Shown here in pieces: positions 1-64,000 of a stretch of DNA of 64,000 bases (positions within the stretch are counted from its first letter, which is position 1; each line of letters begins with the position of its first letter). This DNA comes from Pseudanabaena galeata CCNP1313 (GTDB lineage: Bacteria; Cyanobacteriota; Cyanobacteriia; Pseudanabaenales; Pseudanabaenaceae), in contig NZ_CP112874.1 in NCBI RefSeq assembly GCF_029910235.1, forward strand, positions 1,364,001-1,428,000. Direction: 5' to 3'. Position numbers and translations under genes: made by a program. The notes beneath the pieces were generated by a model that had not been told where the DNA came from, ran no database searches, and saw only the letters and a program-made list of their open reading frames with translations.

Positions 1-596
1 CAGCGCTTCAGAGCCGTAACGATCGCCCCTTGCCAGTTTTTACCCTCCTCTACGGCTTCGCTTACCGCAAAGGCTATTCCTTCAGAATCGGTAGTTGATT
101 CGAGGGCATGACCTTGCGCTGACAGTTCGCCACGTAATTCAGTAGCATTGACTAAGTTGCCATTGTGGGCAAGCGCAAAATCGCCCAATCTCGTATTAAT
201 GATAATTGGCTGAGCGTTACAAACCTTACTCGAACCTGTGGTCGAATAGCGGTTATGCCCAATCCCTAAAGCTCCTTTCATTTCTGAGAGGATCGTTTCA
301 TTAAATACTTGGGCAACTAGTCCCATCGCTTTGTGAGTATGGGTCGTGCCGCGATCGTCGTAGACAGTAATCCCTGCTGATTCCTGCCCACGATGCTGTA
401 AGGCATACAATCCAAAATAAACAAGTTTAGCAACATCCCCTTCTGCTGCTAGTACCCCGAAAACACCACAAGCTTCCTGTGGTTTATCCGTCTCAATGTC
501 ATTGTTAAAATCTAGATCATCAAAATCGGGTTGATTTATAAGGTTCTTAGGCATCTCATCAGCAAAAACAGAATGGTCAGAATGGTCTGGCAACAT
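1..596 (-). CDS. purF: Amidophosphoribosyltransferase, N-terminal part (runs off left edge)
   Basis: Glutamine phosphoribosylpyrophosphate amidotransferase carries out the first committed step of de novo purine synthesis in the cytosol. About 198 N-terminal residues are visible. After a 42-residue leader comes EACGVFGV, where Cys43 would be the catalytic N-terminal nucleophile after propeptide removal. It is followed by LQHRGQESAG and GHNRYSTTG, the class II (Ntn-type) glutamine amidotransferase motifs. The phosphoribosyltransferase half lies outside the window. The ATG at 594-596 is the first in-frame start. A leader before the catalytic Cys is usual for PurF proteins that are processed. The gene is divergent from glpX. 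Confidence 0.95.
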   Translation of the reverse strand, partial: MLPDHSDHSVFADEMPKNLINQPDFDDLDFNNDIETDKPQEACGVFGVLAAEGDVAKLVYFGLYALQHRGQESAGITVYDDRGTTHTHKAMGLVAQVFNETILSEMKGALGIGHNRYSTTGSSKVCNAQPIIINTRLGDFALAHNGNLVNATELRGELSAQGHALESTTDSEGIAFAVSEAVEEGKNWQGAIVTALKR

Positions 597-693
597 AGCA
601 GTTATACGCAATACATTAGTTTGGGTAGAAGAGAAAAGCCCACTCTATAGATCGTACCAGTGTTAAGCATTTCTTAACCAAAATTAGCAAAGC

Positions 694-745
694 AACCCCA
701 GAAGGATGAAGTAGGCTCTCTGGGTTGCCATCCTCCTTCTGGGTT
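694..745. repeat. Imperfect inverted repeat in the purF-glpX gap
   Basis: The arms AACCCCAGAAGGATG and CATCCTCCTTCTGGGTT pair with one bulge around about 20 unpaired bases. The hairpin lies between two divergent genes, so it is less obviously a terminator than the other hairpins of this window. The remainder of 597-894 shows no gene and is presumably the shared promoter region. Confidence 0.55.
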
Positions 746-894
746 TTAATTTGTCCTTCTGCCCTGTAAACTTAATTACGAGGTTGTGTAGTAAGTCACA
801 ACTAACTTAATTTTGTTTTCTGTTTCTGGAAATTTTCTGGGGCATAACAAAGGCTTAATAGTTATAAAATTTAGACAAGTAAGGATTCCTACGC

Positions 895-1938
895 ATGGAT
901 AATACAATCAGCCTTGAGATTATTGAGGTCGTTGAACAGGCAGCGATCGCATCTTCTCGGTGGATGGGCTTGGGTAAAAAAGATGAAGCCGACGAAGCAG
1001 CGGTTGAAGCAATGCGCGAACGCATGAACAAAATTCATATGCGTGGACGCATTGTTATCGGTGAAGGCGAACGTGACGAAGCACCCATGCTCTATATCGG
1101 TGAAGAAGTTGGTATCTGCACACAGCCAAATGCTGCCGAATTCTGCACCATCGAAGAATTACAAGAAATTGATATCGCTGTTGACCCTTGCGAAGGCACA
1201 AACCTTGTCGCCTATGGTCAAAATGGTTCGATGGCAGTTTTGGCTATTTCTGAACGCAATGGCTTGTTCCGCGCTCCTGACTTTTATATGGACAAACTAG
1301 CTGCACCTCCTGCTGCGAAGGGTCACGTCGATATCCGCAAAACACCTACCCAAAATCTGAAAATTCTTTCGGAATGTTTAAATCGCTCGATCGAAGAATT
1401 GGTCGTCGTAGTTATGGATCGTCCTCGTCACAAGGGTTTGATTTCTGAAATCCGTGCCGCAGGCGCTCGTGTCCGTTTGATCAGTGATGGTGACGTATCT
1501 GCTGCAATTTGCTGTGGTTTCGCTGGTACAAACATCCATGCTCTGATGGGTATTGGTGCTGCTCCTGAAGGTGTTATTTCGGCAGCCGCAATGCGTTGCT
1601 TGGGTGGACATTTCCAAGGTCGTCTAGTTTATGACCCAGCCGAAGTTAACACTCCTGAGAGCGCTAAGTGGACTCGTGAAGGTAACTTGGCTCGCCTCAA
1701 GGAAATGGGTATCGAAGATGGCGATAAGGTCTATGATGCCAATGAATTAGCTTGTGGTAAAGATGTATTGTTTGCTGGCTGTGGTATTACCCCAGGTACA
1801 TTGATGGAAGGTGTCCGCTTCTTTGGTGGTGGTTGCCGTACTCAGTCTTTGGTTATCTCAACTCAATCGAAGACTGCTCGCTTTGTTGACACCATTCACT
1901 TGACTGGTGATGCTCCTAAGACTATTAATTTGCGTTAA
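895..1938 (+). CDS. glpX: Class II fructose-1,6-/sedoheptulose-1,7-bisphosphatase
   Basis: This is the GlpX-type bisphosphatase that, in cyanobacteria, dephosphorylates both fructose-1,6- and sedoheptulose-1,7-bisphosphate in the Calvin cycle. The 347-residue length is normal for the family. Diagnostic stretches are [18 protein letters not shown] near residue 56, DPCEGTNL near residue 97 (metal/substrate site), [14 protein letters not shown] and [15 protein letters not shown]. The start at ATG 895 has AAGGAT about 8 bases upstream. hemA follows 235 bp downstream on the same strand, separated by two hairpins, so the two are probably not one strong transcript. Confidence 0.97.
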
Positions 1939-1949
1939 TAACTTAGTTA

Positions 1950-2043
1950 GAATTACTAGCATCTATGGTGCTAGTAATTCTAAGCCCCTCAAAAAAGTAA
2001 AGGAAAGCGCTTCGCGCTTTCCTTTACTTTTTTGAGGGGCTTA
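1950..2043. terminator. Two consecutive hairpins after glpX, the second a 30-bp perfect palindrome
   Basis: Bases 1950-1980 form an 11-bp stem with a 9-base loop. Bases 1981-2043 form a perfect 30-bp stem with the three-base centre TTC flanked by GC/GC. The stem carries A6 and T6 tracts. It starts 42 bases after the glpX stop and could end transcription from either side. Confidence 0.75.
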
Positions 2044-2173
2044 GAGAATGACGGCAGCTATATTACAGAACGTTAAGGAGTAATAAGTACCTACTACACT
2101 GGTAGCTATCTCCTGATAAGCTCATCCAATAAGATAATTATTTCCAGTCCTAAATAAGAAACGCATTTACGAT

Positions 2174-3475
2174 ATGAATATTGCAGTTGTTGGCTTGAGT
2201 CATAAAACGGCGACTGTGGAAGTACGGGAAAAGTTGAGTATTCCCGAAGATCGCATGGAAGCAGCGATCGCTCAACTGATGAGCTATCCGAATATTGAAG
2301 AAGCTGCAATTTTAAGCACTTGTAACCGCTTAGAGTTGTATGTAGTTACTAGCGAAGCCGAAGGTGGTATTCGTGAAATTATGCAGTTTCTTTCGGAATT
2401 TAGCCAACTACCTCTACAGTACCTACGTCGTTATCTGTTTATTCTGCTCCGCCAAGATGCCGTAACTCACCTGATGCGGGTTGCGTCTGGCTTAGATAGT
2501 CTGGTACTTGGTGAAGGTCAAATTCTCGCTCAGGTCAAAAATACCCATCGTATCGCCCAGCAATACAATGGTGCAGGTCGGATTCTTAATCAACTTTTTA
2601 AACAAGCTCTTTCAGCAGGTAAGCGCGTCCGTACTGAGACTGAAATTGGTACGGGTGCAGTGTCAATTAGTTCGGCGGCAGTAGAACTCGCTCAAATTAA
2701 GCTGCAAAATTTATCGGATAAACACACTACGATCATTGGCGCTGGCAAGATGTCCCGCCTGTTAGTCAAGCATTTAATTTCTAAGGGTGCTCAAAAGATT
2801 GCGATCGTTAATCGATCGCGCGATCGCGCTGCGGCCATGCTTAAGGAATTTGAAACTAGCAATGCTGAGTTCGATATCCGTCCACTGGATCAAATGCTGG
2901 ATTGTGTAGCAATTTCTGATCTTGTGTTTACGAGTACTGCTTCTACAGAGGTAATTCTGAGTCGTAAAAATCTTGAAGCGATCGCTTCAAATCACACTGG
3001 CTTAACTCTCGTTGATATTTCTGTACCGCGCAATATTAGTTCTGATGTCAACGAGTTGCCGAATACCAGAGCCTACAACGTTGATGATTTGCAAGCCGTA
3101 GTTGCCGAGAATCAAGAAAGTCGTCGTCAAATGGCGATGCAAGCTGAGGTTTTGCTGGAAGGTTGTGTGGCGGAGTTTGATAGCTGGTGGCGATCGCTTG
3201 AGACTGTCCCCACGATCAGCAAGCTGCGTCAAAAGATGGAAATCATCCGTGAGCAGGAGATGGAAAAAGCGCTATCTCGACTCGGCAATGATTTTGCTGA
3301 TAAGCATCAAGATGTGATCGAGAGCATGACTCGCGGCATCATCAATAAAATTTTGCATGATCCAATGGTGCAGCTTCGCGCTCAACAGGACATCGAGACG
3401 CGCCGCCGCGCCATGCAAATGTTACAAGTTCTCTTTGACCTAGATTCACCCTCTAGCCAATTGAAAGAAGGGTAA
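2174..3475 (+). CDS. hemA: Glutamyl-tRNA reductase
   Basis: This NADPH-dependent enzyme reduces glutamyl-tRNA(Glu) to glutamate-1-semialdehyde, the first committed step of C5 tetrapyrrole (heme, chlorophyll, bilin) synthesis. The 433 residues include [13 protein letters not shown] at the N-terminus, STCNRLELY with the catalytic Cys near residue 50, a Rossmann motif [10 protein letters not shown] near residue 193, and a C-terminal dimerisation helix region ending in [10 protein letters not shown]. The length is typical of cyanobacterial HemA. The stop codon lies inside a terminator-like hairpin. Confidence 0.97.
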
Positions 3476-3507
3476 TAAAAAAGCCGCCCTAGGACGGCTT
3501 TTTTATT
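3474..3507. terminator. Terminator hairpin overlapping the hemA stop
   Basis: A GC-rich stem (AAAAAAGCCGCCC / GGACGGCTTTTTT) followed by a T-run begins within the hemA stop codon. It is a classical rho-independent shape. The A-run on the other side would let it work on both strands. Confidence 0.8.
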
Positions 3508-3702
3508 AACGAAAGCGTGACAACACTTTTGTCCGATGGTGAATATCTCGAAAATTGTTTGCCTAAAGAATGATTGTGCTTACATCCTCTACTAAAGTAA
3601 ACTTTTGTAAATACACTTAATAACTATAAAAGTTTGATAGGCGTTGCAAAGCATCATATATCAAATTCTTAAAAACTATTTTTAAAAATCAAAGGTAAAG
3701 CT

Positions 3703-4137
3703 ATGTCTGTAACTAAATCGACTGGATTTGCAAAAAGTACGGGACAGCCCAAGCTAAAGAAAAAAGCTCCCAACAAGCATCAAGTCGCTGCTAATAAATA
3801 CGACGAGATGAAAGAGAAAGGTTTGCCTGAGTTCAATATTTACATTCGCATCAAGGGAAAAGATTGGGTTCCTGCGGGTTCGATGGCAGTGGAACGCAGT
3901 AACCTCATTAGTCGCGCCATTTTCCAACAGGAAGATTCTCTGCTTAAGGGGGCAATTCGTCTCTACCCTATTCTGCGGCAGTATAAAGAAAATCTTGAAT
4001 ATGGTTATCGTTTGAAGGAATTTCCTGATGAGGAAATCACAGTTGCGGTACTTCCAGAGCCTACTATTGGCGATAAGTTTCAGTATGCTTTCACTAAGGC
4101 TAAGGAATATTTCAACAGCATTACAAAGAAAAAGTAG
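3703..4137 (+). CDS. HHL1-like protein, photosynthesis-associated
   Basis: The 144-residue basic protein resembles the cyanobacterial relatives of plant HHL1 (hypersensitive to high light 1), a photosystem II protection factor. The shared look is a short Lys/Pro-rich N-terminus, then NKYDEMKEKGLPEFNIYIR and a WVPAGSMAV stretch. No signal peptide or membrane segment is visible, so the bacterial protein is probably a stromal/cytoplasmic peripheral protein. A role in high-light tolerance is inferred from the plant homologue only. The ATG at 3703 is preceded by AAAGGTAAAG. Confidence 0.7.
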   Translation: MSVTKSTGFAKSTGQPKLKKKAPNKHQVAANKYDEMKEKGLPEFNIYIRIKGKDWVPAGSMAVERSNLISRAIFQQEDSLLKGAIRLYPILRQYKENLEYGYRLKEFPDEEITVAVLPEPTIGDKFQYAFTKAKEYFNSITKKK

Positions 4138-4223
4138 TCTAAGTAGAAGCGCAAGTTACTAAAGCTCTCTATCAATTCCCCTTAAAAAGGTGGAAGTAGA
4201 AAATTCTTCCATCTTTCAATACC

Positions 4224-4266
4224 AAAAAGATGAGTGGCGGAGCTTCGCACCGCCACTCATCTTTTT
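4224..4266. repeat. 17-bp stem hairpin, family with conserved GTGGCGG/CCGCCAC
   Basis: The perfect arms AAAAAGATGAGTGGCGG and CCGCCACTCATCTTTTT surround AGCTTCGCA. The flanks TACCAAA and TAAGCAAAACTT are shared with the hairpin at 8035-8089, although the outer half of the stem differs. Bases 4138-4546 hold this hairpin and the next one and no gene. Confidence 0.8.
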
Positions 4267-4323
4267 GCTAAGCAAAACTTATTGCGGGGGAATCTGGGAT
4301 GGTGATCTAGAAAGTTCCTAAGT

Positions 4324-4390
4324 AAACTAAAAACTTAGAAAGCTGTCCCGTCCGCTATGCGGACGGGACAGCTTTCTAAGTTTTTAGTTT
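4324..4390. repeat. 32-bp perfect palindrome with TAT centre
   Basis: Bases 4324-4355 and 4359-4390 are exact reverse complements with three central bases. The inner stem AAGCTGTCCC-GTCCGC recurs at 39138-39203 and 52447-52505, so the three form one family. Confidence 0.9.
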
Positions 4391-4546
4391 TAATTATGGT
4401 GAGATGCTTAAATGGTTTCTTAGAGACGGATCTTTGGGTAGGGGAATGTGATATCTATAAAAATCAAAAAAAACTAACCAATTTAGATCTACCCTCAATT
4501 TTAAAATTAGTATTAAGATTTTGAGTGAGTAAATCGAAAAAATGTG

Positions 4547-6526
4547 ATGAAAGCCAATATCAAAAAGAAGTTCAAAGCATTATCAAGTCCTAAGTTCGTT
4601 GGCTATGCATTAGTTGGGGCGATCGCCTTACTCAGCGCGATCGCTACGGGCTTAGAACTAAGCGAAGTGCAGAACCTTGAACGCCAGACCCAATCGGCAT
4701 TTTTTAACTGGCGTGGACCGATCGCTCCTCCCAAGGATATTGTGATTCTAGCGATCGATGATCTTTCACTACGCCAAGGTGAATTTTACGATCCTCAGAC
4801 TCGCCCATTTTTGGAACCATTTCGCACAACTACATGGAAGCGCATTGTCTATGCTCAAGTTCTAGAAAAACTGGTTAAAGCTGGCGCAAAAGTAGTAGCC
4901 TTCGATATTTTATTCGTGACTCCCGGCGACCATGGGACTGCTGATGATGACAAATTTCAATCGGCGATCACTAAGTATGGAGAACGCGCCGTATTTGCGG
5001 CTAGTTATGAATTTACGCAAATTGGTGAAGCAAATATTATGCAACTTGCCTCACCTGATGGAATTTTTCAAATAAAACCAAATACCCTAGGATTAATTAA
5101 TTTTCAACCTGAAGTTACAGGCAATATTCACCGTTTGGGTGTGCAGCCACCATTAGACAGCGGCTTGCCCATTATGCCAACTTTCGCGGCAGCGATTTTG
5201 AATGTCGCCCAGATTAGTTATCCCAAACCTAAAGGTGATGGGATTTATTTTTTTGGGGGGGCTGATACATGGACAAATGCTCAACAACAGATTCCATTTT
5301 ATTATGTGGTTGATCCATATAATTGGAATAGTGAACAACTTCAGGGTGGTAAATTTTTTAAAGACAAAATTGTTTTGATCGGGGCAACGGCAGCTTCAAA
5401 GCAGGATATCCAAAACTCAGCGATGGGGCGAATGCCGGGAATTGAGATTCATGCCAATGCGATCGCTACGCTCATGCAAGGTAAAAGCATGGCAGGGCTA
5501 TTTGCTAATCCAATCCAGCAGGGTATTTTCACCCTTTTGCTAGTGGGAATCTCAGGTGGTATTCTCTGCCGATTTAAGCGACCACTGATGCAGATATTAG
5601 GCGCTTTTGGCATGGCGATCGCTTGGTTTGGGATTGGTTATGTCTGCTTCATTTACGCCAGTACGATTTTACCTGTAGCAATTCCTGCAATCGCGATCGG
5701 CTTAAATGGAGTGGCTCTTTTGACGACAGGTTCGATAGCTGCTCAATTTGATAAAATCTTGCTGCGTCGCACCCTTGAGCGTTATGTCGCTGCGCCAATT
5801 GTGGAAGAGATTGTCAATCAACCTGACAGTTTTCGCGATCTTCTAGAGGGGCGCACAATCAAAGCTGCGGTGCTGTTTTCCGATATTCGTGGCTTTACGA
5901 CGCTATCTAGTCGCCTTCCTGCCAAAGTGCTAATCCATCAACTAAATACTTATCTGGGTGGTATGGTGGATGCGATTTTGGAGTATCAAGGCACAATTGA
6001 CAAGTTCATTGGTGATGCGATTATGGCGGAGTTTGGCTCACCTGTTTCGCGAGGAGAGAAAGCCGATGCAATGAATGCGATCAATGCTGCTCTAAATATG
6101 CGATTGGCTCTAATGGAACTGCGTAAAGTTTGGCAAACTGAAAATATGATCCCTTTCTCGAATGGGATTGGTATTAACTATGGGGAAGTAACTGTCGGCA
6201 ATATTGGCTCCTCTCGTCGTCTTGAATATGCGGTTATTGGCGATACGGTCAACGTGGCAAGTCGTGTTGAAGGTATGACTAAGGAATTGGAGACAGATAT
6301 TGTTATTACAGAAGCGCTTTACGAAATTGTCAAGGACGAAATCGATGTTGTTGGTTTTGGAGAACATGCGCTTAAGGGTAGAGTTGGGAATGTACGGCTA
6401 TATGGTGTGATTGGGCTTAAAGGTAGCGATCGCAAAATTTATGAACAAGTCCACAATGATCTTAAGCGCCATACAGCAGTGATCGATATTCTCAAAAAAG
6501 GTCAGTTACCAACACGTCGCGAATAA
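4547..6526 (+). CDS. CHASE2-domain class III adenylate cyclase
   Basis: This membrane sensor makes cAMP from ATP. After one N-terminal membrane helix (about 16-36) comes an extracytoplasmic CHASE2 domain (about 40-320, beginning with the typical AFFNWRGPIAPPKDIVILAIDD), three membrane helices (about 325-410) and a cytoplasmic cyclase domain (about 435-610). The metal-binding Asp is in VLFSDIRGFTTL (near residue 446). The ATP-selecting Lys is in IDKFIGDAIM and the Asp in EYAVIGDTVNVASR, which point to adenylate rather than guanylate specificity. The start is the ATG at 4547; a GTG lies just before it at 4544. A second CHASE2 protein, a histidine kinase, is at 39.3 kb. Confidence 0.92.
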   Translation: MKANIKKKFKALSSPKFVGYALVGAIALLSAIATGLELSEVQNLERQTQSAFFNWRGPIAPPKDIVILAIDDLSLRQGEFYDPQTRPFLEPFRTTTWKRIVYAQVLEKLVKAGAKVVAFDILFVTPGDHGTADDDKFQSAITKYGERAVFAASYEFTQIGEANIMQLASPDGIFQIKPNTLGLINFQPEVTGNIHRLGVQPPLDSGLPIMPTFAAAILNVAQISYPKPKGDGIYFFGGADTWTNAQQQIPFYYVVDPYNWNSEQLQGGKFFKDKIVLIGATAASKQDIQNSAMGRMPGIEIHANAIATLMQGKSMAGLFANPIQQGIFTLLLVGISGGILCRFKRPLMQILGAFGMAIAWFGIGYVCFIYASTILPVAIPAIAIGLNGVALLTTGSIAAQFDKILLRRTLERYVAAPIVEEIVNQPDSFRDLLEGRTIKAAVLFSDIRGFTTLSSRLPAKVLIHQLNTYLGGMVDAILEYQGTIDKFIGDAIMAEFGSPVSRGEKADAMNAINAALNMRLALMELRKVWQTENMIPFSNGIGINYGEVTVGNIGSSRRLEYAVIGDTVNVASRVEGMTKELETDIVITEALYEIVKDEIDVVGFGEHALKGRVGNVRLYGVIGLKGSDRKIYEQVHNDLKRHTAVIDILKKGQLPTRRE

Positions 6527-6538
6527 AGATTATTAACC

Positions 6539-6645
6539 TTACAACGCTTTGCGTTCAAACCCGAACCAAGAATAAATTTGAAAGCGTTGCTTCGCAACGC
6601 TTTCAAATTTATTCTTGTGGTTCGTTTGATCGGAAATGGCTGTAA
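6539..6645. repeat. Composite repeat A: conserved outer arms around a 24-bp perfect palindrome
   Basis: The inner palindrome 6567-6617 has perfect 24-bp arms and a TTC centre. It is framed by TACAACGCTTTGCGTTCAAA on the left and TGGTTCGTTTGATCGG...GGCTGTAA on the right. The same frame with different inner stems occurs at 23446-23537 and 35833-35938. Confidence 0.85.
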
Positions 6646-6732
6646 AAGAGGATTTGGAGACCAAATCCCTACATATTTGTAAAGGTAGGGGCTTGGTCTC
6701 CAAGCCACACTCTCAGCGTTCCGTAAACATCA

Positions 6733-6775
6733 CAGATTATTAAAAGCGTGGCGAAGCCACGCTTTTAATAATCTG
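6733..6775. repeat. 20-bp perfect palindrome that encodes the MurG C-terminus and stop
   Basis: The arms 6733-6752 and 6756-6775 are exact reverse complements with a GAA centre. On the minus strand the palindrome is translated as part of murG and contains its TAA stop codon. Confidence 0.9.
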
Positions 6776-7885
6776 TACAATTTGAGCGATCGCATTGGCA
6801 TCTTCGCTTTGGTGCATATTCTGAATATATTCATCACGACGCTGATCAAGATCAGCGATCGCCTTGAGTAAACTCTCACTCGTCAAATCTTCTTCAAACA
6901 GAACAGCACTATAACCACGGGCTTGAAAAGACTTGGCATTGAGGATCTGGTCGCCGCGACTGGATAATTTTGATAGAGGAATTAGTAAATTCGGTTTGCG
7001 TAAAGTCAGAAACTCAAATACAGCATTGGCTCCTGAACGTGACACGACTAAATCAGCGATCGCTAAAATATCGGCAAGTTCTGTTCCTAAATACTCAAAT
7101 TGTTGATAGCGTGGATTTACATTGAGATTGATATCAAGATTGCCTTTGCCACAAGCATGAACAACTTGATACTTTTGTGTAAGCTCAGCTAAAACAGCAC
7201 GGATAGATTGGTTGATTTTTGTGGAACCTGTACTGCCACCGACCACAAATAGAACTGGATCATCAGCATTAAATCCACAAAATGCTCTTCCTCTTTCTCC
7301 ATTTCCTAGGAGAATATCAGGACGAATTGGTAAGCCTGTATGTGTAACCTTGGGAGCATACTTTGCTAAATGTTTAGCAGTTTCAGGAAAAGTGACACAG
7401 ACTTTAGTTGCAAAGGGAATTGATAGACGATTGGCTAAACCAGAAGAAAAGTCTGATTCATGAATAATCACAGGAATCCGTTGTAGCCAACTTGCAAAAA
7501 TAACGGGAACCGTGACAAATCCACCTTTAGAAAATACTACTTGAGGCTTGATTTTGGCGATCGCAAAAAAAGCATCAAATATGCCCTTAATTACTTTAAA
7601 AGGATCGATGAAGTTCTGCCAAGAAAAGTAGCGGCGCAATTTACCCGACGAAATACCGTGATAGGGAATACCAACTTCGGCAACAAGTTGTTTCTCAATC
7701 CCATGATTAGAACCAATATATATAACTTCCCAGCCATCAGCTTTCAAACTCGAAAGTAAAGCAAGATTGGGGCTAACATGACCAGCAGTACCGCCGCCTG
7801 TCAATACAATTTTGGGTTTCTTTATTAATTGTTGATGATCTGATAGTAAGTTTGGCTGATCTTTGGTCTGATTATTTGCGCCCAC
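6740..7885 (-). CDS. murG: UDP-GlcNAc:lipid II precursor N-acetylglucosaminyltransferase
   Basis: MurG adds GlcNAc to lipid I to give lipid II at the inner face of the cytoplasmic membrane (GT28, GT-B fold). The 381 residues contain GGGTAGHVSPNLAL near residue 31 (lipid-substrate loop), HESDFSSGLANR, GGSTGSTKINQ and the nucleotide-sugar region SRSGANAVFEFLTLRKPNLLIPL. There is an extra N-terminal stretch of about 26 residues before the first strand, so a later start is possible, but no better ATG is obvious. The last eight residues (KSVASPRF) and the stop are encoded by a palindromic repeat. Confidence 0.95.
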   Translation of the reverse strand: MGANNQTKDQPNLLSDHQQLIKKPKIVLTGGGTAGHVSPNLALLSSLKADGWEVIYIGSNHGIEKQLVAEVGIPYHGISSGKLRRYFSWQNFIDPFKVIKGIFDAFFAIAKIKPQVVFSKGGFVTVPVIFASWLQRIPVIIHESDFSSGLANRLSIPFATKVCVTFPETAKHLAKYAPKVTHTGLPIRPDILLGNGERGRAFCGFNADDPVLFVVGGSTGSTKINQSIRAVLAELTQKYQVVHACGKGNLDINLNVNPRYQQFEYLGTELADILAIADLVVSRSGANAVFEFLTLRKPNLLIPLSKLSSRGDQILNAKSFQARGYSAVLFEEDLTSESLLKAIADLDQRRDEYIQNMHQSEDANAIAQIVQIIKSVASPRF

Positions 7886-7943
7886 AGTTATTATTTGTCT
7901 CTAGATATTGAGAATATTGGATTTTTATAGCAATTATAGATTA

Positions 7944-8010
7944 ATCAAAACCCAGAAATTTTTTAAAAGTGTTGCTTTGCAACACTTTTAAAAAATTTCT
8001 GGGTTTTGAT
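7944..8010. repeat. 32-bp perfect palindrome with TTT centre
   Basis: The arms 7944-7975 and 7979-8010 are exact reverse complements. The centre is GC-TTT-GC. The ends read ATCAAAACCCAGAAA and its complement; CAAAACCC-type ends also occur in the palindrome at 10081. Confidence 0.9.
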
Positions 8011-8034
8011 TTGAGCGCAAAGCGCTACCCTACC

Positions 8035-8089
8035 AAAGCCCAAGAAGTGAGTGGCGGCGCTTCGCGCCGCCACTCACTTCTTGGGCTTT
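8035..8089. repeat. 26-bp perfect palindrome, sibling of 4224-4266
   Basis: The arms 8035-8060 and 8064-8089 pair perfectly around TTC. The inner GTGGCGG and outer TACCAAA/TAAGCAAAACTT are shared with 4224-4266, but the middle of the stem is different and still fully paired. Confidence 0.9.
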
Positions 8090-8192
8090 ATATCCTAAGC
8101 AAAACTTGCTTTTCTATAATTGCAATATTTGAATAGATTTTATGTGAAAATTGGTTAGGACACATAAAACTCAAATCTAAAGAGTTTAGGAC

Positions 8193-8984
8193 ATGAACCA
8201 AGTCTGGCAAAATTTCAAAAAGCCAATTCGTAATGGTCTCAAATATGCCAAAGCTTTAGTCAAAGGTTATCCATTCCATTATGCTAATTGCCAAAATCCT
8301 GATGTTGCTGACCAATACCAGCATAAATGGATAGAATCTATTACGCCTATTCCCGATCGCGGCACATTAGAGATTCGTGCTAATCGAATTTGGAACTTAC
8401 GACTTGCGGCTCAAAGGATTCATTGTCTTCATATTGCTCCTCAAAAGATTTTTAGTTTTAGCGATCGCATTGGCGAACCAACTAGAGCCAATGGGTTTCG
8501 AGAAGCTCCTGTATTTGTGCGTGGTCAGGTGCTAACTGACGTGGGCGGAGGCTTGTGTCTGATTGCTACTAATGTTTTTAATACCTTTCTGTACGCAGGA
8601 TGTGAGATTTTAGAACGGCATTGCCATAGTATTGATGCCTATGGAGAATCAAGATTTTACGAATTAGGTCAAGATGCCGCAGTCGCAAATGGATATAAGG
8701 ATCTGATCATTCGTAATCATAGCCAAATCCCTTTGCAACTGCGATTTCAAGTATTAGCAGAGGAAGGTAAAGTTGAGTCAAGTCTTTGGGGGTCTGCACC
8801 AAAACCTTGGCAAATAAAAGTAAATTCCCAAATAATTAAACAATTACATCCACCAAATCCACAGTATCTATCGGGTTGGGTTGTGAAAACCTCGCGCTAT
8901 ATCAAAAACGAATTAGAGCCATTATCTACATGGCAAAGTGATTATCAAACTGTTAGCTGTTATCAGCCATGTGTCAAGTCATAA
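8193..8984 (+). CDS. VanW family protein
   Basis: The 263-residue protein has the VanW core: FSFSDRIGEPTRANGF, then VGGGLCLIATNVFNTFLYAGCEILERHCHS. VanW proteins occur in vancomycin-resistance loci and widely elsewhere, and their biochemical role is unknown; an envelope connection is usual. No signal peptide is visible. The ATG at 8193 is preceded by AGAGTTTAGGAC. The gene is followed two bases after its stop by a hairpin and is convergent with the pirin gene. Confidence 0.85.
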   Translation: MNQVWQNFKKPIRNGLKYAKALVKGYPFHYANCQNPDVADQYQHKWIESITPIPDRGTLEIRANRIWNLRLAAQRIHCLHIAPQKIFSFSDRIGEPTRANGFREAPVFVRGQVLTDVGGGLCLIATNVFNTFLYAGCEILERHCHSIDAYGESRFYELGQDAAVANGYKDLIIRNHSQIPLQLRFQVLAEEGKVESSLWGSAPKPWQIKVNSQIIKQLHPPNPQYLSGWVVKTSRYIKNELEPLSTWQSDYQTVSCYQPCVKS

Positions 8985-8985
8985 C

Positions 8986-9012
8986 GAAAGGCGGCGCGAA
9001 GCGCCGCCTTTC
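8986..9012. terminator. 12-bp perfect hairpin between convergent genes
   Basis: The arms GAAAGGCGGCGC and GCGCCGCCTTTC surround a GAA centre. The hairpin lies two bases after the VanW stop and 12 bases from the pirin stop, so it fits a bidirectional terminator. Confidence 0.8.
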
Positions 9013-9023
9013 TTCCTATGGGA

Positions 9024-9722
9024 TTAAGCCAAATCAAAAACTAGAATTTCCGCATCACCTTTACCAATCAATTTTAAATCGCCAACCCGATCGCTTGAAA
9101 TAGCATCACCAGCATTTAGCAAGCGATCGCCTACTAATACACTACCCTTTGCTACTTGTATCCATGGATAGCGATTTTGATTAACTGTATGCACAACTTC
9201 TGCACCATCTTCGAGAATGGAAGCATAAACATAGGCCTCTTGATAGATTTTGACGGAGCGATCGCGTCCATCGGGTGAAACGATCAACCTTAACTGATTG
9301 AGCTTTTCTTCCCTTGAGAAAAAAACTTGTTCATAGCTGGGCTTGACACTTTCTTGATTCGGTAAAATCCATATTTGTAATAGATGAGCAGATTCTGTTG
9401 CTGAAGGATTAAACTCACTGTGGGTAATTCCTGTGCCTGCGCTCATTCTTTGCACATCACCCACACGAATCACTGAGCCATTGCCCATGCTGTCCTTATG
9501 CTCTAAAGCTCCATCGAGCATATAGGTAATGATTTCCATGTCGCGATGGGGATGGGTTCCAAAGCCTTTGCCACCAGCAATCTGATCTTGGTTAATTACG
9601 CGCAATGAGCGAAAAGCCATATGCTGCGGATCGTAATAGTTAGCGAAGGAGAAGGTGTGATAACTATCGAGCCAACCGTGATTGGCATGTCCTCTTTCTT
9701 CTGATTTACGAATAGTCAACAT
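9024..9722 (-). CDS. Pirin family protein (quercetin 2,3-dioxygenase-like)
   Basis: This bicupin of 232 residues starts MLTIRKSEERGHANHGWLDSYHTFSF, typical of YhaK/pirin proteins. It carries the metal-binding cupin motif GTHPHRDMEIITYMLDG (His58 and His60 region) and SAGTGITHSEFN. Bacterial pirins act as Fe-cupin oxygenases or redox-responsive proteins; the substrate cannot be told from sequence. Its neighbour is a CDGSH protein on the same strand. An HxlR regulator divergent from that gene suggests an electrophile- or redox-responsive module. Confidence 0.92.
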   Translation of the reverse strand: MLTIRKSEERGHANHGWLDSYHTFSFANYYDPQHMAFRSLRVINQDQIAGGKGFGTHPHRDMEIITYMLDGALEHKDSMGNGSVIRVGDVQRMSAGTGITHSEFNPSATESAHLLQIWILPNQESVKPSYEQVFFSREEKLNQLRLIVSPDGRDRSVKIYQEAYVYASILEDGAEVVHTVNQNRYPWIQVAKGSVLVGDRLLNAGDAISSDRVGDLKLIGKGDAEILVFDLA

Positions 9723-9746
9723 AATTTTTATCTCTGATAGTTGTTT

Positions 9747-9785
9747 TTCATAATTTGCAGCGCCAAAGGCGCTGCAAATTATGAA
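9747..9785. terminator. 18-bp perfect palindrome abutting the CDGSH gene stop
   Basis: The arms TTCATAATTTGCAGCGCC and its exact complement have an AAA centre. The structure ends one base from the CDGSH gene stop codon and lies in front of the pirin start. Confidence 0.85.
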
Positions 9786-10022
9786 TTAAAGTTTTGTATG
9801 CGCTCCATCACAGAATGGAGCATTGCCTGTATGTTTGCATAGACAAAGTGCAACTTTCTTAGTTTCGCTCACTTCAAAGGCAAGAGGGGTAAATTCTGTT
9901 CCTTTATGTGCGCCATTACAGTAAGGTTGGTTGGTAGATTCTCCACAGGTACACCAGTAATAAGTTTTAGGCTCTAATTCCAATACAACAGGTTTCTTGT
10001 CAGCAATCTTAGGTTCACTCAT
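9786..10022 (-). CDS. CDGSH iron-sulfur domain protein, double motif
   Basis: The small protein of 78 residues has two CDGSH-type [2Fe-2S] motifs. Cys24, Cys26, Cys35 and His39 form the first (CTCGESTNQPYCNGAH). Cys60, Cys62, Cys71 and His75 form the second (CLCKHTGNAPFCDGAH). Tandem-motif members of this family are soluble electron-transfer or redox-sensing proteins. I chose the ATG at 10022 (MSEPKIADKK) because the reading frame upstream of it runs through a palindromic repeat (10081-10123). Confidence 0.88.
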   Translation of the reverse strand: MSEPKIADKKPVVLELEPKTYYWCTCGESTNQPYCNGAHKGTEFTPLAFEVSETKKVALCLCKHTGNAPFCDGAHTKL

Positions 10023-10080
10023 GAGTTCTGTCCAAATGCGTTGGTTAATAATATGTCTGTCGCCAAGTTTGTTAGGACAT

Positions 10081-10123
10081 AAAACCCAAAAAGGAGGCGA
10101 GGATCGCCTCCTTTTTGGGTTTT
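10081..10123. repeat. 20-bp perfect palindrome upstream of the CDGSH gene
   Basis: The arms AAAACCCAAAAAGGAGGCGA and its exact complement surround GGA. It lies between divergent genes, 58 bases upstream of the CDGSH gene start, so it would sit within or above that gene's leader. Confidence 0.85.
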
Positions 10124-10191
10124 GATTTGTCCAAATATTAGGTGGCGACATCTATAAATCAAATATAATTGACTCACACTCTTTAAGTAAA

Positions 10192-10218
10192 GTATGCACT
10201 TTTTTGTAAGGTACATAC
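10192..10218. promoter_or_regulatory. Candidate HxlR operator
   Basis: The half-sites GTATGCAC (10192-10199) and GTACATAC (10211-10218) form an imperfect inverted repeat whose starts are 19 bases apart, about two helical turns. It ends 12 bases before the HxlR start codon. HxlR-family dimers usually bind inverted repeats in their own promoters, so autoregulation is a reasonable inference. Confidence 0.45.
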
Positions 10219-10230
10219 CAAAAAGATACT

Positions 10231-10611
10231 ATGGAAAATTATTCTGATACTTTTACCCTAAATTCCTTATCTGAAGTGGATTGTATCGCTACTTACCAGA
10301 GCGATCGCCCTAGTTGTCCAGTGGAGGCTACCCTTGATGCGATCGGCGGACGCTGGAAGGTTTTGATTTTGCACGAATTATTTAATGGCACAAGGCGCTT
10401 TGGTGAATTGCATCGCAGTTTACGTGGCATTACTCAAAAAATGCTGACTCAACAACTACGAGAAATGGAGCATGATGGTTTAATTCATCGCGAAGTATAT
10501 ATGCAAGTTCCGCCCAAGGTTGAATATTCGCTCACGGATTTAGGCAAAACCTTACAGCCTGTATTGGATGCAATGCATCTTTGGGGTAAAAAATATTTAG
10601 AACAGCAATAA
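10231..10611 (+). CDS. HxlR-family transcriptional regulator
   Basis: The 126-residue winged-helix protein has the HxlR core CPVEATLDAIGGRWKVLILHEL, FGELHRSLRGITQKMLTQQLREMEHDGLI and VEYSLTDLGKTL. The conserved N-terminal Cys29, which in related redox sensors reacts with quinones, aldehydes or oxidants, is present. The gene is divergent from the CDGSH gene and probably controls it and pirin; that is inference from position. The stop codon is inside a terminator palindrome. Confidence 0.92.
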   Translation: MENYSDTFTLNSLSEVDCIATYQSDRPSCPVEATLDAIGGRWKVLILHELFNGTRRFGELHRSLRGITQKMLTQQLREMEHDGLIHREVYMQVPPKVEYSLTDLGKTLQPVLDAMHLWGKKYLEQQ

Positions 10612-10643
10612 AAAAGACGCACAAAGTGCGTCTTTTTTATTGC
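10605..10643. terminator. 18-bp perfect palindrome over the HxlR stop
   Basis: The arms GCAATAAAAAAGACGCAC and its complement surround AAA. The hairpin includes the HxlR stop codon and has T6 and A6 tracts, which suits termination of both this gene and the convergent DUF3352 gene. Confidence 0.85.
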
Positions 10644-10666
10644 TTAGAAAGCACTTTGTGCTTTAT

Positions 10667-12418
10667 TTACTTACCGCCTTTCTTGAGAGCCAAGATCACT
10701 TCAAATTCAGCAGTATCTGGATTTGGATAGGTCGCAGTTGCCGCAATACCTCGGATAGACTCGATCAAAGCTTTTGCTTCAGGAGGAGTCTTTTCTTTCT
10801 CAGCAGCAGGCATGAAGCTTTGAACAATACTCCATGTGCGATCGGCATCAATATAGAAATAGCCAACATTGTTAGCAGGTAAAGTACTAATTACTGACTT
10901 ATAGGTAGCATCAGCATCGAGTGCAGTTGCAGGTTTGGGTACAAACAGTGACACAATCGGAGAAGCAGTTAGGAAGATAGTGTCTGGCTGACTCCAACCA
11001 TGGGCTATGATCGCACCAGCCCCAGCCGCAGACCATTCAGTAACAGAAACTCCACCGACATCTTTTTGGGCTACCGTTGCACCATTCTGCTTCGCAAAAT
11101 CATCCAGTTTCTTGAACAAAGATTCAGCAGCAGCACGGTTTGTAGTTTGCAGCATTAGTAAAGGTGCAAGCCCTTGAGTTTGCGCCAAAATTCCTTCGGT
11201 CTTACCAGCTACAGAAGCTAGGGCAAACTCGCCATCCATCCATCCAAAGATATCTTTGTCGAGATCGATCGCCAATGGAGAAGACTTCAGTTGCGCTCTG
11301 ACTTCATCAAGCCCTTTCTTGATTTCAGGATTTTTATCTGCCGACTTTACAAATTGCTCCCATGAACTCTTGATATTAAAGCCCGTGGTTACCATAAACG
11401 CTTGGGAAGGAATCTGACTCATAACCTTATTAGGTGAGTTTTTGAGGGCAGCAATTGCCGCAGGATCAAACTTACCAAGGGCTTTGAAGCGAATACCTGC
11501 ATCATCAATGCCAAATCCCATATTCACAGATTTGACCTGCTTCAATTGTTCCAGTGACTCTGGGGGAATGGTCTGAGCTTCAGGATTTAGTGCTGCTAGC
11601 TCTACAATTGATGTGCCGAAGTTAGGAATGTAAACTTGAGCAACAGGGTTTTGAATTTTGAGATCATCGGCACTTGCGGCACTTGCTAACGAAGCTTCAC
11701 CTTTAAAGGTATCGATCGCTTTCTGAGTTGTTTGTTCTTGAGGGGTAACAATCAGATAATCACCAACCATGGCGGTTACACTACCCTGACTACCTTCGCC
11801 ATATTGGGTGATCTTCACACCTTTATAGTCAGACTGCTTTTCTTTGCCACCTGCCTTAGTTTTGATTTTCTCGGTCAAAAACTTCTCAGCACCAGCCTTG
11901 TCTTTAACCTCAACCACGATCAAAATATTAGGAATAGTTTTTGCTTCAGGGGTTTCAGGAGCAGCTTTGTCCTGTACAAACTGAATCGAACCTGTATCGC
12001 TCATCGGTACATAGCGATTTTGAATAGCCGCTTGTGATTTTCTTGGTACAAGGCTAGCCGTTTTCTCTGAAGGTAAAATTGCGAAAGTTATACTTTTACC
12101 GACCCAAGGCTTAATATCTTTGTCGTAGTCAACGTCACCTGAGGAGAGATTTTTCCTGACTTCAGCGATCGCTTGATCGTAGAGTTTTTTGGTTTCTGGA
12201 GACAGGAACTGCTCTATTTTGGACAGTGCGGCTTCATCGGTGGAGATAGACATAGCCATCAAAGATTGCTTTGGAACAACCGTAAGTGTTCCCGATGTAC
12301 TACTAGCCGTGGGAAGGATCGACGGCTTATTGAAGAAGAAATAAGCACCTACGCCCCCAGCTACTACTACAGCCGCACCACCAATAATTGGTAGTAAATT
12401 TGGTTTTGTTTCAGTCAT
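10667..12418 (-). CDS. DUF3352 domain-containing membrane-anchored protein
   Basis: The 583-residue protein begins with a single membrane helix (residues about 8-30, PIIGGAAVVVAGGVGAYFFF) and then a large presumably extracytoplasmic region. The region resembles cyanobacterial DUF3352 proteins: SLMAMSISTDEAALSKIEQFLSP, DIKPWVGKSITFAILP, and later LDKDIFGWMDGEFALAS. The function is unknown. The C-terminus ends in a short Lys-rich tail. The gene is monocistronic and convergent with HxlR. Confidence 0.85.
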   Translation of the reverse strand: MTETKPNLLPIIGGAAVVVAGGVGAYFFFNKPSILPTASSTSGTLTVVPKQSLMAMSISTDEAALSKIEQFLSPETKKLYDQAIAEVRKNLSSGDVDYDKDIKPWVGKSITFAILPSEKTASLVPRKSQAAIQNRYVPMSDTGSIQFVQDKAAPETPEAKTIPNILIVVEVKDKAGAEKFLTEKIKTKAGGKEKQSDYKGVKITQYGEGSQGSVTAMVGDYLIVTPQEQTTQKAIDTFKGEASLASAASADDLKIQNPVAQVYIPNFGTSIVELAALNPEAQTIPPESLEQLKQVKSVNMGFGIDDAGIRFKALGKFDPAAIAALKNSPNKVMSQIPSQAFMVTTGFNIKSSWEQFVKSADKNPEIKKGLDEVRAQLKSSPLAIDLDKDIFGWMDGEFALASVAGKTEGILAQTQGLAPLLMLQTTNRAAAESLFKKLDDFAKQNGATVAQKDVGGVSVTEWSAAGAGAIIAHGWSQPDTIFLTASPIVSLFVPKPATALDADATYKSVISTLPANNVGYFYIDADRTWSIVQSFMPAAEKEKTPPEAKALIESIRGIAATATYPNPDTAEFEVILALKKGGK

Positions 12419-12711
12419 AATGCATACCTCACACTTGTCAATTTCAATATGACAGTATAGTGCTTAACTTAAAATCCCCATAGACACGATTCACCTATGT
12501 ATTGTGAGTTCGCTCACATCAATCTCATTTAAGGAGCATTTTAGCGCATTAACCAAATCCCCTATTTACTTATGGGGTGACACTTTTAAGTAAGTATTCT
12601 GATCGCCAACTAATCAAAAGTAAATAAATAGAAAATCTCCCTAAAGGATGAGTCTTAAAAATTCAGCAACTTTAAAAAATATCTCCTTCCTTCCTTTCCA
12701 AGAATCTACCT

Positions 12712-12864
12712 TGTACACACAAGTTTCTCTGTCTACGATTGAGGGTTTAGATCCCCTCAATCCCCCTTAAAAAGGGGGAAGAATTAAATTCTCCCCCCTT
12801 TTTAAGGGGGGCTGGGGGGGGGATCATTAGTAACTCACGCTATAGCTGATAACTTGTATGTACA
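12712..12864. mobile_element. MITE-like element with 14-bp terminal inverted repeats
   Basis: TGTACACACAAGTT (12712-12725) and AACTTGTATGTACA (12851-12864) are inverted repeats with one mismatch. They enclose a G/C-run hairpin at 12750-12825 that starts and ends in GATC. No coding capacity is present. The rest of 12419-12915 shows no gene; the start of the DUF3352 gene is at its left edge. Confidence 0.6.
12750..12825. repeat. GATCCCC-type hairpin repeat
   Basis: The repeat runs from GATCCCCTCAATCCCCCTT through GAAGAATTAAATTC to the complementary GGGG-rich arm and GGATC. The copy at 48491-48564 has the same frame with a different central stem. Confidence 0.8.
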
Positions 12865-12915
12865 CCGCAACCCTATTCTTGGGCAATCAAACCCAAGCCA
12901 GCAATTCTTTGCTGG

Positions 12916-13671
12916 TTAAAAATCTAGCCATGCTGGAATAATTTGCCATGCCTGATTAAGAGATTTATCTAATATTTTATAATTCGGCTCAAATTTACTG
13001 ACCAATTTCCAAAACTTATCGGAATGATTCATGTGAACTGTGTGACATAGCTCATGAATTAGGACATATTCAACAACATTAGCTTCAAGAAAAAGTAGTT
13101 TGTAATTGAGACTAATATTCCGATTGCCAGAGCAGCTACCCCATAAAGTCTTTTGACTACGCACGGCGGTAGTGCGATAGGGCAACTTAGCGTGGGTACT
13201 GACTTTGCGTAACCAACTGAATAAATGTTTTTCCGCCTTTTGCATCAACCATTGCTTTAGAAAAAATTTGCAAGCTTCGATATCGGTAATATTGCCTTTT
13301 ACGACTAGCTTTAGTTCAGATTTCTTTTCTTGGATGGCGATCGCCCTTGATTTTGTCGAAACCTGTTGATACTCAATCTGCCATTCTTCGCCCAGCGATC
13401 GCAAATTGATGTGATCAGGCAACTCATGGGGAGCCTGTGACTGAAAAAAAGCTTCACGCTGCTCAAGTTTGAGTTGATTGCGAACAATCCAATCACGCTT
13501 TTTTTGGATCAGTTCAGGAACCTTGTGATGATCGTAATCAGCAGGAATAACTACTTCTAAACCTGCTTCTACGGAAAGTGAAATACGTACAGACTTGGCG
13601 CGATCGCTTACACGTACAGTGTAGGCTGGCAAATCATCATTACTAGTTAAAGATTTGGAACCAGAAGCCAT
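12916..13671 (-). CDS. YgjP/DUF45-type zinc metallopeptidase
   Basis: This is a 251-residue cytosolic protein of the WLM-like YgjP family (M48-related). The zinc site HELCHTVHMNHSDKFWKLV lies near residues 203-221. The diagnostic TLWGSCSGNRNISLNYKLLFL precedes it. The N-terminus YTVRVSDRAKSVRISLS is also typical. The substrate is unknown. It lies 17 bases after the SPOR-like gene on the same strand, so co-transcription is likely. Confidence 0.88.
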   Translation of the reverse strand: MASGSKSLTSNDDLPAYTVRVSDRAKSVRISLSVEAGLEVVIPADYDHHKVPELIQKKRDWIVRNQLKLEQREAFFQSQAPHELPDHINLRSLGEEWQIEYQQVSTKSRAIAIQEKKSELKLVVKGNITDIEACKFFLKQWLMQKAEKHLFSWLRKVSTHAKLPYRTTAVRSQKTLWGSCSGNRNISLNYKLLFLEANVVEYVLIHELCHTVHMNHSDKFWKLVSKFEPNYKILDKSLNQAWQIIPAWLDF

Positions 13672-13688
13672 AGGTTTAATTTTGAGCT

Positions 13689-14591
13689 TTAATCTTGAAT
13701 CAAAATAGTTCCTGCAAAGCGAGCATTTAAGCGATTTCGTTCACGATGAGCATTGCCACGATCTCGATAGGTTCGCACTTGCACATAGGATCTCCCTTTA
13801 AAAATAGTTACGAAAGCGTCGGGAGCAAATTCACGGACTTGTTTTAAGGTATTAGCATTTGTATTGGGAACTAGCACTCGATAAATCGTGGCATTAGAAC
13901 TGGGCTTAGTGGTTGTGGAAGTTGGGACGGAATTTGTAGGGACAGAACGATTTGATGACGCAATAGGAGAGGCAATTAACGAAGCGCCAATTACTTGGGC
14001 TGCCAATCCTTGTCCACGCAACTTTGATGCGATCGCATTGGCACTTTGTTGACTTGCTAGTGGAGCTGCTAAAAGTACGGAGCGATTACTAAACGTGGCA
14101 AGAACTGCACTCTTTCCAGATAGGGATTGCACCTGTTGAATTGCCATATTTGGCTCTTTGTTCAGTTCCACCAAAATCACAGCCGCCTGTAGGTTTGCAG
14201 GAATGTCTTTCACCTTTGCAGAGAAAGAATGTACAACTGCATCTAGCCCTAATGCTCGTAGTTGGTTGGCGCGAAATGTCGAAGCTTGGGCATTGTCAAA
14301 ACCTCCAAAAAAAGTCATGGAGGCATTGAGATAATTACATGGTACGGCGGCGATCGCGAGAAATTCTGGCAACTGGGGCAGTGCGTTGGCAGGGCGATCC
14401 AGCATGACGACATAGCGTCGATTTGTGATCTGTGGGCAAGTAATTGCAGGATTTATAGTTTGGGCGATCACCATTGATTGATTGCCTAAACTATCGGTTA
14501 TTAGAGAAAAGCTAGTTATAACAATAGTGCTAGCGACATAATTGGCGGCGATCGCCCATGCAGATCTGCTAGGAAGTCTTAACGGTTTCAT
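13689..14591 (-). CDS. Exported SPOR-like protein
   Basis: The 300-residue protein has an N-terminal hydrophobic segment (about 12-35) ending near MVIAQ, consistent with a signal peptide. It then has repeated SPOR-like units: YVVMLDRPANALPQ...AQASTFRANQLRALGLDAVV, a second AVLATFSNRSVLLAAPLASQQSANAIASKL unit, a Ser/Thr-rich linker (about 205-232), and a C-terminal YRVLVPNTNANTLKQVREFAPDAF unit. SPOR domains bind denuded glycan strands of peptidoglycan, but the match here is by pattern only. It is upstream of the YgjP-type peptidase. Confidence 0.6.
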   Translation of the reverse strand: MKPLRLPSRSAWAIAANYVASTIVITSFSLITDSLGNQSMVIAQTINPAITCPQITNRRYVVMLDRPANALPQLPEFLAIAAVPCNYLNASMTFFGGFDNAQASTFRANQLRALGLDAVVHSFSAKVKDIPANLQAAVILVELNKEPNMAIQQVQSLSGKSAVLATFSNRSVLLAAPLASQQSANAIASKLRGQGLAAQVIGASLIASPIASSNRSVPTNSVPTSTTTKPSSNATIYRVLVPNTNANTLKQVREFAPDAFVTIFKGRSYVQVRTYRDRGNAHRERNRLNARFAGTILIQD

Positions 14592-14751
14592 GTTGATAAA
14601 CCTATTGTCTTTAGAGCGATCATTTTGATCATCTTGATCACCTTTTTGCCCACCAATTTGTCTTCAATAGTTGAGATATACCACTATATGCTGTGAATTG
14701 TCATGACTAGAGCAAACTTTTTTCGGGCTTAATTTAAAGCTTTTGGGCAAA

Positions 14752-14786
14752 CATCAAAAAGGCTCGCGTTGCGAGCCTTTTTGATG
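14752..14786. terminator. 16-bp hairpin before the glycosyltransferase stop
   Basis: The arms CATCAAAAAGGCTCGC and GCGAGCCTTTTTGATG surround GTT. It lies just beyond the minus-strand glycosyltransferase stop and has A/T tracts for termination. Confidence 0.8.
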
Positions 14787-14792
14787 AATTAA

Positions 14793-15737
14793 TTATCCTT
14801 CCCAAATTTTGGCTAGGACTGTCTGTGGTGAAATCGCATTGAGGGGCTGCCCTGCGATCGCCTGCACATATTTGATCCGCTTTTCAGCGATTGGCAGTAA
14901 TGTACCAGCGATCGTATTTGCTCCTAAAATCGCCACTAGAGCCGTACCAACTGCAACTCCCAGTTGCATAGCATCGCCTTCAGCACAAATAAATAGATTT
15001 GCCGAAGCAATAAAAGCGGTTAGTTTGCCGATATCGGTCGGACTAGTAATCAAGAGATTAGGAACCTTAGCAGTTAAGTTCTTCAGTAAATCGGCATTAT
15101 TAACGCTATCGATCGCCACAATTGGTAAGTTAGGTAGTTTAGTCTGCATATCCAGTGCGATCGTAGCCCAACTCTCCGCAGGATAATTGGCAAAAGCACC
15201 GCAATTCAGCAGAATAAACCCACTTTGTTGAACGCCAAGACGTTTTTGTTCGCTAGCAGCCCAATCCAAATCATTTTTGGGCAAAGTAACCTTAATGGTT
15301 GGACAAAGCTTTTGGATATTGATTGCCATTAGCAAGTTATGCTTTTGGACTGCGGCATATTCTTCAGGATCGGCAGTAATAATATCCGTTAGCAAAAAGT
15401 CACCCTGTCCCGCAAACGATATTCGCTTGGGAATACCGCTTAACCATAACAAGATATTGACTGAGAAACTAGGCTGAGTAATGATTGCTGCATCGTATTC
15501 GCGATCGCGAATTGTCCCAAGCAAGTTACCAAAATCAGCCAAAGAGTTGCGATCTTTGAAATCAAACTTGAGGACTCGGTTCACAGATTGGCAAACGCGA
15601 TAAGCTGCCATTGAGCGAGGCTCGACTATCACATCAATCTCGGCATTAGGATACTGTTGTTTGAGGGTATCCAGTGTCGGGAAAAATAGTAACTGATCGC
15701 CAGTTCCACCAGGAACCAAGGCCAGTATTCGCATCAT
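14793..15737 (-). CDS. Glycosyltransferase family 9 (heptosyltransferase-like)
   Basis: The 314-residue GT-B protein starts MMRILALVPGGTGDQLLFFPTLDTLKQQYP, the ADP-heptose:LPS heptosyltransferase-like N-terminus. It has a C-terminal sugar-nucleotide region around LFICAEGDAMQLGVAVGTALVAILG. In cyanobacteria such proteins usually act in surface polysaccharide synthesis; donor and acceptor are unknown. ATG codons at 15737 and 15734 are adjacent. No partner gene is next to it. Confidence 0.82.
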   Translation of the reverse strand: MMRILALVPGGTGDQLLFFPTLDTLKQQYPNAEIDVIVEPRSMAAYRVCQSVNRVLKFDFKDRNSLADFGNLLGTIRDREYDAAIITQPSFSVNILLWLSGIPKRISFAGQGDFLLTDIITADPEEYAAVQKHNLLMAINIQKLCPTIKVTLPKNDLDWAASEQKRLGVQQSGFILLNCGAFANYPAESWATIALDMQTKLPNLPIVAIDSVNNADLLKNLTAKVPNLLITSPTDIGKLTAFIASANLFICAEGDAMQLGVAVGTALVAILGANTIAGTLLPIAEKRIKYVQAIAGQPLNAISPQTVLAKIWEG

Positions 15738-15824
15738 ATTTATACATCTCTAGACGAAGACCGTAAGTAATATTACTTTGTTTTTGGGAGTTGATACAGA
15801 TAGCCTTAATACAAACTCTAAGCC

Positions 15825-15863
15825 AAAACCTGTGGCGCACGCGCAGCGTGCGCCACAGGTTTT
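15825..15863. terminator. 18-bp perfect palindrome after the recombinase gene
   Basis: The arms AAAACCTGTGGCGCACGC and its complement surround GCA. It sits 16 bases beyond the stop of the minus-strand recombinase gene. Confidence 0.85.
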
Positions 15864-15879
15864 ATTTAATTGCGCTTAG

Positions 15880-17406
15880 CTAGATCAAATCGCCCAACAA
15901 ACTCGATACTTCGCCTTGCATATTGGTGCGATTGTCGTCGTAGAGCATGAGGGTATCAAGTTTTTTGTGTCGGGATAGTTTCTGGACTTTGCGAACATTG
16001 CCGTTAGTTGCATCAAGGGCTGCTGTAATCGCAGAATGGCGGATACGGTGGGGAGACATTTTTTTAGTAATTCCTGAGTCTCGTGCAAGTTGATCGACAA
16101 TTTGGTAAATCGCTGTGCCAGTCAATCGATGCCCGTGATTGACTGGATCGAGAGATTGAAATAAGGGGCGATCGCTATTTCTTGTCTTAAGTTGAGATAA
16201 CCAGTCTTGAATTGCGTTAGTCGTTCCCATACTAAGACTAATGAGACTCTTTTGAGAGCCACGTCCCTTACCTAAAATTTGGAGCGATCGCCCTTCAAAA
16301 TCAAAATCACCGATATTCGCACTAACAACTTCATTACGACGTAGGGCATTGTCCCAAAGTAGTCGCAAAATCGCAAAATCACGTATGCCTTTGATAGTAG
16401 TTCTATCTATTTGTAACAGCATTGTGCGAATACCATCGGGCTTAATCCCCGTCGTATCGCGATAGGTTTGGACTGTCTCAGTTTGGATATCATCGAGGTT
16501 CCAATTGCATTTCCCTAACTTAGCGGCGAAGTTTACCAAGGACTTGAGAGCAGACAAGCGACGGTTAATTGTCGATTCCTTTAAGCCTTGAGCTATTAAG
16601 TCGGATTTATATCGCAACACGATCGAGATCGCCTCAAATCGATTTAACTGCAAAAACTGAGCAATCACTGGCTCCGTGGGCTTCTGTCCATAGGCGGCAA
16701 GAAAAAAGTAGCGCAAATCCTTCTCATAGGCGCGTCTGGTGTTAAGACTCCGTTTGTCGGCTAGGAGAGAAGTGAGAATGTCTGGATTAAATTCTGTTAG
16801 AGCATAAGGAACCTTGCTTATTTGAGTCTCACTAGTATCTAAATAAGTCCTATTTTGATTCTCATATTCTAATCTTAATACACTGCTTGATCTCAACTGA
16901 GTCTCATGCGTCGCAACTATAGTCTTATTTTGTGTCTCAAAATCTTGATTTAAGGCGTGTTTTGCTTGGCTAAATCTCAATTGTTCGGGAGCGATCGCGT
17001 CGCTAAGCCCTGCATTAGCTGCGGCGCGTTTGACTATGCCATAGATGGCAGTTCCCGTCAGTCTATGACCATAACTCGCACGATCCAGAGATATAAATAG
17101 TGGTGCTTGAGAATCTTCCTCGTTCTCAGCTTCAATATGAATCAAATTTAGCCAGTCTTGTAGTGCGTTGGCTGTGTCCAAACTAAGACTAATAATTTCC
17201 GCTTGATTTTGTTGCCCCTGACGTTTATAGCGACGCTGAACCTGAAGCGATCGCCCCCTATAATCCAAATCGCCAATGCTAATTGCCGCTACCTGTTGCC
17301 GCTTTAGCGAATTCTCGATCAATAATTGCAAAATTGCATAATCGCGTTGACCTGCTAATGTGTGGCGATCGCAAGCCATGAGAATTCGCTTTAGGTTATC
17401 TACCAT
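15880..17406 (-). CDS. Tyrosine recombinase with duplicated, partly decayed catalytic domain
   Basis: The 508-residue protein has two related catalytic-type regions. The C-terminal one (about 320-508) is complete: Arg356 (ALRRNEV), Lys380, His453-x-x-Arg456 (HRIRH), His480 and nucleophile Tyr489 (LMLYDDN). It is preceded by a SAM-like core-binding domain (about 220-315). The N-terminal region (1-150) aligns to the same domain (AGQRDYAILQLLIENSLKRQQVAAISIGD, HRLTGTAIYGIV) but has Lys for the first Arg and lacks the box II His and the Tyr end. The domains are joined by a linker with a short repeat. It could be a chromosomal integrase or a xenologous cyanobacterial recombinase; no att site was recognised. 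Confidence 0.85.
   Translation of the reverse strand: MVDNLKRILMACDRHTLAGQRDYAILQLLIENSLKRQQVAAISIGDLDYRGRSLQVQRRYKRQGQQNQAEIISLSLDTANALQDWLNLIHIEAENEEDSQAPLFISLDRASYGHRLTGTAIYGIVKRAAANAGLSDAIAPEQLRFSQAKHALNQDFETQNKTIVATHETQLRSSSVLRLEYENQNRTYLDTSETQISKVPYALTEFNPDILTSLLADKRSLNTRRAYEKDLRYFFLAAYGQKPTEPVIAQFLQLNRFEAISIVLRYKSDLIAQGLKESTINRRLSALKSLVNFAAKLGKCNWNLDDIQTETVQTYRDTTGIKPDGIRTMLLQIDRTTIKGIRDFAILRLLWDNALRRNEVVSANIGDFDFEGRSLQILGKGRGSQKSLISLSMGTTNAIQDWLSQLKTRNSDRPLFQSLDPVNHGHRLTGTAIYQIVDQLARDSGITKKMSPHRIRHSAITAALDATNGNVRKVQKLSRHKKLDTLMLYDDNRTNMQGEVSSLLGDLI
16814..16944. repeat. Two imperfect ~50-bp direct repeats within the recombinase linker
   Basis: Two segments, each about 50 bases and starting in TGAGTCTCA, read TTGAGTCTCACTAGT...TCCTATTTTGATTCTCA and CTGAGTCTCATGCGT...TCTTATTTTGTGTCTCA. 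They encode the similar peptides FETQNKTIVATHETQL and YENQNRTYLDTSETQI. This looks like a local duplication inside the gene. Confidence 0.65.
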
Positions 17407-17412
17407 GTTGGA

Positions 17413-17598
17413 TCATGACTTGCTGCTAAGGACTTTGTAGGCAATCGCGATTAAAACTACACCGCCTAAAAAAGGCAGCCAATGGTAGCGAACATAATAG
17501 AACAAGCTATTAAAGAAGTAGCTAGCCTCACGGGATACCCATGCTGCGATCGCCAGCGCCCCTACAAACATTGTGAAATACATAATAAACTTGAGCAT
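17413..17598 (-). CDS. Small two-helix membrane protein
   Basis: The 61-residue hydrophobic protein has two predicted membrane helices (about 4-20 and 42-57) separated by an aromatic stretch YYVRYHW. I do not recognise a family. It has a good ribosome binding site (GGAGAT, 6 bases before the ATG). The end is only six bases before the recombinase start on the same strand, so the two are probably co-transcribed. Confidence 0.6.
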   Translation of the reverse strand: MLKFIMYFTMFVGALAIAAWVSREASYFFNSLFYYVRYHWLPFLGGVVLIAIAYKVLSSKS

Positions 17599-17609
17599 CG
17601 TTCTATCTC

Positions 17610-17753
17610 CTAAAGAATCCTTTTTAAAAATGAGTCCGCTACAAATGCAATACAGATCAGTGTGATTAGCCCACCACTACCAAAACTCAGGCATTTTAGA
17701 GATTGAGCGATGAATGAACCACTAATAGCAGTGCCCTCGGTGAAACGCATCAT
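17610..17753 (-). CDS. Possible 47-residue membrane peptide
   Basis: This short frame starts at tandem ATG codons (17753 and 17750) and ends at a TAG that overlaps the ribosome binding site of the next small gene. The peptide has one hydrophobic segment, SGGLITLICIAFVADSFL, with a positively charged end (LKRIL). The coupling with the next gene is the main support. It could still be chance. Confidence 0.4.
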   Translation of the reverse strand: MMRFTEGTAISGSFIAQSLKCLSFGSGGLITLICIAFVADSFLKRIL

Positions 17754-17870
17754 AATATTAAATACAAGATCAGTAAAACCAATGGCTAAAATTGGCTAAA
17801 ATTTTGCTTGTTAGGTTTTTATTCATTCCTACTTTGTCTGTAATTCACACATAATCATAACAAAAAGTTT

Positions 17871-18542
17871 ATGTCGCGTACTGCCCCATACCAGCCCATT
17901 CTTTTGCGGTTATTGCATAGTGCGATCGCCATCTTAGTCTTCGCTTCTTTAATTACAGGTTTTATGGTCTATGACCGATTTGATAAGCGGTTTGGAACTC
18001 TTAACTTACCTATAGTCCCTAATACTCAAGGGATTCACGGTACGATCGCTTTAACATTCTTAATTCTCTTACCAATTTTTGCTATATATTGCTTCCATCT
18101 AGGCTCACGACGCTTAGTTCAGGAGCAATCACTTAAACAGCTTGCAGAAGTGGGTAAACCAGTTTGGTGGATATCTCTACAGCGTCTCACCAATACTCTT
18201 ATTCTTCTATCTGCGACCTTTGCAGTGATTACAGGTCGAATGATGCAAGAGATCTGGCTACCTAGTGAAGAATTGAACCATGCTTGGTATATCGGACATT
18301 TGATTTCATGGGTATTAATGATTGTTGGTATAGCAATGCATCTATTGATGAGCGCTAAGGTAGGTGGATTCCCACTATTGCTCTCTATCTACAATTGGAA
18401 AGTCCGTGCTGAAGATATGCCGAATTCTTGGTTTAAAGGATTTCAAATCAAACCATCTAGCACGATTCTATTAATTTTTGAAATACTTGTTATCGGTGGA
18501 ATTGCGATCGCCTTTGTTTTACCCGCATTCTCCCAAAAATAA
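17871..18542 (+). CDS. Cytochrome b561-type membrane protein
   Basis: The 223-residue protein has four main membrane helices (about 10-32, 50-72, 100-120, 137-160) and a fifth near the C-terminus. His residues sit in helix positions suited to b-type heme: LRLLHSA, QGIHGTI, HAWYIGHLISW and GIAMHLLMSAKVGG. This matches cytochrome b/b561 domain proteins, which move electrons across or along the membrane. The redox partner is unknown. It stands alone and ends at a palindrome. Confidence 0.78.
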   Translation: MSRTAPYQPILLRLLHSAIAILVFASLITGFMVYDRFDKRFGTLNLPIVPNTQGIHGTIALTFLILLPIFAIYCFHLGSRRLVQEQSLKQLAEVGKPVWWISLQRLTNTLILLSATFAVITGRMMQEIWLPSEELNHAWYIGHLISWVLMIVGIAMHLLMSAKVGGFPLLLSIYNWKVRAEDMPNSWFKGFQIKPSSTILLIFEILVIGGIAIAFVLPAFSQK

Positions 18543-18544
18543 AA

Positions 18545-18583
18545 TAAAGTAGAGGAGGTCGCAATGCGACCTCCTCTACTTTT
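18545..18583. terminator. 18-bp perfect palindrome after the cytochrome gene
   Basis: The arms TAAAGTAGAGGAGGTCGC and its complement surround AAT. It starts two bases after the cytochrome stop. An ATG inside it (18564) opens the next frame but is unlikely to be the true start. Confidence 0.85.
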
Positions 18584-18593
18584 ATGCAAAAAC

Positions 18594-19148
18594 ATGAGAA
18601 AAAAAGACTTAACTTTACGCAGCGATCATAACTGGGAGTCAGAAGAAGGCTACAAAATCTTTGTTGCTGATCGTGGAGCGGTACGATTTGATTTTCCCAA
18701 AGATTGGATTGTTAAGTTTAAAGAAAAGTCCGTTAGCTTCCATGACTTTGAGCCAACTGATGATACAGGCGCGTTAGAAATGTCCTTTAATCGCTTACCT
18801 CCTCACGATTGGAATACATTTCCCCTCAAAAAAGCCCTGCAACAAATCCTTGATGATGACGATCGCGAAATTCTAGCCAAAGGTAAAATCACTAGCGCTA
18901 ACCGAGATGGCATGAAGCTCGTATGGACAGATTTGCGCTACATTGATGCAACCGAGAAGCGGGAAGCCACCTCTCGCATCCTGATTGGTATTGGTGGTAA
19001 TGTCCAAGTCCTCTTCACCTTTGACTATTGGACGGAAGGCGAAGAACAGATGCGCCAAGTATGGGAAGTAGTATTGCGATCGCTACGACTTGGCTTATTT
19101 ATTCCTGATCCTACTAGAGGACAGGTAGTTAATCCAAATTTAAACTAG
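18594..19148 (+). CDS. Conserved hypothetical protein
   Basis: The 184-residue soluble protein begins MRKKDLTLRSDHNWESEEG. It contains VRFDFPKDWIVKF and VQVLFTFDYWTEGEEQMRQVWEVVLRSLRL, a layout reminiscent of the PsbP/DcrB-like fold (a beta-rich domain with a PxxW start), but I cannot name the family. I chose the ATG at 18594 because the ATG at 18564 is inside a palindrome. A function cannot be given. Confidence 0.7.
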   Translation: MRKKDLTLRSDHNWESEEGYKIFVADRGAVRFDFPKDWIVKFKEKSVSFHDFEPTDDTGALEMSFNRLPPHDWNTFPLKKALQQILDDDDREILAKGKITSANRDGMKLVWTDLRYIDATEKREATSRILIGIGGNVQVLFTFDYWTEGEEQMRQVWEVVLRSLRLGLFIPDPTRGQVVNPNLN

Positions 19149-19359
19149 AACCACTAGAAAACGAATAGAGGTAACTCTGGGAATAAATCTAGATATAGTG
19201 ATGATTTTTTACCGATTACTTGGCGGTCTAATAGTGTATTGTTAATTCACTCAAAATGATTGAAAAGTAAAGGCACGCATAGTCTAGGCTCAGGTTTTAG
19301 GCTCAGTCAGCCTCACTTTAAAACTTTTTAAAACTATATTTTTGCGGATATTCAAAGTA

Positions 19360-20322
19360 ATGGGAAAAGTAATAGCAACAGTAAATATGAAAGGTGGGGT
19401 CGGTAAAACCACCTTAACTGTCAATATTGCCACCTGCTTGGCGAAAATCCACCGCAAAAAGGTTTTAGTCGTTGATTTAGATACCCAAATCAGTGCCACG
19501 CTTAGCATGATTTCCCCAGCCGAGTTTGCTAAATGTCGCAAAGAAAATCGCACCTTGCGAAATCTAGTTAGTCAGGCGATCGCGCGTTACGGTGTCCAGA
19601 TTAATGACCCAGAAGAAAAAGTCTACCAAATCAAAGATCTCGTAATTCCCCATGTTTGCAAAGTTCAAGGCTTAGATCTCTTAGTTGGTGATATCGATCT
19701 ATACGATGAGTTTCTAGTGTCGGAAATGCTCTATAACCGATCGCTCCTATACGAAGAAAAGCAAACCTTTCAGCAAACTTGGAGTAAGTTCGAGCAGACT
19801 TTAATTAAAGGAATCCTTGCTCCTGCGCTGAAAAGTTATGACTTTATCATTCTCGATTGCGCCCCTGGTTATAACCTAATTACGCGCAGTAGTATTGTGG
19901 CAAGTGACTTTTATATAATGCCCGCCAGACCTGAGCCTCTGTCTGTAGTCGGTATCCAGCTATTAGAAAGACGTATTGAACGACTACGTGAAGTCTATCG
20001 AGAAGACAATTCGGTTAATATTCAACTCTTAGGTATTGTGTTCAGCATGTCGGCTGGCTTTACCCTGAGCAGATATTACCAAAAAGTAATGGATCGAGTG
20101 GCGGCGGACTTTAGCACCGCCAAGATTTTTAAAACTAAAATTCCCAATGATGTCAACATCGCTAAAGCTGTAGATAATTTCGTTCCTGCTTCCTTAGCAA
20201 ATCCCAATTCAGGCGGTGCAAAAGCTTTTGCTGAAGTAACTATCGAGCTTTTGAAAAAGCTAGAAGTTTCTCTAGGCAAGAAAGAACAAACCTCAAGATT
20301 AAGTCTAGTTGATTTAGAATAA
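19360..20322 (+). CDS. ParA/Soj-family ATPase heading a five-gene operon
   Basis: The 320-residue P-loop ATPase has the deviant Walker A motif KGGVGKTT (near residue 11), VLVVDLDTQ (Walker A-prime) and FIILDCAPG (Walker B), as in chromosome and plasmid partition ATPases. It carries an insertion of about 60 residues between these motifs (YGVQINDPEEKVYQIKDLVI onward) that standard Soj proteins lack. I chose the ATG at 19360; a TTG at 19342 also opens the frame. A nuclease-like gene starts 31 bases downstream. No ParB gene is adjacent, so ordinary partitioning is not the obvious role. Confidence 0.88.
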   Translation: MGKVIATVNMKGGVGKTTLTVNIATCLAKIHRKKVLVVDLDTQISATLSMISPAEFAKCRKENRTLRNLVSQAIARYGVQINDPEEKVYQIKDLVIPHVCKVQGLDLLVGDIDLYDEFLVSEMLYNRSLLYEEKQTFQQTWSKFEQTLIKGILAPALKSYDFIILDCAPGYNLITRSSIVASDFYIMPARPEPLSVVGIQLLERRIERLREVYREDNSVNIQLLGIVFSMSAGFTLSRYYQKVMDRVAADFSTAKIFKTKIPNDVNIAKAVDNFVPASLANPNSGGAKAFAEVTIELLKKLEVSLGKKEQTSRLSLVDLE

Positions 20323-20353
20323 TACTAAGTTAAGAGAGGTTGAAAGAATAAAG

Positions 20354-20905
20354 TTGGCTACCGCAGCAGAATACGAAAGTATCATCAAGTCGCTGCAATG
20401 GGATGGATTAAGATCTCTATGGTATGAAATAGCAAAGCGTGATACCCCAAGTTGGGAATCTGGCAAGGCTTTTGAATACTTAGTAATACGGGCATTTGAA
20501 CTTGATGGAGCAGAGGTACGATATCCTTATAAAGTTAGGCTATTTGAGGAAGAAATTGAGCAGATCGATGGAGCAGTCCACATCGCTGGTTTTTCCTGTC
20601 TTGTAGAAAGCAAAGACTTTACAGAAAAGAAAGTTGATATCGCACCGATAGCTAAACTTCGTAATCAACTTTTACGTCGTCCCATAGCAACAGTTGGCTT
20701 AGTATTTAGTAGAACTGGGTTTACAGATCCTGCCCGCACTCTTTCCCGTTTTTTGTCGCCACAAGCAATTCTTCTATGGGATGGCGACGAGATAGAGTAT
20801 GCGTTAGACAATGAAAAACTTTGTGAACTACTAATCTTAAAATATCGTGTATGTATAGAAGATGGACTACCTGATTACAACATTACAACGAGGAATATTC
20901 CATGA
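20354..20905 (+). CDS. Mrr-like PD-(D/E)XK restriction endonuclease
   Basis: The 183-residue protein has the order of acidic residues expected for a restriction-endonuclease fold: Glu41 (GKAFEYLVIRAFEL), Asp72 (EQIDGAVHIAGF) and Glu85-x-Lys87 (CLVESKDF). A following stretch (LRNQLLRRPIATVGLVFSRTGFTDPA) resembles Mrr_cat proteins. The start is a TTG at 20354 after AGAGAGG, since no ATG fits. The stop overlaps the next gene by four bases (ATGA). DNA cleavage is inferred from the motif only. Confidence 0.72.
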   Translation: MATAAEYESIIKSLQWDGLRSLWYEIAKRDTPSWESGKAFEYLVIRAFELDGAEVRYPYKVRLFEEEIEQIDGAVHIAGFSCLVESKDFTEKKVDIAPIAKLRNQLLRRPIATVGLVFSRTGFTDPARTLSRFLSPQAILLWDGDEIEYALDNEKLCELLILKYRVCIEDGLPDYNITTRNIP

Positions 20906-21450
20906 TTGCATATATTATCTGTGAAGGAATTGATGACAAAAGAATACTACAAACTCTTCTACCAGAAGCTTCTTTAAATCAAGTAGAAATTGTTGTTGGT
21001 GGTGGAATATCTTCTGTAAAATCAATTGCACGTTCTCTAGTTGTTCGTAGACAAACGCCAGTTGTAATAGTTGTTGATTCGGATTCTACAGTACCAGAAT
21101 TAGTTAAAATGCGTATTGGAGAAATTACCGACATAGTTGAAAGTGTATCTGTTAATACGCCTGTCAAAGTAGTACTTTTTGTGCCTGAGATAGAAATCAT
21201 CTTTTTCCGAGATCCTCTATTACTGTCAAGGTTGTTAGGATATGACCCTTCTCAGGAAGAGCTTAACTTGGCAATTTTGCAACCACGTAAAGTATTAGAA
21301 CAATTGCTTGCTAAATCTGAAAAAGTTTGTGATCGGAGTCAAATCATTAACCAAATAGCTAATGAAAATATTAACTATTTAAGAAACGATCCTGCTATTC
21401 AAGAGCTAATTGATTTTCTTCAGTCAGTCAATAAACTTGTCAAAGTTTAA
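20902..21450 (+). CDS. Toprim-like protein
   Basis: The 182-residue protein resembles a stand-alone Toprim domain: CEGIDDKRIL with the catalytic-type Glu8, VIVVDSDS with Asp59 and Asp61, and FVPEIEIIFFRDP near residue 95, a pattern seen in OLD/RloB-like Toprim proteins. Toprim domains bind Mg2+ and act in nucleic acid cleavage or primer synthesis. It is translationally coupled to the Mrr-like gene by a 4-base overlap. There is no ATPase domain in the same chain. Confidence 0.65.
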   Translation: MIAYIICEGIDDKRILQTLLPEASLNQVEIVVGGGISSVKSIARSLVVRRQTPVVIVVDSDSTVPELVKMRIGEITDIVESVSVNTPVKVVLFVPEIEIIFFRDPLLLSRLLGYDPSQEELNLAILQPRKVLEQLLAKSEKVCDRSQIINQIANENINYLRNDPAIQELIDFLQSVNKLVKV

Positions 21451-21457
21451 TAAAGCA

Positions 21458-21871
21458 ATGAAAAATCTGCTTTTTAATTTAGGCTTAGCAACACTTTCCA
21501 CCCATGAGTTAGATGCGGTTACTCAGTCAGAGTGGCATCTTCTCTATATTTTGAACAACCTCCCAGAACAAATTGCAGCAAACACTTTTGTAGTTCTTCA
21601 CGTTCCATTATTTACGATTATTTTTGGGTTGGGATTTAACGATAATCCTAAAGTTAAGAAGTGGGCAAGAATTATCTTTAGCTTGTTTTTGATTATTCAT
21701 GCAGGATTACATAAAGCCCTCGAAAATCATCCTCTATATACTTTTAACTCACTGATTTCAAAATGTTTGATTTTTGGAGCAGGATTAATTGGTTTGCTGT
21801 ACTTAATGGCTCTAATTGGGGAGAGATTTGCTTACCCCACAAAATCTGAAACCCAAGACTCCGTTAATTAA
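21458..21871 (+). CDS. Small His-rich membrane protein (DUF6713-like)
   Basis: The 137-residue protein has three or four membrane helices and conserved-looking polar residues within them: STHELDAV at the N-terminus, VVLHVPLF, and LIIHAGLHKALE. The layout resembles small HXXEE/DUF6713-type membrane proteins; the family name is tentative. It begins 7 bases after the Toprim gene and ends 3 bases before the next frame, so it belongs to the same transcript. The His/Asp/Glu set could bind a metal. Confidence 0.65.
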   Translation: MKNLLFNLGLATLSTHELDAVTQSEWHLLYILNNLPEQIAANTFVVLHVPLFTIIFGLGFNDNPKVKKWARIIFSLFLIIHAGLHKALENHPLYTFNSLISKCLIFGAGLIGLLYLMALIGERFAYPTKSETQDSVN

Positions 21872-21916
21872 AAAGTGCTACATCACATTATCTCGTTGAA
21901 CTATGACCTTAAAACT

Positions 21917-22105
21917 ATGCATAATCATATCCAAAAATTAGAAAGCGATCGCCTATCATCTACACAAAAAACGAAACCTTGTCATCACTGTGAAGGCAAA
22001 GGCTACATAGAACTGCGAGACTGTTCTGGAGAAATTCAGCGAGAAGAAAATTGCTCATTTTGCCATGGGAAAGGAAAAATTGAATCTGATAATTTTGCGG
22101 AGTAG
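21917..22105 (+). CDS. Small CXXCXGXG zinc-ribbon protein
   Basis: The protein of about 62 residues carries two DnaJ-type zinc-binding motifs, CHHCEGKG and CSFCHGKG, flanking ELRDCSGEIQREEN. Such stand-alone DnaJ-like zinc fingers occur as small accessory or chaperone-like proteins. The start is uncertain: a GTG at 21875, three bases after the preceding stop, would add 14 residues. It is the last gene of the five-gene run. Confidence 0.68.
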   Translation: MHNHIQKLESDRLSSTQKTKPCHHCEGKGYIELRDCSGEIQREENCSFCHGKGKIESDNFAE

Positions 22106-22201
22106 TTAGAAGCAGGCGATCACCTGTTTTCTAGAGTTTATAAATTTAAGGCTCCGCAGTATCAAATCTTTATTTAATGCATTATGATTCTCGCAAAGCA
22201 A

Positions 22202-22417
22202 TTAGTTGTACTCTCCAGGAATATCAGTTTTTCTAACAGTAACCCTGTCAACCTTCTGACCTGACATTCTCAATAATTCATCACCTGAAAATTCAAAACC
22301 AAGCTTTAGTGCTATTCGTGCAACATCATCTGCGGTTGATGCTGCGACCACCTCGTTTTTAAGTTCAGGTTCAGACTGCATTTTCTTTAAAAATGCTTCG
22401 ATTTGCTCAAAAGCCAT
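22202..22417 (-). CDS. Nif11-domain peptide
   Basis: The peptide of about 71 residues (MAFEQIEAFLKKMQSEPELKNEV...ADDVARIALKLGFEFSGDELL) matches the Nif11 leader-like domain used as a leader in nitrile-hydratase/Nif11-type RiPP precursors, and also found alone in cyanobacteria. The C-terminus (GQKVDRVTVRKTDIPGEYN) lacks a Gly-Gly cleavage site and Cys/Ser/Thr-rich core, and no modifying enzyme is nearby. It is therefore more likely a stand-alone protein than a RiPP precursor. An ATG at 22432 is the alternative start. Confidence 0.78.
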   Translation of the reverse strand: MAFEQIEAFLKKMQSEPELKNEVVAASTADDVARIALKLGFEFSGDELLRMSGQKVDRVTVRKTDIPGEYN

Positions 22418-22479
22418 ATTTAAAATTCCCATACTTCACTAGACTGAAAATGCTATATAAAGAAAAACAGCAGTATATT

Positions 22480-22578
22480 CTTTAAGACTAGCAGCACAAG
22501 GTTATCAAGATTCGGGGGAAAGATGATTATCTCGACGCAAGCACCAAACCCACGAATTAGGGACTGGTGCTTTTTTGT
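22480..22578 (+). ncRNA. Possible short transcript ending in a terminator
   Basis: A hairpin AAGCACCA/TGGTGCTT followed by T6 (22538-22577) has the shape of a rho-independent terminator but no gene ends nearby on this strand. An AT-rich TATATTCTTTAAGACT stretch lies about 80 bases upstream. A small RNA of roughly 80-90 bases is possible. Nothing identifies a known family. Confidence 0.25.
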
Positions 22579-22888
22579 TGGCTAGGAACTTAGAACTTAT
22601 TTTGTTACAGGGTTACATTGTTATAAGATTACGAAATTGATTAGCTTATGTAAATAACCATTATCGTAAGCATACATATCCAGCAAGGGTTTCAAGTAAA
22701 TTCGTAAGCTTTAATTCAACTTCAACACTGCGGGTATTTCATCAAGCCTAAAAGCAAGATTTTTTTGTCTGTCCCTGACAGCAAAATCAGTCTAGTAGTG
22801 AGATATTCTGTCTTTTATTGGGTCTAGAAATAAGACGCAGACTCTCAATATTAGGTAAAGAAAATTCTCTTAAGAATAAATATGAAAT

Positions 22889-22943
22889 GAGGTACAAAGG
22901 TTTGTTTCTGCGCCTTCGGTGGAGAAACAAACCTTTGTACCTC
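22889..22943. repeat. Inverted repeat with GAGGTACAAAGGTTTGTTTC arms
   Basis: The left and right arms are nearly perfect complements around CTTC. The same arm sequence recurs at 51015-51068 with a different centre. The gap 22418-23103 also holds the terminator-like hairpin at 22538 and a smaller hairpin at 22975-23009, and no gene. Confidence 0.8.
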
Positions 22944-22974
22944 GCTTGCTTGAAAGGCGGTATAGACTTTTAAT

Positions 22975-23009
22975 CAAATAAAAGCGGTGCATTGCAACGC
23001 TTTTATTTG
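22975..23009. repeat. Hairpin with GC-ATT-GC centre
   Basis: The arms CAAATAAAAGCGGTGC and GCAACGCTTTTATTTG pair with one mismatch next to the three-base centre. It lies about 95 bases upstream of the Trp-rich repeat gene. Confidence 0.7.
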
Positions 23010-23103
23010 GCTTTTGAAAGGTTAAATTTTAGCTGTTGCTTCTCAAACCTAGACAAACCTATGATGAAATCTAATGTAAGTTCTAATTTGCGAGAAAATT
23101 TCC

Positions 23104-23442
23104 ATGGCTGATATTCGTGAAGTAACAGGTGACCCAAATGAATTCTGGAGTGAGCTAAGCTGGGCTGATCTCACCAGTGACGAGCAAGCGGTCTGGACTC
23201 AATTAGGTTGGACTGAGGAAAGCTGGGATGAGGAGGAGGATTTTCCTGAATGGGATGACTTGTCTAGCGAAGATAAAAAATTGTGGGGTATCCTCGGTTG
23301 GAGTCAGGCTAGCTGGGAAGGAGAAGATGACATTCCTGAATCAGCCGAAAAGCTTTGGGAAGATCTGACCAGTGAAGAACAAGCAGCCGCAACGCAGCTT
23401 GGCTATACTCCAGAAAAATGGGACGACGAGGAAACCGACTAA
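23104..23442 (+). CDS. Acidic tryptophan-rich triple-repeat protein
   Basis: The 112-residue, strongly acidic protein consists of three copies of a unit of about 34 residues with the pattern W-x-x-L-t-s-e-x-q-x-x-x-x-x-L-G-W/Y-x-x-x-x-W. Examples are ADLTSDEQAVWTQLGWTEESW, DDLSSEDKKLWGILGWSQASW and EDLTSEEQAAATQLGYTPEKW. Acidic linkers (DEEEDFPEW, EGEDDIPES) separate them. There is no signal peptide or membrane segment. The pattern suggests small helical repeats for protein binding. I cannot assign a function. A composite repeat follows its stop. Confidence 0.72.
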   Translation: MADIREVTGDPNEFWSELSWADLTSDEQAVWTQLGWTEESWDEEEDFPEWDDLSSEDKKLWGILGWSQASWEGEDDIPESAEKLWEDLTSEEQAAATQLGYTPEKWDDEETD

Positions 23443-23445
23443 ATT

Positions 23446-23537
23446 TTACAGCGCCTTGCAAATCTGGGGATTTTGTGAAAGTCTTGCAAAGCAAGACTTT
23501 CACAAAATCCCCAATGATTCGTTTGATTGGTAATTGC
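23446..23537. repeat. Composite repeat A, second copy
   Basis: TTACAGCGCCTTGCAAATC and GATTCGTTTGATTGGTAATT frame a 23-bp perfect palindrome (23465-23513, centre AAA). The frame matches 6539-6645 and 35833-35938 but the inner stem is unrelated. Confidence 0.85.
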
Positions 23538-23662
23538 TCAAAAAACTATAGCCAGTAATACTAATTCACGAAAGTGTGACAACACTTTTTTGAGCGATCG
23601 CAATAATTTTAAAATTATGATCATAAATTCACCCATTTCGCGTTAGAATAGCAAAGCCCTTT

Positions 23663-23745
23663 GGGGGTATGGCGGAATGGTAGACGCTACGGACTTAAAA
23701 TCCGTTGATCGTAAGGTCGTAAGGGTTCAAGTCCCTTTACCCCCA
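23663..23745 (+). tRNA. trnL-UAA: tRNA-Leu (anticodon UAA), no intron
   Basis: The acceptor arms GGGGGTA (23663-23669) and TACCCCC (23738-23744) pair. The anticodon stem ACGGA/TCCGT encloses CTTAAAA with anticodon TAA at 23696-23698. A long variable arm and the T-loop TTCAAGT are present, as expected for a class II tRNA. CCA is not encoded. The anticodon loop is continuous, so the group I intron found in this gene in many cyanobacteria is absent. Confidence 0.97.
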
Positions 23746-23771
23746 CTTCATAAGATCGATTTACGATCAAT

Positions 23772-23848
23772 AGTATTGCTTCGCAATACTTCCTAAATCA
23801 AAAAAAGAGACTACTGTGCTTTGCACAGTAGTCTCTTTTTTGATTTAG
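23772..23848. terminator. Two hairpins between tRNA-Leu and the ParB-like gene
   Basis: AGTATTGC-TTC-GCAATACT (23772-23790) is a short perfect hairpin. The larger one, 23793-23848, has arms CTAAATCAAAAAAAGAGACTACTGTGC and its complement with one bulged A and a TTT centre. It touches the stop codon of the minus-strand ParB-like gene. Confidence 0.8.
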
Positions 23849-24754
23849 TTACCATGCATCAATAATTTTCTGCATAGTCTTTTCAGCAAGTCCCTGTACA
23901 TTAATAATTACATCTTGAATTGACAGAAATTTCTGATTTGGTTGCTGTAATCTTAGTTCATCAATAGGACGAGCAAACTTGATATTAGTTTTCGCTGATT
24001 TTGCTAACTTATTCTGCAATTCAGCAAAATTAAGGTTATTCAAGTCATCAAGTACCTGTAAGACTTTTGGATTGGTATTGTCAATATTTTTAGCTTTACT
24101 TGTTGTTTTAGATTTAGGAGTAGTTTTAGATTTGGGTGTGGTCTTAGATTTACTAATTTTTTCTGGTAACGGTTCTGGAACTAGATTAGTAGGTTGATTA
24201 CTAGTGCCAAGGACTGTATGAATAGGAACAAGGGATAATGACTGACGAAAATCGGTTAAATGAGCATCCAGTTGTTTGGTCACTTGACCTACAATTGTTT
24301 GCAAACTAGCACTGATTCGTTCTTCAATGGTTTTCTCGATCGCCGCAGTTAGTTTTTGCTCTAATCGATTGGCGATCGCTTCTTCGATTTTTGCTAAATC
24401 TGGAGAGGTTTCATGATTCACTTGTGGAGGACTGGGAATAGGTGTTGGCGATCGCAAAAAATTATATTGCTCAAGAATCGTTGACTCTAAATCAGGTGGT
24501 ACGACATAGGCGCGGATTGCTGTAAACTGCTCATCTATTTCCTGCGCTTTAATTGCTGCGTAATATTCAAAATGACCTTTCAAAACTTCAAAAGCGATCG
24601 GTGAAACTTTGCGGACAAGTATAGGACTAACGGTATCACCAGCCTTTAAAAATAAGTTAGCAAGATTCTCAACTTGATGGGCTGGAAATTGAGAACTAGA
24701 TACTGCGGGCGGTGTGATTGTATCGAGATCGATGGAAGAAGTTAATAGACTCAT
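23849..24754 (-). CDS. ParB-like protein paired with the nuclease-ParA fusion
   Basis: The 301-residue protein has a ParB/Srx-like N-terminal domain (about 15-95: GDTVSPILVRKVSPIAFEVLKGHFEYYAAIKA). In it the usual GxRR motif is replaced by GHFEYY. A coiled-coil-like middle (about 115-180), a linker with three KSKTTP repeats, and a C-terminal helical segment (LSIQDVIINVQGLAEKTMQKIIDAW) follow. There is no classic ParB helix-turn-helix domain. It overlaps the upstream ATPase gene by four bases (ATGA), so the two are translationally coupled. Confidence 0.7.
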   Translation of the reverse strand: MSLLTSSIDLDTITPPAVSSSQFPAHQVENLANLFLKAGDTVSPILVRKVSPIAFEVLKGHFEYYAAIKAQEIDEQFTAIRAYVVPPDLESTILEQYNFLRSPTPIPSPPQVNHETSPDLAKIEEAIANRLEQKLTAAIEKTIEERISASLQTIVGQVTKQLDAHLTDFRQSLSLVPIHTVLGTSNQPTNLVPEPLPEKISKSKTTPKSKTTPKSKTTSKAKNIDNTNPKVLQVLDDLNNLNFAELQNKLAKSAKTNIKFARPIDELRLQQPNQKFLSIQDVIINVQGLAEKTMQKIIDAW

Positions 24755-26166
24755 GCACTTAATCCTACTTTTTCAAGAACTTCATTAGCTAACTCTTCAA
24801 ACTCGGCAGCAGATATCGAGTCGGGCTTAAAGTCAAAAATTGACTTAGGATCAGGAATTTGGCGATCGCCTTCAAATATAAAATTATCAATAGCCCTTGA
24901 TAAGTCTTCACGCTGAAAAATTCTGGTTTCCAACACAGGGAATCCATAACGCTCTTCGACAACTTTTTCTTGTTTAGGCAAAGTTGCTTTAATGTAATTA
25001 GCATTGGTCAAGATTTTGGAAGGTAATACACCTAAAATCGAGATCGCAGGTTTATTGATGAAAGTACGAAACTCATCAATTTCCTCAACAAAGTTTTTGA
25101 CATTGCGTAAACCTTCATTAGCAAAAGGTTTGAGGTCGGAGGGAATGATCAAATAATCACAGGCGATTAGTGCAATTTTGGCATAGAGATTTAGAGATGG
25201 CGGCGTATCAATCAGAACTACATCATAGTCATCCTTCACCAGTTCCAATTTCTTGACTAGATGCGTTTTAGAACTATCCTTATCAACTAATCTAGCCTCT
25301 TGCCAAATCAAATTAATATGCGCGGGAATGACATCGACTGGGGGATAAGTAAAGGTACTCTTGAGTGCGATTTCAGGAATATAGTTAGATTTGGGATAGA
25401 AGACAACATTATAAATATTGCTATCTTTGAGCGTATCTTCTTCTTCAGTATCAAACTTCATTAAACCTGCGGCATAGGTAGTATTCGCCTGACTGTCGAG
25501 GTCAATAATGAGAACTTTTAACCCCTTACGACTAATGGCAGCAGCGAGATTAATGGTAGTCGTGGTTTTACCGACACCACCTTTATTGTGATAGATCGCG
25601 ATCGTTTTCATGATTCTTACTTTTGGGTTAGGAATAGCAATTGTAGTTTGTAGAGATTGTGGCGGCGTGATATCAACTGATTGCTGTGGAGGTGAACTGG
25701 ATTTATCGGCGGAACTAGCATTTTTAGGTTTAATTTCAGCTAATTTATCTCTGCCAATAATATCCTTGATTTTTTCGATATTGTCGGTAATTTCTGTACC
25801 TTGGCATTGAAAATTTAGCTTGACCTGATCGCCCACAAGCTCATAAATCCGAAAATCCTTACCATTGGTTAACACCCCATACACAACATGTAAGCGCGTT
25901 AAATAACGACTCAACCGTCGCACATGGGAGTCAAGATTGTGCTTCGGGTGTTTCGCCTCCATCACCACACAAACCTTGGGCGCAGAGTCAGTAATGCTCG
26001 GAAATACCTGAGAAGTCAATGCTAAAAAATCTAAGCGAATGCTCCCTAAAGCAACTTCCTGATGCCATTTACTAGCGTCATAACCAAGTGTAGGCAAAAG
26101 ATACTGGACAATTAATTTACTTTCGACTTCGCTCTCATTGCGACAAAGCTTTGGATTGAAACTCAC
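24751..26166 (-). CDS. Fusion of an HsdR_N-type nuclease domain to a ParA ATPase
   Basis: The 471-residue chain joins two domains. Residues 1-130 resemble the N-terminal nuclease domain of type I restriction subunits: ESEVESKLIVQYLLPTLGY, then IRLDFLAL with Asp46, then CVVMEAKHPK with Glu70-x-Lys72, and VYGVLTNGKDFRIYEL. After a Ser/Pro/Gln linker (about 150-180), residues 186-471 form a ParA ATPase with HNKGGVGKTTTT (193-204), VLIIDLDSQANTT and VVLIDTPPS. An internal Met186 could start a separate ATPase. The start overlaps coaX by 32 bases. The PD-(D/E)XK residues appear intact, so cleavage is possible. Confidence 0.82.
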   Translation of the reverse strand: MSFNPKLCRNESEVESKLIVQYLLPTLGYDASKWHQEVALGSIRLDFLALTSQVFPSITDSAPKVCVVMEAKHPKHNLDSHVRRLSRYLTRLHVVYGVLTNGKDFRIYELVGDQVKLNFQCQGTEITDNIEKIKDIIGRDKLAEIKPKNASSADKSSSPPQQSVDITPPQSLQTTIAIPNPKVRIMKTIAIYHNKGGVGKTTTTINLAAAISRKGLKVLIIDLDSQANTTYAAGLMKFDTEEEDTLKDSNIYNVVFYPKSNYIPEIALKSTFTYPPVDVIPAHINLIWQEARLVDKDSSKTHLVKKLELVKDDYDVVLIDTPPSLNLYAKIALIACDYLIIPSDLKPFANEGLRNVKNFVEEIDEFRTFINKPAISILGVLPSKILTNANYIKATLPKQEKVVEERYGFPVLETRIFQREDLSRAIDNFIFEGDRQIPDPKSIFDFKPDSISAAEFEELANEVLEKVGLSA

Positions 26167-26869
26167 AGCAGTGCCATAATCCCCAAAAAATTAGATACTT
26201 ATCAATTATATCTACTTGTAGTCCCCATTTCACTAAATGTTCGCCATCTCCCCCAGTAATTATCACCTTGCTATCGGGAAATCGCGATCGCCAATCATCG
26301 ATATAAGCTTGCAAACCTGCTAATAAGATGTGAGCAATTCCCCCTTGAATTGAGCTAGGAGTATCTGTCCCCCATCGAGTTGGTAAGGCTTCAGGAATAT
26401 TGAGATCGGGTAGCGCCGCCGTATTTTGATGCAAAATAGAAAAATGCGATCGCAAGCCAGCCACAATTGCCCCACCGACAAAAGCTTTATTCACATTAAT
26501 TCCCGTTATAGTAATCGCTGTCCCCGCATCAATCACTAAGACAGGATAGTCATAAATCTCCCCTGCACCATACGCTGCCAAAGCCCGATCGCATCCCATT
26601 GTTGCGTACAAACCACGCAAAGGCACATCAGCAGTTTTAATAATTTTGGTTTGTGGTAAATCATGCCAGATAGTGATTAGCTCAGGGACAACTGAGGCGA
26701 TCGCTATATTTGCAAAATATCGATTCGCAAGTTTTGCTTCTAAGATTGGTAATTGGTCATAGGTATAGGCATATTCCTCAAGAATTTGGCGATCGCTACC
26801 AAAAATAACTGCCTTAATTCTGGTGTTGCCTATGGCGATCGCTAAATGATTATTTGAATTATTATTCAT
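26135..26869 (-). CDS. coaX: Type III pantothenate kinase
   Basis: CoaX phosphorylates pantothenate, the first step of coenzyme A synthesis, and has the ASKHA fold. The 244-residue protein has AIAIGNTRIKAVIFG at the N-terminus, VLVIDAGTAITI in the middle, GGAIVAGLRSH and VIITGGDGEHL near the C-terminus. It overlaps the DUF29 gene by 8 bases upstream and the nuclease-ParA gene by 32 bases downstream, so a housekeeping gene is locked into this operon. Confidence 0.92.
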   Translation of the reverse strand: MNNNSNNHLAIAIGNTRIKAVIFGSDRQILEEYAYTYDQLPILEAKLANRYFANIAIASVVPELITIWHDLPQTKIIKTADVPLRGLYATMGCDRALAAYGAGEIYDYPVLVIDAGTAITITGINVNKAFVGGAIVAGLRSHFSILHQNTAALPDLNIPEALPTRWGTDTPSSIQGGIAHILLAGLQAYIDDWRSRFPDSKVIITGGDGEHLVKWGLQVDIIDKYLIFWGLWHCCEFQSKALSQ

Positions 26870-27332
26870 CCCAAAACTTAACGCTCAACATGGCTTCAAT
26901 GTCGCGGCTAAACTGCCATTGCTCAGGAATTTGATAGCCTTTTTTCTCATATTCATCCCTAACATCTCGCAATGCAAGCCGAAAAGCAACATCAAAAGCA
27001 TCATTCCATATAGTTTTTAAGCTGGGAGAATCCATCAGCGCCAACTCAAGATCAGTTCTTTGATTTCTAATCGTCCGTTCCCAACCATTAAACTCTTGAG
27101 GCATATTGACATATATGCGCTTAAGCAAATGGGCAATCAAGGTTGTGAGGCGACTTCTTATTTCTTTTTTATCTGATTTACCCAAGCTCTCGATCTCCTC
27201 TATCAAGTTTTCCAAGTCTACATGGTCAAAATCCCTAGCCTTGAGCTTGGCTACAGTTTCTTCAGTCCATAGCAAAAAGTCTGTTTCATATAGAGAGGCA
27301 TTGAGAGATTTACGAGTTATCGCCTGTGTCAT
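26862..27332 (-). CDS. DUF29 family protein
   Basis: This 156-residue cyanobacterial DUF29 protein has LYETDFLLWTEETVAKLKARDFDHVDLENLIEEIESLG and a helical rest (LTTLIAHLLKRIYVN...WERTIRNQRTDLELAL). DUF29 proteins are very common in cyanobacteria and have no established function; some occur near toxin or mobile genes. It is the first gene of the minus-strand operon with coaX and the ParA/ParB-like pair. Confidence 0.88.
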   Translation of the reverse strand: MTQAITRKSLNASLYETDFLLWTEETVAKLKARDFDHVDLENLIEEIESLGKSDKKEIRSRLTTLIAHLLKRIYVNMPQEFNGWERTIRNQRTDLELALMDSPSLKTIWNDAFDVAFRLALRDVRDEYEKKGYQIPEQWQFSRDIEAMLSVKFWDE

Positions 27333-27359
27333 TTTGATGTAGCTCCTTTGCTATAAAGC

Positions 27360-27412
27360 CCACAGACATTTTTGAAAGAGCCGCGAAGCGGCTCTTTCAA
27401 AAATGTCTGTGG
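27360..27412. repeat. 25-bp perfect palindrome upstream of the DUF29 operon
   Basis: The arms CCACAGACATTTTTGAAAGAGCCGC and its complement surround GAA. It lies 28 bases upstream of the DUF29 start, so it may fall inside that operon's promoter or leader. Confidence 0.85.
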
Positions 27413-27458
27413 ATTTTGCTTCAGCGCTTCGTGCTGTAAGTGTAATTATAAACTGATG

Positions 27459-27597
27459 TTACGCAGAAGGTTAGCAAAGCCCTCACCCCTAGCCCCTCTC
27501 CTGTGGGAGAGGGGAACAAGAAAATAATTAAATCTTGCACCCCCTCGCCTTGCGGGAGAGGGTGCTGGGGGTGAGGGTAAGTCTTCTATCTGCGTAA
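27459..27597. mobile_element. MITE-like element with TTACGCAGA terminal repeats
   Basis: TTACGCAGA at 27459 and TCTGCGTAA at 27589-27597 are perfect 9-bp terminal inverted repeats. They enclose CCCTCACCCC/GGGGTGAGGG arms and smaller hairpins. A related element with TTACGCA/TGCGTAA ends is at 34507-34734. No clear target-site duplication is visible. Confidence 0.55.
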
Positions 27598-27670
27598 GGT
27601 GAGTTATAAAGGCATAGAATATAACTCTGTGCCTTCATCACGAATCAAGCAATTACAACAAGCAATTACA

Positions 27671-28537
27671 ATGGACTTCGAGCCAGCTTATAGCCGCTAT
27701 CCCCTTGCTACGGTCAATCAACGCCTCGGAGCGCTCATCGTAGACTTTTTAAGTTGTTGGTTTATTTCCGAATTAACCGTATCGATCCTATCGATTGACC
27801 CTGCTAATCCCCTGCATCTGTTTATCTTCATATCGACATGGTTTGTCTTTCGCGTATTTATCTCCGCACGCGCACAGGGGCAGAGCTTTGGCAGATGGCT
27901 GATCAGCATTCGGGTGATTGATGCGGAATATGGCAAAACGGCTGGATTAGGTGCATTTATGAAGCGGGAGATATTTGTATTTATCTGCTCCATTTTTCTG
28001 ATTAAAACCATCACCACGACCCTGATCGTCTTTGCATGGATTCCCTTTGTTGCCGATGCTGCCTTTGCGATCGTTGATAACGAAAAGCGCCAAGCCTTCC
28101 ACGATCGCATTAGCGGCACAATTTCTATTCAAACCCGCAAAGGCTTTGCGATCGATGAAAAGTTAGGCAAACTTTTTAATCGAGCAGGTCAGCAAGCAAC
28201 TAAGCTCTATCAAAGTCGTCAAGAGCGTGATTTATATGAAGATGAATATAGCGCCCCTCGTCCCAAACCTAAGCGCCGACCCCGTACAAAATCACGCCCA
28301 CCCCAAGACTTTAATTTTGATCGAGAAAGTAATTTTGATCGCTCCTATCAAGACGATCCCTATGCTGAGCCTTTAGATCCGCCCAAAAATTCTTATAAAG
28401 GTGATGTTGATGGTTTTGATAATTGGGATAAAGATGATTACCGTGATGATTTTGGCGATCGCTCAGATTCATATCAAGAGCCATATCAAGACGAACCACC
28501 AATTAAGCGATCGGCTCGTCGTCCTAGACGTAGATAG
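27671..28537 (+). CDS. RDD family membrane protein with charged C-terminal tail
   Basis: The 288-residue protein has an RDD domain (about 8-135) with YPLATVNQRLGALIVDFL, three membrane segments and GQSFGRWLISIRVID. The C-terminal half is hydrophilic and low in complexity (RPKPKRRPRTKSRPP, then Asp/Tyr-rich repeats, ending RRPRRR). RDD proteins are proposed ion or small-molecule transporters. I prefer the ATG at 27671; a GTG at 27599 overlaps the end of the MITE. Confidence 0.8.
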   Translation: MDFEPAYSRYPLATVNQRLGALIVDFLSCWFISELTVSILSIDPANPLHLFIFISTWFVFRVFISARAQGQSFGRWLISIRVIDAEYGKTAGLGAFMKREIFVFICSIFLIKTITTTLIVFAWIPFVADAAFAIVDNEKRQAFHDRISGTISIQTRKGFAIDEKLGKLFNRAGQQATKLYQSRQERDLYEDEYSAPRPKPKRRPRTKSRPPQDFNFDRESNFDRSYQDDPYAEPLDPPKNSYKGDVDGFDNWDKDDYRDDFGDRSDSYQEPYQDEPPIKRSARRPRRR

Positions 28538-28560
28538 TTATCGTTTGACAAGATTGTACC

Positions 28561-28653
28561 AAAGCAGAAAATGGCTACGCCATTTTCTGCTTTGAAAACC
28601 CTTACTGGGTTTGGGTTTTAATTCACAAAAGTGTGACCACACTTTCGTGAATT
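28561..28653. repeat. Composite repeat B, reversed copy
   Basis: The hairpin AAAGCAGAAAATGGC-TAC-GCCATTTTCTGCTTT is joined by GAAAACCCTTACTGGGTTTG to the hairpin AATTCACAAAAGTGT/ACACTTTCGTGAATT. The same two-hairpin layout occurs at 53357-53450, 55009-55141 and 58325-58422. Confidence 0.85.
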
Positions 28654-28690
28654 GGTATTTGCAAGAAAATAAGATCCCAATCCAGATTTT

Positions 28691-28731
28691 CCAGAATCAG
28701 TGGGGCGGCGGAGCCGCCCCACTGATTCTGG
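28691..28731. terminator. 19-bp perfect palindrome near the first CHAT gene
   Basis: The arms CCAGAATCAGTGGGGCGGC and its complement surround GGA. It lies 18 bases beyond the stop of the minus-strand CHAT gene. Confidence 0.85.
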
Positions 28732-28749
28732 TTTTATATACAGCAAAAT

Positions 28750-31188
28750 TTACAACCCATTACCGATCGCAAAGAAGGCTGCCCAGTAATAGGGGTGATT
28801 GTAGTCTTTGGATTTGATCAGTGATACTTGAGCGCGGCGTAGCGCCTCAGTTGCAGTGACATTTCCCTTTTGCAGTTCTGCATAAAATGCTGTCATCAGT
28901 ACACTTGTCTTATTGTCATCGACTTTCCAGAGGGATGCGATCGCCTGTTTTGCTCCAGCCTTTTGCACTTGATAGCCAAAGCCTAGGATTTCTACACCAC
29001 TGCCGAGTATCCCTAAACCAGTCTGACAGGCACTTAGGATAATTAAATCGATATTGGGCATTTGCCAATCAGCAATTTCATTGAGACGGATTTTGTCGCC
29101 ATTGCCGAAGATGATGAAGGACTGATCGGGAGAGCCAACATTAAATTCGGCATGGGTGGCAAGGTGGAGAATATTATGGTTTTTAAATTTCGATTCGATC
29201 GCTTTACGACTAAATTGCTCTTCGATGAGGGTGACTGAGTTTTGGAAGGAGTTGGCGATCGCTTGGACTTCTCTGACGGTTGCGGGTAAGGCTGTTTGTC
29301 CAAACTTGCGATCGCCTGCTTTACCACCAAAGGCTCCTGCGAGGATGTTGGGTGCGTTTTGGGGTTGTGGGGTAAAGTCGGAGAGGGTATAGGCGATGAG
29401 GTTACTAATCTGGTATTTCTCAACTAACAATTGTTTACCGTCATAGAGTGCGGCGATGGGAATGTAGCGGAGTTGTCCATCGGGTGCATAGAGAATCGTT
29501 TTGGTGTTGAATTGAACGAGTTCGGCTTCGATGGGTTTAATCAGGAGGTTATAGAGTTGGATTGATGGCTCTTTGAAGTCTTCGGAACTAGGATCAAGGA
29601 GTCCTACTCTATAGTCCCTAATTAGGGTTTCTAGTTGGTCTTTGGAGATTGTGGTGGTGCGGCGGATGGGGAGGTTGTTGGGGGCAAAGAGGATGATTTC
29701 GAGGCGATCGCCTAAGATGAATGGATAGAGTAATACGGTTCCCTGTGGGATTTGGTTGAGATAGTCGGGAACTTTGTTGATTTCGGATTTGGTAAGTTGT
29801 TGGATTTGATTTGCAAGTTGATTGTTGATGTCTTGGCTATTGTCTGGGCTAATAGCTAACAGCTTATCGCTAATAGCTAATTCTGGTGCTAATAGTCTGA
29901 CTCCCTGTGCGGATCTGTCGCTGCCTTTGATGTTTTTGAGGTAGTCTTCGAGTTCTTGGACTTTGAGGAGGTCGAGGACTTGGAGAGCTTCGATGATGCG
30001 GTTTTGTTGGAGGAGGCGATCGGCGAGGTTGCGGTAGGTATTTTCAACTGTTTTTGTATAAGTTTGCTGTTCTTCACGACTTAACACACGTAAGTTTTTG
30101 CGTATTCTTTCTGTAGTATTTACAGCTTCTTTGTAGAAAATGATTGATAACTCTATCTGCTTTTGTTGATTTAATAAATCTCCAATAGTCGAGAGGGATT
30201 CTCTTTCAACCCAAATATTTTTAGCTTTTCTACTGGTAGATATACTTTGTAACAGGATATTAATGGCTTCTAAGGATCTACCTAGTTTAGAGTAAGTCAT
30301 GCCAAGCCCATACAATGCATAGCTTTTGGCAGAGTCATTAGACGTTATATTTAATGCCTTTTGAAAGGATTCTAATGCGCGAGATGGTTCATTTAATTCT
30401 ATAAAGGCGAGTCCCATATTACTAAGGTTAAAACTTGAAATATTGTCATATCCTAATTTTTGAGAAATTGCCAAAGCTTGCTGATGATATTCCAGTGCTT
30501 TAGAATATTGTCTTAAGCTATAGTGGTGTAGCTCTCCTAAGAACCCAAGAATAAGAAATTCGTTTCTAGAATAATTTTTCTCTCTCGTAATATCTAATGC
30601 TTCAAGGAGTAATTGAAGTGCTTTAGTATGTTGTCCTAGTATGTCATAGGTGTTCCCAAGATAAGCTAAGTTATAGCTTTCACGATATTTGTTATTCAAA
30701 AATTTATAAATTTCTAGAGCTTGATGGTGAAATTTTAGTGCTTCAGCTAGATTGAGAGAACTATAAGCACTATCTCCAGCACTACTAGCTTCCCACGCAA
30801 TATCATTGAGGCTTATTATTACTTCATCTTTACTTTTGAAATCTCCTAGCTGCTCAGCAATAGATAAAGCTTGCTTGTAGTAATCAAATGCTTTTTTGAT
30901 TTCGATTAATTCGTATACTTCGCCAAGATTTTTGAGAGCTATTAGTTCAATATTCTTATATCCTAGCTTCTTAAAAATTACAAGAATTCGTTCATAATAA
31001 GCAATTTTTTTAGCTATCTTCTCACTTTGTTCCTCTTTAGTAGTTATACCAGCAGAAATCAAGCTTGTATAACTACTTCCCTCCTGCACCTCAGCCCCAA
31101 AAACACCCTCTGGCAAAGTTACAACAGACACCAACAAAGGACAAACAACCAGAGAAATAGCCGTCCGTGAGCGTAGATTCATAGCCAT
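28750..31188 (-). CDS. Exported TPR-CHAT protease-like protein 1
   Basis: The 812-residue protein has a signal peptide (about 1-31, ending VFGA), about seven tetratricopeptide repeats (about 70-370) and a C-terminal CHAT domain (about 500-812) of the caspase-like peptidase clan. The catalytic pair is present: His679 (LHLATHAEFN) and Cys721 (LSACQTGLG). The signal peptide predicts a periplasmic location. CHAT proteins of this layout are numerous in cyanobacteria, and their substrates are largely unknown. The C-terminus is closely similar to the next gene, so the pair arose by tandem duplication. Confidence 0.9.
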   Translation of the reverse strand: MAMNLRSRTAISLVVCPLLVSVVTLPEGVFGAEVQEGSSYTSLISAGITTKEEQSEKIAKKIAYYERILVIFKKLGYKNIELIALKNLGEVYELIEIKKAFDYYKQALSIAEQLGDFKSKDEVIISLNDIAWEASSAGDSAYSSLNLAEALKFHHQALEIYKFLNNKYRESYNLAYLGNTYDILGQHTKALQLLLEALDITREKNYSRNEFLILGFLGELHHYSLRQYSKALEYHQQALAISQKLGYDNISSFNLSNMGLAFIELNEPSRALESFQKALNITSNDSAKSYALYGLGMTYSKLGRSLEAINILLQSISTSRKAKNIWVERESLSTIGDLLNQQKQIELSIIFYKEAVNTTERIRKNLRVLSREEQQTYTKTVENTYRNLADRLLQQNRIIEALQVLDLLKVQELEDYLKNIKGSDRSAQGVRLLAPELAISDKLLAISPDNSQDINNQLANQIQQLTKSEINKVPDYLNQIPQGTVLLYPFILGDRLEIILFAPNNLPIRRTTTISKDQLETLIRDYRVGLLDPSSEDFKEPSIQLYNLLIKPIEAELVQFNTKTILYAPDGQLRYIPIAALYDGKQLLVEKYQISNLIAYTLSDFTPQPQNAPNILAGAFGGKAGDRKFGQTALPATVREVQAIANSFQNSVTLIEEQFSRKAIESKFKNHNILHLATHAEFNVGSPDQSFIIFGNGDKIRLNEIADWQMPNIDLIILSACQTGLGILGSGVEILGFGYQVQKAGAKQAIASLWKVDDNKTSVLMTAFYAELQKGNVTATEALRRAQVSLIKSKDYNHPYYWAAFFAIGNGL

Positions 31189-31290
31189 ATCACCGATTTG
31201 CGTGCTTACTATTCTACATACATATCATCCCACCGACCATATGCAGTTTTATCAAGGAAAAAGTTAAAAGGAAAAAGGAAAAAATCTCTT

Positions 31291-31638
31291 AGGGGCGCAG
31301 CATTACCGCCACCATTTACGCATATCACACCAATCATCAAACGGTAATGCTTCGCCCAAACCCCACAACGCAGAGACAAGCGATCGGCGAGAGTTAAAGA
31401 GGGTTTAGCATTTGCAGATCGAGATTTTTTGTGAGGAGTTTGAATATTGTGGCGCAAATGCTAAACCCCTACAGTTTTTTGCTGTTGTTGGCTGTTGTTG
31501 GCGATCTATGATCACAATACAAAAAAATTTCGTAGGGGCGAAGCATTACCGCCACCATTTATCGCATATCACCACAAATTATCAAACGGTAATGCTTCGC
31601 CCAAACCCCACAACGCAGCCACAAGCGATCGGCGGGAG
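31291..31638. repeat. Direct repeats of about 105 bp between the CHAT genes
   Basis: Segments 31291-31394 and 31533-31638 share TAGGGGCG-AGCATTACCGCC, CATATCAC, TCAAACGGTAATGCTTCGCC and ACAAGCGATCGGCG. Each has an inner inverted repeat GGGCGAAGCATTACCG/CGGTAATGCTTCGCCC. Between them, GGGTTTAGCATTTGC and GCAAATGCTAAACCC form another pair, and 31652-31712 a further one (GATCCCCGACTTTTT). The 569-base gap between the two CHAT genes otherwise shows no gene. Confidence 0.75.
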
Positions 31639-31757
31639 CCAACAATCTAGAGATCCCCGACTTTTTCTGCTCAAGCTGAAGGGATTTGCAAATTCACAAA
31701 AAAAGTCGGGGATCTGTCTGTGTGATGCAAATGGGAATCGTCTAAAGCAGTATATGT

Positions 31758-34415
31758 CTACAACCCATTACCGATCGCAAAAAATGCTGACCAAAAGTAG
31801 GGATGGTTATAGTCTGGGGAATTTATCAAAGCAATTTGAGATCGCCTTAATGACTCAGCGATCGCCACATTCTCTTTTTGCAATTCAGCATAAAAAGCAG
31901 TCATCAGCGAACCTGTCCCCACATCATTAACCGACCACAGAGAAGCGATCGCATTTTTTGCCCCTGCTTTCTGAACTTGATAACCAAAACCTAAGATTTC
32001 TACGCCACTACCGAAAGCACCTAATCCAGTCTGACAGGCACTTAAGATGATCAAATCCACATTGGGAATTTGCCAATCCGTGATTTCATGAAGGCGGATT
32101 TTGTCGCCATTACCAAAAATAATAAAGGAATTGTCTGGCGCACCCGTATTGAATTCTGCATGGGTGGCAAGGTGAATAATATTATGATTCTTTAACTTCG
32201 ATTCGATCGCTTGGCGACTAAAGTCATTTTCAGTTAAAGCAACAGAGTTTTGAAATTTGTTAGCGATCGTTTTGACCTCGGTCAGTGTCGCAGGTAAAGC
32301 AACTTGTCCAAACTTCTGCTCTCCTTCTCTTCCGCCAAATGCTCCTGCTAAGATACTGGGTTTAGTTTTGGGTTGGAGTGAAAAGTCAGAAAGGCTATAG
32401 GCGATGAGATTGCTAATTCGATATTTCTCCACTAGCCATTGCCTGCCATTGTAGAGAGCGGCGAGGGGAACATAGCGTAGTTGTCCATCAGGAGCATAGA
32501 GGATAGTTTGAGCTTTGGCTTGAGTAAGTTCCGTTTCGATGGGTTTAATCAGCAGAGTATAGAGTGCAGTGGCAGGATCTTTGACATCATCGGAACTAAC
32601 ATCACGAACTCCATCCCTAAAGTTAGAAATTAAAGCTTCTAGTTTATCCTTGGGAATTTTCACCGTGCGGCTGATGGGGAGTGTGTTGGGTGAGAAGAGG
32701 ATGATTTCAAGGCGATCGCTTAAAATCAGAGGATAAAGTAGCACAGTTCCCTGTGGGATTTGTTGGAGATAGTCGGGGACTTTGTTAATTTCTGATTTGG
32801 GAAGCTGTTGGATCTGCTTAGCAAGTAGGTCGTTAATTTCAGGACTATTTTCAAAGCTAACCGCTAACAGCTTATTGCTAATCGCTTTCTCTGGTTCTAA
32901 AATCCTTACCCCTTGAGCAGTGCGATCGCTGCCTTTAATGTTTTTAAGATAGTCCTCTAGTTCCTGCACCTTGAGGAGATCGAGAACTTGCAGAGCTTCC
33001 ATGACTCGACCTTGTTGGAGTAATAGGTCGGCAAGGCGACGGTAAGAACCTTCCACATTACTTAAATAGGAATTTTGTAAATCTCGATCAAGTTTACGAA
33101 TATCTTTACGGATCGATTCACTGATGTTGACTGATTGCTTGTAGAAGACGATGGACAAATCCGTTTGTTTTTGTTTTTCAAGGGTCAAGCCGATCTGATT
33201 TAGAGCCATTCTTTCGCCATCACGGTTTTTGATCTTACGGGCAATTTCTAATCCTGCGTTATGGTAGTCGATCGCTTTCCCATAGTTACCAAGGGCATAA
33301 TAGGCACTTCCCATAGAACCCAGTGTTTTCCCTTCACCACGGCGATCATTGACTTCACGGGCAATTTTTAAGCTTGACGCATAGTATCTGATCGCTTCAT
33401 CATAATTACCCTGCGCTTCGTAAGCATTCCCTAAATATCCCAGTGACTTCCCTTCACCACGGCGATCGTTAATTTCTCGCGCCGCATCTAAACTCGACTG
33501 ATGATATTTAACTGCCTCCTGATAGTTACCCTGATCGTAGTAGGCATTGCCTAAGTAACCGAGGGACTTGGCTCTGCTCAGTCGATCATTGATTTTAGTA
33601 GCGATCGCTAAGCTCTGCTTGTAATAGCTGATCGATTTGGGATAGTCCCCAAGGGAGCGATAAACCAGTCCTAAAAAGCCAAGAGCCTGTCCTTCTCCGC
33701 GTATTTCTTTGATCTCACGGGTAATTGCTAAACGCTTTTCTTGATACTCAATGGCTTTAGCAAAGTTACCCTGAGCGCGATAGGCATTGCCGAGATTACC
33801 CATAGCATTGCCTTCCCCTTGACGGTCTTTGATTTCGAGGGCAATGGCTAAACGCTGCTCGTGAAATGCGATCGCTTTCACATAGTCGCCCTGAGCATAG
33901 TAATTCATTCCCAAATTACCCAAAGCTGATCCTTCACCACGGCGATTGCCAGTCTCACGGGTAATCACTAAGCTTTGCTCATGGTGGGCGATCGCTTGTG
34001 AGTAGTTCCCCAGAGCGCGGTAGACAACGCCGAGATTGATCAGAGACTCTCCTTCGCTACGGCGATCGCCTAGCTCCTGAGCGATCGCTAAACTCTGGCG
34101 ATGAGAAGCGATCGCTTGATCGTAGCGCCCCAGTGATTCATATATTTTGCCTAGATTTCCATGTAATATTCCCTCTTTCTGACGATCTTTGATTTCTTGA
34201 TAGATGACTAAGGCTTGTTGCCATGACTGCAATGCGGGTTCAAACTGGCTAAGTTTATATTGCTGAGTTCCCAAATCCAACAGTCGATCCGCTTCTGCTT
34301 TGCGAGTTTGAGTTGTTTGCGTTTGAGCGTTCACAAAGGACGGATCAGGTGGTAGTAAGATTCCACCAAACCCAGTTGTCAATACAAGCGTCAGCGCATA
34401 GAACCGAGAAGTCAT
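31758..34415 (-). CDS. Exported TPR-CHAT protease-like protein 2
   Basis: The 885-residue protein has an N-terminal hydrophobic segment (MTSRFYALTLVLTTGFGGILL) ending near VNAQ, consistent with a signal peptide. About nine regular TPRs of about 40 residues follow (about 40-430), each with GRYDQAIASHRQSLAIA-like helices. A CHAT domain (about 560-885) has His752 (IHLATHAEFN) and Cys794 (LSACQTGLG). The repeats are more regular than in the neighbouring paralogue. Proteolysis is inferred from the family. Confidence 0.9.
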   Translation of the reverse strand: MTSRFYALTLVLTTGFGGILLPPDPSFVNAQTQTTQTRKAEADRLLDLGTQQYKLSQFEPALQSWQQALVIYQEIKDRQKEGILHGNLGKIYESLGRYDQAIASHRQSLAIAQELGDRRSEGESLINLGVVYRALGNYSQAIAHHEQSLVITRETGNRRGEGSALGNLGMNYYAQGDYVKAIAFHEQRLAIALEIKDRQGEGNAMGNLGNAYRAQGNFAKAIEYQEKRLAITREIKEIRGEGQALGFLGLVYRSLGDYPKSISYYKQSLAIATKINDRLSRAKSLGYLGNAYYDQGNYQEAVKYHQSSLDAAREINDRRGEGKSLGYLGNAYEAQGNYDEAIRYYASSLKIAREVNDRRGEGKTLGSMGSAYYALGNYGKAIDYHNAGLEIARKIKNRDGERMALNQIGLTLEKQKQTDLSIVFYKQSVNISESIRKDIRKLDRDLQNSYLSNVEGSYRRLADLLLQQGRVMEALQVLDLLKVQELEDYLKNIKGSDRTAQGVRILEPEKAISNKLLAVSFENSPEINDLLAKQIQQLPKSEINKVPDYLQQIPQGTVLLYPLILSDRLEIILFSPNTLPISRTVKIPKDKLEALISNFRDGVRDVSSDDVKDPATALYTLLIKPIETELTQAKAQTILYAPDGQLRYVPLAALYNGRQWLVEKYRISNLIAYSLSDFSLQPKTKPSILAGAFGGREGEQKFGQVALPATLTEVKTIANKFQNSVALTENDFSRQAIESKLKNHNIIHLATHAEFNTGAPDNSFIIFGNGDKIRLHEITDWQIPNVDLIILSACQTGLGAFGSGVEILGFGYQVQKAGAKNAIASLWSVNDVGTGSLMTAFYAELQKENVAIAESLRRSQIALINSPDYNHPYFWSAFFAIGNGL

Positions 34416-34506
34416 GACCTTATCCTCAAGTTTTACAACAATTATATTTAGTATATTTAGGATGGGCTTTGCCCATCTAATCTTACCGTTTAGATTTATT
34501 TAGAGT

Positions 34507-34734
34507 TTACGCATAAATCCCTAAAACCCTCACCCCTAGACCTTCTCCCAGTAGGCTACGGTGTAAACACAAGCCTCTCCGTTTTTGTTTCAATGTATCT
34601 AAGCCCCCTAAATCCCCCAATTCTGGGGGACTTTGAAAGGATTTTATTATCTTGTTCCCCCAGAATTGGGGGTTAGGGGGCGATTAATTGTTGACTTAAC
34701 TAGGCTTGATGAGGGCAGTTTTGGTTTTGCGTAA
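34507..34734. mobile_element. MITE-like element with TTACGCA ends
   Basis: TTACGCATAAA at 34507 and TTTTGCGTAA ending at 34734 form short terminal inverted repeats around a hairpin GCCCCCTAAATCCCCCAATT/AATTGGGGGTTAGGGGGC (34603-34681). The element fills the gap between the CHAT and pentapeptide genes, and no gene is seen in it. Confidence 0.5.
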
Positions 34735-34740
34735 GTCCAT

Positions 34741-35799
34741 TTATTTATGGACTTTGCCATCAGGAAGGGTCGCACCCTTGAGAATCGCGCCAACAAGATT
34801 AGCGCTACTTAATTCAGCACGATTGAGAATCGCGTCGGTCAGGTCAGCATTAGCGAGATTTGTCCGCGCCAGATAAGCTTCAATAAGATTAGTGCGAACC
34901 ATAATTGCCCCATGAAGATTAGCGCGGCTGAGATCGGCTCGAGTCAATTTAACATCCGTGAGATCAGTTCCTTTCATCTGCACGCGACTTGCCTTAATAT
35001 CTGCCATAACCGCACTTCGCAATGAAACTCCATTAAAGTCTGCATCAATTAAGATGGCGCGTTCCAGTTTGGCATTATTTAAAATCGCACCTGAAAGCAT
35101 GGCACAACTGAGATTAGCCTCCGAAAGAAAGACCCCTTGCATATTGGCATTATTTAACTTCGCTTCAATCAGATTAGCCCCACTGAGAGTTGCTTCTTGC
35201 AGATTTGCTCCCCTTAAATCCGCTTTGTGTAAATCTGCCCCAGATAAATTTGCACCGCGCAAATCCGCCCCAGATAGATTTGCCCCCGTTAGATTCGCAG
35301 TGCTGCGCTTCTTTTTACCAGCATCAATTTCATGTTGATCGCCGATCGCTCTTTCTTGTCTGAGATTTGCACCTTTCATACAAGCACCGACGAGGTTCGC
35401 CCCACTCAAGTTCACGGTTCGCATATCCGCATCAATTAAGTTTGCATCCATTAAATTAGCAAGACTAAGATTAGCTCCAAATAACGTCGTTCCTTGCAAA
35501 CTAGCTCCATGCAAATCCGCATTGGATAGATTGACATTACTCATGCTTGCTTGATTAAGATTTGCACCACAGAGATTTGCCCCCACCATTAAGGCTCCGC
35601 GCATATTCGCACGAGTCAGGCAAGCAAAGGTGAAGACGGTACTATTGAGATAGGCTTTAGACAAGTTAACATCTAGCCAATCGGTACGACTCAGATTTGC
35701 ACCGCTAAGTTTGATGCCATTCAGATTAAGCCCGCTAAAGTCGCGATCGCCCTGTGCATAGCGGCGCAAAATATCTTGAGAAGTAAGTGCTGCATCCAT
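34741..35799 (-). CDS. Cytoplasmic pentapeptide-repeat protein
   Basis: The 352-residue protein is almost entirely A(D/N)LxX pentapeptide repeats (about residues 20-345), predicted to form a right-handed quadrilateral beta helix. The N-terminus MDAALTSQDILRRYAQGDRDFSG is the usual cyanobacterial cap. A charged break (QERAIGDQHEIDAGKKKRS, about 149-168) interrupts the repeats. There is no signal peptide, unlike the two other pentapeptide proteins here. The role is unknown. Confidence 0.88.
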   Translation of the reverse strand: MDAALTSQDILRRYAQGDRDFSGLNLNGIKLSGANLSRTDWLDVNLSKAYLNSTVFTFACLTRANMRGALMVGANLCGANLNQASMSNVNLSNADLHGASLQGTTLFGANLSLANLMDANLIDADMRTVNLSGANLVGACMKGANLRQERAIGDQHEIDAGKKKRSTANLTGANLSGADLRGANLSGADLHKADLRGANLQEATLSGANLIEAKLNNANMQGVFLSEANLSCAMLSGAILNNAKLERAILIDADFNGVSLRSAVMADIKASRVQMKGTDLTDVKLTRADLSRANLHGAIMVRTNLIEAYLARTNLANADLTDAILNRAELSSANLVGAILKGATLPDGKVHK

Positions 35800-35832
35800 C
35801 GTGTTGTTACACTTTCGTTGAATTGGGATAAA

Positions 35833-35938
35833 TTACAGCGCTTTGCGCTCAAACCCAAACCAATATATGTTTTGAAAGTATTGCTTTGCAATACTTTCAA
35901 AACATATATTGTGGTTCGTTTGAATGGTAATTGCTGTA
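35833..35938. repeat. Composite repeat A, third copy
   Basis: TTACAGCGCTTTGCGCTCAA and TGGTTCGTTTGAATGG...TTGCTGTA frame a 24-bp perfect palindrome with TTT centre (35861-35911). The frame is shared with 6539-6645 and 23446-23537. Confidence 0.85.
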
Positions 35939-35969
35939 TGGCAAGATCATAGCGGTTAGCAATAAAGAA

Positions 35970-36713
35970 ATGCGAAATTCCTGTTTTTACTTTAAACAAT
36001 TTGCGATCGCTCAAGACAAATGTGCGATGAAAGTAGGAACAGATGGCATTTTGTTGGGTGCATGGACAAAGCTGCCTGAAAATGCTCAAATTCTGGATAT
36101 TGGCACAGGTACAGGCTTGCTAGCCCTAATGTTGGCGCAGCGATCGCAATCATCAAATACATTTCCCAATATATTCCCCAATACATTTATTGATGCAGTG
36201 GAAATTGATCATGATGCTTATCAACAGGCTAAAGAGAATATTGAGAGTTCGCCTTGGCGCGATCGCATTAATATCGATCATGCCAGTATTCAAGACTGGG
36301 CGATCGCTTGTTCTCAGCAATATGACTTGATTATTTCTAATCCGCCATTTTTTGAGAACGCCTTTAAACCTTCACAAAATTCTAGAACCTTAGCCAGACA
36401 TAGTGACAGCCTTTCCCAAACTGATCTTCTCCAAATCGCAACACAATTGTTAAAACCAAATGGACATTTAGCAGTTATTTATCCTACCGATTTAGCTAAT
36501 AATTTTCTCGCTAAAGCTCAGAGTTTTAATTTATTTTGCGATCGCCAAGTTCAAGTCAAACCAACTCCTCAAAGTCCAGTCAAACGGATATTACTAGAAT
36601 TAAGCCCCACTCAATATGCCGCTCAAACAACGATGCTCACCATCGAAGAGAGCAAACACCTGTACACGCAAGACTACATTGCTTTAGTAAAAGACTTTTA
36701 TCTAAATTTATAA
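35970..36713 (+). CDS. trmN6: tRNA1(Val) (adenine-37-N6)-methyltransferase
   Basis: The 247-residue AdoMet methyltransferase has FYFKQFAIAQDKCAMKVGTDGILLGAW at the N-terminus, ILDIGTGTGLLALMLAQR (motif I) and the N6-adenine catalytic motif NPPFFENAFKPSQNSRTLARH. It matches TrmN6/YfiC, which methylates A37 of tRNA-Val. The ATG at 35970 is preferred. The TTG at 35931 lies within a composite repeat. Confidence 0.85.
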   Translation: MRNSCFYFKQFAIAQDKCAMKVGTDGILLGAWTKLPENAQILDIGTGTGLLALMLAQRSQSSNTFPNIFPNTFIDAVEIDHDAYQQAKENIESSPWRDRINIDHASIQDWAIACSQQYDLIISNPPFFENAFKPSQNSRTLARHSDSLSQTDLLQIATQLLKPNGHLAVIYPTDLANNFLAKAQSFNLFCDRQVQVKPTPQSPVKRILLELSPTQYAAQTTMLTIEESKHLYTQDYIALVKDFYLNL

Positions 36714-36766
36714 AGCCAAAGAAAAGGAGGGCGGCGCGAAGCGCCGCCCTCCTTTTCTTTGGCTTT
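36712..36766. terminator. 26-bp perfect palindrome at the methyltransferase stop
   Basis: The arms AAAGCCAAAGAAAAGGAGGG...CGC and its complement surround GAA. It begins inside the TAA stop codon of trmN6. Confidence 0.88.
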
Positions 36767-36803
36767 GCGATAAAATGCGTGATGTACATCCGCCAAAGTT
36801 GTC

Positions 36804-39122
36804 ATGGTCACCCCTGAAGCTCTCAATCAATTACGCACAACCCTCCGCAAAGGGCAACAAACAATGGCGGACTGGCAGGGTGGTGAGCTTGCCGTGTCCG
36901 CAGTGCCAGGGGCTGGCAAATCCACGGGAATGGCGGTAGCCGCCGCGATCGCGATCGCCAATTTTAACCTACATCGCCAAAAACAATTAGTAATCGTCAC
37001 CTTTACGCGATCGGCGGTGAGCAACATTCGCAAAAAAGTATCCGAGCATCTCAAAAATCTGCGCTTACCGCAAAGCTCTTTTACAGTTAGTACGTTGCAT
37101 AGCTTGGCTTATAACATTGCCAGCACTCATCGAGAACTATCAGGATTTGGGGCAGGGGAAACTAAAATTATTTCGGAATCTCTCAAGCAGAAGTTAATTC
37201 GCAATGCCACAAATATCTGGGTAAAAGAGAATCCCAAATTGTATGACCTATTGCTAGAAGGGAAAAACTTTGACGGAGAAGATACGGAACGCTTGCGACG
37301 ACAGACGGTATTACGCACCGATGTATTGCCCAGTTTAGCGAGAGAGGCGATCGCAACAGCCAAGAGTTCAGGTTTGAGCGCAACAGAATTGCGCGAAGCG
37401 GAAGCTCCCGATGGTGGCGACATCTTAGCGATCGCGGCGGGACTTTATGAGACCTACGAACGACTGTTGCGGCAAGAAGAGGCGATCGACTATGACGATA
37501 TGATTTTGGGCGCGTTACGGGTCTTAAGAAATGAAGGTGTTCGCAAATATTGGCAAGAGAGAATTTTTGCTGTATTTGAAGATGAAGCACAGGATTCTTC
37601 ACCGTTGCAAACGGAGTTGTTAGAGATTCTCGCCCTCACCCCCCAGCCCCCTCTCCCTGAGGGAGAGGGGGAGTCAGAAATCTTCCTCCCCTCTCCCTCA
37701 GGGAGAGGGGCTGGGGGTGAGGGTATTAAAAACCTGATGCGGGTTGGTGATCCTAACCAAGCGATTAACTCCACTTTTACCCCTGCTGATCCACGCTTTT
37801 TTAATGAATTTTGCGATCGCTGTAGTCTTAATTCGCAACTCTCAACCCTTGATCAAGCAGGACGCAGTACCAGAAATGTGATGCGAGCTGCAAACTATAT
37901 GCTGCATTGGGTCAATCATTCCGAATATGCCAAGATTGAGAAGCCGTTCCGTCAGCAAAGAATCCATCCAGTAGATGCTGATGATCCGCAAAAAAATGCT
38001 AATCCCGAACCCATTGGCAAAGGAGTAGAAATCTATTTACCCAATACTATCGATGATATTGAGCATGAGATGACGATGATCGGCGATCGCATCAAGCAAT
38101 TACTTGCTCAAGATCCCAAACTGAGTATCGCGATTTTGGTGCGTCAACATAATCAGGGGCGCTTTGTTGCCGAGTCTCTTGCGTGGCTGACCAAGGAGCA
38201 TGAGATTAAAATCTATGATGTCGAACAAAGCGATCGGCGATCGCGAGTGCCCATGGATATGTTGGCGATTTTGCAGTTTATGGAACGTCCCCACTCCCCC
38301 GACAATCTTAAATCAGCGTTAGAAGTTCTCAAGGATCGCCAGAAAATCTCATCACAGCAAGATCTCAATGCCCTCGCCAGTAATCCCGAAAAGTTTCTCT
38401 ATCCGACTTTGCTAGATCCAGCTTTATCAACCCTTGCACAAGAAACCCAAGCTAAATGCATCGGTTTACTACGCGCCAAAATCGAACTTCCGTTATATAA
38501 CCTAATTCCCTTTATCGCCTTTACTATCTACGACGAAGAGGCAGGACTATTGGCAACTGCTGACAAATTAGGCGATCGCCTCAATCAGCAACTAGTAGGC
38601 AGCTATTCCATGCAAACTGTAATCGAATCGCTAAGGGAAATCGTCGAATCAGAGAACTTTGAAGCAGTCGAAGATGAAAATCTGGAAGGGCGCTATATGA
38701 CAGGGGGACAGGTAACGCTGATCAGTCTGCATAAAGCCAAAGGACTAGATTGGGATGTAGTCTTCATGCCATTCTTGCATAAACGTATTTGTCCGGGGGA
38801 AGCTTATATTCCTGAATCGGTTAAGTTTTTAGGGGACTTTGGCTTACCTGAAGTGACAAGGGCGCAAATTAGAGCGATCGTCCATAGCGATCGCCTTCCC
38901 AATGCGGAAGAGGCTTGGAAACAATGCAGTTACCTCAAACAAGCCGAGGAGTTTCGTTTACTCTATGTTGGCATGACCCGTGCTAAGCGATTATTATGGC
39001 TATCGGCGGCTCAATCCGCTCCCTTCAGTTGGAACACCTTAGAAAATCGCACTGAAAATGCTGCCATTTGTCCTGTGATTACAGAACTAGCTAAGAAATT
39101 TCCTGAATTTGTCTCATGGTAA
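36804..39122 (+). CDS. UvrD/PcrA-like superfamily 1 helicase with repeat insertion
   Basis: The 772-residue ATP-dependent DNA helicase has Walker A (VPGAGKSTGMA), motif Ia (VTFTRSAVSNI), motif II DEAQDSSPLQ, motif III (RVGDPNQAI), motif V (LISLHKAKGLDWDVVF) and motif VI (LLYVGMTRAKRLLWLS). It has the shortened architecture of cyanobacterial UvrD-like proteins. Residues about 277-307 (TPQPPLPEGEGESEIFLPSP...) are encoded by an intergenic-type repeat inserted in frame between motifs II and III. It probably acts in repair or recombination. Confidence 0.9.
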   Translation: MVTPEALNQLRTTLRKGQQTMADWQGGELAVSAVPGAGKSTGMAVAAAIAIANFNLHRQKQLVIVTFTRSAVSNIRKKVSEHLKNLRLPQSSFTVSTLHSLAYNIASTHRELSGFGAGETKIISESLKQKLIRNATNIWVKENPKLYDLLLEGKNFDGEDTERLRRQTVLRTDVLPSLAREAIATAKSSGLSATELREAEAPDGGDILAIAAGLYETYERLLRQEEAIDYDDMILGALRVLRNEGVRKYWQERIFAVFEDEAQDSSPLQTELLEILALTPQPPLPEGEGESEIFLPSPSGRGAGGEGIKNLMRVGDPNQAINSTFTPADPRFFNEFCDRCSLNSQLSTLDQAGRSTRNVMRAANYMLHWVNHSEYAKIEKPFRQQRIHPVDADDPQKNANPEPIGKGVEIYLPNTIDDIEHEMTMIGDRIKQLLAQDPKLSIAILVRQHNQGRFVAESLAWLTKEHEIKIYDVEQSDRRSRVPMDMLAILQFMERPHSPDNLKSALEVLKDRQKISSQQDLNALASNPEKFLYPTLLDPALSTLAQETQAKCIGLLRAKIELPLYNLIPFIAFTIYDEEAGLLATADKLGDRLNQQLVGSYSMQTVIESLREIVESENFEAVEDENLEGRYMTGGQVTLISLHKAKGLDWDVVFMPFLHKRICPGEAYIPESVKFLGDFGLPEVTRAQIRAIVHSDRLPNAEEAWKQCSYLKQAEEFRLLYVGMTRAKRLLWLSAAQSAPFSWNTLENRTENAAICPVITELAKKFPEFVSW
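37633..37723 (+). repeat. In-frame G/C-rich repeat inside the helicase gene
   Basis: The complementary arms CCCTCACCCCCCAGCCCCCT and CAGGGAGAGGGGCTGGGGGT-type sequence enclose two smaller hairpins. The same repeat type, CCCTCACCCCTAGCCCCTCT, is intergenic in the element at 27459-27597. Here it is translated without a stop. Confidence 0.88.
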
Positions 39123-39137
39123 GTAGCTCACCATAAT

Positions 39138-39203
39138 TAAAACCTAAAACCAGAAGCTGTCCTGCCCGCGTAGCGGGCGGGACAGCTTTCTAGGTTTTTA
39201 GTT
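39138..39203. terminator. Palindrome of the GTCC-GCCCGC family after the helicase
   Basis: The arms around GTA carry AAGCTGTCCTGCCCGC and GCGGGCGGGACAGCTT. The hairpin shares its inner stem with 4324-4390 and 52447-52505. It begins 15 bases after the helicase stop. Confidence 0.8.
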
Positions 39204-39291
39204 TGCTTCGGTACTTAGTGGGACTTTGCTTTGATCGATTTATTTTTTAATAGTTGCTAACCTCTTTTAGAATGTACGGTAAAATTTACCT

Positions 39292-41709
39292 ATGTGGATC
39301 AATCTAAAAAGGCGAATTGTGAAATGGCGTGGGGTCTTTTTCGTCATCCCCGCAACAACAGGAATTTTACTGTGGATTCGCTTTATGGGAATCCTGCAAC
39401 CATTAGAACTGGCTGTATATGATTTATTTTTTCAGTGGCGACCTTCAGACCCAATTGACGAACGCATTGTGATTGTGGCGATCGAGGAATCAGATATCAA
39501 GACTTTTGGTTCTCCTATTCCTGACGATACCCTTGCGAGACTCCTCACTTTAATTAAGCAGCAACAACCCAGAGTCATTGGGCTAGATATCTATCGCGAT
39601 TTACCAGTTCCTAAAAAGTATGGCTCTGAATATCAAGAATTAGTGAATATATTTGAATCTACACCAAATCTGATTGGCATTCGCAAAGTAGTTGCTAATC
39701 AGAATGGTAGCGATGTAGCTGCTTCTCCAGTTCTCGAAAAGCTTAATCAAGTAGCTGCCAACGACTTTTCGTTAGATGGTGATGGTAAAGTTCGCCGTAT
39801 ACTTCTCTCTCTAAAAAATAAGCAAGGTAAGACAATTCCTAGTTTGAGTGCAGCCTTAGCTATTCGCTACCTTCAAAAGGGAAATATTAATCTGGAAGTT
39901 ATTGATCCCCAAGTACAGAAATATAAATTAGGTAAAGCCATATTTTCACCCCTTCAGGAACATGATGGCGGCTATACAAACGAAGTCTTGGGAGGCTATC
40001 AAATATTATCAAACTTTCGGAATTTTCAGGGTGATTTTCAGAGGGTTTCACTAACTAATGTACTCAATGGAAATATTCCTCGGAATATATTTCGCGATCG
40101 CGTTGTTTTGATTGGTATCACGGCAGAAAGCATTAGTGATTACTTTATCACTCCATACAACAGTACAATTGTGAGAGGTTCCTTCTCATCCACTAGTGGA
40201 GTAGAACTTCATGCTAGTATTACCAGCCAATTAATTGCCAAGGCTATTGACGGACTGCCAACCTTAAAAGTTTGGACAAAACCCATAGAGATTTTGTGGA
40301 TTGCTATGTTTGCGATTGCTGGTGGTCTATTGTGCTGGAATAGTCGTTATGCGAGACCAATTACTCAATCAAAAATTCCTTTGCGCCTACCTTGGGGGAC
40401 TCTAGCGATCATCTTTCTGGGGGCAAGCCTATTCACCACAAGCTATATTGTTTTTTTATGGGGATGGTGGATTCCTGTCGTACCGTCTTTGTTAGCTCTG
40501 ATTAGCTCGTCGATCGTAGTTACAGGTTATACAGCCCTCAGTGCAAACGAAGCCCGTAGACGGGCTATTCTTTCAGTTATACCTGATTTGATGTTCAATG
40601 TTAGCGGCGATGGTATTTATCTAGGGCTGATTAACTATGAGAGTACGATCAAGTTAGCTATTCCTGACTTGGAGAATATTGGCAAGCATCTTTCTCAAAT
40701 GCTACCGACCGAAATTAGCGATCGCCACCTTTATCATATTCGGCAGGCTTTGACCACAGGAAAGCTCCAGATTTATGAACAGCAAATCTGTATAAATAAT
40801 GTTTGCCAAGAAGAGGAAGTGCGTATTGTTGTGAGTGGTCGCAATGAAGTGCTATTTATGATTCGCAATATTAGCGATCGCAAGCAAGCGGAATTAGCAA
40901 TTTATAAAAAGAATGCGGAATTAGCTAGTACATTAGATGAACTGAAAACGACTCAAAAGCAACTGATTGAGTCAGAAAAGTATGCCGCCCTTGGTAGCAT
41001 GGTCGCTGGAGTTGCCCATGAAGTGAATACACCTATTGGCAATAGTTTAATGGCAGCTTCCATATTAGATAATGCGACCAATAAGTTTAAGGAATTTTTT
41101 GATTGTGGCGAACTCAAAAAGTCGAGCTTACAGGCTTATTTAGAAAAAGCCAAAAGCAGTAGTGAGATCCTACTCGTCAATTTACACCGTGCGGCTGAAC
41201 TTATTCAAAATTTTAAGCAAGTTGCTGTCGATCAATCAAGCCTAGAACATCGCAGTTTTCCAGTAAAAGATTATATTGAAACAATTTTGATGAGTTTAGC
41301 GCCTCAAATTCAACTTACACCTCATACTATCAAAGTCTATGGAGATAGTGCGATCGTGATATACGGTTACCCAGGTGCTTTTTCCCAAATTGTTACTAAT
41401 TTAGTAATGAATTCTTTGACTCATGCTTATACTGATTTAGATAAAGGTGGGCAGTTGCAATTTGAATTTATTCAACAAGATGATAAGGTGATTATTACTT
41501 ACTCTGATGATGGCAAAGGCATTCCTGCTGAAAGATTAGATAGGATTTTTGAGCCTTTTTACACGACAGCTAGGAATAAGGGTGGTAGCGGATTAGGATT
41601 GCATATTATTTATAATCTTGTGACCCAAAATCTTAAGGGAACGATTCTCTGTGAAAGTGAAGTTGGTTTAGGGACAAAGTTTACGATCGCTTTACCAGTC
41701 AACTTATAA
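39292..41709 (+). CDS. CHASE2-PAS sensor histidine kinase
   Basis: The 805-residue membrane kinase has an N-terminal helix (about 15-35), an extracytoplasmic CHASE2 domain (about 36-330, with DLFFQWRPSDPIDERIVIVAIEESD), three membrane helices (about 335-415), a PAS domain (about 425-540), a coiled coil, then HisKA with His576 (MVAGVAHEVNTPIGN) and a C-terminal ATPase domain (DDGKGIPAERLDRIFEPFYT, GGSGLGLHI). The response regulator is not adjacent. The CHASE2 input domain parallels the cyclase at 4.5 kb. Confidence 0.92.
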   Translation: MWINLKRRIVKWRGVFFVIPATTGILLWIRFMGILQPLELAVYDLFFQWRPSDPIDERIVIVAIEESDIKTFGSPIPDDTLARLLTLIKQQQPRVIGLDIYRDLPVPKKYGSEYQELVNIFESTPNLIGIRKVVANQNGSDVAASPVLEKLNQVAANDFSLDGDGKVRRILLSLKNKQGKTIPSLSAALAIRYLQKGNINLEVIDPQVQKYKLGKAIFSPLQEHDGGYTNEVLGGYQILSNFRNFQGDFQRVSLTNVLNGNIPRNIFRDRVVLIGITAESISDYFITPYNSTIVRGSFSSTSGVELHASITSQLIAKAIDGLPTLKVWTKPIEILWIAMFAIAGGLLCWNSRYARPITQSKIPLRLPWGTLAIIFLGASLFTTSYIVFLWGWWIPVVPSLLALISSSIVVTGYTALSANEARRRAILSVIPDLMFNVSGDGIYLGLINYESTIKLAIPDLENIGKHLSQMLPTEISDRHLYHIRQALTTGKLQIYEQQICINNVCQEEEVRIVVSGRNEVLFMIRNISDRKQAELAIYKKNAELASTLDELKTTQKQLIESEKYAALGSMVAGVAHEVNTPIGNSLMAASILDNATNKFKEFFDCGELKKSSLQAYLEKAKSSSEILLVNLHRAAELIQNFKQVAVDQSSLEHRSFPVKDYIETILMSLAPQIQLTPHTIKVYGDSAIVIYGYPGAFSQIVTNLVMNSLTHAYTDLDKGGQLQFEFIQQDDKVIITYSDDGKGIPAERLDRIFEPFYTTARNKGGSGLGLHIIYNLVTQNLKGTILCESEVGLGTKFTIALPVNL

Positions 41710-41772
41710 CGCTTTCTGTACTGCCTAATATTTTATCTATATCAAAGTTTTTGACTAGACTTTTACAACGCC

Positions 41773-43095
41773 CTATTTACATTTACCCACAGAGCCATCG
41801 GGCATCGTCGCTCCACAAAAATTAGCCCCTTGCAATACCGCGCCCCGCAGATTCGCACCCGTAAGATTAGCACCTGCGAGATTGGCTCGTTGTAAATTCG
41901 CTCCGACAAAATCTGCACCACGTAAGTCTGATTGATTGAGATCGGCATCCACTAACTGCGCTCCTCGCAACCTAGCTAAACGTAAATTCGCACCAGATAG
42001 ATCAAAGCCTCTGAGATTTCGATCTTCGCCGCCACGATTGACGATTTGCCAAACTACACGCCATTTGTGATCGAGAATTGTTTCTTCATTGATGATGCTT
42101 TCTCGCAAATTAGCAAGGCGGAGATTCGCTCCTTCTAGCTTGGCATCGGAAAGTTGCGCTCCTTTAAAGTCAGCTTCCATGAGATTTGCCTTGGTTAAAT
42201 CGGCATAGCGGAGATTGGCATCATTGAACTTGACCCGCACTAGATTACTGCGCCTGAGATTCGTGATGAATAGATAGGCTTGGGTGAAGTTCGCATCTTC
42301 TAAATTAACCCCTGCAAGATTCGCCTTCTCAAAATTCCCACCCGACAAATCTGCTGCTACTAGAGTTTGACCATCAACACGCTGATTGACAATTTTCCAA
42401 ACCAGAAACCACTTAGGATCAAAAAAGGTATCACTATCAATTTTGCTCGATCGCAAATCGGTATGGAATAAATTTGCTCCTGCAAAGGTTGTTCCTTGTA
42501 AACTAGTTCCTTCTAGATTTGCTCTAGTCAAATTAACTTCACTAAAGTTGGCGCGGCGAAGATTGGCACGTTTGAGACGCGAATTAGTGAGATCGGCTTT
42601 TTCCAAATCAGCTAGTCCTAAATTGGCATTTTCAAAATTAGCACCGTCGATTTTGGCGCTAATTAGTTTCGCAAATTGTAAGTCTGCATTTTTTAGAGAA
42701 GCTTGATTGAGAATAGCGCGTTCGAGATTGGCATATTTCAAATTTGCTCTAAATAGATTTGCACCTTCGAGCTTGGCTTCAAGCAAATTAGCATTTAAAA
42801 AATCGGCTCCCGACAACAGTGCAAACCGTAGATCCGCCCCCAGCATGTTTGCTCGCATAAACTTCGCGCCATCCAACTTTGCCCCACGCATATCAGCTTT
42901 GCGAAGGTCAGCATCCCGAATATTGGCATTGATTAGGTCGGCTCCTGCGAGTCTGGCATCGGGCAGATCACATTCTGAACATTCTTTAGTTTTGATCAGT
43001 TGATCGACATGGCTCTGATTAGCAGCAAATACTGATGTTGCTGTCGTAATGACGATGAGAGTAGAAATAGCGATCACCCTTTTGCCTATACCCAT
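41773..43095 (-). CDS. Exported pentapeptide-repeat protein, coupled to the AAA ATPase
   Basis: The 440-residue protein begins with a signal peptide (1-24, ending SVFA), then a CSECDLPDARLAGADL cap and about 75 A(D/N)LxX repeats. Two non-repeat inserts of the form DxKWxxVWxIVNR interrupt them (about 219-235 and 335-352). It ends FCGATMPDGSVGKCK. The signal peptide predicts a periplasmic or thylakoid-lumen location. The start overlaps the AAA ATPase gene by 10 bases, so they are translated together. It resembles the smaller protein at 49047-49511. Confidence 0.85.
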   Translation of the reverse strand: MGIGKRVIAISTLIVITTATSVFAANQSHVDQLIKTKECSECDLPDARLAGADLINANIRDADLRKADMRGAKLDGAKFMRANMLGADLRFALLSGADFLNANLLEAKLEGANLFRANLKYANLERAILNQASLKNADLQFAKLISAKIDGANFENANLGLADLEKADLTNSRLKRANLRRANFSEVNLTRANLEGTSLQGTTFAGANLFHTDLRSSKIDSDTFFDPKWFLVWKIVNQRVDGQTLVAADLSGGNFEKANLAGVNLEDANFTQAYLFITNLRRSNLVRVKFNDANLRYADLTKANLMEADFKGAQLSDAKLEGANLRLANLRESIINEETILDHKWRVVWQIVNRGGEDRNLRGFDLSGANLRLARLRGAQLVDADLNQSDLRGADFVGANLQRANLAGANLTGANLRGAVLQGANFCGATMPDGSVGKCK

Positions 43096-45086
43096 CCTTT
43101 TATCTCCGCATCCATCATTGGTTTTTCGAGTTTAATATACTCAATTTTTGCAGCTTGCAAAATATGTTTCATCTGTACAGCTTCATTGTGATCCGCCGCA
43201 ATAAAAGCTGAGTTAAGGGCAATATTGCGAATATTACCACCCGCAACACTGAGTTTACCAAGTTTCACATAATCCAGATCCAGTATGGGTGTTTTCTCAG
43301 GAAAAGCTCTCCGCCAAATTTCAGCACGTTGCTCCGCATCGGGAAAGGGAAACTGAATTACAAAACGTAACCGCCTTAAAAACGCTTGATCGAGGGAGTT
43401 TTTCAAATTAGTAGTGAGTACAGCTAATCCGCGATAGGCTTCCATTCTTTGCAGCAGATAGCTAACCCCGACATTGGCATGGCGATCGTGACTGTCCTTG
43501 ACCTCGGTGCGCTTGCCAAAGAGAGCGTCGGCTTCATCAAAGAGCAGAATCACGCCGCCACCTTCCGCAGCATCAAAAATACGTTTGAGATTTTTCTCGG
43601 TTTCACCAATATACTTATCGATTACTGAACTGAGATCAATCCGATAGACATCAAGCTGTAATTCATTGCCCAACACTTCCGCCGCCATCGTTTTACCAGT
43701 GCCGCTTGTACCTGCAAACAGAGCGCTAATTCCCAATCCGCGCCGACTCCTACCTGCAAAACCCCATTTTTCGTAGACTGTTAAGCGTTGACGTACATGG
43801 GCAGCAATGTCATGCAGTACAAATTTTTCCTTAGGTGGCAAAATCAGATCGTCCCAAGTTGCAGTTGTTTCCACGCTTTGAGCAAGTTCATCGAGGCGGG
43901 GGCGTGATTGAGCGCGACAGGCGTTCCAGAGAGTTTGATGAAAGGTATGGTTAGATTGCAGTTTGTGTGAGCTTTTAGCTTTGAGAGATGCGTTGTAAAT
44001 ATGCGTGGGTGAGAGATTGAAATAAGAGACGAGTTCATGAATGGAGCCATTGAGGGACTCTTTGATGTCGCTATCTAGATCGCGGAGAGATTCTTCCCAC
44101 AGTGTTTGCTGCTCATTAATGGAAGGAGATTGCACATCAAAGGTGATGATTGTCCTTTGGTGTTGGCGGCGACGGCTTTGACTGCTAATAATCATCGGAC
44201 ATCGCAGAATTTCGATCAGATAGCCGATCGCCATATCTTGATTTTGATTAGGAGCTTCATCGCGATCGCAGTCCAGTAATAGCGCCATGTCATTCAGCGT
44301 ATATTCGCGATCGCATAGCTGAGCAATAAGCTGAAGATTACTTAAATCATGGGGTAGAAGACTGGCAGGTATTTTATAGAGGTTTAGTCCTAAATCTAGA
44401 CAAACATTAGCAGCGATCGCCATTTTGCTAGCTACATCTTCGCCACAGAGTTGCAAAACTGGTAGAACTTCTAATCTCTCATCCTCAGAAGCATTTACCC
44501 AAGTAGCGATCGTTTGTTTCAGGATTTGTTGATGGGAATCAATCTGGACAGAATTAGCAACTACAGGTTCTAACAGTCTGAGTAAGCGTTCATCAAGATG
44601 CTGATCTCCCATTAAACAATGCAAAATCCGTTCATTAATTCGCAAGGGACTAGATGTCAGCGCATTCCCTGCCCCAATCTCTACTAAATGCCATCGACGT
44701 AAATTGGCGGCTGGGGAGAGGGCTGACCAATCGGCATGATCTAGGAGTGACATTGCTAAACTAAAAGTGGGATAGGCTAGTTTGGGGTCATTGGCAATTT
44801 CAGCACAAAGCATTCCCCAATTTGGATCAAATTCCATGCCTGCACATAGCAGCAGCACATCTCTTTCAAAATCCGAAAGACTAAAATTTTCACATAGTCG
44901 TCGCAGATGACTATCAAGTTGGCGGTTTAGAAGATTAGATGCAACTGGATCTTCTAAAATCTCACCTTTTTTTGTCGCAATTTTCTGCTCTAAAATTGAG
45001 CGGATCTTGGCGATCGCTGAAAATAGAACCTGTTGACTTTGCTTGAGCCACTTGGTGGTGATAGTGGTATGGGGCGATACGATCAT
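43086..45086 (-). CDS. AAA+ ATPase of the contractile injection system (eCIS) type
   Basis: The 666-residue protein has a long N-terminal winged-helix region (about 40-150: LRRLCENFSLSDFERDVLLLCAGMEFDP) and a C-terminal AAA module (about 430-600). The module has Walker A FAGTSGTGKTMAAE, Walker B VILLFDEADALFGKRTEVKDSHDRHAN and a sensor TTNLKNSLDQAFLRRLRFVI. This layout matches the ATPase linked to phage-tail-like extracellular contractile injection clusters (Afp15/Pvc15-like). Tail genes at 48.6 kb support this. A 73-residue gene lies five bases upstream. Confidence 0.85.
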   Translation of the reverse strand: MIVSPHTTITTKWLKQSQQVLFSAIAKIRSILEQKIATKKGEILEDPVASNLLNRQLDSHLRRLCENFSLSDFERDVLLLCAGMEFDPNWGMLCAEIANDPKLAYPTFSLAMSLLDHADWSALSPAANLRRWHLVEIGAGNALTSSPLRINERILHCLMGDQHLDERLLRLLEPVVANSVQIDSHQQILKQTIATWVNASEDERLEVLPVLQLCGEDVASKMAIAANVCLDLGLNLYKIPASLLPHDLSNLQLIAQLCDREYTLNDMALLLDCDRDEAPNQNQDMAIGYLIEILRCPMIISSQSRRRQHQRTIITFDVQSPSINEQQTLWEESLRDLDSDIKESLNGSIHELVSYFNLSPTHIYNASLKAKSSHKLQSNHTFHQTLWNACRAQSRPRLDELAQSVETTATWDDLILPPKEKFVLHDIAAHVRQRLTVYEKWGFAGRSRRGLGISALFAGTSGTGKTMAAEVLGNELQLDVYRIDLSSVIDKYIGETEKNLKRIFDAAEGGGVILLFDEADALFGKRTEVKDSHDRHANVGVSYLLQRMEAYRGLAVLTTNLKNSLDQAFLRRLRFVIQFPFPDAEQRAEIWRRAFPEKTPILDLDYVKLGKLSVAGGNIRNIALNSAFIAADHNEAVQMKHILQAAKIEYIKLEKPMMDAEIKGWV

Positions 45087-45091
45087 GCTTC

Positions 45092-45313
45092 TTAAGTTAC
45101 CGTTTTGATGATTTGCTCCAGATAGGTTTCCGCCTCATTAACTGGTAGCAAAATCGCCTCTCCCTGTCGCAAAATCTCATATTTACCCCCATGAAATCCA
45201 TGTCCAGCAATTAAGCCCATGGATACGGCAAGGTTTCCCAATTCTGTGAGCTTATTGACACTGATCGTCTCCATTTCCAGATCTAGGCGTTGTCTAAGTT
45301 CATCTTCATTCAT
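45092..45313 (-). CDS. Small protein upstream of the AAA ATPase
   Basis: The 73-residue protein (MNEDELRQRLDLEMETISVNK...HGGKYEILRQGEAILLPVNE) has no membrane segment and no family I recognise. It ends five bases before the AAA ATPase gene and probably works with it. The start has a weak upstream purine stretch. Confidence 0.6.
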   Translation of the reverse strand: MNEDELRQRLDLEMETISVNKLTELGNLAVSMGLIAGHGFHGGKYEILRQGEAILLPVNEAETYLEQIIKTVT

Positions 45314-45342
45314 GGTTGTCTCTACTCAATTTTCCCAAATAC

Positions 45343-45364
45343 TTGTGGTTCGTTTGATATGGAT
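45343..45364. repeat. Orphan right arm of composite repeat A
   Basis: CTTGTGGTTCGTTTGATATG matches the right frame of the composite repeats at 6539-6645 and 35833-35938, but no palindrome or left frame is next to it. It may be a remnant. Confidence 0.5.
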
Positions 45365-45578
45365 CAATAGATTGTCAGCAAATCTCAATTTTTGCATCAT
45401 AATCTTATGGCAAATTATGACTTTGTTTAACTGTAATATAGTTGTATCATTAGTGCCTATGTACCCTATCAATTCGACTCAATTTGACAATTTGTCATTA
45501 CTTAAACTTTTCAGAATACATTGGGTTGTATCCTTAGTACAACCTTTGTCATAATTCATAAAAGAACCTGCATAAAAT

Positions 45579-48479
45579 ATGAGGAGTGAGCCAGCCATAT
45601 TTGCCTCAAATGCTGATAATAGCGACACCGAGCGGAATGCAGGAATGGGTATGGTGGATATACTGACACTATCTACTCGGCAACAACAAATTATTAATTG
45701 GATTATGCGCCAACGCCAGTCCACGTTGGAAGCGATCGCGGCTTATATTGAAGCGGAAATAGAAGAGACCCGTGCTGAGGTTACAGATTTAATCAGCCAA
45801 GGCTTTGTTGAAGCACGCCAGATACAGGGTATTACCTACTACGAAATTGATTTTCGTCGGCAACAAAGTAATGAAACCTTAGAAGCAATGTCGTCGGTCT
45901 CATCGGCAATCCGACCGTTATCGATCATCCTCAACCCATCAGGGACAGTATCAATTACTACGGGCGAAAGTTTTGAGTTGTGTGTCACAGTCACTAATCA
46001 AGGCGATCGCAGTGCTGTCATTAGTGTGGCGCTCGATCAAGACTCTAGCTCGATTTATCCTTGGAGCGCTTTTCCGTCAGAGAGCTTGGCACTGAGTGTG
46101 GGGCAAAGCTGCGAAGTGGTATTCCTGATTCAAGTACCACCGACAACCTTCCCCGATGAGTATAACTACACCTTAATTATTGATGCACCTCAGCATTATC
46201 CAGAACATACCCCAATCCAGTACAAAGGTAAGGTCATTGTTCTCCCATCAATCCAAGAAGTAGTCAGAGTTAATGATCCGACCTTTGTCACTCTGCCGCG
46301 CACTTCATCTGACAATCCCCATCCCCTGCGATCGGGTGAGATATGGCAAGTTCTCATTTCCATCTCCAATCGTTCCGAACGGGTCGATCGCTTTCGGGTT
46401 GCAGTTCCCGATCTCGATCCGAAATGGGTTTCCATTTACTATCCCGAAGGCTTAGCGCTCGTGGGTGTGGTCGAAGCCGCAGAAGGTTTACCACTTAATC
46501 CTGATACTCAAGGACAAGTCACGATAATTTTCAAGCCGCCTATGGATGTTTGGGCGGGAATTTATGCGCCGACAATTCGCGTTCATTCGGATAACAATCC
46601 AGATTTAACCTTATTAGATATTGCTTATTTTGAGATTCTGCCAACCTATCAACTAGATATTCAACTAGTGACATTGCTGACGAGGGTAGCCAAACGACCT
46701 TCCCTTTATGAAATGCGCTTTAAAAGTAATGGCAACATTGCACGTGAATTAATCCTCAGAACTAGTAGCCCTGAGCAAGATGGATTGTTGCTCTATACCT
46801 TGACCAATGAAGAAGTTAAAATCGCGCCCTATGGAACTGTAAGGATCAACATCGAAGTCGAACCTACAAAAAAATGTAAGCCCCGCTTTTTAGGCGATCG
46901 CTATCTCAACTTCATGATCGAAGTTGAAGATAGACAGGGAGCACTACTGCCCAACGATCGCTATCTCGGTAGTCTGTTGTTACCCGCCCGTCCATGGTGG
47001 CAGTTTGTTTTACTGATTATTGGAATTTTGGGGTTAATTGGAACCGTTATCTTTTTGATTTGGTGGTTCTTCTTTAGACCACCTGACGTGCCGCAGGCGA
47101 TTGAGTTCACATCCGAGTCATCCACCTATCAAGAAGCAGCTAATGAGGCAATTCGCCTGCGTTGGCGGATCACCTATCCTGAGTTGTTAAGTGAAATCCG
47201 AGTGGAGGGACTGTCAGCCGATGAAAAACTCCTCAGTCAGCCTGTAGTTTATAACTTTAGTAAGGGAATTCCTCCAGAATTAAAAGACTATTGTGTGATT
47301 GATCGCGAATTACTATGTCAAAACGTGCCAACTGATGCACGCAAGCCTAGTCAGTATATTTTTCAGATGAATCTATCATCGAAAAACCCGAAAACTCGCA
47401 CTATTCCCTTGGTTAAAACTACCAAGATTTTAGTAGAGCCAGTTCCACAGGCTGAGATTTTGGAGTTTGCCTCAACTAAACCTCTCTACACAGAATCCAA
47501 GCCAGTTTTACCCACCATTGTCCCAGCACCTGTCCAAGCTGCACCAACGGGAAGTGTGCCTGCGCCTCCTGCACCAACCCCTCCTAAACCTGAAAATGTT
47601 GCCCCAACTCCTAATTTCACTGAGCCAAGTTCGATCGCGATCGCTTTGGAAAAACAGGTGTTTTTTACAGCCGTGGGGATTGCTCAAGGTGCAGCAAAAC
47701 CAAGAATAGTCAGACCTAAACCTGATCTTGATAACGAAGTTCGACTCAACTGGAGCATATCTAACACTAGCCAAGTTAGGGAGTTAACCCTCGTAGGCAG
47801 ATCCCCTGAAGGTGAAGTCAAGAGTCCACCATTGCGTTTTGTACTCACAGAGGGATTACCGCGATCGCTACGTCCCTACTGCACTATTTCCAACGATCAA
47901 ATGATTTGTAAAAATGTACCAACTGAAGCCAAGGCCTCAGGTAATTACATTTTTGAGTTAGCGATCGTACCGAGCAAGCCACCTGTAGATCCCAAGGCAG
48001 TCCCTGTCACTAAAAAAACTGAGATTACCAAAATCGCGCCCTATCCTGCCAAGATTCTTGAGTTGAAAGTAAATGGACAGGATGCATTACCGCAATATTC
48101 CTTCAATCTCAATCCCGATATTCCCACCATTATTACTTTATCTTGGAAAATCGAAGCTTCGGCTGCGGCAAAAATCGATCTACTTCCTGCTCCTGGAAAT
48201 GTTGCTGCTGTCGGACAGTTAGCCTTACCCTTAAGTCCCAAGTCCGCAGAAGTAACCTATATCTTAAGAGTTACCAATCCTGATGGACAGATGATTATGC
48301 GCTCCTTCATTATCCAAACGATCGCGCCACCACCTGCTCCTAAACCTGAAGAAACTCCTCCGATCGCCTTACCTCCCGATGTTCCTGAGATTGACTCTCC
48401 GTTAATTCCAAACACATCTCCAAATCAGCGATCTGGTGGCATACTCACCCCTTCGGAGGTTCCACCAAGCCAAAAATAA
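45579..48479 (+). CDS. Large winged-helix/Ig-like single-pass membrane protein
   Basis: The 966-residue protein has an N-terminal winged-helix-like domain (about 25-95: LSTRQQQIINWIMRQRQSTLEAIAAYI). Beta-sandwich domains of the COG1470 type follow (about 110-460: SIILNPSGTVSITTGESFELCVTVTNQGD). One membrane helix sits at about 472-498. Two related C-terminal Ig-like repeats (about 505-620 and 690-800, sharing YCxIxxxxxCxNVPT), a third (about 830-910) and Pro-rich linkers complete it. It is divergent from the AAA ATPase operon and precedes the tail chaperone gene, so it may be part of the same apparatus. The start could instead be at 45645. Confidence 0.7.
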   Translation: MRSEPAIFASNADNSDTERNAGMGMVDILTLSTRQQQIINWIMRQRQSTLEAIAAYIEAEIEETRAEVTDLISQGFVEARQIQGITYYEIDFRRQQSNETLEAMSSVSSAIRPLSIILNPSGTVSITTGESFELCVTVTNQGDRSAVISVALDQDSSSIYPWSAFPSESLALSVGQSCEVVFLIQVPPTTFPDEYNYTLIIDAPQHYPEHTPIQYKGKVIVLPSIQEVVRVNDPTFVTLPRTSSDNPHPLRSGEIWQVLISISNRSERVDRFRVAVPDLDPKWVSIYYPEGLALVGVVEAAEGLPLNPDTQGQVTIIFKPPMDVWAGIYAPTIRVHSDNNPDLTLLDIAYFEILPTYQLDIQLVTLLTRVAKRPSLYEMRFKSNGNIARELILRTSSPEQDGLLLYTLTNEEVKIAPYGTVRINIEVEPTKKCKPRFLGDRYLNFMIEVEDRQGALLPNDRYLGSLLLPARPWWQFVLLIIGILGLIGTVIFLIWWFFFRPPDVPQAIEFTSESSTYQEAANEAIRLRWRITYPELLSEIRVEGLSADEKLLSQPVVYNFSKGIPPELKDYCVIDRELLCQNVPTDARKPSQYIFQMNLSSKNPKTRTIPLVKTTKILVEPVPQAEILEFASTKPLYTESKPVLPTIVPAPVQAAPTGSVPAPPAPTPPKPENVAPTPNFTEPSSIAIALEKQVFFTAVGIAQGAAKPRIVRPKPDLDNEVRLNWSISNTSQVRELTLVGRSPEGEVKSPPLRFVLTEGLPRSLRPYCTISNDQMICKNVPTEAKASGNYIFELAIVPSKPPVDPKAVPVTKKTEITKIAPYPAKILELKVNGQDALPQYSFNLNPDIPTIITLSWKIEASAAAKIDLLPAPGNVAAVGQLALPLSPKSAEVTYILRVTNPDGQMIMRSFIIQTIAPPPAPKPEETPPIALPPDVPEIDSPLIPNTSPNQRSGGILTPSEVPPSQK

Positions 48480-48490
48480 AATGCTACTAA

Positions 48491-48564
48491 AGATCCCCCT
48501 CAATCCCCCTTGTAAAGGGGGAAGAAGAAAATTCTCCCCCCTTTACAAGGGGGGCTGGGGGGAT
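48491..48564. repeat. GATCCCC-type hairpin repeat, second copy
   Basis: The arms GATCCCCCTCAATCCCCCTT and the complementary GGGGGCTGGGGGGATC frame GAAGAAGAAAATTC. The central stem GTAAAG/CTTTAC differs from AAAAAG/CTTTTT in the copy at 12750-12825. Confidence 0.8.
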
Positions 48565-48607
48565 CTAAACCTTAAAACGTAGATAGTATCTTTGAAATTA
48601 ATTAATT

Positions 48608-48916
48608 ATGATCGTTGAAGAATTTGATTTTACGTTGCCCAAAGGATTAATTGATGCCAATGGAGAAGTACACAATCAGGGCAAGATGAAACTGTTGACA
48701 GCTCAAGATGAGATGATTGTGCAGGATCTGTCTAGACAGAATCCCGATACTGATCTCGTCTTTTTATTGTTGGTTCAAGCGATCGCTAAATTAGGTACTT
48801 TAAATAGAGTTACCGCCCAACAACTAGAGCAACTATTTTTGCCCGACTTTCTCTATTTACAAAATCTATTTGGGAGTTTGCAACCCCAGAACATAAATAC
48901 ATCGGGGGAGTTATAG
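48608..48916 (+). CDS. Phage-tail assembly chaperone-like protein
   Basis: The 102-residue protein contains FTLPKGLIDANGEVHNQGKMKLLTAQDEM and RVTAQQLEQLFLPDFLYLQNLF. This is the pattern of the phage tail assembly chaperone family (Mu gp41/E-like) found in contractile-tail and eCIS clusters. It is probably needed during tube or baseplate assembly. The next small gene overlaps its end. Confidence 0.82.
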   Translation: MIVEEFDFTLPKGLIDANGEVHNQGKMKLLTAQDEMIVQDLSRQNPDTDLVFLLLVQAIAKLGTLNRVTAQQLEQLFLPDFLYLQNLFGSLQPQNINTSGEL

Positions 48917-49050
48917 GCTACCCCTCGGAACGGTTGTACGAGGAGGTAGCCTTCATTGCTTTTTACTTCCATTGGTCAAGGGCTGACATTCTCAACCTTA
49001 CCCATGCCGAACGCCTGCGTTGGGTCAATGAGATTATGCGCCTACGCTAA
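48913..49050 (+). CDS. DUF6760-like small tail-cluster protein
   Basis: A frame of about 45 residues reads GYPSERLYEEVAFIAFYFHW followed by SRADILNLTHAERLRWVNEI. This closely matches the small proteins that follow the tail chaperone in eCIS and phage clusters. No ATG, GTG or TTG stands at the expected place: the frame opens at GTT-ATA just before the chaperone stop. Start use is therefore uncertain, perhaps ATA, or it may depend on translational coupling. The stop overlaps the end of the convergent pentapeptide gene by four bases. Confidence 0.65.
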   Translation: MGYPSERLYEEVAFIAFYFHWSRADILNLTHAERLRWVNEIMRLR

Positions 49051-49511
49051 TCACCAGATAATCGACAATCGCGATTATTCAGCTTACCGTCAGACATAAT
49101 CGTGCGACAAAAAATACTTTTTTGAGCATTAATATCCTTTAATAAAGCCGCACTAAACTTGGCTCCCCGTAAGTCTGCACCGCGAAAGTCCACATTCTCT
49201 AAGTCAGCATTAGTGAAGTTAGCCCAACGCAGATTTGCGTCCTGAAAATTGGCATCCTTTAAATATGCGCCGATCAGATTTGCCCCAATTAAGTTTGCCT
49301 TACGCAAATCTGCGGCTCGCATTTTTGCTAAGCTCAGATTTGCTCCGTTAAGTTTAGCCTCAGAGAGATTAGCATTACTTAACTCACATTCTGGACAGGC
49401 TCTAGTTTCTAGTAATTGGCTCACAGGATCAGCGATCGCTGCTTGAGCTAATGAAAAATATAGGGGTAAGGCGATCGCACCCAACAAAAAGTAATTATGT
49501 AACATTGGCAT
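49047..49511 (-). CDS. Exported short pentapeptide-repeat protein
   Basis: The 154-residue protein has a signal peptide (about 1-27, ending AAIAD), a CPECELSNANLSEAKL cap and about 16 A(D/N)LxX repeats, ending IFCRTIMSDGKLNNRDC. Cap and tail resemble those of the protein at 41773-43095, so both probably belong to the same exported family. It is convergent with the tail-cluster genes. Confidence 0.82.
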   Translation of the reverse strand: MPMLHNYFLLGAIALPLYFSLAQAAIADPVSQLLETRACPECELSNANLSEAKLNGANLSLAKMRAADLRKANLIGANLIGAYLKDANFQDANLRWANFTNADLENVDFRGADLRGAKFSAALLKDINAQKSIFCRTIMSDGKLNNRDCRLSGD

Positions 49512-49544
49512 TCCTACACAGTCTAGGATTCTGCAATTTGATAG

Positions 49545-49595
49545 GGAACTAATTTTTGATGGCGCAGCTTCGCCGCGCCATCAAAAATTAGTTCC
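49545..49595. repeat. 21-bp hairpin between the pentapeptide and CBS genes
   Basis: The arms GGAACTAATTTTTGATGGCGC and its exact complement surround AGCTTCGCC. It lies just past the CBS gene stop on the minus strand. Confidence 0.85.
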
Positions 49596-49614
49596 TTGTT
49601 TTACGGTGGAGTTT

Positions 49615-50898
49615 CTAAAACAATATACTAGATTGCAAAGGAGGAAAACTCTTTTCAGTTTCTTTTTCGAGGATAGCAGTCAAAGATGATGGTCTCAAAG
49701 GTTGGAGATCATCAAGAACTGCATTAAGTTGCGATCGCATTTCTTCATTTGATAAATCACAATTATTGATCAACTGTTGAATCGTTGTATAGACACGCGC
49801 TATTACTGAATCAGTGCGATCCACTGAACTCACAACAGACGTACTAGACAAAGATTTTGATTGGTTGTTAACTATAGGCGGAACTGTTTCCGCAGATTCG
49901 GGAGATTCTGTTTGTAGTTGTTGAATTGTTTTTTGCATATTCTCAATTACGCCGTACATTTCCATCGGATCAAATATCTTTAATAAACTCGTTTGGGTAA
50001 CAATTCCTATGCTTTGTCCCCAGTTCCATGAGACAACCATTCGACCGACGCGACGTTTTTTCATTTCTTGATGGGCTGTCCACAATGAATCATCGGGACT
50101 GAGCAAAAAAAGTGGCGAACTCATCACCGTTTGCGCCTGTGTGGTGGCTAGATTAATCTGAAAAGCATGGAACTGGACAATATCTCGCTCAGTAACAATT
50201 CCCACAGGACGTTGATTGGCTTCTTCATCGATCTGAGTGATGACCACACAGCTAACGCGATGATTTGACATTAAATAGGCTAGATCTAAAACGGAAGTAT
50301 CTATAGGTGCATAGATTACCTCAGTAGTCATCACATCTGCAACCCGTCGAAAACGGAGAAGATTGGCAGGACGGAGAATATGCTGAATACCCTCATGGGA
50401 AACTACACCGATCAATTCACCTTGATCATCTACTAAAGGCAAATGTCGAATTTGGTAGCGGCGAAATAGAAATAGTACAGCAAATATATCTCCTACGGAT
50501 CGTTGTGGCATCGTGACAATTGGTGTCGTCATGAAATCCCCAACCGTAGCATTTTGGAAGTCAATTTCTTGGGCAGTCAGTCTCACCACGTCTCGCGCCG
50601 TTAAAATACCAACTAAATCTTGATCTTGCTTAACCAAAACGCAACTTGTCCTAACCTCAAGTTGCATCAATTGAGAAAATGAATTTAGTGGGCTAGATGG
50701 AGTTTCAGCAATATCTGAATTAATTAGGGAACAACTAGGATAGTGTGCTTGGCTAATCATGGCGATCGCCTCAACTAGAAGCGTCTGCGGTGTCACGATC
50801 AAAGGAGAGTATTCAATTACGCTAGTTAAACTAGGAATCCAATCAAGGGGAGTGTCGAATTGCATGATCAAATTAATTGCGATCGGATAGGCTGTCAA
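49615..50898 (-). CDS. Protein with four CBS domains
   Basis: The 427-residue cytosolic protein has two Bateman pairs (about 20-185 and 190-320). Typical motifs are VGILTARDVVRL, LPLVDDQGELIGVVSHEGI, VGIVTERDIVQF and IGIVTQTSLLKIF. The last 100 residues are helical (EMYGVIENMQKTIQQLQ) without a catalytic domain. CBS pairs bind adenine nucleotides, so it probably senses energy or cAMP-like ligands. In cyanobacteria such modules often sit at the front of multidomain kinases; here they stand alone. Confidence 0.88.
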   Translation of the reverse strand: MTAYPIAINLIMQFDTPLDWIPSLTSVIEYSPLIVTPQTLLVEAIAMISQAHYPSCSLINSDIAETPSSPLNSFSQLMQLEVRTSCVLVKQDQDLVGILTARDVVRLTAQEIDFQNATVGDFMTTPIVTMPQRSVGDIFAVLFLFRRYQIRHLPLVDDQGELIGVVSHEGIQHILRPANLLRFRRVADVMTTEVIYAPIDTSVLDLAYLMSNHRVSCVVITQIDEEANQRPVGIVTERDIVQFHAFQINLATTQAQTVMSSPLFLLSPDDSLWTAHQEMKKRRVGRMVVSWNWGQSIGIVTQTSLLKIFDPMEMYGVIENMQKTIQQLQTESPESAETVPPIVNNQSKSLSSTSVVSSVDRTDSVIARVYTTIQQLINNCDLSNEEMRSQLNAVLDDLQPLRPSSLTAILEKETEKSFPPLQSSILF

Positions 50899-50991
50899 AT
50901 AAGTAGCTAAGTAAACGCCTTAAAAAATCTAGATTTCTGTAACGTTGACACAGGGATAGTTTGGGGCTTTAACCATGCTGGGGGCATTGTT

Positions 50992-51090
50992 TATATAGCG
51001 TTTTTCGAGCAAGCGAGGTACAAAGGTTTGTTTCCCCGCCGAAGGCGGGGAAACAAACCCGTACTTCACTAGATTGTTAAACGCTATATT
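50992..51090. repeat. Inverted repeat with GAGGTACAAAGG arms and ATATAGCG outer ends
   Basis: The inner arms 51015-51040 and 51044-51068 around GAA share GAGGTACAAAGGTTTGTTTC with 22889-22943. An outer pair ATATAGCGTTT and AAACGCTATAT extends the structure. The right inner arm is slightly degraded (ACCCGTAC). Confidence 0.75.
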
Positions 51091-51168
51091 GAATTTAAGC
51101 CTGTCTCGGTATATTATTCACAGATGTTACAATAAAATTGGCGGGTTTATTTCTGTGTATAGTTTATA

Positions 51169-51555
51169 TTATGATAGTGGTGAATCGATGTTTGACTGAC
51201 AGGATTGGTTATCAGTTTGAGTTGAGACTTCAGAAATTCTGGAAGTTTTTCCATATAGGCGATCTAAAACTCGCTTTACGGAAATACGCTTCCATGTTTG
51301 TCCTCGTTTAGTGGTATAGCCCTGTTGGTTTAACCAGTCAGCGATCTTCTGTAACGACTTGCCTGATTTATGGTGGCGGCGAATTAGTTCAACTACTTGA
51401 ACCTCTTCAGGATCTTCCACCAACTCTCCATCCAGCGATCGTTGTCCAAAGGCAGGAGAACCGTAACCTGCATATCCCCCTAATGCAGCCTTAGCTCTTC
51501 TACCGCGTTCTAGTCTTTCCCAAACAGACAGTCCTTCTAAACCGTTTTCTGTCAT
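51169..51555 (-). CDS. Stand-alone recombinase-domain protein
   Basis: The 128-residue protein has only the PF07508-like recombinase domain of large serine recombinases: PEEVQVVELIRRHHKSGKSLQKIADWLNQQGYTTKRGQTWKRISVKRVLDRLYG. A GYGSPAFGQRSLDGELV stretch precedes it. The resolvase catalytic domain with its serine is missing. Similar short proteins occur in cyanobacteria; it probably binds DNA without cutting it. The function is unknown. Confidence 0.75.
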   Translation of the reverse strand: MTENGLEGLSVWERLERGRRAKAALGGYAGYGSPAFGQRSLDGELVEDPEEVQVVELIRRHHKSGKSLQKIADWLNQQGYTTKRGQTWKRISVKRVLDRLYGKTSRISEVSTQTDNQSCQSNIDSPLS

Positions 51556-51731
51556 AGCTACCTAAATCAAATAACTAAGTGAATTTATTTTATTCGTAAA
51601 AAAATAGTTGTAACGAATATTTTCGTTTAAAGACAATATTTCCCCCTCTTTCCATCCCAGTTTAACCCACTTTTTGACACAATAATAAACTGTCTTAATT
51701 TATTTTTCTCCTAAAAACCATTAAAAGCAAT

Positions 51732-52055
51732 ATGAATACAGCAGTGTTTATTCAAGACCAAACTGAATTTGAAATCTTACGTGCTAAGACATCTCTACTT
51801 GTTATAGATTGCACGGCGACTTGGTGTGGTCCCTGTAAGGTAATTGCGCCATTCATCGATCAACTGGCGGCAAACTATAGCGATCGCGCTCAAGTCATGA
51901 AATTAGACATTGATGCAAATAAACCCTTGGCAAAGGAATTTGGACTGAAGAGTATCCCTGCCGTCTTATTCTTTAAAGACGGAGAATTGGTCGAGACAAT
52001 GATTGGAGTCAAGACCTATGAAGAGTTTAGTAAAACTTTAGATAAATATCTATAA
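51732..52055 (+). CDS. Thioredoxin
   Basis: The 107-residue thioredoxin has the active site WCGPCK (Trp31, Cys32, Cys35) and the cis-Pro segment SIPAVLFFKDGE. It reduces protein disulfides in the cytosol. The length and motif are standard for the TrxA/M/X group; the exact subtype cannot be fixed here. Confidence 0.93.
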   Translation: MNTAVFIQDQTEFEILRAKTSLLVIDCTATWCGPCKVIAPFIDQLAANYSDRAQVMKLDIDANKPLAKEFGLKSIPAVLFFKDGELVETMIGVKTYEEFSKTLDKYL

Positions 52056-52199
52056 TCTGCCCACCCTCTCAATATCGCAATCCTAAATTAATTGTGGGGA
52101 AATAAAGCTCATAACAAAGGTTTTTATCCCCTTGTATTTTTTAGAAAAGATTTAGTATTTTTTGCATATCTGGCGTTTTATCTTCTTTGTAACTTTTTT

Positions 52200-52268
52200 A
52201 ACGTGAGTTCGATATAGCCATTTGCGTCGTGCTTCGCACGACGCAAATAGCTATATCGAACTCACGTT
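52200..52268. repeat. 33-bp palindrome with one mismatch
   Basis: The arms 52200-52232 and 52236-52268 differ at one position only and surround TTC. It directly joins the histidine kinase remnant at 52269, so the element may have inserted there. Confidence 0.88.
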
Positions 52269-52427
52269 ATTTTAGGATTAGTAGAAAATTTGCAGGAAGA
52301 GGTATATGGCCCTCTCAATCAAAAACAGATTAGAGCCTTACAGACAATTGAAAATGGAGAAAATCATCTATTAAAACTAATCAATGACATTTTAAATTTC
52401 TCTAAGGCTGATGCTGGGTATTTATAA
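52269..52427 (+). pseudogene. Fragment of a histidine kinase dimerisation domain
   Basis: The frame from 52269 reads [20 protein letters not shown], then [20 protein letters not shown] and [10 protein letters not shown] before TAA. This matches the second half of a cyanobacterial HisKA domain (LLELINDILDLSKIEAG type). The phospho-His helix and ATPase domain are missing. It is a 53-codon relic between a palindrome (52200-52268) and another palindrome (52447-52505). The gap 52056-52592 holds nothing else. Confidence 0.72.
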
Positions 52428-52446
52428 GTACCTAGGCATAAGTACA

Positions 52447-52505
52447 CTAAAAAACTAGAAGCTGTCCCGCCCGCATAGCGGGCGGGACAGCTTCTAGTTT
52501 TTTAG
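52447..52505. repeat. 28-bp perfect palindrome of the GTCC-GCCCGC family
   Basis: The arms 52447-52474 and 52478-52505 are exact complements around ATA. It shares AGAAGCTGTCCCGCCCGC with 39138-39203 and closely with 4324-4390. Confidence 0.9.
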
Positions 52506-52592
52506 AAGTATTTATCCTGATAGGCTAGAATCACTCTAACACTCAGAGCGATCGCAATCTCAAATACTGACTAGTCCCGAAAATATGCCAAT

Positions 52593-53282
52593 ATGCCAAA
52601 ATCACCTTTAGAACAACTTTTTTACTCTAGTCTAGTTACTGAATATATTGTGCCTAAAGATGGTGACTTCGCTTTTAAGAAATGGCATAATCATCTGGTG
52701 GAAGTTGCCCAACACTATGAGGGCTTTCTACGCTGCGATCTATGTCCACCACTTAGGTGCAAAGATTCAGTTGTGAAATGGTATTACATTATTCATTTTG
52801 ATTCGCCTGAGCATCTTGAGCAATGGATGAAGTCGGGCGATCGCGCACAGTTATTAGAATCAGGTCAGGAAATATTTTCAGCCTATCGCTTCAAATCTTT
52901 TACCACAGGTTTAGAAGGCTGGTTCTCGATGCATTCAGGTTCTTCAGAAAATCAAGGTTTGGGGCCACCTAGATGGAAACAGATTCTATCAGTTGTTTTA
53001 GGACTATATCCTGTCGTGATGATTCAAACTATTCTCTTTTCAGCACTGAGAGTCATGCAATCTTGGTCACTTGCTAGCTCAATGATCGTCAATAATTTGA
53101 TTACCTCGGTAATCTTGAGCCTATTTGTGATGCCTTTTGTCTCTCAACGTTTGAGATTTTGGCTACAACCAGCCTATCTACCGATACCACGCAAGAATGA
53201 TTTAAGGGGTGCAGTCATAGTATTAGCTAGCTTAGGGATAATGTTAATCATCTTTAACGGCATTTTGAGCTTGACAAAGTAA
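52593..53282 (+). CDS. Antibiotic-biosynthesis-monooxygenase-like domain with membrane helices
   Basis: The 229-residue protein has an N-terminal ABM/ferredoxin-like domain (about 12-115: FAFKKWHNHLVEVAQHYEGFL, YIIHFDSPEHLEQWMKSGDR). Three membrane helices follow (about 130-150, 158-180, 205-225). This ABM-plus-membrane layout occurs in many bacteria without a known reaction. The ATG at 52593 fits the domain start. Confidence 0.82.
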   Translation: MPKSPLEQLFYSSLVTEYIVPKDGDFAFKKWHNHLVEVAQHYEGFLRCDLCPPLRCKDSVVKWYYIIHFDSPEHLEQWMKSGDRAQLLESGQEIFSAYRFKSFTTGLEGWFSMHSGSSENQGLGPPRWKQILSVVLGLYPVVMIQTILFSALRVMQSWSLASSMIVNNLITSVILSLFVMPFVSQRLRFWLQPAYLPIPRKNDLRGAVIVLASLGIMLIIFNGILSLTK

Positions 53283-53285
53283 ATG

Positions 53286-53346
53286 TCTCAAAATGCACAA
53301 ATAAAAAACGACGTTTTACGTCGTTTTTTATTTGTGCATTTTGAGA
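53286..53346. terminator. 29-bp perfect palindrome after the ABM gene
   Basis: The arms TCTCAAAATGCACAAATAAA... and its exact complement surround TTT. It begins four bases after the ABM gene stop and has A6/T6 tracts. Confidence 0.85.
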
Positions 53347-53356
53347 ATCTTGTCAC

Positions 53357-53450
53357 AATTCTCAAAAGCGTGAGGACACTTTTATGAATTGAAACCCAAA
53401 CCAAGCAGGTTTTTTAAAAGCACAAAATGGCTATTCCATTTTGTGCTTTT
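53357..53450. repeat. Composite repeat B, copy 2
   Basis: AATTCTCAAAAGCGTG...CACTTTTATGAATT is joined by GAAACCCAAACCAAGCAGGT to the hairpin AAAAGCACAAAATGG/CCATTTTGTGCTTTT. The layout matches 28561-28653 and 58325-58422. Confidence 0.8.
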
Positions 53451-53453
53451 GTA

Positions 53454-54887
53454 TTAAACAGCGCTTTCCTGAGCGACTGTAACAACTGGTTCATCAATCC
53501 GAGGTAATAGCCAACTTAGCAAGATAGCTGTTAGTCCTCCAGTAGAGATTGCTGATCCAAACAAGTTTCTGAAAATTGCAGGCTTATTAGCAAAAACTTC
53601 AGGAGCAAATACAACTCCTAAGCCTAGACCAAGGGAAACTGCAACAATAATCATCGAACGTCGATCTAGCCCTGCTGAGACAACAATGTTTAACCCAGCT
53701 ACAGCTATAGAACCAAACATAACCAGAGTTGCACCACCTAAGACAGATTGTGGAAGCGCCTGAAATACACCACCAACTACAGGTAGCAGACCTAAAATTA
53801 CAAAGATACCAGCAACAAAGAAGCCAACATAACGGCTGCCAACACCTGTCATTTGAATTACGCCATTGTTTTGACTAAAGGTAGTATTTGGAAATGTATT
53901 TAGAACTGATGCGATTAAGGAGTTAATGCCATCACCTAAAACACCACCCTTGATACGGCGTAGATAAACTCCACCTTTGACTGGTTCTCCAGATACCGCA
54001 GAAGTTGCTGTCAAGTCGCCAACTGTTTCAATTGCTGTTAGTACATACAACAAGATAAATGGTAAAAAAGTAGCAAAATCGAAACTAATACCAAAACGGA
54101 ATGGCATAGGAACTCTAAAGAAGGGAAGCTGACCTAAAGAACTAAAGTTAACGATTCCAAGAAATAGGGAAATAATAAATCCAACGGCTAGACCGATCGC
54201 AATTGATCCCATTCTCAGAAAACGATTTTTAGAAAGTGTAAGTATAACCACAATTAATAGAACAGTACCGCCAAGCGCGAGGTTTTGAACACTCCCGAAG
54301 GAACCGTCATTTTTTGCGAGCGCCGCTGCTCCTCCAGCCAAACTAATCATGCCAGTTTTGATTAAGCCTAAACCAATAATCATTACAACTGTTCCAGATA
54401 CGACAGGAGTAATAACTTTGTCTAGAAGATGCAAAAAACGGCTCAAAATAATTTCAACAAATGAACCAAATAAACAGACTCCAAAGATTAGTGCTAAAGC
54501 TTGTTCAGGAGAGCCGCCACCAGCTTTTACAGCAGCACCAATCCCCAGAATTGGTCCAAGGAAGGCAAAGCTTGTACCTTGGAGACTGAGTAATCCTGAA
54601 CCAACAGGACCAATTCTTTTGCATTGAATAAAAGTACAAACTCCAGATGCAAAGAGCGACATACTAATTAAGAAACTCGTATTCTCAGAATCTAATCCTA
54701 GGCTGGCACAAATAATAATCGGAGGGGTAATAATCCCCACAAACGCAGCAAGAACATGCTGAAAGGCAACAAAAATAGCTTCTCCCATCGGAGGAACATC
54801 GTTTAAGCCGTAGATTAAAGATGATTTGCCTGTTACTGAAGCCTCATCAATATCGATATCTATATTTAATTCTTTATCTGCGTCCAT
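53454..54887 (-). CDS. NCS2/NAT-family purine (xanthine/uric acid-type) permease
   Basis: The 477-residue transporter has about 12-14 membrane helices and the nucleobase-ascorbate transporter layout: LQGTSFAFLGPILG, and the signature TTFSQNNGVIQMTGVGSRYVG near residue 337. In characterised members that signature favours xanthine or uric acid over uracil. It imports purines across the cytoplasmic membrane with protons or sodium. A 35-base palindrome lies 27 bases upstream of the start and may be its operator. Confidence 0.9.
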   Translation of the reverse strand: MDADKELNIDIDIDEASVTGKSSLIYGLNDVPPMGEAIFVAFQHVLAAFVGIITPPIIICASLGLDSENTSFLISMSLFASGVCTFIQCKRIGPVGSGLLSLQGTSFAFLGPILGIGAAVKAGGGSPEQALALIFGVCLFGSFVEIILSRFLHLLDKVITPVVSGTVVMIIGLGLIKTGMISLAGGAAALAKNDGSFGSVQNLALGGTVLLIVVILTLSKNRFLRMGSIAIGLAVGFIISLFLGIVNFSSLGQLPFFRVPMPFRFGISFDFATFLPFILLYVLTAIETVGDLTATSAVSGEPVKGGVYLRRIKGGVLGDGINSLIASVLNTFPNTTFSQNNGVIQMTGVGSRYVGFFVAGIFVILGLLPVVGGVFQALPQSVLGGATLVMFGSIAVAGLNIVVSAGLDRRSMIIVAVSLGLGLGVVFAPEVFANKPAIFRNLFGSAISTGGLTAILLSWLLPRIDEPVVTVAQESAV

Positions 54888-54913
54888 AACTTACTGCTTA
54901 TTTTTATTTATTG

Positions 54914-54948
54914 CTTGAAAGTTTGTATACTGTATACAAACTTTCAAG
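54914..54948. promoter_or_regulatory. 35-base perfect palindrome upstream of the purine permease
   Basis: CTTGAAAGTTTGTATAC, T, GTATACAAACTTTCAAG is a perfect 17-bp inverted repeat with one central base. The core GTATACTGTATAC recurs at 58446-58460. GTATAC-type half-sites are common in GntR-family operators. No regulator gene is adjacent. Confidence 0.55.
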
Positions 54949-55008
54949 ATAATTCCGCTAGAATCAATACAAAATGAGGAATCGCAATATATAAATGTCA
55001 TCCATATT

Positions 55009-55141
55009 CGTTTTTTACAATAATTCCCAAAAGTGTGACCACACTTTTGGGAATTATTGTAAAAAACAAACGGAGTAAGGTTTTTAAAAACACAAAAAGG
55101 ATTAGCGGTATGGTGCTTTGCACCATACCGCTAATCCTTTT
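55009..55141. repeat. Composite repeat B, copy 3 (two palindromes)
   Basis: The first hairpin (55009-55072) has arms containing CAATAATTCCCAAAAGTGTG and complement. GGAGTAAGGTTTTTAAAAAC links it to a perfect 22-bp palindrome (55095-55141... centre TTT). It shares its linker type and AAAGTGTGACCACACTTT core with 28561-28653. Confidence 0.8.
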
Positions 55142-55180
55142 CTGGCAGGGGAGTCAACAAAACTTACATTGCTATGAAAG

Positions 55181-55414
55181 CTAATAAAAACCTGCGCCTA
55201 ATCTCCGAATTAAATGAACTGACTCATGCCAAAGATGTTGAGGGGTAAGCCCAAAAGCAACTTTGGCAGCAATAAGCCCGATCGCAATAACTACAAATGG
55301 AACGAACAGCGATCGCGAAACCTTCTCTAGCGACGAAAAAATGACCATAGAGGCAACTATTGCCGCAACCAAAAATAGCCAATCGGTAAGCCGATGTGAC
55401 AAAAAGCTATCCAT
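55181..55414 (-). CDS. Small two-helix membrane protein
   Basis: The 77-residue protein has two membrane helices (about 11-27 and 37-55) and a short amphipathic C-terminus (LWHESVHLIRRLGAGFY). I do not recognise a family. It starts three bases after the stop of the exported protein at 55417, so the two are one transcript. Confidence 0.7.
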   Translation of the reverse strand: MDSFLSHRLTDWLFLVAAIVASMVIFSSLEKVSRSLFVPFVVIAIGLIAAKVAFGLTPQHLWHESVHLIRRLGAGFY

Positions 55415-55416
55415 GT

Positions 55417-56082
55417 TTATTCCTTTTCCTCAATAGCCTTCATTTTGGCAGTAACTTTTTCGACTATTGACTCAGCCGATGGAGCTAAGGGTGACTTATC
55501 CTTTGCCATTTGCATACCAGCAGTTATTTTCGCCCCAATCTCTGCGGAACTAGGAATAAATAGCTGTTTATTTTTCAGAAATAGTTGTTTCTTTTGAGCA
55601 GGGGTAAGGGTAGCGAAGATATCTTTTTTAGGGATAGCTTTGAATACAGTACTTAGCTTAGTTTTTTGGGCAGGGGTGAGAGTAATTGCCTTAAAAGCTT
55701 TACGGAAACTAGTTCCTGCGGCAATTTTAGCCGCAAACTCTTCCTGTTGCTCTGGGGTCAAGACACTCTCAATTTGAGGTAAAATCTCAGTCTCTAATTG
55801 CTTAAGTAAGTTCGTTGATTCATCAACAACTTTAGGCGCAGATACAGCCACAGGTTCAGAAGCTTTAACTTCAGCCACAGGTTCAGATACTTCAGCCACT
55901 GGTTCAGATACTTCAGCCACTGGTTCAGATACTTCAGTCTCTGCGGGAGATTCAGAAATATCTGCTACAGCGATGAGAGTTGTTAAATGCGAAGAGAGCG
56001 GATTAGCTTGGACACTATTTCCAGTAAACAATCCTAAAAGAACTATTAAGGTGATACAAATTGCTAGTAGACGTTGTTTCAT
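55417..56082 (-). CDS. Exported protein with SEPVAEV repeats and LTPAQ motifs
   Basis: The 221-residue protein has a signal peptide (about 1-26, ending VQA). A repeat region EVSEPVAEVSEPVAEV (three perfect 21-base DNA units at 55870-55932 plus partial ones) follows. The helical C-terminal part has LTPEQQEEF, LTPAQKTKL and LTPAQKKQLF, resembling Spy/CpxP-type LTxxQ chaperone motifs. A periplasmic role is likely. The short tandem repeats can vary in number by slippage. Confidence 0.72.
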   Translation of the reverse strand: MKQRLLAICITLIVLLGLFTGNSVQANPLSSHLTTLIAVADISESPAETEVSEPVAEVSEPVAEVSEPVAEVKASEPVAVSAPKVVDESTNLLKQLETEILPQIESVLTPEQQEEFAAKIAAGTSFRKAFKAITLTPAQKTKLSTVFKAIPKKDIFATLTPAQKKQLFLKNKQLFIPSSAEIGAKITAGMQMAKDKSPLAPSAESIVEKVTAKMKAIEEKE

Positions 56083-56139
56083 TATTTTTCCTATGGAATC
56101 TAAAGGCTTGGTCGATAAGCTAAGCGGTTTAGTTGAAAT

Positions 56140-56928
56140 TTATAATGCAGTTCTGCGACTATGATCGACAAATGCAGCGATCGCTAAAACTGTAATGATA
56201 ACCAAAGGCAGAGACAGGCTCCACCAAGACTCAGAGACTAAAACAAAGCAAGCGGCAAGTAATCCACCCAAAGCAAAACCTGCGATCGTGGGAATAAAGC
56301 GACTAATTCTTTCCAAAGATTCCGATGCTTCTGTTTCCGTAGCTTCTGTTTGAGACTTTGCCAACTTCGCACTAAAAAACTGCACCACATCAATGGTTAG
56401 TTGCGTAGTATTTCCAGTCATAACTGTGGTGGGAATGTAGCTCTTAAACACTCCTTTTGCTTCCTTCATCAGGGCATTTTGAATCGCCATAGCAATTACG
56501 CCAGAGATACCAATGGGCAAGATTAATTCTTCTTGGACATCGAGTAGAAGCGCAGGTGAAAGGGTCATGCCCAGCGAAAGAAAAATTGCTAGGGCGATCG
56601 CCTCAGCAGTCAGCAAAACTCCAAAGACGCACCATTGCTGACGACGAGAATACCGAGCTAGTAGAGATGTTAAAGCGACAGTTAATACAAATGTGGGTAG
56701 CATTAACAAACGAGTAATGGTTGTCTCAGTGTCAGCACTAACAAACGAAGATCCAGCTAGCGCAATGTTGCCAGTCACATGGGCTGTGAACAATCCAAAC
56801 AAGATGATAAATGCCGAAGTATCAACGAAACCAGCTACCCAACTCAATAGAAATCCTGCTGGTCCGTCGCTGATTAAGTAAGCACTAAGGTTAAATTTAG
56901 ATTGCGATCGCGGAATTGCCGAAGTCAT
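56140..56928 (-). CDS. YoaK/DUF1275 family membrane protein
   Basis: The 262-residue protein has about six membrane helices and the DUF1275 look: SWVAGFVDTSAFIILFGLFTAHVTGNIALAGSS, and later QNALMKEAKGVFKSYIPTTVMTGNTTQLTID. The function is unknown; some members are thought to be transporters. It lies 57 bases upstream of the exported protein gene and in the same direction. Confidence 0.88.
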   Translation of the reverse strand: MTSAIPRSQSKFNLSAYLISDGPAGFLLSWVAGFVDTSAFIILFGLFTAHVTGNIALAGSSFVSADTETTITRLLMLPTFVLTVALTSLLARYSRRQQWCVFGVLLTAEAIALAIFLSLGMTLSPALLLDVQEELILPIGISGVIAMAIQNALMKEAKGVFKSYIPTTVMTGNTTQLTIDVVQFFSAKLAKSQTEATETEASESLERISRFIPTIAGFALGGLLAACFVLVSESWWSLSLPLVIITVLAIAAFVDHSRRTAL

Positions 56929-57044
56929 TTTCTTGCCTTGAATTTAGATCTGAATAGATTATTTATCAAGTGCTAGGTGAAGCTGGTAAGTCCTTCTATC
57001 CCTAGCACTCAATTTAGAATGCAAATAAAAACTCAGTTGTAAGA

Positions 57045-57590
57045 CTAAGGGCTAACAGTAGGTTCACTCTCTACATGTGAATCTGTTGATGGCTCTGTAA
57101 CTGTTTCTTCAGTCTCTTTCAATTTCTCTTCAGCAACTTCTTCAGCCGCTTCTTTTTCTGCTTCTTTGGCTTTCTTGGCTTCTAGCTTAGCGGATTCCTT
57201 GGCTTTCTTAGCTTCTAGCTTAGCGGCTTTCTTAGCGGCTTTTTCCAAAGCTTTAGCCTCTGCTGCTTCTAGATCGGCTGCTTCCTTCAGTTTTTTTGCT
57301 TCTAGTTTGGCGGCAGCTTTTGCTTTTTTTGCTTCCAGTTTGGCGGCAGCTTTTGCTTCAGGAGTTTCAGCAGTTGCTTCAGTTTCTACAACTGCATCTG
57401 CAACTAAGCCAACAAAAATAGCACCATTTTCAGTCAATTGAATTGATTTTGTTACAGATGCTTGTGCATAAATAGGATTGCCGAAAAACACACTCAACAT
57501 CAGAACTAATGATAAGCACAGACTGCTAAATCTAGTAATTAGTTCAGGACTAGGTGATTTAAACATCTTCATGAATTTGTTTTTAAGCAT
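57045..57590 (-). CDS. Exported Ala/Lys/Glu-rich coiled-coil protein
   Basis: The 181-residue protein has a signal-peptide-like N-terminus (about 18-44, ending YAQA). A long single helix of EAKKAKAAAKLEAKK-type repeats (about 70-150) and an acidic Thr/Ser tail follow. The region is low in complexity and could form a rod or bind a surface. No family can be assigned. M1 and M7 are both possible starts. Confidence 0.65.
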   Translation of the reverse strand: MLKNKFMKMFKSPSPELITRFSSLCLSLVLMLSVFFGNPIYAQASVTKSIQLTENGAIFVGLVADAVVETEATAETPEAKAAAKLEAKKAKAAAKLEAKKLKEAADLEAAEAKALEKAAKKAAKLEAKKAKESAKLEAKKAKEAEKEAAEEVAEEKLKETEETVTEPSTDSHVESEPTVSP

Positions 57591-58149
57591 ACTTTTGCTC
57601 CACTGATTTTTTGAGTACCGAAATTAACTAATAAACTCAATCTAAAGGTAGCGATTACACTACTTACTCACCAACATTAATACTGTTGAAAAAATGTCAA
57701 TGTGAAATAGATTAAAAATTTATTGCATGACAAAAATAAAACATTAAATCAATGTACTTGATTTGTCACGCAAATTCTATTACAACAGTATATCCACACA
57801 ATATTGGTATTCTAAACTACTTTTTTGTTAAATTGACTAATTACATTAGCGTTTTAAAATTTGTTTACAGGCAGACTTTTGGAAGTAGTTGCTATTAACT
57901 GATTTTTTATGATTTTATTGAAAATTGATTTTATACAGATTAACTTTAGGTGATTTACTTGTTAATCAATAATTTGAAATAGCATTCATTAATCTTAAAT
58001 ACTTTTTTCTGCGATAGATATAAATACAAATCATGTTAATGATCTAATGATTGCAATTTTATAAATTATTGAAAGCTGCTACATTTCAAGCCTAAATAGC
58101 TATTAGAATTATCATCTCCAGATAGTTTTGTCATTTGAGCTAAAATTCA
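57591..58149. other. AT-rich intergenic region without recognised gene
   Basis: The stretch is clearly richer in A+T than its surroundings and holds no credible open frame, tRNA or repeat that I can see. It includes the promoter region of the coiled-coil protein gene. Confidence 0.5.
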
Positions 58150-58325
58150 CTACACAATATTTAAGACAGTAAGTAATTGCCAAGTAAAAACACTAAGAAT
58201 AATGTCTCTATCGTCTGCAAAGGCTGAGGAATGGAAATCATCACAAATGTCGCCAATCCGTCTAATCAGAGCATTGATAGTAAGAGCTGCTTCAAGCTGC
58301 CCATTATCAATTAGGAGGTAGTAAT
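58150..58325 (-). pseudogene. Possible gene remnant cut by a composite repeat
   Basis: The minus-strand frame ends in LEAALTINALIRRIGDICDD followed by FHSSAFADDRDIILSVF and WQLLTVLNIV, with a protein-like composition. Its upstream part runs into composite repeat B (58325-58422), so a start is lost. No family is recognised, and it may be chance. Confidence 0.3.
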
Positions 58326-58422
58326 ACCAATTCACGAAGATGTAGCAATACTTTCGTGAGTTAAAACCCAAACCCAGTAAGGATCTTAAAAACATAAAAT
58401 GGCTTCGCTATTTTGTGTTTTG
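58325..58422. repeat. Composite repeat B, copy 4
   Basis: ACCAATTCACGAAGATGTAG and TACTTTCGTGAGTT form the first hairpin. AAAACCCAAACCCAGTAAGG links it to AACATAAAATGGCTTCGCTATTTTGTGTTT-type pairing. It is the more degraded copy of this family. Confidence 0.75.
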
Positions 58423-58443
58423 GCATAATTTACCTAGATAGTC

Positions 58444-58462
58444 TATGTATACTGTATACATA
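58444..58462. promoter_or_regulatory. Second GTATACTGTATAC palindrome
   Basis: TATGTATAC, T, GTATACATA is a perfect 9-bp inverted repeat. It has the same core as the long palindrome in front of the purine permease. No gene start is directly beside it now. Confidence 0.45.
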
Positions 58463-58484
58463 AAAAGTTGATATGGCAATATTT

Positions 58485-58535
58485 AGCCAAAAAGAATAAA
58501 GGCGACGCTTTGCGTCGCCTTTATTCTTTTTGGTT
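58485..58535. terminator. 24-bp palindrome after the HEAT-repeat gene
   Basis: The arms AGCCAAAAAGAATAAAGGCG...C and its complement (one mismatch) surround TTT. It lies 11 bases beyond the minus-strand HEAT gene stop. Confidence 0.85.
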
Positions 58536-58546
58536 AGGTAGTGCGT

Positions 58547-59728
58547 TTAGCACTGAATTGTCGTAAAGTCTGACTCGTCGCCAAAATCCCTGAGATTAGA
58601 GACGGAATAGTTCGGGATAGCAACTGTATGCTTGATACTATGCAAAATTTCTTGTGCTTCAGGTGAATTTACCTGCGCTAAGGCTCTTAAAATAGCGCTG
58701 CGAACTGAGCGATCGCGATCTTTTAGGGATTGAGAAAGATAGAAGACAGCATCATGAGTGCCAATTTCCCCCAAGGCTAGTGCTGCGTCACAACGCACAT
58801 ATGCATATTCGTCATCTCGTAGGACTTGAGCAAGCATCGGTACGACCTCCTCCATGCCAATTTGTCCTAGAGTACGGGCGGCGACGCTGCGGGTATGACT
58901 AGAAGGATTGCTGAGCATTTTTGCTACAGGCGAAATTGCAGGTCCACCAATATTCTTGAGGGCTTGCACCGCTTGAGACTGAACACTAATATCATTGTCA
59001 GTGAGTAACTTTGCTAGGGAATTCGCTGATAGAGGGGATTTAATCTGACCTAGCGCCCAAGCTGCTTCAAAACGAACTGATTTACTACCATGCTCAAGGG
59101 CTTCGATTAAGGCGGTAACAGCGAGGGGAGAGCTAATTTGACCAAGGGAGTGAGCAGCATGAACTTTTACCATGTCGTCACTACGTTTTAAAGCTTCAAC
59201 TAGGGGCGATACCGCAGGTAAACTTGCTCGACTAAGAGCTTTGGCGCTAGCTGCTTGAACTTGAATGGATGGATGACGTAATAACTGGACTAAAGCACTG
59301 ATGGCTTCTGAACTACCAATCCAACTCAGGGCAGCGGCGGCTTGCCAGTGAATTTGCCGATGAGGATTTTTGGTGGCAGCAATCAAAGGGGCGATCGCTA
59401 CAGGCGATCGCAAATAACCCAAGGCGATCGCCGCTTTTTTGGATATGGCAACTTCATCGCTTTCGAGACGCTCTAGCAACGCAGGTAAAACATTGTCACG
59501 GCAACGAATCAGTTTCTGTAAAGCTAATGAAAATTGGTCAGAACGCACTGCTGCGTCAAACTCAGCCAAAATTGCTGATTCCCCACCCAAATCAGGCGCA
59601 GACATTACATAACGATCTTCGGGAAGCGCATATCCGGGAGACACAGGAATCCGATAATCTTCTAACTTAGGTGGAGTGAGTTTAGAAGGAGTAGGGATTG
59701 CGGGTAGTTGCGGATCTGGTGCGGTCAT
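58547..59728 (-). CDS. HEAT-repeat protein (PBS-lyase-like repeats)
   Basis: The 393-residue protein is built of about ten HEAT repeats (about 80-370), with units such as SPLAVTALIEALEHGSKSVRFEAAWALGQI. These are of the PBS-lyase HEAT type also found in CpcE/F and NblB. It lacks an obvious catalytic domain, so it may be a phycobilisome-related scaffold or simply a HEAT protein. The Pro-rich N-terminus (about 1-40) is disordered. Confidence 0.85.
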   Translation of the reverse strand: MTAPDPQLPAIPTPSKLTPPKLEDYRIPVSPGYALPEDRYVMSAPDLGGESAILAEFDAAVRSDQFSLALQKLIRCRDNVLPALLERLESDEVAISKKAAIALGYLRSPVAIAPLIAATKNPHRQIHWQAAAALSWIGSSEAISALVQLLRHPSIQVQAASAKALSRASLPAVSPLVEALKRSDDMVKVHAAHSLGQISSPLAVTALIEALEHGSKSVRFEAAWALGQIKSPLSANSLAKLLTDNDISVQSQAVQALKNIGGPAISPVAKMLSNPSSHTRSVAARTLGQIGMEEVVPMLAQVLRDDEYAYVRCDAALALGEIGTHDAVFYLSQSLKDRDRSVRSAILRALAQVNSPEAQEILHSIKHTVAIPNYSVSNLRDFGDESDFTTIQC

Positions 59729-59897
59729 AGTGGCTGTGTCCTATTAAGCATTGGTGCATGGTTTAGTCCCGTTACCCATAGCAGTAAACTTGAGTTTTAC
59801 TGCTTTAGCTTTACATTTTACGAGAAGAGTCCCAAAAAATTTTAAAATGCCTAGTGCTTTATGATGATTGTAAACTCAGAGAATCGTCAAAAGACAG

Positions 59898-59971
59898 CAA
59901 TTATAGAGGTTTCGTCGATAACTTTGATAGTTATAGAGATTTTATAAAGGACTGGATAAGCTTCTATAATT
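59898..59971. repeat. Inverted repeat CAATTATAGA in the permease upstream region
   Basis: CAATTATAGA at 59898-59908 and its complement ending at 59971 form a spaced pair like the ends of 7930-8123, but no strong palindrome is between them. The gap 59729-60055 otherwise holds only promoter-like AT-rich sequence. Confidence 0.4.
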
Positions 59972-60055
59972 GTTAAGCTAAAAGTTAATAATTTATCGAT
60001 CGCCTTAAATCCTAAAAATTAAAGGAACAGTATGCGTCCTTAATAATCTCTGGGA

Positions 60056-61066
60056 ATGTCAAATAGCGCAACTATGAATCAAATTCTCAGTGCCTTTACT
60101 TTGTTTATAAGCCTTCTTGTGGAAGCGATACCATTTTTGTTGATGGGGGTTTTGCTATCAGGGGCTTTACTAATATTTGTAGATGAGCGCAAACTCATCG
60201 AACTTTTGCCTAAAAGTCCCTTTCTCGGTGCATTGGCAGGTAGTTTACTGGGATTTATGTTTCCTGTGTGCGAATGTGGCAATGTACCTGTGGCAAGGCG
60301 GCTCATCTCGCAAGGTGCGCCAATTTCGGTGGCGGTAAGTTTTTTAATGGCCGCTCCAACGATTAATCCTGTGGTGATTTGGGCAACTTGGACAGCCTTT
60401 CGCGATCAGCCTGAAATCGCAGTTTTACGAGTTGTGCTGTCATTTATGATTGCTAACATCGTGGCGATGGTATTTAGCTCTCAAAAGGATGTACGGGCTA
60501 TTTTGCAACCAAACATTGCGATCGCCTTACCAGCCCCAAAGGTAAAAGCAGGTGCAGTACCTGTGGGGACATTCTTTTTAGGTGAAGATCGCAGTCAACC
60601 TTTAGATTTTGCGAGTTATCTATCATCAAACAATCAACAAATCATCACAAAGTCTTTGCCCGATCGCTTAAATCTTTTATTAGATAATACCCTTGCAGAA
60701 ATGAGAGAATTAGGGGCGATCCTAGTCATGGGTAGTGCGATCGCTGCCATTATCCAAGTCTGGGTTCCACGCGATATTATTGTGGGTTTAGGTCAGGGTC
60801 CCGTTAGTTCGATTTTAGCGATGATGACTTTAGCAGCGATCGTTTCGATCTGCTCAACGGTGGATGCATTTTTTGCTCTATCCTTTGCCGCTACCTTTAC
60901 GGGTGGCTCATTGCTTGCATTTCTCGTTTTTGGCCCAATCATCGATCTCAAGGCGATCGGCTTGATTTTGACTATTTTCAAAAAACGAGCGGTGATCTAT
61001 ATATTTTTACTGACCGCCCAGCTAACATTTTTAAGCTGCCTATTCATCAACTTTCAGATTCGCTAA
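60056..61066 (+). CDS. ArsP/DUF318-type permease
   Basis: The 336-residue membrane protein has about eight helices and the family signature FPVCECGNVPVARRLISQGAPISVAVSFLMAAPTINPVVIW. The second half repeats the fold (SICSTVDAFFALSFAATFTGGSLLAFLVFGPIIDLKA). ArsP members extrude organoarsenicals; other relatives have unknown metal-linked roles. No ars regulator is adjacent, so the substrate is open. Confidence 0.85.
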   Translation: MSNSATMNQILSAFTLFISLLVEAIPFLLMGVLLSGALLIFVDERKLIELLPKSPFLGALAGSLLGFMFPVCECGNVPVARRLISQGAPISVAVSFLMAAPTINPVVIWATWTAFRDQPEIAVLRVVLSFMIANIVAMVFSSQKDVRAILQPNIAIALPAPKVKAGAVPVGTFFLGEDRSQPLDFASYLSSNNQQIITKSLPDRLNLLLDNTLAEMRELGAILVMGSAIAAIIQVWVPRDIIVGLGQGPVSSILAMMTLAAIVSICSTVDAFFALSFAATFTGGSLLAFLVFGPIIDLKAIGLILTIFKKRAVIYIFLLTAQLTFLSCLFINFQIR

Positions 61067-61071
61067 AGAAA

Positions 61072-61160
61072 AGCCAAGAACTCAAGTTCTTGGCTAAAAG
61101 CTAAAGTCATCTTTAGATGACTGAACAAAATCAACCCGTTTAACCCGTTTCAACGGGTTT
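61072..61160. repeat. Three consecutive small hairpins after the permease
   Basis: AGCCAAGAACTCAAGTTCTTGGCT (61072-61095), AGTCATC-TTTA-GATGACT (61104-61121) and AACCCGTTTCAACGGGTT (61142-61159) follow each other. The series resembles hairpin trains common in cyanobacterial intergenic DNA and may end the permease transcript. Confidence 0.65.
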
Positions 61161-61162
61161 TA

Positions 61163-61314
61163 GCTCTTAGAGAGTGTTTGAGAAGTCTTTTATTTAGAGT
61201 AAATTTCTGCTTTTCCCCCCCTTAATCCCCCCTTTGCAAGGGGGGATACTCAGATCCTCCCCCTTTGCAAGGGGGAGTTAGAGGGGGTAAAAACTTCTCA
61301 AACACGCTCTTAGC
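61163..61314. mobile_element. MITE-like element with GTGTTTGAGAAGT ends
   Basis: GCTCTTAGAGAGTGTTTGAG at 61163 and CTCAAACACGCTCTTAGC ending at 61314 form imperfect terminal inverted repeats of about 22 bases. Inside is a CCCCCCTTTGCAAGGGGGG hairpin and a second related one. No coding capacity is present. Confidence 0.55.
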
Positions 61315-61407
61315 CTGTGCATGGCGTTCGCCATGTGTGTGATAGAGAGAAAGGACTTGGGGCTGAGGACAAATCTTCGCTCTGCGTAAGGTGAGTTACT
61401 ATATGAG

Positions 61408-62541
61408 ATGGGCAACTTTTATGTTGCTTTTGTTCCAAAGTTATTAAATCAAAGGTTGTTTGTGTCCGTGAGCGAATCTGTACTCGAAACTATCTCCGTT
61501 GCTTCTATTCCCAGTGAAATTTTTCCAAATGAAGCTTTAGCCAGCCTCGATCTAACAGATTTTTCGCTTAACTTGCCCGATCCTAATGATGAAGGGTTGG
61601 CTGAAGGTCAATTTTTAGCTGAAGTCGATCAGGCTTGGCAAGTGTGCGATCGCTTTGATTTGCAGACCGATATTTGGCGCGGCAGAATTTTACGGACTGT
61701 ACGCGATCGCGAAAAAGCAAATGGAGAAGGGCGAGGTACAGGATTTTTAAAATGGTTGCAAGAACGGGAAATTAGCAAGTCTCAGGCTTATTCATGGATT
61801 CAACTAGCTAATAGTGCCGATACCTTAATGGCGGATGGTCAGCTAGATGCTGATGATATCCGTCAATTTAGTAAGAGAGCTTTTTTGGAAACTGCCCAAG
61901 CTTCTACGGAAGTACAGCAATTGATTGTTGATGCGGCGAGAAATGGCGAAAAGATTACTCGTCGCGAAGTTCGGCAACTTTCCGATGAATGGACATCCAT
62001 GAGTTCTGAGCATCTTCCCGATGAGCTAAAAGAAAAAATTGCCGCCCATACAATTCCCACTCGCTACGTTGCACCCCTAGTACGCGAAATCGATAAACTG
62101 CCTGAAGCTTATCAAACTCCACTCAAACAAGCGATCGCTGATGGTTCTGATTTGGATAATATTAAACTTGTCACGGCTGATGCTCAAAGGCTGACTAAAT
62201 ATTTGAATAATACTGGTCAAGTCCAAGCGATCGCTAACCGTTCAGTTAATATCGATCTTGCCCTCGAAGAAGCCCTCAGATTGGGATGCCTCAAACTTGC
62301 CTCGGATTTAGTTAGCCAAGCCTCACAACTGGAACAGGCGATCGCTAAGCTGTACAGCACATGGAAGCGTGTCTCGACATCGGCCGATCAGTTATATGTG
62401 GAGGCGGGTGCAAGCACACCCAATTTAATCGATTTACTTAATTCCCTTGATTCGTTAGCTAGTCAAAATGTCGCGGTACAGATTGGGAGCGATCGCTCAG
62501 GGCGCACAATTCGCTTGCAAATCACCGAAGAAGATCAATAG
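61408..62541 (+). CDS. Conserved cyanobacterial hypothetical protein
   Basis: The 377-residue soluble, mostly helical protein contains WRGRILRTVRDREKANGEGRGTGFLKWLQEREISKSQAYSWIQLAN (about 90-135), which suggests a helix-turn-helix-like DNA-binding region. It then has ARNGEKITRREVRQLSDEW and long helices. I cannot name the family. A GTG at 61462 (MSVSESVLETIS) may be the true start; the ATG at 61408 is close to repeat-derived sequence. Confidence 0.7.
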   Translation: MGNFYVAFVPKLLNQRLFVSVSESVLETISVASIPSEIFPNEALASLDLTDFSLNLPDPNDEGLAEGQFLAEVDQAWQVCDRFDLQTDIWRGRILRTVRDREKANGEGRGTGFLKWLQEREISKSQAYSWIQLANSADTLMADGQLDADDIRQFSKRAFLETAQASTEVQQLIVDAARNGEKITRREVRQLSDEWTSMSSEHLPDELKEKIAAHTIPTRYVAPLVREIDKLPEAYQTPLKQAIADGSDLDNIKLVTADAQRLTKYLNNTGQVQAIANRSVNIDLALEEALRLGCLKLASDLVSQASQLEQAIAKLYSTWKRVSTSADQLYVEAGASTPNLIDLLNSLDSLASQNVAVQIGSDRSGRTIRLQITEEDQ

Positions 62542-62593
62542 ATGTGGAGATAGAGATTCTCGACTTTTTTCGATCAAATCTTCAGGTAATTGT

Positions 62594-62620
62594 GTGAGAC
62601 TCTGCCTTTGGCAGAGTCTC
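62594..62620. repeat. 12-bp perfect hairpin
   Basis: The arms TGAGACTCTGCC and GGCAGAGTCTCA surround TTT. It lies 53 bases beyond the preceding stop and may act as a terminator. Confidence 0.7.
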
Positions 62621-62719
62621 AGTTGAAAACCGCATTGTTTAAGCCATTGCCAAATGCGAAAGCGCTCTTGAAAACCGCTATGTTAAAATCATCAACAATC
62701 AAACCTAACTGAGTTAATT

Positions 62720-63406
62720 ATGACTATTACGGTTAGCGCAAAGGCAAACGATCCCCAAAATAGCGTAGAATTCAAGCCAGAAATTGAGTCTGATGTTTGG
62801 TTAAAAGCATCTTGGGATAAATTTCTAGCTCTTACTGAAGATCCAAGCTTAGATAAGGCTCGATTTTACTACGACCAGAATTTAATGAGGATTGAAATGT
62901 CACCCGTTGGACCAATTCACGCTCATGAGAATGGAGTTGTTTATAAAGTAATTAGCATATTTGCATCGTTTGCAGATATTTGTATTTATGAGTATTTAAA
63001 TTGTAGTTTCAGGAAAAATGGTGATGCTGAATTTCAGCCTGATATGGTTTTCTATCTTGGCAATGGGTTAAAAATCCCCCCTAGAAATAATGCCATAGTT
63101 GATGTGAATGAGTTTGATTTACCGAGTCTAGTTGTAGAAATTTCCGCTACAACTATTCAAGATGATTTAGGTTACAAGAGGTTGCTATACGAACGTTTAG
63201 GAATTCAGGAATACTGGGCAGTAAATGCTAGTACATCAGAGGTATTTGCTTTTGCGATCGCTGATGGTCGTAGTGGTAGAATTACAGAGTCACGAGTTCT
63301 CAAAGGGCTAGATATATCTAAAGTTGAGGAAGCATTACAGCTAAGTTATGTGCAAGATGATGGTGCAATTACAAAATGGATATTTCAGACTTTTGCCAAA
63401 TCTTGA
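62720..63406 (+). CDS. Uma2-family (DUF820) PD-(D/E)XK nuclease
   Basis: The 228-residue protein has the Uma2 core: FQPDMVFYLG with the catalytic-type Asp, LPSLVVEISATTI with Glu, then YKRLLYERLGIQEYWAV. Uma2 proteins are very numerous in cyanobacteria; they have a restriction-endonuclease fold and unclear biological roles. It ends three bases before recQ, so the two share a transcript. Confidence 0.9.
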   Translation: MTITVSAKANDPQNSVEFKPEIESDVWLKASWDKFLALTEDPSLDKARFYYDQNLMRIEMSPVGPIHAHENGVVYKVISIFASFADICIYEYLNCSFRKNGDAEFQPDMVFYLGNGLKIPPRNNAIVDVNEFDLPSLVVEISATTIQDDLGYKRLLYERLGIQEYWAVNASTSEVFAFAIADGRSGRITESRVLKGLDISKVEEALQLSYVQDDGAITKWIFQTFAKS

Positions 63407-63409
63407 TCT

Positions 63410-64000
63410 ATGACAAATAGCGATTCTCTACAGCAAGCGCTGAAACAATATTTTGGGTACGAATCTTTTCGGGCAGGGCAGCGCGAGATTATTGAAGCAA
63501 GCATGGCGGGGCGCGACACTTTGGCAATTATGCCCACGGGTGGCGGTAAATCGATTTGTTTTCAATTACCTGCCTTGCTCAAAACTGGTGTAACAATCGT
63601 CGTTTCACCATTGATTGCTTTAATGCAAGATCAAGTTACGGCGCTCAAAGAAAATGGCATTGGCGCAACTTTTCTCAATAGTACTTTATCAGGAAGAGAG
63701 ACTAATCAGCGATCGCAAGCTATTTTAAATGGAGCGATTAAGTTAATTTATGTTGCTCCCGAACGTCTATTTGCGGAACAGTTTCTCGAATTTCTGAATA
63801 TTATTAAAAACAAAATTGGGATTGCAGGATTTGCGATCGATGAGGCTCATTGTGTCTCCGAATGGGGACATGATTTTCGCCCCGAATACCGTCAACTCAG
63901 TCGAATTCGGCAAATATTTCCCGATGTACCGATGATTGGATTGACTGCTACGGCAACCGAAAGAGTCCGCGAAGATATTAGCCAGCAGTTAGAACTAAAA
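63410..64000 (+). CDS. recQ: RecQ-family ATP-dependent DNA helicase, N-terminal part (runs off right edge)
   Basis: The first 197 residues carry YFGYESFRAGQREII (motif 0), MPTGGGKSICFQLPAL (Walker A), VVSPLIALMQDQV (Ia), DEAHCVSEWGHDFRPEY (motif II, DEAH) and LTATAT (motif III). RecQ unwinds DNA 3' to 5' during repair and fork restart. The ATG at 63410 follows the Uma2 stop by three bases. Confidence 0.95.
   Translation, partial: MTNSDSLQQALKQYFGYESFRAGQREIIEASMAGRDTLAIMPTGGGKSICFQLPALLKTGVTIVVSPLIALMQDQVTALKENGIGATFLNSTLSGRETNQRSQAILNGAIKLIYVAPERLFAEQFLEFLNIIKNKIGIAGFAIDEAHCVSEWGHDFRPEYRQLSRIRQIFPDVPMIGLTATATERVREDISQQLELK

Follow-up and report, generated by a model that had tools for sequence, protein, structure and literature searches.

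Toprim domains are coupled to an ATPase in the defence systems Gabija and PARIS. The second of these consists of AriA and AriB, and according to PMC12409363 its effector is the Toprim protein AriB. For OLD proteins, cleavage in vitro is reported to survive single changes of the metal ligands (PMC6755086), so that a degenerate Toprim site is no proof of inactivity, and the anti-phage phenotypes of the E. coli OLD protein YbjD are described as not needing its Toprim domain (PMC13261556). On the nuclease side, the small subunit of BspD6I is reported to be active only with its partner, the large subunit (PMC6261011). The locus described here belongs to the cyanobacterium Pseudanabaena galeata CCNP1313 and lies in a window of 64,000 nucleotides, the whole stretch of contig NZ_CP112874.1 that was analysed. 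To judge from sequence, an ATPase-free Toprim-nuclease pair forms a two-gene module at this locus for which no described system is recognised: the open-licence literature searched yielded no recognisable description of an Mrr/FokI-type nuclease gene combined with a stand-alone Toprim gene, and the initial annotation named no described system with the set of five genes. With a slightly better than even chance, this pair is a conflict (defence) module that spreads horizontally and whose Toprim protein restrains the nuclease and/or aims it.

In the window, the pair is part of a run of five genes on the + strand, and all ORFs and spacings from which the initial annotation had concluded that the run is almost certainly a single operon are present in the sequence. 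The first gene (19360-20322) encodes a ParA-like ATPase (AAA_31, 1.2e-32) and is followed after 31 bases by the TTG start of the nuclease gene (20354-20905, 183 aa), which shares a 4-base ATGA overlap (20902-20905) with the Toprim gene (20902-21450, 182 aa). After a gap of 7 bases comes the gene of a DUF6713 membrane protein (21458-21871; Pfam 8.5e-21), and the run ends with a gene for a CXXCXGXG protein (21917-22105) that matches Pfam DnaJ_CXXCXGXG under the cut-off (1.7e-6). The distance between these last two genes is 3 bases if the final one begins with the GTG at 21875 and 45 bases if it begins with the ATG at 21917; the corresponding ORF of the nearest relative (L152) starts at the equivalent of this ATG. 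A promoter/terminator scan returned 5 promoter-like sites versus 10.5 in shuffles and 4 terminator-like sites versus 3.2 in shuffles, and no site of either kind on the + strand of 20323-21450. The Pfam scan of window proteins found no ParB in the five-gene run. A gene with weak likeness to ParB_N (E 0.054) is located at 23849-24754, where it adjoins another, different ParA fusion.

Comparison with other genomes separates the pair from its flanks. On comparative sequence grounds, ParA is an old chromosomal gene, present in 25/26 genus genomes at E<=1e-20 and in 78/292 phylum genomes at E<=1e-60. The CXXCXGXG gene is found downstream of ParA in 19/26 loci (19/24 in the genus), its match starting 24-6449 bases away, and flanks the site whether the pair is present or absent, while DUF6713, an accessory gene of the site, occurs in 7/24 genus loci, four of them without the pair. 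What lies between the ParA and CXXCXGXG genes (20323-21916 in the window, defined without strand) depends on the strain: the pair, AbiTii, CHAT and PIN, a PDC-M15A-like protein, Phd-YoeB, further genes or next to nothing. Of the 19 genus intervals with both flanks, 8 carry the pair, its Toprim or further genes of the defence or TA type. By this comparison, the pair is one of several interchangeable cargos of a genus hotspot that has ParA as its conserved left flank and the CXXCXGXG gene as its right flank, and ParA, DUF6713 and the CXXCXGXG gene are bystanders outside the module.

These data bear on the idea of a five-gene system in which ParA would supply the ATPase to a Gabija/OLD-like machine split over separate genes. 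The tight same-strand spacing in the window speaks for it, as do the recurrence of this gene set in the nearest relative and the proximity of other ParA-family ATPases to the pair in Cylindrospermum (L093, ~290 bases downstream) and on a Leptolyngbya plasmid (L036, 2.3 kb downstream). However, most genus genomes have the window ParA but not the pair, ParA lies ~0.09-3.1 Mb from the pair in five other genomes that have both on one contig, and the L093 protein gives no match to the window ParA at E<=1e-4 and the L036 protein only a distant one (23.5%). The only other locus among those read that has all five genes together is that of Phormidium tenue FACHB-1050 (L058), the nearest relative, whose run has an extra 120-aa ORF ahead of the CXXCXGXG gene. 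Such a system is hardly credible, and the five-gene unit, together with ParA as the missing ATPase, was rejected as contradicted by the comparative data. What stands of the five-gene set proposed in the initial annotation is a conserved nuclease and Toprim pair with intact-looking sites, the other three genes also occurring without it; likewise, its comparison with Gabija and OLD holds for the type of the Toprim, as the fold match described below indicates, but not for ParA as the ATPase of the system.

The spread of the pair was followed with a genome scan for short conserved nuclease motifs, in which 107 stretches matched and 69 were confirmed (9 phyla as labelled); divergent or motif-less copies are missed by a scan built in this way. 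A lack of conserved nuclease-Toprim adjacency had been named at the outset as one observation that would refute the initial reading; it did not hold, as a Toprim sequence lies downstream of the nuclease in 69/69 loci, at a spacing of <=70 bases in 68/69 and with a 4-base overlap in 51/69. Nuclease and Toprim identities correlate (r 0.88, 48 loci), and the two trees have 22/45 splits in common versus 0.2 after shuffling. The dS values of the pair are 0.72-0.80, versus 0.18-0.31 for the PsbP-like, ParA, DUF6713 and CXXCXGXG genes. The nuclease query also found three plasmid records with four places, and a Toprim sequence adjoins the nuclease at 3/3 places read; the Toprim query returned nothing from the plasmid search at 1e-5, which shows that single-sequence Toprim searches under-count. 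No relatives of the pair were found in the phage and viral collections. Distant nuclease matches of ~30% in three proteins of ~310-330 aa (L054, L056 and L057), all lacking a Toprim, were assigned to other Mrr-type proteins.

Recurrence near defence genes, which the initial annotation had proposed as a check, gave a mixed picture in other taxa, where many pairs sit among housekeeping genes. The neighbours of 51 loci (189 ORFs called, 150 listed and 137 scanned, covering loci up to L109 and ORFs of up to 900 aa) were scanned with no control set, so that no statistic is drawn from their matches: in Pfam to AAA_21 (5), ABC_tran (4), Uma2 (4) and housekeeping families, and in PADLOC, among the matches listed, to mad3 (6), mad8 (4) and AriA (2). 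The largest neighbour cluster comprises 14 loci at scattered places and is ABC-transporter-like by eye. A housekeeping role of the pair in DNA repair or recombination, processes that include both Toprim and PD-(D/E)xK nucleases, would agree with these many housekeeping surroundings and with the likeness of the nuclease model to EndoMS/NucS (Z 8.4-8.9). Nevertheless, it is very unlikely in view of the patchy distribution, the nuclease sequence occurring in 5/26 genus genomes (two of these copies broken) and the Toprim in 19/292 phylum genomes, of the repeated inactivation, and of a site at which the pair alternates with AbiTii, CHAT and TA cargo.

The predicted nuclease is a bare catalytic domain of the FokI/BspD6I/Mrr type. 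Its residues E41, D72, E85 and K87, which the initial annotation had numbered correctly, as it had E8, D59 and D61 of the Toprim, are present in the window protein and invariant in 49/49 intact homologues, a statement on intact nucleases since near-duplicate, broken and contig-cut copies were mostly excluded when the 49 alignment rows were chosen from 57. The same exclusions apply to the Toprim alignment (51 rows, chosen from 65), and L118, a duplicate of L117, is in neither. Mrr_cat is matched by the window protein at 2.9e-7 and by 45/49 homologues at E<=0.1; the window nuclease has no match to PADLOC models at E<=1, and its relatives match them weakly (<=3/49 per model). Against the sequences of solved structures, the nuclease family profile found nothing and the Toprim family profile found matches at E 0.2 or worse only, which made a fold comparison necessary, the VIA lists being second looks at Foldseek matches. 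The AlphaFold2 model of the nuclease (pLDDT 93.2) is closest in fold to the BspD6I subunits (VIA Z 13.4 and 12.8, the latter for 2p14), AF1548 and FokI (VIA Z 12.3). As in the R.BspD6I small subunit and the FokI cleavage domain, the protein is a bare PD-(D/E)xK domain (183 vs 186 residues), but its partner is a Toprim protein and not a nickase with DNA-recognition domains. With Mrr-type (type IV) restriction enzymes it shares the Mrr_cat domain and the PD-(D/E)xK residues, differing from them in that it is too short to include a separate DNA-binding domain, and in the Toprim gene downstream.

The Toprim protein is of the OLD/GajA type with a helical insert. Its sole Pfam match when searched alone is DUF3226 (3.8e-4, under the cut-off), and members of its family match the OLD-like_TOPRIM, DUF4276 and Toprim models. 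The AlphaFold2 model (pLDDT 93.1) has a Toprim fold that spans the entire protein, with no separate DNA-binding domain, and matches Burkholderia OLD (VIA Z 13.3, rmsd 3.5, 166/182 aligned) and GajA (VIA Z 9.4-10.2). Lumazine synthase rows in the same list (Z ~8.4-9.3) were read as a common arrangement and not as kinship. By motif mapping alone, with the OLD residues as reported in PMC6755086, the window protein appears to carry the complete OLD metal-ligand set, with E-x3-[DE], DxD and a later acidic residue, at E8, D12, D59, D61 and E98. In contrast to OLD, the chain has no ABC ATPase, the OLD C-terminal region being matched from end to end of the 182-aa protein; in contrast to both OLD and Gabija, the Toprim is paired with a FokI/Mrr-type nuclease and its relatives are often site-degenerate. 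No helicase, such as the UvrD-like GajB of Gabija, turned up in the scan of ten window proteins surrounding the pair. As in PARIS, one of two genes codes for a stand-alone Toprim protein, but the other codes for a nuclease and not an ABC ATPase: beside the pair, the window has ParA/AAA_31 with no AriA match, and the AriA matches elsewhere amount to 2/137 neighbours. Relative to PARIS as portrayed in PMC12409363, conservation suggests that the roles of the partners are swapped. The defence candidates HEC-01B and MAD4 (PADLOC/NCBIfam) resemble the Toprim through weak profile matches (5.6e-5 for the window protein and 1.4e-6 for the family best with HEC-01B; 6.6e-4 with MAD4), which are mostly partial, and differ in that the window nuclease goes unmatched.

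Conservation of the Toprim ligands is incomplete (E8 46/51, D12 46/51, D59 47/51, D61 41/51). All scored ligands and the helical insert are retained in 31/51 proteins, and in the other 20/51, residues of the OLD-type site or the insert are missing, although all nucleases beside them are site-intact. The Toprim's own catalysis therefore seems dispensable for the partnership, and this weighs on the view that the two proteins are obligate subunits of a restriction enzyme resembling type IV enzymes or BspD6I, in which the Toprim would recognise or nick DNA and the nuclease make the second cut, with no inhibition, and the nuclease would be lost once a strain gains DNA modification or the benefit ends. 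The nearness of the nuclease fold to the BspD6I subunits, AF1548 and FokI, the dependence of the BspD6I small subunit on the large one as reported (PMC6261011), the Mrr_cat match and the absence of a methyltransferase from the ten window neighbours scanned all favour such an enzyme. However, degenerate Toprims next to intact-looking nucleases make a general two-cut scheme unlikely, and Toprims without a nuclease bear no sign of relaxed selection, although much of their divergence may predate the loss. Overall, a two-subunit enzyme is an unlikely explanation, if one with some substance.

Inactivation of the pair is one-sided. In ~17 loci the nuclease is broken and the adjoining Toprim intact, and the opposite state was not seen. 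Among the 292 phylum genomes, the nuclease is broken or missing in 8/21 Toprim-anchored loci, whereas none of the 12 evaluable intact nucleases there adjoins a broken Toprim (0/12; Fisher p 0.03), and the genome scan found a broken Toprim beside an intact nuclease in 0/58 cases, two of the 58 Toprims being cut by contig ends. In one case (G039), a 35-aa nuclease remnant is present without a Toprim match. Pairwise dN/dS is 0.16-0.36 for Toprims with a dead or missing nuclease and 0.19-0.27 for paired Toprims. The asymmetry may stem in part from gene order, the nuclease being first, from assembly errors, some frameshifts being in MAGs, from kinship among Nostocales, and from a Toprim search more sensitive than the nuclease search. 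Two small adjacent genes with a putative toxin that is not seen intact without its partner are a feature of toxin-antitoxin modules, and the pair could be a plain addiction module of plasmids and islands, with the nuclease as toxin, the Toprim as antitoxin and no phage trigger. The overlapping two-gene format, the one-sided loss with orphan Toprims kept, the three plasmid records and the hotspot common to the pair and TA genes are in line with this, but the putative toxin gene stands first and the partner, filled entirely by the Toprim model, has no separate DNA-binding domain. A plain addiction module is rather improbable.

The sequences and models seem best read as a mobile defence or TA-like module whose nuclease is dangerous and kept under control by the Toprim, and the defence role put forward in the initial annotation fits it. 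In such a module, the nuclease, reduced to its catalytic domain, would be the effector and cut its target, presumably DNA. The ATPase-free OLD-type Toprim would partner it, possibly in a physical complex, restraining and/or directing it, and a trigger, e.g., infection by a phage or perhaps entry of a plasmid, would cause the Toprim to let the nuclease act. Against the module speak the lack of a visible sensor domain or ATPase in the pair, the housekeeping surroundings in many other taxa and the lack of a match in the phage and viral collections. A wider proposal, possible but on balance doubtful, is that the Toprim defence logic is reversed across phyla, the OLD-type Toprim, ATPase-free and often site-degenerate, being the sensor or keeper that frees the bare FokI-type nuclease to destroy DNA on infection and remaining under selection as an orphan; orphan Toprims would perhaps protect against incoming copies of the module.

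If the module reading is correct, a widespread ATPase-free Toprim-nuclease pair with the nuclease as the conserved partner would represent a simpler control scheme, and it would put the idea that Toprim folds can be regulators and not enzymes to a clear test. At 1.1 kb the pair is compact and easy to clone, and the interval between the ParA and CXXCXGXG genes provides a fixed place in the genus in which further defence genes may be sought.

The initial annotation took the five ORFs at 19360-22105 for almost certainly one operon, and its coordinates, spacings and residue numbers for them agree with the sequence. In profile scans the five products matched, in gene order, ParA/AAA_31, Mrr_cat, a weak Toprim-type model, DUF6713 and a DnaJ-type CXXCXGXG domain. 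The Toprim assignment is borne out at the family level by the Pfam models that its 51 relatives match (best represented at E≤0.1: DUF3226, 14; OLD-like_TOPRIM, 12; DUF4276, 8; Toprim, 4) and by a predicted OLD-type Toprim structure. Judged by sequence comparison, the conserved unit is the pair of nuclease gene (20354-20905, +) and Toprim gene (20902-21450, +), rather than the five genes. A search with the nuclease protein gave matches in 23 of 292 cyanobacterial genomes, some of them distant Mrr-type proteins; at ≥50% identity a Toprim adjoins 18 of 19 matches, the sole exception being a 35-aa nuclease remnant in genome G039, which lacks any Toprim match. When nuclease motifs were scanned against 84,980 species genomes, 69 loci were obtained, and in all of them a same-strand Toprim sequence lies downstream. 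The outcome that the initial annotation had named as refuting it, no conserved adjacency of the nuclease and Toprim genes, therefore did not hold. The distance between them is ≤70 bases in 68 loci, with the identical 4-base overlap (ATGA) in 51; at the outlier, L126, 1.2 kb separates a nuclease remnant from the Toprim. By record title, which can mislead as many are MAGs, the tree's 49 nucleases are assigned to Cyanobacteriota, Bacteroidota, Chloroflexota, Planctomycetota, Acidobacteriota, Myxococcota, Thermodesulfobacteriota, Pseudomonadota and Altimarinota. Three plasmids, two from Leptolyngbya and one from Rhizobium (L037), also carry copies, and annotation places 7-cyano-7-deazaguanine synthase, PfkB kinase and endonuclease III genes near the pair on the Rhizobium one. 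Across 48 loci the identities of nuclease and Toprim are correlated (r 0.88), and 22 of 45 splits are common to the two trees (mean 0.2 after shuffling); the two genes are largely co-inherited.

The single five-gene system was not borne out, the comparative data making the ParA, DUF6713 and CXXCXGXG genes bystanders. In the loci read beyond the genus, no DUF6713, CXXCXGXG protein or close copy of the window's ParA stands beside the pair. Other ParA-family ATPases, both distant from the window's ParA, occur near it at two loci, i.e., ~290 bases downstream in Cylindrospermum sp. NIES-4074 (L093:11388-12449) and 2.3 kb downstream on a plasmid (L036). The window's ParA was found in 25 of 26 genus genomes (E≤1e-20) and 78 of 292 phylum genomes (E≤1e-60), and where it shares a contig with the pair (G022, G064, G068, G245, G251) the two are ~0.09-3.1 Mb apart. 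Within the genus, G311 has the pair elsewhere and a ParA site without it, and DUF6713 is present at the ParA site in 7 of 24 loci, the pair being absent from 4 of those 7. A second ParA-type ATPase in the window (24751-26166, -) is preceded in its fusion protein by a nuclease domain resembling type I restriction HSDR_N (HSDR_N_2, 4.8e-7), part of which is missing in the nearest relative, Phormidium tenue FACHB-1050; a weak ParB_N-like gene (23849-24754, -; E 0.054) adjoins it. By eye, an acidic 112-aa protein (23104-23442, +) repeats W-x2-LGW-type motifs.

The interval between the ParA and CXXCXGXG genes behaves as a cargo hotspot. Among 26 ParA sites fetched (24 genus, 2 family), 19, all in the genus, have the CXXCXGXG gene downstream on the same strand, its match beginning 24-6449 bases past ParA. 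Of the other seven, three have <700 bases of contig remaining and G282 has ~2.1 kb, and in G309, G300 and G322 the gene was not found within 7 kb of ParA. The pair or other conflict-type genes occupy 8 of the 19 intervals: the pair in G000 and G315; the Toprim in G316, where the nuclease is deleted; in G306 a PIN and a 252-aa protein that matches PDC-M15A (7.8e-11), and in G302 a protein that by eye is near-identical to the latter; in G319 CHAT plus a PIN recognized from its resemblance to the G306 one; AbiTii (3.3e-18) in G312; and Phd with YoeB in G193. The remaining 11 either are short or contain small membrane proteins, a 120-aa protein, DUF6713 or, in G313, a GT-D-like and a methyltransferase-like protein. 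In G308 the nuclease comes first and a contig end then interrupts the interval. Compared with the nearest relative, the window's two pair genes have dS values of 0.72 and 0.80, versus 0.18-0.31 for its PsbP-like, ParA, DUF6713 and CXXCXGXG genes; for Nif11 the value is 0.02. The pair's history therefore differs from that of its flanks. The company kept in the hotspot points to conflict with mobile elements.

Further observations concern this neighborhood. In G193 a Tn3-like element (L154, ~1.4-6.1 kb past ParA), by eye with a 993-aa transposase-like and a recombinase-like ORF, interrupts DUF6713 within the hotspot. In G307 the CXXCXGXG gene is immediately followed by a gene (L173:2724-3671) whose domains are Mrr_cat_2 and ResIII and which also matches type IIG restriction enzyme-methyltransferase models. 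In the window, a 508-aa protein (15880-17406, -) resembles, by eye, two tandem tyrosine-recombinase-type halves.

The predicted nuclease fold (pLDDT 93.2) matches the BspD6I nicking and small subunits (Z 13.4 and 12.8), AF1548 (12.9), FokI (12.3), HindIII (11.9) and, at Z 8.7-11.5, the nuclease portions of CRISPR effectors of the Can2/Card1 type. Its 183 residues amount to a catalytic domain and nothing more; in BspD6I, the small subunit requires the large one for activity (PMC6261011, excerpt). The Toprim model (pLDDT 93.1) resembles the C-terminal regions of Burkholderia and Xanthomonas OLD (Z 12.6-13.3), Thermus OLD (11.6), Pyrococcus PH0156 (10.4) and GajA (9.4-10.2). Nuclease residues E41, D72, E85 and K87 are unchanged in all 49 intact homologues. 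Among 51 Toprims, E8 is kept in 46, D12 in 46, D59 in 47 and D61 in 41; these and E98 were mapped by motif spacing and alignment, not superposition, to the ligands of class 2 OLD enzymes, which use E400, E404, D455, D457, T506, E508 and K562 (PMC6755086, excerpt). With D or E accepted at positions 12 and 98 only, all five residues and the helical insert are kept in 31 of 51. Some of the 20 others fail mildly (L106 by D61 to E alone; L087, L115, L116 and L117 through a short insert only), and for every one of the 20 loci the nuclease is among the 49 aligned, its site intact. Since single ligand changes in the OLD enzyme had no discernible effect on cleavage (same excerpt), loss of one Toprim ligand is not proof of inactivity.

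Loss is one-sided. A Toprim profile search of the 292 genomes gave 21 matches, with an intact nuclease beside 13 and a broken or missing one beside 8, i.e., with a stop (G030), truncated (G033, G074, G278 and the second copies of G048 and G245) or without trace within 1.5 kb (G149, G199). A broken Toprim beside an intact nuclease was seen in none of 12 evaluable cases in these genomes (Fisher p 0.03, a value affected by non-independent relatives and by the greater sensitivity of the Toprim profile search over the single-protein nuclease search), nor beside any of 58 intact nucleases in the 69-locus scan, contig ends cutting two of these Toprims. Of the other 11 loci, whose nuclease is not intact, the Toprim is intact at 8, L120 is cut by the contig start, and both genes are damaged at L124 and L125. 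Within the genus, the Toprim is intact in G316, where an internal deletion leaves approximately the first 15 and last 17 nuclease codons, and in G308, where an apparent insertion element in the nuclease is spread over two contig ends (L129 end, L177 start) that bear matching 21-base inverted sequences, as insertion-element ends would. Counting G030 and L095 once, a broken or missing nuclease accompanies an intact Toprim in 17 cases, some in draft or MAG assemblies and possibly errors; a Leptolyngbya plasmid copy with a frameshift (L035) is additional. Pairwise Toprim dN/dS is 0.16-0.36 beside a dead or missing nuclease versus 0.19-0.27 in pairs, and much of the divergence may predate the loss.

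The nuclease is either site-intact or broken and was not found intact without its Toprim, which in turn may lose its site and outlast the nuclease. This pattern of conservation and loss fits a dangerous effector with a controlling partner, as in a toxin/antitoxin couple or a gated immune effector. The Toprim may restrain the nuclease and not simply aim it, and any trigger is likewise putative. In PARIS, AriB (the Toprim) acts as effector and the ATPase AriA holds it (PMC12409363, excerpt), whereas in the pair the roles look reversed; for YbjD, an OLD protein of E. coli, anti-phage phenotypes are reported not to need the Toprim domain (PMC13261556, abstract). Searches of open-licence full text found no description of the nuclease-Toprim pair. 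A HEPN survey (PMC3710099, excerpt) reports an N-terminal domain common to separate fusions, with a Toprim in some and an Mrr-like nuclease in others, as well as one HEPN family whose operon includes a ParA/Soj ATPase; neither arrangement is that of the pair. In all, we rate the pair as a candidate two-gene defence or toxin/antitoxin-like module, in which known domains are brought together in a new pairing.
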